This document shows positions 1 through 20,123 of a stretch of 20,123 nucleotides of DNA, piece after piece. The first letter of the stretch is position 1. Every line of letters begins with the position of its first letter. The position numbers and the translations under genes were made by a program. This DNA is from a virus: the IMG/VR virus record IMGVR_UViG_3300027911_000079, positions 1-20,123 of that record. The stretch is one strand, 5' to 3'. The notes under the pieces were generated by a model that was not told the origin of the DNA, searched no databases, and saw nothing but the letters and a program-made list of their open reading frames with translations.

Positions 1-3
1 AAC

Positions 4-20
4 AAACCGCTGGAGAGCAC
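4..20 (+). promoter_or_regulatory. Shared ribosome-binding leader, copy 1
   Basis: The sequence AAACCGCTGGAGAGCAC lies just before the ATG at 23. Its GGAGAG core sits five bases from the start. The same 17-nt block recurs, with small changes, before the genes starting at 164, 913 and 1575. Confidence 0.6.
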
Positions 21-22
21 AG

Positions 23-142
23 ATGTTCAATATCACGCACCGCAAAGTCGGAGGCATTCACTTCCTCGCTATCGGGCAGTTCCGCATTTCTTTTTGCCGC
101 AGCCGCAAAATTCCCGCTTCATGGATGCCGGTACAACTCTGA
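23..142 (+). CDS. Small hypothetical basic protein, 39 aa
   Basis: This open frame starts MFNITHRKVGG and ends at a TGA at 140-142. I recognise no family. The protein is short and basic, with one Cys and no clear membrane segment. The case for it is the strong GGAGAG site five bases upstream, inside a leader that also precedes three other genes. The next gene starts 21 bases after its stop behind another copy of that leader, so the spacing looks like a real phage gene. The window begins only 22 bases upstream, so any promoter is out of view. Confidence 0.5.
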   Translation: MFNITHRKVGGIHFLAIGQFRISFCRSRKIPASWMPVQL

Positions 143-143
143 C

Positions 144-160
144 GAATCGCTGGAGAGCGC
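144..160 (+). promoter_or_regulatory. Shared ribosome-binding leader, copy 2
   Basis: GAATCGCTGGAGAGCGC precedes the ATG at 164, with GGAGAG six bases from the start. Together with the preceding GAC it is nearly identical to copy 4, before the gene at 1575. Confidence 0.6.
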
Positions 161-163
161 AAC

Positions 164-775
164 ATGGCCACTTTTAGCATGGGCACATTAGGCACCGATA
201 CCGATCTAGGGTCCCTGTTTGATATCGAAATGGCTCCCGATCTCCCCACCACTCCGGAGAGCATCGGCGCTACGTGGCAGCAAATTAAATGCCGCAAGTG
301 TGGTGGTGGCGGAAAGTTCATTGGCTGGTCCGGCCGCCCGGTAGGTCCCTGCTTCGCTTGCAAGGGAACCGGCTTCCATGTTGCAGAGCCACGCAACGAT
401 CCGGCCATCGATGTAAGCAAGATTGAAATTGCTTTCGCCACAGCGCATAAGAACGGTGTCAAAACTCCAAAATTGCGCCTTGGCGCGTTCATGTTTTCGC
501 GTGCTCCGGACCATGGTAAAAATGCCGGTTCGGTATATGTCAAGCAAGGAAGCGAATACCTGGGCAAAGTGACAGCCGGCAAGTTTCTCGCCACGCGCGG
601 ATGCGGTGATGACCGCCAAGCGCAGGTTATCGAGGCGGCAGCCAACCCAGACGCGGCGGCCAAGGCTTATGGTTTCCGGACCGGTTCATGCTCTTGCTGC
701 GGCCGGGAATTGACCAACGCCGAATCTATCAGATTGGGAATCGGCCCGATATGTGCAGAGAAATATGGTTTCTAA
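164..775 (+). CDS. Zinc-knuckle protein with DUF6011-like C-terminus, 203 aa
   Basis: The start is set by the strong GGAGAG leader. Residues about 43-69 contain two CxxC pairs with Gly-rich spacing (CRKCGGGG, then CFACKGTG), resembling the zinc-binding repeats of DnaJ. No J-domain is present, so this is not a chaperone. The last 30 residues contain SCSCCGRELTNAESIRLGIG and then PICAEKYGF. This Cys pattern with GIGPxC fits the DUF6011 domain of phage and plasmid proteins, a presumed small zinc-binding fold. The middle part (EYLGKVTAGKFLA) resembles other phage hypothetical proteins with this tail. A nucleic-acid or protein-binding accessory role is likely, but no enzymatic function can be read. 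Confidence 0.85.
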   Translation: MATFSMGTLGTDTDLGSLFDIEMAPDLPTTPESIGATWQQIKCRKCGGGGKFIGWSGRPVGPCFACKGTGFHVAEPRNDPAIDVSKIEIAFATAHKNGVKTPKLRLGAFMFSRAPDHGKNAGSVYVKQGSEYLGKVTAGKFLATRGCGDDRQAQVIEAAANPDAAAKAYGFRTGSCSCCGRELTNAESIRLGIGPICAEKYGF

Positions 776-935
776 CGCCATGCTGTCCTCTGAAGAAAAG
801 CGGGATATTATGCTGTGGTTCGGATGGGGAGCTGTGCTAGGCTACCCTACCGGACCGCGGGCGTACCTTCGGGAAGCAATGAAGCCGGACAACAAACTGC
901 TGGAGAGTAGAAATGACCACCACATTCGCCCGTAA
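765..935 (+). CDS. Small hypothetical protein, 56 aa
   Basis: This frame bridges the genes at 164-775 and 913-1113. It overlaps the first by 11 bases and the second by 23. The protein begins MVSNAMLSSEEKRDIM and contains LWFGWGAVLGYPTGPRAY, one moderately hydrophobic stretch with Trp and Gly. I recognise no family. AGAGA at 757-761 could serve as the ribosome site for the ATG at 765. ATG 780 is an alternative, and a GTG at 753 extends the frame. The end overlaps the leader of the next gene, which weakens the call, but without it about 135 bases would be empty in a tightly packed region. Confidence 0.4.
   Translation: MVSNAMLSSEEKRDIMLWFGWGAVLGYPTGPRAYLREAMKPDNKLLESRNDHHIRP
894..910 (+). promoter_or_regulatory. 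Shared ribosome-binding leader, copy 3
   Basis: AAACTGCTGGAGAGTAG precedes the ATG at 913, with GGAGAG five bases away. With the preceding AAC it closely matches copy 1 at the start of the window. Confidence 0.6.
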
Positions 936-1113
936 AGACCGCGTTCGCATTCTTGCCGCACAACCGCTCCCATCCGGTAAAACCGTTCAGCTTGTCGGAC
1001 TGGTAGATTTTTTCCGCGCCGACGGCTTGATTGATGTCCGCGTTTCAACTCCAGGGATGTATTCGGGCGGAATCTTCAAAGTGTCCGCCGGCGAAATCGA
1101 GAAGATCGTTTGA
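913..1113 (+). CDS. Small hypothetical protein, 66 aa
   Basis: The start is fixed by the leader's GGAGAG. The protein (MTTTFARKDRVRILAAQPLP... ending AGEIEKIV) alternates charged and hydrophobic residues, with VQLVGLVDFF and a Gly-rich GMYSGGIFKVSAGEI stretch. That suggests a small all-beta, SH3- or KOW-like barrel, but this is only an impression from the pattern. It has no Cys and no membrane segment. It is followed after 12 bases by the gene at 1126, so the two are probably co-transcribed. Confidence 0.7.
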   Translation: MTTTFARKDRVRILAAQPLPSGKTVQLVGLVDFFRADGLIDVRVSTPGMYSGGIFKVSAGEIEKIV

Positions 1114-1125
1114 CAGGAGGACAAC

Positions 1126-1320
1126 ATGAAAACGAATTCTTTCTGGAGCTACCAGTCAAGCACACCAACTCCGCACGTATCTGACTTGCCGGATGCCGCG
1201 CTTCTCGGCACGCAAGAGCAGTTTGAACAGCTATCGCCCGGTATGCGCCGCGAAATTTTGCGGACAGCGCAGAAAAAAAAAAAATCTAATCCGCAGCAAA
1301 AATTTCCTTGGGAGGCTTGA
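1126..1320 (+). CDS. Small hypothetical protein with FPWEA tail, 64 aa
   Basis: A strong CAGGAGG site precedes the ATG. The protein begins MKTNSFWSYQSSTPTPHVSD. Residues about 24-45 form an amphipathic helix (LLGTQEQFEQLSPGMRREIL), followed by a Lys run and the C-terminus QQKFPWEA. The FPWE tail recurs at the ends of other proteins in this window (KHAFPWRQA, KHAFPWEPQA, PYPWEF), partly because the underlying DNA (TTTCCTTGGGAGG) doubles as the ribosome site of the next gene. A 12-base A run (1273-1284) inside the gene encodes the Lys run and could be slippage-prone. The function is unknown. Confidence 0.65.
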   Translation: MKTNSFWSYQSSTPTPHVSDLPDAALLGTQEQFEQLSPGMRREILRTAQKKKKSNPQQKFPWEA

Positions 1321-1332
1321 CGGGAGGATAAC

Positions 1333-1512
1333 ATGAAAAATGAACTCCAATTCCTTGCCGACTTGCACAAAACAGGCAAAGCCGATAGGTGGGGATGGAC
1401 GCAGCATGTAATCGGTGCGTACCTGCTCAGTACCAACGGAACGGCATGGACCGCTGTAAATATGACAACCGGCCGCCGCATTAATTTAAGAAAAGTCATG
1501 AAAAGCGCTTGA
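1333..1512 (+). CDS. Small hypothetical protein, 59 aa
   Basis: CGGGAGGATAAC directly precedes the ATG, a strong site placed just after the stop of the previous gene. The protein begins MKNELQFLADLHKTGKADRW and ends RRINLRKVMKSA. It contains GWTQHVIGAYLLSTNGTAW, which could be a helix-strand pair. There are no Cys residues and no signal or membrane segment. The TGA stop overlaps a TTGACT that is a candidate -35 box for the next gene. Confidence 0.65.
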   Translation: MKNELQFLADLHKTGKADRWGWTQHVIGAYLLSTNGTAWTAVNMTTGRRINLRKVMKSA

Positions 1513-1537
1513 CTGCCACTCCGAATCACTGTACAGA
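1509..1537 (+). promoter_or_regulatory. Candidate sigma70-type promoter with CTGTACAG dyad
   Basis: TTGACT at 1509-1514 is followed 17 bases later by TACAGA at 1532-1537, a weak -10. The -10 overlaps the 8-bp palindrome CTGTACAG at 1529-1536. The gap of 62 bases before the ATG at 1575 is long for this region, which fits a promoter. The layout resembles sites at 6105 and 9061. Confidence 0.35.
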
Positions 1538-1555
1538 TACATACACCGAAACGAC

Positions 1556-1572
1556 GAACCGCTGGAGAGCGA
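1556..1572 (+). promoter_or_regulatory. Shared ribosome-binding leader, copy 4
   Basis: GAACCGCTGGAGAGCGA precedes the ATG at 1575, with GGAGAG six bases upstream. This decides the start against the in-frame GTG-type extension back to 1509, which has no ribosome site. Confidence 0.6.
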
Positions 1573-1574
1573 AA

Positions 1575-1799
1575 ATGAATACCGCCCCGATCGCCTGTGC
1601 CATGTTTAACAAATCCCATAACGGATACGTCCCTGCGATCCACTATCCTGGTCGGAAAGTCGCGTACCTCCAGTTTGCGCGTTTCCCGCGCAAAACCAAA
1701 GCGACGGCAATTGAAGCCGTCGAATACGCAGAAGCTGTGATGCTGTACCGGCGCCTGATGGCGCCACGGCATGCCTTCGGTATCGAATGTGCAGCTTAA
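1575..1799 (+). CDS. Small hypothetical protein, 74 aa
   Basis: The start is set by the leader copy just upstream. The protein contains GYVPAIHYPGRKVAYLQF, then a basic FPRKTKATA and a predicted amphipathic helix (AIEAVEYAEAVMLYRRLM). The pattern fits a small alpha/beta fold, possibly an AP2-like or DRBM-like single-strand hairpin followed by a helix, but no family can be named. It ends in IECAA and a TAA, and the first AAAGCATGCTTT palindrome begins at this stop. Confidence 0.65.
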   Translation: MNTAPIACAMFNKSHNGYVPAIHYPGRKVAYLQFARFPRKTKATAIEAVEYAEAVMLYRRLMAPRHAFGIECAA

Positions 1800-1813
1800 A
1801 AAGCATGCTTTTT
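1798..1813. repeat. AAAGCATGCTTT palindrome, copy 1 (16 bp perfect)
   Basis: A 16-bp perfect palindrome, AAAAAGCATGCTTTTT, starts at the stop codon of the 1575 gene and ends 13 bases before the GTG of the methyltransferase. It is the longest of the copies and is followed by more T residues. Confidence 0.75.
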
Positions 1814-1826
1814 TATAGAGACATCC

Positions 1827-2609
1827 GTGAAAACATACTATAATGAAATAGAACCATACGCTGCGCAATGGCTCCGCAATTTGATTGCTGGAGGGTACAT
1901 AGCGCCGGGCGACGTGGATGAACGTGACATCAGGGACGTTAGGCCGGATGACCTTAAAGGTTACGTGCAATGCCATTTCTTTGCCGGGCTCGGAGGCTGG
2001 AGTCATGCGCTCCGCCTTGCCGGATGGCCCGACGATCGCCACGTATGGACAGGCTCTTGCCCGTGCCAGCCATTTTCCGTGGCGGGCAAGAAGCGAGGCT
2101 TTGCCGACAACCGGCACCTGCGGCCCGAATGGTTCCGGCTTATCCGCGAGTGCGGTCCTGCAACGGTCTTTGGAGAGCAAGTTGCGAGTGCAGTTGATTG
2201 GCTCAGTCTTGTGCGCGGTGACTTGGAAAGCATGGGTTACATCGTCGGGGCAATGCCGATCGAAGCCGCGTGCGCGGGTGCGTTCCATCTCCGGAACCGC
2301 TATTGGTTTGTGGCCGACGCCAGATACGATGGCAGGGCCGCACGGCACAAGGGGCATCAGTACGAATCCGGCGCATCAATCGGCCAGAGATTTGCAGGCA
2401 ACGACGTGGGCGACTCCCGTAGCGCGGGATTGGCGATCGGATCGCTCGCAGAAGACGGGCGAGGAACTATACGGCATGAAAGGCCGTCCTCTGGCACGGC
2501 AGGCAATGGAAGCGGCAACCTGGGTTTCCCCAATAGCGACCGATGCGCATCGGGGAGTGCTACCGCCTCGTCCACACGACACGGGCATTCCGCTCTCGCA
2601 GCAGATTGA
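1827..2609 (+). CDS. DNA cytosine-C5 methyltransferase (Dcm type), cut by an in-frame TGA
   Basis: This enzyme family transfers a methyl group from SAM to cytosine C5 in DNA. From the GTG start (weak AGAGA upstream), the frame shows motif I FFAGLGG (residues 51-57), the catalytic PCQPFS loop (79-84, Cys80), FGEQV (115-119, in place of the usual ENV) and HLRNRYWFVAD (154-164, motif VIII). A variable target-recognition-like stretch follows. The frame then meets TGA at 2607-2609. Directly after it, the same frame resumes with WLQCADGKLRPVKPG and the motif X region GNAIVPQVA, so the gene is a full-length methyltransferase with one stop. Without readthrough the 260-aa product lacks motif X and is probably inactive. 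A second conserved frame overlaps it (1918-2790). The likely role is protection of phage DNA from host restriction. Confidence 0.75.
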   Translation: MKTYYNEIEPYAAQWLRNLIAGGYIAPGDVDERDIRDVRPDDLKGYVQCHFFAGLGGWSHALRLAGWPDDRHVWTGSCPCQPFSVAGKKRGFADNRHLRPEWFRLIRECGPATVFGEQVASAVDWLSLVRGDLESMGYIVGAMPIEAACAGAFHLRNRYWFVADARYDGRAARHKGHQYESGASIGQRFAGNDVGDSRSAGLAIGSLAEDGRGTIRHERPSSGTAGNGSGNLGFPNSDRCASGSATASSTRHGHSALAAD

Positions 2610-2790
2610 GGCAACATTGAATGGCTCCAATGTGCAGACGGAAAACTTAGGCCAGTTAAACCCGGAATTCGTCTGTTGGCTCATGGGGTACCCGCAAGAG
2701 TGGGTAAATTGCGCGCCCTCGGCAATGCCATCGTCCCGCAAGTCGCGGCAGAATTCATTAAAGCATGCTTTCCCCTGGAGGCAGGCATGA
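1918..2790 (+). CDS. Overlapping (+1 frame) phage methyltransferase-associated protein, 290 aa
   Basis: This uninterrupted frame is shifted by one base from the cytosine methyltransferase and lies over nearly all of it. Its protein resembles a phage family often labelled DNA methyltransferase. It has SLPGSEAGVMRSALPDGPT, LQRSLESKLR, TWKAW, repeated WxTP or WATP elements (LWPTPDTM, TWATPVARDW, TWVSPIATDA) and the end LNPEFVCWLMGYPQEW...PSSRKS. Recognition of the family is from memory. Its TGA overlaps the ATG of the next gene (ATGA at 2787-2790), a junction also used at 2936, 3241, 7167 and 7917, which supports real translation. ATG 1948 is an alternative start (MTLKVTC). The C-terminus KHAFPWRQA comes from the palindromic repeat. 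Its function is unknown. Confidence 0.5.
   Translation: MNVTSGTLGRMTLKVTCNAISLPGSEAGVMRSALPDGPTIATYGQALARASHFPWRARSEALPTTGTCGPNGSGLSASAVLQRSLESKLRVQLIGSVLCAVTWKAWVTSSGQCRSKPRARVRSISGTAIGLWPTPDTMAGPHGTRGISTNPAHQSARDLQATTWATPVARDWRSDRSQKTGEELYGMKGRPLARQAMEAATWVSPIATDAHRGVLPPRPHDTGIPLSQQIEATLNGSNVQTENLGQLNPEFVCWLMGYPQEWVNCAPSAMPSSRKSRQNSLKHAFPWRQA
2610..2786 (+). pseudogene. C-terminal part of the cytosine methyltransferase, behind the TGA
   Basis: In the frame of the methyltransferase begun at 1827, the bases after TGA 2607-2609 read GNIEWLQCADGKLRPVKPG and then LAHGVPARVGKLRALG with NAIVPQVAAEFIKACF. The second part is motif X, which packs against the SAM-binding site and is needed for a complete fold. 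This fragment has no plausible start (a TTG at 2676 only) and no ribosome site, so alone it is unlikely to be made. It would be used only through readthrough of the TGA or in a relative without the stop. The open frame continues past 2786 into the gene starting at 2787. Confidence 0.6.
2760..2771. repeat. AAAGCATGCTTT palindrome, copy 2
   Basis: A 12-bp perfect palindrome at the end of the methyltransferase locus. It is followed by CCCCTGGAGGCAGGCATGA, which provides the ribosome site and ATGA junction for the gene at 2787. Confidence 0.75.
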
Positions 2791-2939
2791 GCTACGAAGA
2801 AACTGGTATCTGTGCTTGCGGGAAAGCGGCAATGGATGGCATACGGTGCCGTCTGGACCCGCCCCCATGGCTGCCTCTGCCAAGCCCGGCGGAGGCGCCG
2901 CCCATAAAGCATGCTTTTCCTTGGGAGCCACAGGCATGA
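2787..2939 (+). CDS. Small Cys-containing hypothetical protein, 50 aa
   Basis: CTGGAGG precedes the ATG, and the ATGA overlap couples it to the 1918 frame. The protein begins MSYEETGICACGKAAMDGIR, has Cys at residues 9, 11 and 21, then a Pro-rich part (DPPPWLPLPSPAEAPP) and the tail IKHAFPWEPQA. Its reading frame is also the continuation of the cytosine methyltransferase frame, so it could be a C-terminal extension rather than a separate gene. The TGA again overlaps the ATG of the next gene. I recognise no family. Confidence 0.5.
   Translation: MSYEETGICACGKAAMDGIRCRLDPPPWLPLPSPAEAPPIKHAFPWEPQA
2906..2917. repeat. AAAGCATGCTTT palindrome, copy 3
   Basis: A 12-bp palindrome followed by TCCTTGGGAGCCACAGGCATGA. 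It is arranged like copy 2: palindrome, CCTGG or CCTTGG, ribosome site, CAGGCATGA junction. Confidence 0.75.
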
Positions 2940-3244
2940 CTTTCCCTTGGCAGGCTAGCGAACGTTCGCTAGAAGAAACCGTGCGCGCAATCCAAGCGGA
3001 TATGCTATTCGCAGTCGGCCATACGGCCGTCCTGGTCCGTAGTAGCATGCCGGAATTGCGTACGGTCGCAAATACGGCCCGGGGGCAGGAAATACCGCAA
3101 GGATTGTGCACCTATAACGACGGCTCGACAGTAGAATTCCAAGATATCGGCATGCCGCAAATCAACGTTCCCACCATGACGATGCATGAGTTGGTACAGG
3201 CTGTGCATGCCAAAGCGACAGAATTGGGATTATGGCTGCCATGA
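2936..3244 (+). CDS. Hypothetical protein, 102 aa
   Basis: It starts in an ATGA overlap with the previous gene, with TTGGGAG about 12 bases upstream. The protein begins MTFPWQASERSLEETVRAIQ and contains ADMLFAVGHTAVLVRSSMPE, TARGQEIPQGLCTY and a C-terminal helix HELVQAVHAKATELGLWLP. It has one Cys and no membrane segment or signal peptide. I do not recognise a family. Its stop overlaps the ATG of the adenine-methyltransferase-like gene in another ATGA, so the two are probably translated together. Confidence 0.7.
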   Translation: MTFPWQASERSLEETVRAIQADMLFAVGHTAVLVRSSMPELRTVANTARGQEIPQGLCTYNDGSTVEFQDIGMPQINVPTMTMHELVQAVHAKATELGLWLP

Positions 3245-3789
3245 CAACTGTCGCATCCGGATACGAACGAGAGCCGAATGATCTGTACGAAACGGAACCT
3301 TGGGCGACAAGAGTGCTGTTGCGACGGTTCCCGTCCGTACGGGGGCGTAACATCTGGGAACCCGCAGCCGGTAACCACAAGATCGCCGACGTATTGCGTT
3401 GGGAGGGTGCAAACGTACATGCGTCGGACATAGTGCAGTATGACAGAAAACACGATGGCATTTTGGATTTTCTGAAAGTACCGTCACCACAGACGCCATA
3501 TGACATAGTTACCAATCCGCCGTATGGACCAGGCAACAGGATTGCAGCGCAATTTGCGCGGTTAGCGCTGCAACGAACTGACAATTGGATCGCGTTGCTC
3601 ATGCCGGCGATATTTGACTTTGGCAAGAGTCGTCGCGACTTATTTGCCGATAACCCGCGTTTTGCCTTCAAAATTGCCCTAGTGGACAGAATTCAGTGGT
3701 TCGACGGGGAACATGGCGGAACGCAAAACCATGCGTGGTACGTGTGGAAACCGATTAACGTGCCGATTCTGTACTATGAGGGGAAATAA
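3241..3789 (+). CDS. SAM-dependent DNA adenine methyltransferase-like protein, 182 aa
   Basis: The protein has a class I methyltransferase core. EPAAG at residues 40-44 matches the SAM-binding motif I, D63 lies in the expected acidic position after the second strand, and TNPPYG (91-96) is the NPPY catalytic motif of N6-adenine (or N4-cytosine) amino-methyltransferases. Motif I before NPPY gives the gamma/alpha order. At 182 aa it is only a catalytic core with no target-recognition domain, so target choice may be loose or need a partner. I chose ATG 3241 for the ATGA coupling. ATG 3232 in the same frame adds three residues. It sits in the same transcription unit as the cytosine methyltransferase, consistent with genome modification against restriction. 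Confidence 0.8.
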   Translation: MTTVASGYEREPNDLYETEPWATRVLLRRFPSVRGRNIWEPAAGNHKIADVLRWEGANVHASDIVQYDRKHDGILDFLKVPSPQTPYDIVTNPPYGPGNRIAAQFARLALQRTDNWIALLMPAIFDFGKSRRDLFADNPRFAFKIALVDRIQWFDGEHGGTQNHAWYVWKPINVPILYYEGK

Positions 3790-3790
3790 C

Positions 3791-4102
3791 ATGCGTTGCT
3801 GGCCTCTGGACGTCATCCGCACATCTGCGTTGCTACCGGCCCATTGCGCATGGGAGCTGCGAATAGTACATGAAACGCGTCATTTGTCGCAAATGGCAAT
3901 TAACGCCTGCTGGCACGTAGCGCGACGTACTGAACCGGTTGAGATGACTGGGCTCGTCATGGTAAAATCAGATGACGATCTGGCACCAAAATTCACCTAC
4001 TTGCGAGAACCGCCATTCGAACAATGGAAACGGCTGGACCGCATCGTCATCGTGGACGCATTTCACGGCGGTCTTGAAATAGTAATGAGCACATCGCATT
4101 AA
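3791..4102 (+). CDS. Hypothetical protein, 103 aa
   Basis: GAGGGGAAATAAC gives a ribosome site directly before ATG 3791, two bases after the previous stop. A longer in-frame reading back to 3713 is a shadow of the methyltransferase gene. The protein begins MRCWPLDVIRTSALLPAHCA, has Cys and Trp scattered through it, and ends RLDRIVIVDAFHGGLEIVMS plus TSH. The balance of residues suggests a compact alpha/beta protein. I recognise no family. Its TAA is at the edge of palindrome copy 4. Confidence 0.7.
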   Translation: MRCWPLDVIRTSALLPAHCAWELRIVHETRHLSQMAINACWHVARRTEPVEMTGLVMVKSDDDLAPKFTYLREPPFEQWKRLDRIVIVDAFHGGLEIVMSTSH

Positions 4103-4112
4103 AGCATGCTTT
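4101..4112. repeat. AAAGCATGCTTT palindrome, copy 4
   Basis: The palindrome starts inside the TAA stop of the 3791 gene and is followed by TTCACGGTAG before the helicase ATG at 4132. No strong Shine-Dalgarno sequence is seen between them. Confidence 0.75.
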
Positions 4113-4131
4113 TTCACGGTAGCTAACTAAC

Positions 4132-5742
4132 ATGTTCGTCCCAAGAAAACATCAAATTGAATGCGTACGCGCACTCACGTCGTATAGCGACGGTCGATTC
4201 AGCGTCGGCGAAGCATGCGTCGCATCCGGCAAGTCCGGGATGTTGGGGATGCTCGCCACGCATTACAGCCAAGCTGGCCGCGTATTGATCGTTGCGCATA
4301 ACAAAGAACTGGTAAAGCAAAATGCAGCAGCGGCACGTTTGCTAGGACTGAACCCCGGCATTTGTTCGTCATCGATCGGCACCAATGCGTTTGCGCGCGT
4401 AACGGTCGGGACGATCGGCACCATCATAAACAGGGTGCGCTTGTTCCGGGACGTTGTCGCCATCCTGGTAGACGAGGTTCACCGCGTGCCGCCAAGCAAG
4501 TCCTCACAGTATCGCTGTCTGTTCGACGAGATACCGCACGCCAAGATTCACGGGCTCACAGGTACGCCATTTCGCGCGGACGGGAGCGGTGATCTTGAAC
4601 GAACCTTTGGCCCCATAGTATTCCGATACGCATTTCTGGATGCGTTGCGGGACGGGTACGTCAAACCGCTCGTACCGGTTGATGCCGGAGAGGATGAAAC
4701 CATAGACGTTGAAGGCTTGAAGACTACAGCCGGAGACTTTGATCTCGACGAAATGGCTCCCAGAGCGATGAAACTTGCTCCGAGCCACGCACGTACAGTT
4801 GTAGATGTCATGCAAAAAATGAATCGGCGTCGTGTGCTCGTGTTTTGCTGCAATATCGCACATGTCGATAGATTAGAGCAGGAATTTCGTAAAATCGGCA
4901 TGAAGGTACTCGGTGTTCATTCTCGGTCGGAACTTGGGAAACGCGACAAGTCAGTTGAGGCATTCCGATCCGGGCACGTCCCTATACTCGTTTCGTGCAA
5001 CATGTTCACAACTGGATTCGATGTGCCGGATATCGACTATCTTGCATTCTGCCGAGCGACAAAGTCAGCGGTCCTGTATGCGCAAGGCTTGGGACGAGGT
5101 GCGCGACCGACGCCATACGCGGTCAACTGCCTGGTATCCGACTTTGGCGGCAACATACAACGGCACGGCACCCTGGACGCAGTTATGGCGTCCCCTGGGC
5201 GCATGCTCATATGCGACGCAGAGCCGTGCCGCACAGAATGGGAAACATGGGAGAGTGGCAGAACGTGCCCCGGATGCGGAACGCTGCACAGAAGCGCACC
5301 GACATGTAAAGCATGCTTTGAAAAATTCGATCCGCACTTTCACGGCATGCGTTGTCCACATTGCGGTACACAGCAATCAACCATAAAACAGTGTGCCGCT
5401 TGTGAACAACCATACGCAGCATTTTTGCACCCGACGTGCCCGTTTTGCGGGTTCGACAACAGCGCAGTTACGTCGCCTGGTAAAGATTTGAAGACTCGCG
5501 GAGGTGAACACGAAGCTGTAAACGTCCACAAAATCATCGAAAGCGATCCTTGGCAAGCTATCGTATCGCCACCGATCAAGCGGAATGGTGGCTGGTTACT
5601 TACGACGAAATTCACGACAGCGCTATGGAACTATGAAATACTGCCAGACGGACCGCATTCGGTTTATCTCAAACGATCGCCGAACGGTCGATACATCGCA
5701 GCCGGAATTTACGACGTAAACGGACAGATCCACCAGAGGTAA
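4132..5742 (+). CDS. Superfamily 2 DEAD/DEAH-type helicase with zinc-ribbon C-terminus, 536 aa
   Basis: The protein is an ATP-driven nucleic-acid translocase or helicase, probably acting in phage replication or recombination. N-terminal RecA domain: PRKHQIECV, Walker A ASGKSG (K34), DEVH (114-117, motif II) and LTGTPFRADG (from 142, motif III). Second RecA domain: VLVFCCN, TTGFDVPDIDYLAFCRAT (motif V) and QGLGRGARP (from about 318, motif VI with arginine fingers). Residues about 361-441 hold six Cys pairs (CDAEPC, CPGC, CKAC, CPHC, CAAC, CPFC), three tandem zinc ribbons. A C-terminal domain of about 95 residues has no obvious match. The fold resembles phage helicases of the UvsW/RAD25/type III restriction R-subunit group. 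The ribosome site is weak. Palindrome copy 5 encodes CKACF in the ribbons. Confidence 0.92.
   Translation: MFVPRKHQIECVRALTSYSDGRFSVGEACVASGKSGMLGMLATHYSQAGRVLIVAHNKELVKQNAAAARLLGLNPGICSSSIGTNAFARVTVGTIGTIINRVRLFRDVVAILVDEVHRVPPSKSSQYRCLFDEIPHAKIHGLTGTPFRADGSGDLERTFGPIVFRYAFLDALRDGYVKPLVPVDAGEDETIDVEGLKTTAGDFDLDEMAPRAMKLAPSHARTVVDVMQKMNRRRVLVFCCNIAHVDRLEQEFRKIGMKVLGVHSRSELGKRDKSVEAFRSGHVPILVSCNMFTTGFDVPDIDYLAFCRATKSAVLYAQGLGRGARPTPYAVNCLVSDFGGNIQRHGTLDAVMASPGRMLICDAEPCRTEWETWESGRTCPGCGTLHRSAPTCKACFEKFDPHFHGMRCPHCGTQQSTIKQCAACEQPYAAFLHPTCPFCGFDNSAVTSPGKDLKTRGGEHEAVNVHKIIESDPWQAIVSPPIKRNGGWLLTTKFTTALWNYEILPDGPHSVYLKRSPNGRYIAAGIYDVNGQIHQR
5308..5319. repeat. AAAGCATGCTTT palindrome, copy 5, inside the helicase gene
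   Basis: The only full copy inside a clearly essential coding region. In frame it encodes KACF of a zinc ribbon (TGT AAA GCA TGC TTT). A shorter 10-bp copy, AAGCATGCTT, lies at 5859-5868. Confidence 0.6.
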
Positions 5743-5745
5743 GAC

Positions 5746-5910
5746 ATGCGATACTGGTACCATCCCGAAAGCGACTGTTTGTGGACAGGTCCGGACAGTA
5801 CAGATGAATGTGCACGCGGAGATGTCCTGGTTGAAGAACTGGACGAACAAGAGTATTTAAGCATGCTTTTTAAGACACCAACCAACGATGGGAGACCACG
5901 ATGTATGTAG
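5746..5910 (+). CDS. Small hypothetical protein, 54 aa
   Basis: AGAGG lies six bases before the ATG, just past the helicase stop. The protein begins MRYWYHPESDCLWTGPDSTD, is acidic in the middle (DVLVEELDEQEYLSMLF) and ends GRPRCM. The 10-bp core AAGCATGCTT of the regional palindrome is in frame here, encoding the LSMLF part. The end overlaps the next gene by ten bases. HPESDC...WTGP at the N-terminus resembles the YCHPHEE part of the next protein, so the two may be distant relatives. The function is unknown. Confidence 0.6.
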   Translation: MRYWYHPESDCLWTGPDSTDECARGDVLVEELDEQEYLSMLFKTPTNDGRPRCM

Positions 5911-6086
5911 CCGAAGGAGACTGTGTGTACTATTGCCACCCGCACGAAGAAGGAACGCGAGAACTTTTCTTGACCGTGCACCCGACGAAAGACTCCAGCA
6001 AAACAACATGGGAACAAGCCGGTGTATTAGCGCGCATGCTGAACAACGATGCAAGCATGCGATACCGCGTTGTCGGCGGCGCATAA
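5901..6086 (+). CDS. Small hypothetical protein, 61 aa
   Basis: GGGAG at 5890-5894 gives a good site for ATG 5901. The protein begins MYVAEGDCVYYCHPHEEGTR and contains ELFLTVHPTKDSSKTTWEQA, then GVLARMLNNDASMRYRVVGGA. Two Cys and two His near the N-terminus (C8, C12, H13, H15) could bind a metal, though that is speculative. It is the last gene before an 80-base gap with a promoter-like sequence, so it may end a transcription unit. No terminator hairpin is seen. Confidence 0.65.
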   Translation: MYVAEGDCVYYCHPHEEGTRELFLTVHPTKDSSKTTWEQAGVLARMLNNDASMRYRVVGGA

Positions 6087-6104
6087 ATTATTGCATAACA
6101 GGGC

Positions 6105-6134
6105 TTGACGCGCCTCTGTTGCAGTGTCATACAC
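6105..6134 (+). promoter_or_regulatory. Candidate promoter with GTGTCATACAC dyad
   Basis: TTGACG at 6105-6110 is followed at 17 bases by CATACA (6128-6133), a poor -10. The -10 lies within GTGTCATACAC (6124-6134), whose arms GTGT and ACAC form a dyad. The same TGTCATACAC occurs on the - strand at 15061-15070 in the divergent promoter of the ribbon-helix-helix gene, suggesting a shared operator. It serves the gene at 6167. Confidence 0.4.
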
Positions 6135-6166
6135 ATCGCGTCGATCGACAAACAGGAGCACCGAAA

Positions 6167-6604
6167 GTGGAACTGACATTTACCAGCATCGAAGAAGTGA
6201 GAGACTTTGTCGCGCAACTCAAAGGCACGCGCCGCGGGAAAGGCGAGACCGAAGCCGAGACCACCGAAGCACCGCGAGCACCGGCACCGATCCAGCCTCC
6301 CGGCGCAGCTCCGCAGGCTGCGTTTGGACCGACGGGGGCCGTGGGCGTGGCAGGCTTCCCGGCCGCTCCCGGACCGAGCTTCCCCGCAGTGGCCCCGGAG
6401 ATCGGGCCGCTAGTCGCCCGCATCAACGCGAAGATTGACGGTGCCGTCGCGAGCGGTCAACCGACGGATGCCGTCCTGGGATGGTTCCGGCAACGTTGTG
6501 GCGCGGAAGCTGCCAACGCGACGCTTGACCAGATTAAGAGCCATTTCCTCGCGAAGCTCTCCGTTGCGCACCTGGAGGAAACCGCGAAGCTGATGGGCGC
6601 CTAA
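6167..6604 (+). CDS. Hypothetical protein with Ala/Pro-rich linker, 145 aa
   Basis: AACAGGAGCACCGAAA precedes the GTG at 6167. Upstream codons in the same frame (to 5888) overlap other genes and are rejected. The N-terminal 20 residues (VELTFTSIEEVRDFVAQLKG) form a strand and helix. A charged then Ala/Pro/Gly-rich linker (about residues 22-80) follows. The C-terminal 60 residues are helical (IGPLVARINAKIDGAVASGQ ... FLAKLSVAHLEETAKLMGA). A two-domain protein with a flexible linker suggests a scaffold or binding role, but no family is recognised. The codons here are more GC-rich than in the neighbouring small genes. It is followed by a structured intergenic region. Confidence 0.75.
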   Translation: MELTFTSIEEVRDFVAQLKGTRRGKGETEAETTEAPRAPAPIQPPGAAPQAAFGPTGAVGVAGFPAAPGPSFPAVAPEIGPLVARINAKIDGAVASGQPTDAVLGWFRQRCGAEAANATLDQIKSHFLAKLSVAHLEETAKLMGA

Positions 6605-6614
6605 CGAAAACCGG

Positions 6615-6678
6615 GAACCTCCTTTGGTTCTAGGTCCTGCGTCACGGTCCGTCTTTGGAAGGTTGGCACCGTGACGCA
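6615..6678 (+). other. Two intergenic stem-loops
   Basis: In the 101-base gap between genes there is a short hairpin, GAACC (6615-6619) pairing with GGTTC (6626-6630). After it comes a longer hairpin, TGCGTCACGGT (6638-6648) pairing perfectly with ACCGTGACGCA (6668-6678) around a 19-nt loop. No T run follows, so this is not a standard intrinsic terminator. It may be an mRNA processing or leader structure, or a binding dyad. Confidence 0.55.
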
Positions 6679-6705
6679 CTCCGCGAAACATGAAAGGATG
6701 CCGTC

Positions 6706-7170
6706 ATGAGCGCTCTTGATTACGCACCGCCAGCGCAGCGCCCCGCCATTGATCTTGACGCGGAGCACCGCCGGCGCATCGCAAAACAGGACCAAGTTCT
6801 CGCAGTCGCGAAAGTACCCGCCGATCCAGACATGGAACACCGCCAGCGCATGATTAGGCCGGATGTGAAGGAAGCAATAAGAACACAGGAACCAATAGCA
6901 GAACCGGACTGGGAGTACGGCGCAGAGGGTATCATCCCGAAAGCACCGATTGTGGACACACACATCAATCTAGCCGCTTTGGAACGGGAACTTGTCGCCG
7001 ATCCGGAGCGTGAACATGCGGCTGCATTTCTGCGACTGACTTACGGCGTCGTAATGAGCATGTGCCGCAGGATCGAAGGCAAGCCGCCAGACGATCCAAC
7101 ATACGATGAAAACGTGGCCAAACTGGCAGCAAAGATGTACTATGCAGCCGCGGCAAAGGTGGCAGAATGA
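6706..7170 (+). CDS. Hypothetical protein with D-x-EH-type repeats, 154 aa
   Basis: GAAAGGATGCCGTC precedes the ATG. The N-terminal part holds loose repeats of an acidic-EH-basic unit: LDAEHRRRI, PDMEHRQRM, PDWEYGAEGI and PEREHAAAFLRL, spaced 24-45 residues apart. The last repeat leads into a helical segment with CRRIEGKPPDDPTYDENVAK and LAAKMYYAAAAKVAE. The repeats suggest internal duplication of a short helix, perhaps a peptide- or DNA-contacting unit, but no family is recognised. The TGA overlaps the ATG of the next gene (ATGA at 7167), so the two are translationally coupled. Confidence 0.75.
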   Translation: MSALDYAPPAQRPAIDLDAEHRRRIAKQDQVLAVAKVPADPDMEHRQRMIRPDVKEAIRTQEPIAEPDWEYGAEGIIPKAPIVDTHINLAALERELVADPEREHAAAFLRLTYGVVMSMCRRIEGKPPDDPTYDENVAKLAAKMYYAAAAKVAE

Positions 7171-7376
7171 ATACACAAGCACAGAGCGAGCGCATTGCCG
7201 AACTTGAACAGCAACGTGAGGAACTACTTGAAGCGCTGGACATCTGGAAAGAGCGCGCCGCATGGCAGCCGGAAAAGCCACCGACAGTTTGTCCGCATTG
7301 TGGAAAACCGGCTTCGGACGTTGCTTATGGCGGTACCTGTCAGATGGGCGGATGCCCATTGGGAGGGGATTTGTAA
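7167..7376 (+). CDS. Small coiled-coil and zinc-ribbon protein, 69 aa
   Basis: The start is in an ATGA overlap. Residues about 5-33 (SERIAELEQQREELLEALDI) form a heptad-rich coiled coil. Residues about 40-63 contain CPHCGKPAS and then CQMGGCPL, a Cys pattern for one zinc ribbon. This coil-plus-ribbon layout is common in small phage proteins and resembles Lar-type restriction-alleviation proteins only loosely. No function can be assigned. The TAA overlaps the next ATG as TAATG. Confidence 0.7.
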   Translation: MNTQAQSERIAELEQQREELLEALDIWKERAAWQPEKPPTVCPHCGKPASDVAYGGTCQMGGCPLGGDL

Positions 7377-7552
7377 TGGCAACGCAAGCGATGATCGAGG
7401 CGGCGGCTGAAGCTGGCTATGAAGATGTCCGCAAAGATCATCCTGCGTGGTTGTCATGGAAGGATTTACCGACCGATAGCCCGAACAGCGTCCGTTCTAC
7501 GTGGATCAGGTTTGCCAAAGCCGCCCTCGCCGCCGCCGAGCGCGCCGCATGA
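7376..7552 (+). CDS. Small hypothetical helical protein, 58 aa
   Basis: The ATG overlaps the previous stop (TAATG), with GGGAGGGG ten to seventeen bases upstream. The protein begins MATQAMIEAAAEAGYEDVRK, includes HPAWLSWKDLPTDSP, and ends in an Ala-rich helix (FAKAALAAAERAA). It resembles the short phage proteins that start with an Ala-rich helix and contain a WxxLP turn, but I cannot name a family. Its TGA overlaps ATG 7549, which opens a frame of only 16 codons (to 7599) that I do not call as a gene. Confidence 0.6.
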   Translation: MATQAMIEAAAEAGYEDVRKDHPAWLSWKDLPTDSPNSVRSTWIRFAKAALAAAERAA

Positions 7553-7578
7553 CAGTCGATATCGACAAACCTGATCCA
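7502..7578. repeat. 13-bp inverted repeat
   Basis: TGGATCAGGTTTG (7502-7514) is perfectly complementary to CAAACCTGATCCA (7566-7578), separated by 51 bases. The left arm is in the 7376 gene and the right arm follows its stop. Confidence 0.6.
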
Positions 7579-7620
7579 AGCGGCATACCGGAAGAATGAT
7601 AATTTTCTGGAGTCATCCCT

Positions 7621-7920
7621 GTGACCTATGATGCGGGACAGCCATGTTGCGCCGAATACGGACGGTTGGTAAAGCGCATCCAAGAACTTGAGGCCAACCA
7701 AAACAAAGCAAGTTCTGCGAGCGAGTTGATCGCTGAACTCACCACCGCGAATGCTGACAAAGCACTTGATATGCCAACTCGTGATTTGGCAGGACGTGCC
7801 GCTTGCGGCAAGGCGTACCTAATTGGGCTTCAAGTGCGACAGAGCGTCATCGCACTTGAAGCCCAATTAGGTACGCTGACCGGCATGTTAAATGATGCTC
7901 TCCTGGAGAAAACATCATGA
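7621..7920 (+). CDS. Small coiled-coil protein carrying a perfect hairpin, 99 aa
   Basis: TGGAG (7608-7612) precedes the GTG at 7621. The N-terminus has CC at residues 9-10 (MTYDAGQPCCAEYGRLVKRI) and a coiled coil (QELEANQNKASSASELIAEL). Residues about 65-86 (YLIGLQVRQSVIALEAQLGT) are encoded by a perfect 27-bp inverted repeat, so the first and second halves of this stretch come from complementary DNA. The TGA overlaps the next ATG (ATGA at 7917). No family is recognised. The N-terminal design is typical of small phage coiled-coil proteins. Confidence 0.65.
   Translation: MTYDAGQPCCAEYGRLVKRIQELEANQNKASSASELIAELTTANADKALDMPTRDLAGRAACGKAYLIGLQVRQSVIALEAQLGTLTGMLNDALLEKTS
7813..7876. repeat. 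Perfect 27-bp inverted repeat with 10-nt loop
   Basis: The left arm is 7813-7839 and the right arm 7850-7876. All 27 positions pair (for example GCGTACCTAATTGGG against CCCAATTAGGTACGC), around the loop CAGAGCGTCA. The pairing breaks at 7812/7877 and 7840/7849. The structure lies wholly inside the 7621 gene. It would form a very stable hairpin in single-stranded DNA or mRNA. There is no T run, so it is not a typical terminator. Confidence 0.95.
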
Positions 7921-8099
7921 GCAAAATCAAAGGTTCCGGCGGCTCTTTGCGGCCAACATCATCCGATAGTTGGGAATTCTGTAGCAACAGCGAGAATGGA
8001 GATTTTATCATTTTGACGTTAACTCTCAGTCAAATCCTTGCGTTGGGAGAGCAATGCAATCGGATTGTGTATTCGAAATTTGCCGGATTGAAATTATAG
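7917..8099 (+). CDS. Small hypothetical protein, 60 aa
   Basis: CTGGAGAAAACATC precedes the ATG, which overlaps the previous stop. The protein begins MSKIKGSGGSLRPTSSDSWE, with a beta-like stretch GDFIILTLTLSQILALGEQC and the end RIVYSKFAGLKL. It has two Cys residues and no signal or transmembrane segment of usual length. No family is recognised. It lies 11 bases before the DUF2800 gene and is probably in the same operon. Confidence 0.65.
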   Translation: MSKIKGSGGSLRPTSSDSWEFCSNSENGDFIILTLTLSQILALGEQCNRIVYSKFAGLKL

Positions 8100-8110
8100 C
8101 GAGAGACGCC

Positions 8111-9064
8111 ATGAACAAACACGAAATATTCTCCGCATCGTCGGCCGCAACATGGCTGGAATGCTCATGGTCCGCGTTGAATGCCGTTCCGGAGCCGCCA
8201 AAGAAGGCAAGCACGATCGCAGCCGCAAACGTCGGAACGGAAGCGCATGCCGACATGGAGGCCGGCGACAATCCGGAGGTGGAATCGTTTATTGAACAGC
8301 TTGAAGACCCGTGGCTCACCGTGCGAGAATACCGCGTTAAAGTGACTGATGATTGCGGCGGGACGCTTGACATATTCTCGCACGGTAACCAGCGCGGCGC
8401 ACGCGTTGCAACGATTATTGATGCTAAATTCGGCAAATGGGACATTCCTGCGTACCACAACAAGCAACTACTTACATACGCCGCTGCTCTGCTCGCGAGC
8501 TGTTCGGCCGAATGGTGGCGCCTTGTGATCTTCCAGCCGAATGGCCTGGATGAAGACCCGTGGAAGCAATGGATGGCGCACCGTTCGGAGGTGGAAGCGC
8601 ACCGCATGCGCATCCTACGCGCTGTGGCTGACCGCAGCGCGCCAAAGCCCGGTCCACACTGCCGGTGGTGCAAAGCTTTCCAGGCATGTCCTGCGATGGC
8701 CACCGATGCGGGCTTCGTCATGGGCGCCATGTCGCGCCGGATCGAAGACCTGACCACGGAGGAGCTTGTTCGATTGCTGCGGCTGATTCGCGCTCTTGGT
8801 GACGTAAAGGACGTTTACGAACAGGCATTGACGACGCATTTGAAGATGGGGCGCAATGCGGACGGTGTAGTGCTCAAATCAGGCCGAAGTTTCCGCGCCT
8901 GGAATGATCCGATACAAGCCGCAACCGTCCTGATGCAGCATTACGGTCCCAAAGGCGTCAAGCCGTTAAGTCCGGCACAAGCCGAAAAATTGGGTATCGA
9001 AGGCAAAAAGTATGCTGCCATCGCAGCTCACAAACCGGAAGCCGATCTCAAAGCGAGTTATTGA
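8111..9064 (+). CDS. DUF2800-type PD-(D/E)XK nuclease, 317 aa
   Basis: The protein is probably a Cas4/RecB-like exonuclease used in phage replication and recombination. FSASSAATWLEC at the N-terminus, GTEAHADME (about 42-50), GGTLDIFS (about 83), IIDAKFGKW (about 103-111, the D-x-K catalytic pair) and QLLTYAAALL form the RecB-type core. Cys18, Cys184, Cys187 and Cys193 (CRWCKAFQAC) are placed as the four ligands of an iron-sulphur cluster in AddB and Cas4 relatives. A helical C-terminal half has LTTEELVRLL and LKSGRSFRAWND. I chose ATG 8111, behind GAGAGACGCC. Its neighbour is a DUF2815 SSB, a frequent pairing in phages that also carry a PolA-type polymerase and a VRR-NUC nuclease. Confidence 0.9.
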   Translation: MNKHEIFSASSAATWLECSWSALNAVPEPPKKASTIAAANVGTEAHADMEAGDNPEVESFIEQLEDPWLTVREYRVKVTDDCGGTLDIFSHGNQRGARVATIIDAKFGKWDIPAYHNKQLLTYAAALLASCSAEWWRLVIFQPNGLDEDPWKQWMAHRSEVEAHRMRILRAVADRSAPKPGPHCRWCKAFQACPAMATDAGFVMGAMSRRIEDLTTEELVRLLRLIRALGDVKDVYEQALTTHLKMGRNADGVVLKSGRSFRAWNDPIQAATVLMQHYGPKGVKPLSPAQAEKLGIEGKKYAAIAAHKPEADLKASY

Positions 9065-9093
9065 CACTAGGCGTTGAGTAGTGTACGCGTACA
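9061..9093 (+). promoter_or_regulatory. Candidate promoter with TGTACGCGTACA palindrome
   Basis: A perfect -35 hexamer TTGACA (9061-9066) overlaps the end of the nuclease gene. The 12-bp perfect palindrome TGTACGCGTACA lies at 9082-9093, where the -10 region would fall. No good -10 hexamer is seen. The 68-base gap before ATG 9133 supports a regulatory role for this start of the SSB/methylase/polymerase unit. Confidence 0.4.
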
Positions 9094-9132
9094 GCGTTGA
9101 ACTTTTGGCAAATTGAACAGAGGACAAAACAC

Positions 9133-9900
9133 ATGGCACAGCGACAATATGAACAGGCAACCGTCTTCAATGTTCGCATCGCGGACATGCGGCATTTGTG
9201 GATACCAAGTGATACGTACAAAGGGCAAAAGACGCAGAAACCGAACTATTTCGGGATGTTCCTCGTGAAGAAAACGCAAGCGGCGTGGCACACCGAGCCG
9301 GCGTTGGCTGGAATTGCGCAAGCTTGCGGAAAAATCTACCAGAACAATCCGCACATCCTGCAGTGGCCCGTAGTTGACGGCGACATGCCGAGTCCGGAAG
9401 GCAAGTCGTCCGAATTCGCGAAAGGACATTGGTTGTTTTCGGCATCATCTGGCAACCCGCCGACCGTGGAAATTGTGCAGCCCGGCGGTGCCCTCGTGAA
9501 ATTGACGAACAAAATCGGTGTGAAATCCGGCGACTATGTCATGATCGGCGTTACCGCCGCCGTAAAGCAGAACGATCCGCGTGGCGTCAAGCTGTACCTC
9601 AACGCCGTCGTGTTCTCCGCTCCGGGCGAGGAAATCGTATTTGCCAATTCCGTGAGTGGTGCCGAGCTGATGCAGCAAGCGCAGAAACAGGGTCTTCAAG
9701 TCGCCGGGTTCGGGCCGACGCCTGGGGGCTTCGCAGCGCCGGGAGGCTATGCGCAATCGTCGGGTTTTACGCCACCGGCCGGAGGGTTTGACCCGCCACC
9801 GGCCAGTCCTGCAAACCAGGGGCCGGCTTTCGGTGGGAATGCGACATACCCTTCTAGTCCCGCACCGTTCACGCCGCCCAATCCGTTCGCGTCGCGCTGA
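9133..9900 (+). CDS. DUF2815 single-stranded DNA-binding protein, 255 aa
   Basis: The protein likely coats single-stranded DNA during phage replication. CAGAGGACAAAACAC precedes ATG 9133. The N-terminal domain (about residues 1-185) begins FNVRIADMRHLWIPSD, has KTQKPNYFGMFLVKKTQ and a later VMIGVTAAVKQNDPRGVKLY LNAVV block. These features fit the OB-fold DUF2815 family, whose phage Enc34 member is known to bind single-stranded DNA. The C-terminal about 65 residues are rich in Gly, Pro and Phe (GFGPTPGGFAAPGGYAQSSG) and end NPFASR. This flexible tail lacks the acidic tip usual for SSB proteins, so partner recruitment may differ. Confidence 0.88.
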   Translation: MAQRQYEQATVFNVRIADMRHLWIPSDTYKGQKTQKPNYFGMFLVKKTQAAWHTEPALAGIAQACGKIYQNNPHILQWPVVDGDMPSPEGKSSEFAKGHWLFSASSGNPPTVEIVQPGGALVKLTNKIGVKSGDYVMIGVTAAVKQNDPRGVKLYLNAVVFSAPGEEIVFANSVSGAELMQQAQKQGLQVAGFGPTPGGFAAPGGYAQSSGFTPPAGGFDPPPASPANQGPAFGGNATYPSSPAPFTPPNPFASR

Positions 9901-9923
9901 CCAGCAGAGAAGCAAGGACGGCC

Positions 9924-11273
9924 ATGCACATCGTGACAGGCGATTGTCGTGACGCGCTGGCCGTCCTGCCGGCAGAGAGTGTGCATTGCGTGGTGACCTC
10001 TCCGCCCTATTGGGGGCTGCGGGACTACGGCATTGCGCCGACGGTGTGGGGCCGGGAGACGGGATGCGCGCATGTGTGGGGCGATGAAATTATTCGCCGC
10101 GGTCCAGAGTGCGCCTTGTCTCAGGCAGAGCTTTCGGCCATTCGCGAGGAAGAAGAAGAACGGCTTGGTTCTTACGATGAACCGCCACCGAAAATAGAAA
10201 AACCAAAAGCCGGCGCCCGCTGTCGATGCTGCGGCGCCTGGTGCGGCGCCCACGGCCTGGAGCCGACCATTGATCTTTATCTGCGCAATGCTGTCGAGGT
10301 GTTCCGTGCGGTGCGTCGCGTGCTGCGGCCGGACGGGACGCTGTGGCTCAACCTTGGGGACAGCTACGCCCACGGCACGACCACTAACCGCAAGCCATCC
10401 GAAGCTAATGGTAAGCATGGGTACTGGACATCACCGCATATCGTCAATCGCATTGATGGAAGCAGCGACGGCCTCAAAACCAAGGACCTTTGCGGCGTCC
10501 CGTGGCGTGTTGCCTTCGCACTCCAGGCCGATGGCTGGTATCTGCGCCAAGACATAATCTGGCACAAGCCGAATCCGATGCCGGAGAGTACGACGGATCG
10601 CTGTACTAAAGCGCACGAATATCTGTTCCTACTCACCAAGAGGACGCGATACTTTTTTGACGCAGAAGCGATCAAAGAAGACGCCATATATGCCGATTCA
10701 GGACGATCCAGCGCAACCAAAAACAGCCTGAAAGCCAATCGCAAACGCAACGGCAACGACGGTAACGCAGAATCGTTTCGCGCCATCACAGCCAAACGCA
10801 ACAAGCGCTCAGTGTGGACCGTCGCCACCGCACCGTTCCCGGAAGCTCACTTTGCCACGTTCCCGCCGAAGCTGATAGAACCGTGCATCAAGGCCGGTAC
10901 TAGCGAACACGGATGCTGTGGAGCATGCGGGGCGCCATGGCGGCGTGTGACGGAATCTAAATTCATTCCGCAACAGGACGTAAGCTTGGAGCGTGGCGTC
11001 AGAGGCGCTAATGGCCAAAAAGCAATGGACGAAAGCAGTGGACGGGAAGGCTCCTTGCGCGGAACTACGACGGCGGTGACAATAGGATGGCGTCCGAGTT
11101 GTGCATGCAATGCTAACGTCGTCCCGTGTACTGTACTCGATCCATTCGGCGGTGCCGGTACTACAGGACTCGTTTGTAGACATTTACAGCGCAAAGTCAT
11201 TTTGATTGAAGCAAATCCAACCTACGTCGAAATGGCGCGAAAACGCATTCAACCGTATCCATGGGAATTCTGA
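9924..11273 (+). CDS. Beta-class DNA N4/N6 amino-methyltransferase, 449 aa
   Basis: The enzyme transfers methyl from SAM to an exocyclic amino group in DNA. The N-terminus has GDCRDALAVLPAESV and VVTSPPYWGLRDYG (SPPYW, motif IV). Near the C-terminus is LDPFGGAGTTGL (about residues 405-416, SAM-binding motif I), followed by VILIEANPTYVEMARKRI. Motif IV before motif I is the beta order. The SPPYWGLRDY form occurs in N4-cytosine and N6-adenine enzymes, so the base cannot be decided here. The middle contains two Cys clusters (CRCCGAWCG and CCGACGAPW) that may bind zinc within the target-recognition region. The C-terminus is PYPWEF. It sits between SSB and polymerase, pointing to modification during replication. 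The stop overlaps the possible polymerase start. Confidence 0.92.
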   Translation: MHIVTGDCRDALAVLPAESVHCVVTSPPYWGLRDYGIAPTVWGRETGCAHVWGDEIIRRGPECALSQAELSAIREEEEERLGSYDEPPPKIEKPKAGARCRCCGAWCGAHGLEPTIDLYLRNAVEVFRAVRRVLRPDGTLWLNLGDSYAHGTTTNRKPSEANGKHGYWTSPHIVNRIDGSSDGLKTKDLCGVPWRVAFALQADGWYLRQDIIWHKPNPMPESTTDRCTKAHEYLFLLTKRTRYFFDAEAIKEDAIYADSGRSSATKNSLKANRKRNGNDGNAESFRAITAKRNKRSVWTVATAPFPEAHFATFPPKLIEPCIKAGTSEHGCCGACGAPWRRVTESKFIPQQDVSLERGVRGANGQKAMDESSGREGSLRGTTTAVTIGWRPSCACNANVVPCTVLDPFGGAGTTGLVCRHLQRKVILIEANPTYVEMARKRIQPYPWEF

Positions 11274-13231
11274 CGGTGTACCGGGATAGTTTACTTGCTG
11301 ATCTTGAAACGCGGTCGCGCATCGACCTTAAAGCGGCCGGCGCAAGGCGGTATTCTGCGGATGTCTCAACGCAAATTACGACGGCCGTCTGGCAGTACAG
11401 AAATCAGATGAAAACAGCATGTACGGTGCATCCGTCCATAGGTACGCACCCGATAGCCGCACTTTATGACGATATCCGATCTTGCAGCCGTTTTGTGGCT
11501 CATCACGCCAATTTCGACGTGAATGTGCTGCGCCGGCAAAATCCTTTCATTGAAATCCCGCTCTCCAAAATCGATTGCACGATGGGCCGTGCACAGGCCC
11601 TTGCACTGCCCGGTGGTTTGGACCAAGTGTGCATCGCACTCGGTATCAAAGGCAAAGACCCGCGTGGGCGCCAGCTCGTCATGGCGACGTGCAAGCCACA
11701 GCGTAACGGAACGTTCAATGAAGACCTGCAAACGTTTCGCGATCTACTCGAATATAATGCGCAAGATACCCGCTGCCTGATCGAATTGGATAACCGATTG
11801 CCGCCGCTTTCCGAAGCGGAGAGACTCGTTTTTGAACGCACATGGCGTAAAAATGAGATCGGATTGCCGATCGATGTTGGGCTGGCAACTGCGATTGCGC
11901 TACGTCGTCAAGAGATTGAGCAGGAAACCACGCTCAAATTAATGGAATGGACTAACGGTGCGGTCACTAAATTGTCGCAACGTCAACGCATCATTGAATG
12001 GTGCAACAGTGGGAATCGCGCTGCCGGACTGGAGAGCACGCAGAAACACATAATTGCGGACAAGCTCACGGACGAGAACTTGCACCCGGACGTACGGCTG
12101 ATTTTGGAATTGCTCGCGGCCGAAGGCGGCTCCGCGCCACTGAAAGCACAGGCCCTACTTGACCGTCATGTGAACGGTTTTTACAAAGACGCCACTCGCT
12201 ACTTCGGTGCCAGATCGGGTCGCGGTACGTCAGAGGGCGCCAATCTTTTCAATATCGCGCGGCCGTCTGGAAAGTACGATGGCAAAAACGGACGACCGAC
12301 AATCGAGAGCGTGATCGCTGGCCTGAAGCAAGGCTTTCGCTATGACAACAAAGCGCTGACCGATTGCTTGCGAGGCTGCATCGTGGCGCCTCCGGGATGG
12401 ATGATTTGCGACAATGATTTAGCGAATGCCGAATTGCGCATCGCATTGTGGCAAGCTGGCGATCAAGAGCGTCTAAGAATTCTAGAATCCGGCAAAGACC
12501 TGTACATGCACAACGCTATTGATATGTTCAATCTGCCCGTTAGCGCCACAAAAGAGACCTACCCAAAAGAACGTCAAACTGGAAAAAACGTCACGGTCGG
12601 TGGTAACTACCAGCTCGGATGGAAAACATATTTGGCGTTCCTAATAAAAACAGCAGCGGAAAATGGGCTCCGCAAGCATGAACTGACGGAATTAAAAGCA
12701 CGATCGGATATTGAAGGATATCGAAAAGGAAATCCAAAACTCATACAGCTTTGGGATGACCTTAAAACTGCATTTGCATTCGCAATCTACGAGGTACCAG
12801 GCCGTATTTTTCCAGCCGGCAAGATCGCATTTCAGAAAGACACGCATGGAACCGTATGGATGTTACTGCCGTGCGGACGCTCAGTCCCGCACTATTCGGC
12901 ACACGTAACGCATGACGGACAGATGTGTTTTTTCAGAGGGAAATTCGGCGCTATGTTGCGTCAAAAAGCTTTTGGCGGTAGTTTACTGGAAATCTCTTGC
13001 CAGAGTATGACACGTAGTTTAATCACGGCGGCGGAAGCCGATATCGAACGCGAGTTGCCGGACGTAGTGCTGATGCTGGACATATACGACTCGATATTGG
13101 CCCTAGCACCTGCCGCTATAGCGAAAGAGCGCTCTGCGCAGATGCGTGAAATCATGAAACGGTCCCGTTCATGGACGGCAGGACTGCCACTAGGATGCGA
13201 CGGGTACGAAGCGCAACGCATGTCAAAATAG
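11261..13231 (+). CDS. Family A DNA polymerase with 3'-5' exonuclease domain, 656 aa
   Basis: The protein would replicate the phage DNA. Exonuclease: ADLETRS (D14, E16), VAHHANFD (about 80-87) and YNAQD (about 165-169) match Exo I, II and III. Polymerase: NDLANAELR (D386, E391, R393) is motif A, normally DYSQIELR. RQTGKNVTVGGNYQLG is motif B of the phage type. DIYDSIL (D610) is motif C, normally HDE, here with Tyr for His and Ser for Glu. No 5'-3' exonuclease domain is present, as usual for phage polymerases. ATG 11261 overlaps the methylase gene by 13 bases without a ribosome site. GTG 11276, in frame and behind GGGAATTCTGACG, is a good alternative. The neighbours make a replication cassette. 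Confidence 0.93.
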   Translation: MGILTVYRDSLLADLETRSRIDLKAAGARRYSADVSTQITTAVWQYRNQMKTACTVHPSIGTHPIAALYDDIRSCSRFVAHHANFDVNVLRRQNPFIEIPLSKIDCTMGRAQALALPGGLDQVCIALGIKGKDPRGRQLVMATCKPQRNGTFNEDLQTFRDLLEYNAQDTRCLIELDNRLPPLSEAERLVFERTWRKNEIGLPIDVGLATAIALRRQEIEQETTLKLMEWTNGAVTKLSQRQRIIEWCNSGNRAAGLESTQKHIIADKLTDENLHPDVRLILELLAAEGGSAPLKAQALLDRHVNGFYKDATRYFGARSGRGTSEGANLFNIARPSGKYDGKNGRPTIESVIAGLKQGFRYDNKALTDCLRGCIVAPPGWMICDNDLANAELRIALWQAGDQERLRILESGKDLYMHNAIDMFNLPVSATKETYPKERQTGKNVTVGGNYQLGWKTYLAFLIKTAAENGLRKHELTELKARSDIEGYRKGNPKLIQLWDDLKTAFAFAIYEVPGRIFPAGKIAFQKDTHGTVWMLLPCGRSVPHYSAHVTHDGQMCFFRGKFGAMLRQKAFGGSLLEISCQSMTRSLITAAEADIERELPDVVLMLDIYDSILALAPAAIAKERSAQMREIMKRSRSWTAGLPLGCDGYEAQRMSK

Positions 13232-13240
13232 GAGCGAAAA

Positions 13241-13510
13241 ATGAAGCACTTACTCACGATTCTACTTGCAAGTGTGATCTCAACGCAAGCTGCGGCGATC
13301 GATCAAAGCCGACCATACTACCCGCCAAGAGACCCGTACAACGCAGGCCGTTGCGGGTGGTACTACGGCACGCCGGATTGCCCAGGTTCGGGACCGGAAC
13401 GCCCCCTCCGCGAGTGGCGCATGCCGGATTGGAGACATCCTTTCGGTCAACCGGAACCACGGCCATTGCCGCCGCGCGATCCTCGCTACGATCGCCCTGG
13501 AGGCTGGTAA
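13241..13510 (+). CDS. Secreted Pro/Arg-rich small protein, 89 aa
   Basis: TAGGAGCGAAAA gives a strong site nine bases after the polymerase stop. The first 19 residues (MKHLLTILLASVISTQAAA) are a Sec signal peptide: one Lys and one His, a hydrophobic core and an A-x-A cleavage site before IDQ. The mature part of about 70 residues is rich in Pro, Arg, Tyr, Gly and Trp (SRPYYPPRDPYNAGRCGWYY), has two Cys that could form a disulphide, and ends RPLPPRDPRYDRPGGW. Export to the periplasm or surface is likely. A role at the envelope, such as exclusion or lysis help, is possible but not shown. It is probably part of the replication transcript. Confidence 0.75.
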   Translation: MKHLLTILLASVISTQAAAIDQSRPYYPPRDPYNAGRCGWYYGTPDCPGSGPERPLREWRMPDWRHPFGQPEPRPLPPRDPRYDRPGGW

Positions 13511-13514
13511 CGCC

Positions 13515-13691
13515 ATGGAGAAACCCGTTATCCATTTTTACGAATCAAGGATGGAAGGGACGACAATGTGCAACGTCCCTATTTCCAGTCTAGATGACGC
13601 CGAACATTCAGCCAATAGCCGCTTCGTGACTTGCAGAAAATGCTTGAAAGTAGCGGGACTGAAACCTCCTGGGAGGGTTACCCGTGATTAA
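13515..13691 (+). CDS. Small CxxC protein, 58 aa
   Basis: The ATG is four bases after the previous stop, and CTGGAGGCTGG upstream can serve as ribosome site. The protein begins MEKPVIHFYESRMEGTTMCN and ends CRKCLKVAGLKPPGRVTRD. The pattern C-(x20)-CxxC, with NVPISSLDD and NSRFVTC between, resembles that of the next gene (LCGD...NIPISAWG...NERWCSRC), so the two look like small diverged paralogues with one zinc site. The end overlaps the next gene by eight bases, and its GGGAGG (13673-13678) serves the next GTG. Confidence 0.65.
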   Translation: MEKPVIHFYESRMEGTTMCNVPISSLDDAEHSANSRFVTCRKCLKVAGLKPPGRVTRD

Positions 13692-13902
13692 GGATGTTGG
13701 GTTAAAGGTAGCAGAGGGCATACACGGAACTTTCTATTATCATCTGCAACGGCCGTTCGTTCAATTCGGCTTATGTGGTGACCGCGTCATGGGTACCAAC
13801 ATTCCGATATCTGCGTGGGGAACCAAAACGCATGTTAACGAACGATGGTGCTCACGCTGCGAAAAAGCATTGCGCGAAATCGAAAAAGAGAACCACGAAT
13901 GA
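13684..13902 (+). CDS. Small CxxC protein, 72 aa
   Basis: GGGAGGGTTACCC precedes the GTG at 13684, overlapping the end of the previous gene. The protein contains HGTFYYHLQRPFVQFGLCGD, then GTNIPISAWGTKTHVNERWC and SRCEKALREIEKENHE. The single Cys followed after about 25 residues by a CxxC matches the layout of the preceding gene, suggesting duplication. A zinc-binding role is inferred from the Cys pattern. The C-terminal helix is charged. Its TGA overlaps the ATG of the acetyltransferase (ATGA at 13899). Confidence 0.7.
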   Translation: MIKDVGLKVAEGIHGTFYYHLQRPFVQFGLCGDRVMGTNIPISAWGTKTHVNERWCSRCEKALREIEKENHE

Positions 13903-14474
13903 ACGATATGGGCTTGGGCCGTTTCCTGGTCCGCGACATAGCGCCATGGGAAGGGCCGCGCGTATTCGCCATGACCGGCGACCGTGCGGTGATGAAATAC
14001 ATGGGCTTCAAAGTGCACGATACCGTGGACGAGGCGCGTGATCTAATCGCACAGTACCGTAATTCGCCGTCGCGATGGCAGGCTGTGTGTCTTGATGGCG
14101 ATCCCGCAGATATTCTTGGAATCATCGGGTTCGAGGTCCTGGGATACACAGCGGCCGTTACGATCATGTTCCGACGCGACTGGAAAGCGCGCGGTGCCGG
14201 CCGTGAATTTTCAGTGCCGTTCGTCCAGTGGATTTTCACGCATCCGCAAATCTGGCGTGTGTGGGCATACTGCCATCCCGACAACATTGCCGTGCAACGG
14301 GTGCTGGAGCGCATGGGCGCGGAACGGGAAGGATGGCTACGGCGATTCGCGGTCTTCCCGAACCTATCCGCGGAGCCCCAAGACGTCTACAGCTACAGCA
14401 TTGTACGTCAGAACGTAAACGGAGTAGCGGCCAAACCCTGGAACATCGAACCGATACCGCCGCCTTTGGCTTGA
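13899..14474 (+). CDS. GNAT-family N-acetyltransferase (RimJ/RimL-like), 191 aa
   Basis: The family moves an acetyl group from acetyl-CoA to an amine. The N-terminus has GRFLVRDIAPWEGPRVFAMT and MGFKVHDTVDEARDLI, the middle has ILGIIGFEVLG and FRRDWKARGAGREFSVPFVQ (the acetyl-CoA-binding region, in place of the classic Q/RxxGxG/A). The C-terminal part has CHPDNIAVQRVLERMGAERE, a hallmark of RimJ/RimL-type members. The target could be a host or phage protein or a small molecule. It is the last rightward gene and overlaps the leftward ejection-protein gene by 67 bases, tail to tail. It is coupled to the previous gene by ATGA. Confidence 0.85.
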   Translation: MNDMGLGRFLVRDIAPWEGPRVFAMTGDRAVMKYMGFKVHDTVDEARDLIAQYRNSPSRWQAVCLDGDPADILGIIGFEVLGYTAAVTIMFRRDWKARGAGREFSVPFVQWIFTHPQIWRVWAYCHPDNIAVQRVLERMGAEREGWLRRFAVFPNLSAEPQDVYSYSIVRQNVNGVAAKPWNIEPIPPPLA

Positions 14475-15043
14475 GCATTTTTCGCCTGGGCTTCAGCAAT
14501 TTTTTCTTGTGCGCCCATCTGCGCCACGTCAACGCCGGCTTGCTGGCCGGTCACTGTCGTTCCTACGCCGATCGCGCCGAACATGTTTCCGAGAGCACTT
14601 TCGAGTTGTCCGAATTGCTGTTGATTGCCGGTCAGGTAATTGGTGTACGCTTGGTTCGCGAAGGTACTGGCAATCCCTTCATTCGTCGTGGCGAGCGCGC
14701 GCTCGTTGGCACCCGATAACAATTGGCCTCCCGCCGCGGCGCTGCTGTTCTGTACAGTGTCGGCTTGATTGACGACGTATGCCTCGCCAGGCGATCCCTG
14801 GTAGTTCTTCATGAACGTGTTGTAGTTCATGTTCGGATCGGCACCCGCGGTGCCGGCTATCTGGCCGATCATGCCGGATGCCGGGTTCAAGAATGATTGG
14901 CCGAATTGGTTGTACGGCGCTACGGTTCCTCCGAAACGGTCGGCAGTAGCGTTCACGTCACCGAGACCCTTGGCCAAGTCGTCCCCCGCCATGGTGGACC
15001 CGATCACCGTCCCCATTCCTGCGCCGAAACCGGTCACCGACAT
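14408..15043 (-). CDS. Ejection or internal virion protein-like, 211 aa
   Basis: AGAGGATATTTCC precedes the ATG on the - strand. The protein is rich in Gly, Ala, Asn and Gln and low in charge (GFGAGMGTVIGSTMAGDD, NQFGQSFLNPASGMIGQIAG, NANQ-rich middle, and a C-terminal helix VAQMGAQEKIAEAQAKNAQA). Such composition and phrases such as NPASxMIGQI are typical of P22 gp7-like DNA-transfer proteins that leave the virion with the DNA. The assignment relies on composition and on the position downstream of gp4/gp10-like genes. It overlaps the convergent acetyltransferase gene by 67 bases. Confidence 0.65.
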   Translation of the reverse strand: MSVTGFGAGMGTVIGSTMAGDDLAKGLGDVNATADRFGGTVAPYNQFGQSFLNPASGMIGQIAGTAGADPNMNYNTFMKNYQGSPGEAYVVNQADTVQNSSAAAGGQLLSGANERALATTNEGIASTFANQAYTNYLTGNQQQFGQLESALGNMFGAIGVGTTVTGQQAGVDVAQMGAQEKIAEAQAKNAQAKGGGIGSMFQGLAATPFTF

Positions 15044-15055
15044 GGAAATATCCTC

Positions 15056-15108
15056 TTGCAGTGTATGACAGTTTGGACTATTCTACCCGCCATGTCGTCA
15101 AAACGCAA
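15056..15108. promoter_or_regulatory. Overlapping divergent promoters with a TGTCATACAC dyad
   Basis: For the - strand, TTGCGT (15103-15108) and TAGAAT (15080-15085) are 17 bases apart. For the + strand, TTGCAG (15056-15061) and TATTCT (15079-15084) are also 17 bases apart. The two -10 boxes nearly coincide. The dyad GTGTATGACAG at 15061-15071 lies between the + strand boxes and just after the - strand start, and its complement TGTCATACAC recurs at 6125-6134. A repressor bound there could block both directions. The + promoter would leave only a very short leader before ATG 15092. Confidence 0.45.
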
Positions 15109-15292
15109 ACTTATGATATCCGCCCGGATGCCCGTCGATCTCATCGAACGGGTGGACTTTGTCGTGCGGAACATTGACAGCGATACGCTGGCGACACGCA
15201 CGATGGTAATAACCGCGGCCGTTGAATCGTGGTTGCCCAAAGCAGAAAAACGGCTCTGCGAACTTGGCGTACCGCCTCCGAAGCGAAAGTGA
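15092..15292 (+). CDS. Ribbon-helix-helix transcription regulator, 66 aa
   Basis: The protein is a small DNA-binding regulator. LMISARMPVDLIERVDFVVR forms the strand and first helix, and TRTMVITAAVESWLPKAEKR the second helix, the size and pattern of Arc/CopG proteins. These bind DNA as dimers through the strand and often repress their own promoter. The divergent promoter and dyad at 15056-15108 would be the natural target. No ribosome site precedes ATG 15092. An in-frame ATG at 15065 (MTVWTILPAMSS) lacks one too, so translation may be near-leaderless. It is followed after seven bases by the VRR-NUC gene on the same strand, forming a two-gene cassette opposite to the virion operon. Confidence 0.7.
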   Translation: MSSKRKLMISARMPVDLIERVDFVVRNIDSDTLATRTMVITAAVESWLPKAEKRLCELGVPPPKRK

Positions 15293-15299
15293 TCCAGCT

Positions 15300-15746
15300 A
15301 TGGGAAATCGCGTGCAGAAACACGGTCCGGTGAGGTCCGCCCGGGCAATCAATGCGGCCGTTCCGAAGCCCGCAAGAAAGTCTGCAAAGAAGCCTCGCAA
15401 GACCAAAACAGGCGAAAAATGTCTGCACTACTTGTGCCAGCAGTGGCTTGTAAAATCCGGCTTGTGGAATCGATTGCTGATTTTCCACGTACCGAACGAA
15501 CGTCGTGGAAGTGTGGGCGCGGGAGTTCATTTCAAACGGATGGGCGTGCGGCCGGGCGTCGCTGATTATCTCGTGTTCGGCGTGACCTACGATTCGGCCA
15601 TCGAATTGAAAGACGGGAACGGAAAGCAGGACGCAGCCCAGGAAGAATTTCAGCACCGGTGGGAATCAGTCGGCAAGCTGTATTTTGTCGTGCGGAATTT
15701 GGAAGATTTTCAAGGCGTAATCAACGGATTGATGTTGTTCTGTTGA
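15300..15746 (+). CDS. VRR-NUC domain nuclease, 148 aa
   Basis: The family comprises PD-(D/E)XK nucleases that act on branched DNA, such as Holliday-junction-like structures. The first about 40 residues are basic and flexible (KPARKSAKKPRKTKTGEKCL). The core has FHVPNERRGSVGAGVHFKRM, GVRPGVADYLVF (PGxxD) and AIELKDGNGKQDAAQEEFQH (E-x-K plus the conserved Gln), the usual VRR-NUC set. I chose ATG 15300, behind a weak AAAGTGATCCAGC. The frame extends upstream into the regulator gene without a better start. It lies alone with the regulator in the leftward structural region, whereas such nucleases usually sit beside polymerase and DUF2815 genes. Confidence 0.88.
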   Translation: MGNRVQKHGPVRSARAINAAVPKPARKSAKKPRKTKTGEKCLHYLCQQWLVKSGLWNRLLIFHVPNERRGSVGAGVHFKRMGVRPGVADYLVFGVTYDSAIELKDGNGKQDAAQEEFQHRWESVGKLYFVVRNLEDFQGVINGLMLFC

Positions 15747-15761
15747 GTGTCGATCGATCCA

Positions 15762-16244
15762 TCAGAACGGAAACGCCGTCCAGGTGCTCACGGCTGTCTT
15801 GATCCAGATGCGTGCGCCAACTGCGCCGGCAGGGTCCCCATACCAATCCCCAACGGCTCCTAGTCCAGACGCCGGCGCGCCCGCACCGTTGTGCAGGGCA
15901 CCCCCGCGCGCCTGGACGAAGGCCGTTGTGGCAAGCTGCGTCGTGTTGGTTCCCGGAGCTGGCGTCGGCGCGATCGGAACCCCCGTGAACGTGGGCGACG
16001 CGCGCGGTGCAAGCAACGCTTCTGCAGTGGTGGCCCGGGATGTCTCCGCGGTGATTGCAGCCGCGTTGGCTGCTATGTTGGTCGTGTTCGTCGCGACTTG
16101 CGCAGTTGTCGTGCTAAGTCCATTGACGTTGTTAGGGTCGATACCGCCAGCGGCGCTGAGTATAGCTGTAACCTCTATGAGCCATCGGTTCAGCGTCGGA
16201 TCATTGATGGCGATCGGAGGTGGCGGCGGTACTTTCTTGACCAC
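15762..16244 (-). CDS. Small tail-fibre-like coiled-coil protein, 160 aa
   Basis: The GTG at 16244 follows the gp10-like stop by two bases, with GCCGGGAACCTGACT upstream. The frame extends to 16526 but overlaps gp10 and has no better start. The protein starts VVKKVPPPPPIAINDPTLNR, then has Asn/Ala/Thr-rich heptads (TTTAQVATNTTNIAANAAAI, TAETSRATTAEALL) typical of trimeric fibre stalks. SPTFTGVPIAPTPAPGTNTT and QLATTAFVQA follow, a motif seen in many phage tail-fibre proteins. The C-terminus (GAVGARIWIKTAVSTWTAFPF) is beta-like. It is probably a short fibre or a tail-needle/fibre-attachment piece. It ends 15 bases from the convergent VRR-NUC gene. Confidence 0.75.
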   Translation of the reverse strand: MVKKVPPPPPIAINDPTLNRWLIEVTAILSAAGGIDPNNVNGLSTTTAQVATNTTNIAANAAAITAETSRATTAEALLAPRASPTFTGVPIAPTPAPGTNTTQLATTAFVQARGGALHNGAGAPASGLGAVGDWYGDPAGAVGARIWIKTAVSTWTAFPF

Positions 16245-16246
16245 AG

Positions 16247-17686
16247 TCAGGTTCCCGGCGTCGTAACGGCGAAAAGTTCGTCGATCGTGAACGGCGCTTG
16301 CGTACCGCCATACCGCAAACGGAATTGCTGACGACGTGTCGCACCGAATTTGCGACCGATCGCGCGACGAGTGCCCGGCTGAGGTAGCGTAATTTGCCGA
16401 ACGCCGCGCCATGTGACGCCACGATCTTCGGACCAGTCTAATTGGAATGTCCCTGCTGCCGGCCCCATAGATGAGGTCGTATCGATCGAGTTCACAACGC
16501 CGCGTGATTCTTGGGTACCTACCCACGGCGTAATGATCGTGCGCGCAAGAGTGCCGGCAGGCTCCGCGGCGCTATTGATATCGGTTGTACATACGTGGCC
16601 AGTGTCGAGTCCTACGTAAGTCACGCCGCCGTCATGCTCTGTAGCGCACCGCGCGGCGTGATCCAACCGGCCCGGAGACTGCCGGTATGACCACACTTTG
16701 GTTGACGACGACAGTTCGATAGACCACACGCCCGGCAACGTAAGTACATAGAAATCATTCCCGCCATGCCCGTACGCGTAAGCCGTCAACGTTGATAATT
16801 GCGCGAGCGTCAAGCTTTGCAGCATTAAATCAACCCACATGGGCGATATAGGCTGTCCGGTCTGGCCTGTACATAACCAGATGCGACGATCTGTCGCAAC
16901 AAATACGATGTTGTCGCGGAGCACAGCAAGCGAAAGACGCGTGGCGATACCGACAGAAACCAGTGAATTGGGGTACGACGTGAAAGCAAAGTCTGTGGCC
17001 GCTCCCGGGTTGTACCACTGCTCTAAGGATCGCGAGCCCAACGGCCAGAGAACGCGACCGGATACCGCCAGTTCGACAACCCTGTCCGCGCGTGCTTCCT
17101 TCGTGGCGAAATTGCCGCCTGGTACATTAGCCGGCGCCAATGCGACCGAGCTGAACATCTTACTGTCTTGGCTGGCGTAAAAATTCGACGCTCCGGACCA
17201 TACGGTAAAATTATCCAGCACCGCGGCCGTTGATGGATCAAAATTAATCGACGCATCAAGACCAGCGTTCACGACGCCGCCAGCTACCGTTGCGGTGTAC
17301 CCCGTGCCCGCAAGCGCCGGATTGGCCGTGTTTCCGTTGGTGGCGATCACAAGCGCCGTGCGGTCTTCCGCGAATCGGATGATTGGCTGTGCCGAATTCA
17401 CGGCTACGAAGCCGGCAAGATGCGGGGAGCCTGTTTCGACACCTGACCATATCGAACCGTCTGCGTGCCCGGTCCAGATTGTTCCGAGTGCGTGCCCGAT
17501 GGCGACGCACGGTGCTGTGGACGGGCGACATACCGCGCTCAGGCCCGGGGCGCCCATCAAGCGAACCCTTGACGGCTTGCCCTCTGCTTGGTTCCGCGGC
17601 ACCACACGCACGTTCACAAGTTTGGAGGCACCTTCGTCCAGGCCGTTCGGGTCCGCAAAGGAGCCCATGATGTCAATTGTGGACAT
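16247..17686 (-). CDS. P22 gp10-like packaged-DNA stabilization protein, 479 aa
   Basis: The role would be to plug the portal and join the tail after packaging. The start ATG at 17686 follows the previous stop as TGAAATG. An in-frame start at 17761 overlaps gp4 and is rejected. The protein starts MSTIDIMGSFADPNGLDEGA and has KLVNVRVVPRNQAEGKPSRV, SRVRLMGAPGLSAVC, VWSGASNFYASQDSKMFSSV, ALAPANVPGGNFATKEARAD, LWPLGSRSLEQWYNPGAATD and RIWLCTGQTGQPISPMWVDL, ending QFRLRYGGTQAPFTIDELFA. The repeated beta-rich blades, the size (P22 gp10 is 472 aa) and its place after a gp4-like gene fit the gp10 family. A long Ala/Gly-rich mid part suggests a propeller-like fold. Confidence 0.85.
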   Translation of the reverse strand: MSTIDIMGSFADPNGLDEGASKLVNVRVVPRNQAEGKPSRVRLMGAPGLSAVCRPSTAPCVAIGHALGTIWTGHADGSIWSGVETGSPHLAGFVAVNSAQPIIRFAEDRTALVIATNGNTANPALAGTGYTATVAGGVVNAGLDASINFDPSTAAVLDNFTVWSGASNFYASQDSKMFSSVALAPANVPGGNFATKEARADRVVELAVSGRVLWPLGSRSLEQWYNPGAATDFAFTSYPNSLVSVGIATRLSLAVLRDNIVFVATDRRIWLCTGQTGQPISPMWVDLMLQSLTLAQLSTLTAYAYGHGGNDFYVLTLPGVWSIELSSSTKVWSYRQSPGRLDHAARCATEHDGGVTYVGLDTGHVCTTDINSAAEPAGTLARTIITPWVGTQESRGVVNSIDTTSSMGPAAGTFQLDWSEDRGVTWRGVRQITLPQPGTRRAIGRKFGATRRQQFRLRYGGTQAPFTIDELFAVTTPGT

Positions 17687-17687
17687 T

Positions 17688-18374
17688 TCAACCTCGAACG
17701 AGGCGCAACCATTGCTGCCCCCTGGCCCAATCGCGCCACCGCTTGTTGACGCGTTCGGCATCCATGACTATCGGATCGGTCGGGCTGAGCACGCGGCCGT
17801 AGGAGCCCATGATGCGGCGCCCCAACAGCAGCGCCGCGTCGTGCACGCCCTCCGGCGGAAGCGTCACAGGGTCGGTGCCGGCCGCGTTGGTGAGTGCAGG
17901 CACCCGGCCGCCGAACTCAATCAGCGCCCGCACAGCGGCCCGTGGCGGCTGCCATGCGGTAACCAGCACAGAGCCGTCCGTCTGTCGTTCTTGGTGCCAT
18001 TTTGTGATGACCCCAACTTGCGTCGTACGCACCACGTCGGCAATCGGCGCCATCCGGGTTTCGCGGTTCACGGTTGCGCTGATGTCGTTCATGTAGATGG
18101 CGCGCACCGCGACGGCGTCGTTCTGTACCAGGTATGAACTACTACCGGTGCCGATTGAAAAAGAGTAGACACTACCCGGCACGCCGGGGGGCAATGTCGC
18201 CGTAACGCGGCTGATGAGGTATTGGCACGCACCATCCGCTTGTTCATTGCGCAGGATGTCATTGAGCACAGATACATTATTCGCCAAATCTGACGCATCG
18301 GGCGATTCCGTAGCGTCGATAATGCCGAACAACCGAAGCGCTTGCGTTATGACGTATGCCGCATTGACGGTCAT
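17688..18374 (-). CDS. P22 gp4-like tail accessory / head-tail joining protein, 228 aa
   Basis: GAGGAATTCTG precedes the ATG. In P22, gp4 binds the portal and is needed for tail attachment. The protein starts MTVNAAYVITQALRLFGIID, with ASDLANNVSVLNDILRNEQA, then a beta-rich middle (VYSFSIGTGSSSYLV, NDAVAVRAIYMND, VGVITKWHQER) and a helical C-terminus (GVHDAALLLGRRIMGSYGRV) ending WARGQQWLRLVRG. The N-terminal helical pair with A..LNDIL is typical of this family. It is longer than P22 gp4 (166 aa), mostly in the middle. It is followed by the gp10-like gene with a one-base gap, the same order as in P22-like phages. Confidence 0.8.
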   Translation of the reverse strand: MTVNAAYVITQALRLFGIIDATESPDASDLANNVSVLNDILRNEQADGACQYLISRVTATLPPGVPGSVYSFSIGTGSSSYLVQNDAVAVRAIYMNDISATVNRETRMAPIADVVRTTQVGVITKWHQERQTDGSVLVTAWQPPRAAVRALIEFGGRVPALTNAAGTDPVTLPPEGVHDAALLLGRRIMGSYGRVLSPTDPIVMDAERVNKRWRDWARGQQWLRLVRG

Positions 18375-18433
18375 CAGAATTCCTCAGAACCACGCACCGG
18401 CGGGAAGGAGCCGGTGATGGAGTTGATGGACAT

Positions 18434-19588
18434 TTACTGTATTCTCAAAACCGTCAAGGTGCTGTCCTTGGAATTTCCGGTCTGATTAAAAACAATTTTT
18501 CCGGACGTGGCTGCGGAATCTTTTACAGAAATTCTAATATTGGCTGCCGGAGATGTTATCACCCCGCTTAAAGATATCTGCGTTGGAGCATTTGCACCGG
18601 CTGAATTGATCCAGGCGCTAGCTATCACCGTGGTTCCATCCCATAGTTTAGCTACAAATGAACCAGCCTGAACCGTATCAACTAACGTTACTGTACCAGA
18701 GGCAAACCACGTTCCCGATGTGCCTTGCGCCGTGCTTGGACCATCGAAGTAGTTGGCGGTGTTGTTGAGCGCGACATCGGCGCCAAGAGAATTTGTGAGT
18801 GAGGTGAGGGCGCCGGAGATCGTATTGCACCCGAAGCCGGTATTGGTGGTCCAGGTCAGGGCGGAAGAAGCCGACGAACAAGACGGCACCGCGAGATCGG
18901 CTTCCGCCGTCGACGCCGCCGCGCCTTTGACTGTGTTCTGCGTCGCGGTCGCGAGATTCGAGTTGGCGATCGTCGCGCCGGCGATGTTACTCCCGGCGAT
19001 CGTCGCGCCGGCGATGTTACTCCCGGCGATCGTGCTGGCGGCAATGTTCGACCCGGCGATCGTCGCGCCGGCGATGTTACTCCCGGCGATCGTGCTGGCG
19101 GCAATGTTCGACCCGGCGATCGTCGCGCCAGCTATCTTGCCGCCCGTCACCGCGCCGGCAGCGATCGTGCAGGCGCCTCCGCCGGCGGCACAAGAAACGT
19201 CGGCCGAACCGAAGGCCGGGAGCCGCAGCGCCCCTAAAGTCCCGCTGGAGATATTCGCCGCGTTCGTAGCGTCGATCGAGCATGACGGCGCAACCGACAG
19301 CAATGACGCGCAATTGAGTATCTGGTAGCTCCCGTCGCCGCGAAAAAACGTTGTCGTATTATTCGGCCACGCCGGGATCGCGCCTTGAGTTGTCGAGGTG
19401 GCCAACGGGACAGGATAGTCGGTTTTCCCCTGAAATGCCGAATTCAGGCTTGTAGTCTGGCCGGGGCAGTTCACGTTTGGTACGTTGGCGCACAGCGGCG
19501 CCCCATCCATGAAACCAGACGGGGTTTGGCCCAATGCTGCCGGAGAAATCAGCAGCGCCGCTACCAGCAAAAACCTATCCCAAAACAT
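18434..19588 (-). CDS. Signal-peptide protein with pentapeptide-like repeats, 384 aa
   Basis: CTGGGAGGCGGC precedes the ATG at 19588, so this start is chosen over an in-frame one at 19684 that overlaps the previous gene. The first about 20 residues (MFWDRFLLVAALLISPAALG) form a Sec-type signal peptide, unusual in a virion gene. After TPSGFMDGAPLCANV and a mid domain, residues of about 150-215 are twelve near-perfect five-residue repeats of the type (S/A)(N/T)I-A-(G/A) (such as AGATIAGSNIAASTIAGSNI). These likely form a right-handed coil, as in pentapeptide repeat proteins. The C-terminal 110 residues look like a jelly-roll (SFVAKLWDGTTVIASAWINS). A receptor-binding or surface role is plausible. 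Confidence 0.7.
   Translation of the reverse strand: MFWDRFLLVAALLISPAALGQTPSGFMDGAPLCANVPNVNCPGQTTSLNSAFQGKTDYPVPLATSTTQGAIPAWPNNTTTFFRGDGSYQILNCASLLSVAPSCSIDATNAANISSGTLGALRLPAFGSADVSCAAGGGACTIAAGAVTGGKIAGATIAGSNIAASTIAGSNIAGATIAGSNIAASTIAGSNIAGATIAGSNIAGATIANSNLATATQNTVKGAAASTAEADLAVPSCSSASSALTWTTNTGFGCNTISGALTSLTNSLGADVALNNTANYFDGPSTAQGTSGTWFASGTVTLVDTVQAGSFVAKLWDGTTVIASAWINSAGANAPTQISLSGVITSPAANIRISVKDSAATSGKIVFNQTGNSKDSTLTVLRIQ
18965..19114 (-). repeat. Five tandem 30-bp repeats encoding the pentapeptide-like repeats
   Basis: Units at 18965, 18995, 19025, 19055 and 19085, each 30 bp. Units 1, 2 and 4 read GGCGATCGTCGCGCCGGCGA plus TGTTACTCCC on the + strand. Units 3 and 5 are a variant (GGCGATCGTGCTGGCGGCAA plus TGTTCGACCC). 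A degenerate sixth unit follows at 19115. The alternation of the two types implies recent duplication of a 60-bp pair. Confidence 0.9.
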
Positions 19589-20123
19589 TGCCGCCTCCCA
19601 GGATGCTTGTACCGATAACGAATTTCGCTGCCGGCTTGATATCAGGGTCGAACAGATGGACATTCGCAAGTTCCGCGGCCGCATCCGGCGGTGTCACGGT
19701 GCGCACGGAACTTGACGGAATGAACATGCCATCATAATCGGCCGGAACGAACGTGCTGAGATTCGCGACTGCTGACGGCACTGGTTGCGCCAGCGACGCG
19801 AGCCCGGCAAACGAAGCTGTCTTGCCGAGCGTCGGATAGTAGGGTGGTGCCCTGAGCAGCGCAGCAAGCCGCGTGGCGTCGTCCGGGGCGGCCTTGGGCG
19901 CGTTGGCGAAAGTGTTCGTGTCGGTGCTGGAGTAGCCGCCCGTACTTGATGGACCGTTGCCCCAGATGTCATCAAGGTTCCAGCGCAGCGGTAGCGGCTC
20001 CGCCGGCGGCTCGATCGACCGGTCCGGCGACACCTGGAAATCGAACACCGCAGGCCACGGGTCCCAACATGGACGCACGGCACGACCGGAAGCCTTGGTG
20101 CACACCAACAGCCCGGTCAGTCG
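19575..20123 (-). CDS. Partial hypothetical virion protein, more than 182 aa
   Basis: The frame is open to the right edge of the window. Its first visible residues are RLTGLLVCTKASGRAVRPCW, so the start lies upstream. GLxVC...DPW near the N-terminus resembles a small phage zinc-finger-like virion protein seen near portal and scaffold genes, but I cannot name it. Pro-rich and Ala-rich parts (EPPAEPLPLRWNLDDIWG, APPYYPTLGKTASFAGLASL) follow, and the end is GTSILGGGNVLG. It overlaps the next - strand gene by 14 bases, so the two are probably translated together. Confidence 0.6.
   Translation of the reverse strand, partial: RLTGLLVCTKASGRAVRPCWDPWPAVFDFQVSPDRSIEPPAEPLPLRWNLDDIWGNGPSSTGGYSSTDTNTFANAPKAAPDDATRLAALLRAPPYYPTLGKTASFAGLASLAQPVPSAVANLSTFVPADYDGMFIPSSSVRTVTPPDAAAELANVHLFDPDIKPAAKFVIGTSILGGGNVLG

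Follow-up and report, generated by a model that had tools for sequence, protein, structure and literature searches.

The window, a stretch of 20,123 nucleotides from the IMG/VR virus record IMGVR_UViG_3300027911_000079, carries a C5-cytosine methyltransferase locus in which two frames of one strand resemble phage proteins (Table 1). We call the frame starting at GTG 1827 alpha (frame 0) and the +1 frame beta. A first-pass annotation had recognized a methyltransferase in frame 0, and this holds: FAGLGG (motif I), PCQPFS (IV), FGEQV (VI) and RNRYWF (VIII) occur in order, with matches to Pfam DNA_methylase (E 3.7e-12) and phrog_363 (E 4.9e-62). Relatives of alpha in the PDB are HhaI, which was aligned, and HaeIII. 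Past the TGA at 2607-2609, frame 0 still reads WLQCADGK and GNAIVPQVA (GNAIVPQVAAEF, the motif X region), as had been noticed, and this part matches phrog_363 separately (E 1.3e-9). The +1 frame, free of stops from a point ahead of ATG 1918 down to the TGA at 2788-2790, does resemble a phage family, matching phrog_1008 (E 7e-24) and also phrog_31772; its usual start in the family, however, is at alpha codon 37 and not at the place of ATG 1918. The bases near 2676-2760 encode both WLMGYPQEW..PSSRKS and LAHGVPARVGKLRALGNAIV. The ATGA at 2787-2790, which links the end of beta to a small downstream ORF, had been thought to favour beta translation; the overlap is present but carries little weight, because most tabulated relatives end beta in other contexts. 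A Pfam search with the small ORF (2787-2939) returned no match.

Table 1. Features of the methyltransferase locus and of other parts of the window.
Feature	Position	Strand	Basis
Alpha: C5-cytosine methyltransferase, motifs I, IV, VI, VIII, then linker	1827..2609	+	Pfam, phrog_363, PDB relatives
In-frame TGA that in this contig cuts alpha off from its motif X	2607..2609	+	
Alpha frame beyond the TGA: WLQCADGK..GNAIVPQVAAEFIKA, motif X region	2610..2768	+	phrog_363 E 1.3e-9; shuffle test
Beta, including its stop; may start at ATG 1918 (alpha codon 31) or ATG 1948 (codon 41)	1918..2790	+	phrog_1008, open frame
Dual-coded: alpha motifs I-VIII and N-terminal part of beta	1935..2313	+	Reciprocal shuffles
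Predicted target-recognition region of beta, WPTP/WATP..D repeats; frame 0 is an unconstrained linker	2314..2606	+	Reciprocal shuffles
Beta motif-IX-like LNPEFVCWLMGYPQEW; frame-0 motif X ~9 residues later	2655..2705	+	
Small ORF, 50 aa; ATGA overlap with the beta stop, continuous with the alpha frame	2787..2939	+	
Palindrome AAAGCATGCTTT, copies	1800-1811, 2760-2771, 2906-2917, 4101-4112, 5308-5319, 5858-5869		
phrog_799 'DNA methyltransferase' with TNPPYG	3232-3789		
RadD-like helicase	4132-5742		
N4/N6-type methyltransferase-like gene	9924-11273		Pfam N6_N4_Mtase, E 1.8e-38

Two repeated elements run through this part of the window. The perfect palindrome AAAGCATGCTTT is found in five exact copies and one single-mismatch copy, all sharing one axis, where 0.04 would be expected. 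The start codons at 1827, 2787, 2937 and 4132 each have an exact copy 14-31 bases upstream, so the element could serve as an operator or belong to a translation-initiation cassette. The peptide FPW[EQR] recurs at the ends of the ORFs 1126-1320 (QQKFPWEA), 1918-2790 (LKHAFPWRQA) and 2787-2939 (IKHAFPWEPQA), in each case directly before the stop codon, and MTFPWQA at the start of the ORF from 2937 is a further copy. This recurrence is partly explained by the repeated DNA element.

Tblastn searches of annotated phages gave matches in 248 records for beta and in 401 for alpha. Wherever both matched in a fetched locus, beta was in the +1 frame of alpha, except in L040, where an apparent single indel shifts the frames; L185 looks similar. 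In 209 of 211 non-identical loci an open +1 frame spans at least codons 45-160; in none does the +2 frame do so. When 156 loci were picked by the alpha protein alone, to avoid selection by beta, +1 was open across the catalytic region in 155. Beta-like modules are present in +1 in distant phages as well, namely a marine phage (38% GC), Paenibacillus phage Leyra and the vequintavirus CarlMeissner, and also in Mycobacterium phage Hades and Klebsiella phage BUCT711. At the family level, motifs I-VIII and X are in the frame of the large polypeptide and motif IX is in that of the small.

One account of an open +1 frame would be that alpha is the sole gene, and that +1 stays open and looks conserved through the conservation of alpha in GC-rich DNA. 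When synonymous codons were shuffled within each gene, holding the alpha protein and its codon counts, codons 41-160 of the 156 alpha-selected loci were expected to contain 224.8 ± 11.3 stops in +1, and 2 were observed. The +2 frame of the same loci, used as a control, was not depleted (702 stops vs. 725.6 ± 22.2 expected), and an earlier set of 58 loci had given 1 stop in +1 vs. 103.6 expected. The window taken singly has zero +1 stops in codons 38-260 (P = 0.028, alpha-preserving codon shuffles). Synonymous positions point the same way. At four-fold degenerate sites of alpha, identity within the overlap is 0.457 at 60% alpha identity and 0.815 at 90%, vs. 0.338 and 0.560 in codons 3-33, and conservation is higher inside the overlap at every identity level having many sites. 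Third-position substitution rates of alpha, from 52 independent close pairs, are 0.308 in codons 1-33, 0.274 in 39-75, 0.179 in 76-115 and 0.151 in 116-160; the linker and motif X yielded no usable pairs for these counts. The rates fall along the overlap, so beta is weakly constrained at its beginning and strongly over motifs VI-VIII.

The two frames of the window were then scored against each other's shuffles. A beta profile from which the window and its closest relatives had been left out gave the +1 frame 170.6 bits over codons 38-162 (108.6 ± 10.0 in alpha-preserving shuffles), 26.8 bits over the linker (3.4 ± 2.8) and 85.5 bits over the motif X region (24.7 ± 9.6), and in each part none of 500 shuffles reached the observed score. 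In the reverse test, with an alpha profile lacking the window and 500 beta-preserving shuffles, frame 0 scored 241.8 bits over motifs I-VIII (86.0 ± 13.8) and 82.9 bits over the motif X region (44.3 ± 7.7; 0/500 reach), but showed no excess over the linker (-0.3 bits vs. -1.3 ± 1.7; 106/500 reach). Both frames are therefore conserved over motifs I-VIII and X, and beta alone in between.

Dual coding, the central claim of the first-pass annotation, is thus supported by stop depletion, synonymous constraint and reciprocal shuffles. The homologs of beta do not behave as mere shadows of alpha: beta exceeds the shuffles in all three parts of the window, and its recognition/IX module is also found in single-frame enzymes, in frame with motifs I-VIII. 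The N-terminal +1 score is not clearly above shuffles in 6 of 11 distant loci, with a seventh borderline, as expected if alpha were the only gene. That reading is nevertheless extremely unlikely given the missing +1 stops at fixed alpha protein and codon use, the intact +2 control, a sharp boundary at codon 37-38, and a linker that is constrained in beta and unconstrained in alpha; beta also beats alpha-preserving shuffles in L240 (38% GC), L241, L243 and L245 besides the window. A beta that is purely a shadow of alpha was ruled out by the stop depletion and shuffles, though the N-terminal score is largely shadow in several distant loci. As judged by comparison of these sequences, both frames are shown to be under purifying selection over the overlap.

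Where beta begins can be read from the same stop counts. Codon by codon, +1 stops occur at the expected rates through alpha codon 36, and their depletion sets in at codon 38 (1 vs. 42.8 expected in codons 41-60; 1 vs. 193.7 in codons 101-155). A +1 ATG stands at alpha codon 37 in 142 of 186 anchored loci, and after dereplication in 31 of the 40 loci whose amino acids allow it, where 17.7 would be expected. There is no clear enrichment of ATGs at codons 31, 41, 60 and 69. ATG 1918, which is codon 31, was accordingly rejected as a family-wide start (24/42 vs. 17.8 expected). GGAG over codons 33-34, at Shine-Dalgarno distance, is likewise commoner than expected: 17 of 46 dereplicated loci carry it (7.0 expected), as do 92 of 167 loci overall (23.6 expected). 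The codon-37 ATG together with this putative Shine-Dalgarno favours independent initiation rather than frameshifting. The window itself has ACG at the codon-37 site and no GGAG; lacking that ATG, its beta would start at ATG 1918 or ATG 1948, and the RNA structure there is unremarkable (z -1.09).

Beta could instead be the tail of a fusion protein, reached from alpha by a programmed +1 frameshift near codon 37 or near motif VIII. A shift near codon 37 would leave an identical boundary of stop depletion, and two actinophage relatives look as though motifs I-VIII were in one frame and the recognition region, IX and X in the next: Gordonia phage Jumbo (L238, 1408-2299) and Mycobacterium phage Peaches (L249, 789-1884). 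The boundary falls, however, at an ATG with a suitably spaced Shine-Dalgarno, both of them enriched; a shift at motif VIII needs no open +1 frame from codon 38; and a second shift would be required to rejoin motif X. We regard a frameshift as unlikely for the family, and internal initiation as the favoured route to beta. Jumbo and Peaches themselves could be frameshift fusions or two genes.

The C-terminal half of beta consists of WPTP/WATP..D repeats followed by the motif LNPxFxxWLMGxP, which in our own comparison resembles motif IX (of the LTPRECARLMGFP type). In Mycobacterium phage Moonbeam, a single chain matches both families, phrog_363 in residues 1-364 and phrog_1008 in residues 203-366. 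In a profile comparison, the WLMG of beta lined up with WMMG in the single-frame methyltransferases of actinophages at E 4e-9 over only 21 columns, so the suggested motif-IX assignment rests on a short match. A strict regular expression for motif IX failed to hit most loci, and we discarded the category counts based on it. Along the DNA, VIII, the recognition region, IX and X follow one another as they do in a one-piece enzyme, and ~9 residues part IX from X; the frame alone differs.

These correspondences bear on whether beta has anything to do with the catalysis of alpha, or is a protein in its own right with an unrelated role, such as that of a regulator or an anti-restriction factor. A PDB search with the beta profile and a Foldseek search with the beta model gave no significant match, much of beta is predicted at low confidence, and in the K1ind phages beta has an annotation of its own, 'Mte8-like protein', all of which would suit an unrelated function. 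Against it, frame 0 of alpha has neither a recognition region nor a convincing motif IX, while beta has counterparts of both at the matching place on the DNA, and single-frame relatives join the same module to motifs I-VIII in one chain. We therefore think a separate function quite improbable.

Structure predictions agree in part with beta as a missing domain of alpha. For alpha of a relative (L014), the AlphaFold2 pLDDT exceeds 90 over most of residues 1-140, drops to 30-48 over the linker, where a small domain would sit, and is followed by a confident C-terminal helix after motif X; M.HhaI structures are the best fold matches. Alpha is thus predicted to fold as a large domain with a disordered linker. 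Beta modeled alone has low confidence (mean pLDDT 60.7), which counts against the two-polypeptide reading, although a helix and hairpin in its N-terminal part are predicted with pLDDT >80. Hand-joined alpha/beta/alpha chimeras, scored against Pfam, rose from 46.7 to 51.0 bits for the window and showed no gain for K1ind2; they were not used as support.

The first-pass annotation had also suggested that beta was born in the alternate frame of a methyltransferase gene. For the WPTP..D/LNPEFVCWLMGYP part this fails: that part appears to be the methyltransferase's own recognition/IX module, which lies between motifs VIII and X and has been displaced into another frame. The C-terminal half of beta is, by this correspondence with the module that single-frame relatives carry in frame, apparently not new-born, and overprinting is limited at most to the N-terminal half. 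The idea survives only as a candidate origin for the part over alpha codons 37 to ~160. This N-terminal part goes beyond the alpha shadow in the same four distant loci (L240, L241, L243 and L245); by phage group, it does so in proteobacterial, Paenibacillus and marine phages, while in actinophage loci its score is not clearly above the shadow.

Layouts vary among lineages. In the single-chain enzymes of Moonbeam (L246, 948-2051) and Neville (L250, 1230-2093), motifs IX and X are in frame 0 and one recognition unit is still in +1, as if the frame of the recognition region toggles between lineages. Where IX and X are both in frame 0 (62 relatives), the depletion of +1 stops is only partial (70 vs. 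120.2 expected). Single-frame actinophage loci were rejected as a clean negative control, being a mixed set: 29 of the 62 have no +1 stops, and some keep a +1 recognition unit.

Annotation varies too. Both frames are annotated in few GenBank records, among them K1ind2 (a methylase and an 'Mte8-like protein'), Xanthomonas phage PhiXhv-28 and Leyra; most name one half only, either alpha or beta, or call one of them hypothetical. In Komagataeibacter phage phiKX2 (L245, 1501-2620) and Cyanophage Cy-LDV1 (L075), alpha is unannotated, a hypothetical gene is placed on the reverse strand over it, and beta stands alone downstream. The PHROG library holds alpha and beta as separate families with the same function, 363 and 1008 ('DNA methyltransferase'), and has no record that the two are frames of one locus. 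In the part of the literature that is openly accessible, we found no description of the arrangement in this phage family.

The copy in the window is atypical of the family. Motif X is joined to the catalytic domain in most relatives; here GNAIVPQVA is in frame but behind the TGA at codon 261, so that alpha is cut before motif X. The usual start signals of beta are missing, and the usual stop of alpha after motif X is replaced by read-through into the 50-residue ORF. All three features would fit an alpha that is decaying or mis-assembled in this contig only, with beta alone still translatable, and we give this reading slightly less than an even chance. The alpha frame behind the TGA nevertheless remains well above beta-preserving shuffles, as described above; with the motif X region still conserved, any loss of alpha would be recent. 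In other loci with a frame-0 stop ahead of the end of beta, the visible cause is mostly a frameshift and not a clean stop. The window copy may thus be defective, may obtain motif X from a reinitiated fragment, or may contain a sequence error, and we found no close copy of the same phage that could decide among these. TGA as a sense codon was set aside, since on inspection other genes in the window end in TGA.

We propose that the locus probably encodes one C5-cytosine methyltransferase as two polypeptides in overlapping frames. Alpha would be the catalytic large domain, with motifs I-VIII, a disordered linker and motif X. Beta would start inside alpha, mostly at the codon-37 ATG with its own Shine-Dalgarno, and would comprise the helix-hairpin segment, the target-recognition repeats and the motif-IX-like end, in effect the small domain. 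The internal start and this division of domains are shown by comparison of relatives, as features predicted from sequence. From them we infer that a single message would yield alpha and beta by separate translation and that the two would form an active enzyme together, which would methylate the phage DNA and so presumably protect it from host restriction. More broadly, we lean toward the view that hundreds of phage and prophage genes annotated 'DNA cytosine methyltransferase' are obligate two-frame heterodimers, their domains co-encoded over nearly the whole gene and the N-terminal helix-hairpin of beta truly overprinted on motifs VI-VIII.

Among known systems M.EcoHK31I comes closest. The gene of its large subunit contains, in an alternate frame, that of its small subunit; this small subunit has ~176 aa and hence starts much later in its alpha. 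M.EcoHK31I, a two-polypeptide C5-methyltransferase of Escherichia coli (YGGCCR), has motifs I-VIII and X in the larger subunit and IX in the smaller, with the recognition domain assigned to the large subunit (PMC3404938), and the title of Lee, Kam and Shaw 1995 (cited in PMC3404938) states that both proteins are needed in vitro. The phage family shares with it a motif IX in the second polypeptide, and in the window the TGA takes motif X off the large one. Unlike in M.EcoHK31I, the recognition-like repeats are in the phage beta, the same stretch of the phage alpha being unconstrained, and the phage beta starts at alpha codon 37 and has ~210-350 aa. Compared by description, the early start and the recognition-like region of beta argue for a variant of the M.EcoHK31I type and not a plain member. 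M.AquI (CYCGRG) is a two-subunit C5-methyltransferase with a natural split between motif VIII and IX-X (PMC3404938), a layout that Jumbo and Peaches resemble. In M.AquI the small subunit holds motif X, whereas in the phage family X stays in the alpha frame, IX is in +1, and the genes overlap almost completely. As in the overprinted lambda pair Rz/Rz1 (the Rz pair is treated in PMC9409062), two same-strand proteins would act together from different frames of one stretch; unlike in Rz/Rz1, alpha and beta would be complementary domains of one enzyme, and part of beta would be a displaced ancestral module.

Gene callers normally discard long overlaps on the same strand, and in this family half of a common phage enzyme has stayed hidden as a result. 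Should activity require alpha as well as beta, many of the phage methyltransferases in the records are only half an enzyme, and alpha cloned alone would look inactive. M.EcoHK31I has been used for engineered split enzymes (PMC3439449), and a large set of naturally split methyltransferases would bear on such designs. The single-frame, divided and nested layouts form a natural series for how an overlapping gene pair arises. If the two-polypeptide reading is true, few conserved pairs of overlapping same-strand genes in double-stranded DNA phages would be as widespread as this family.
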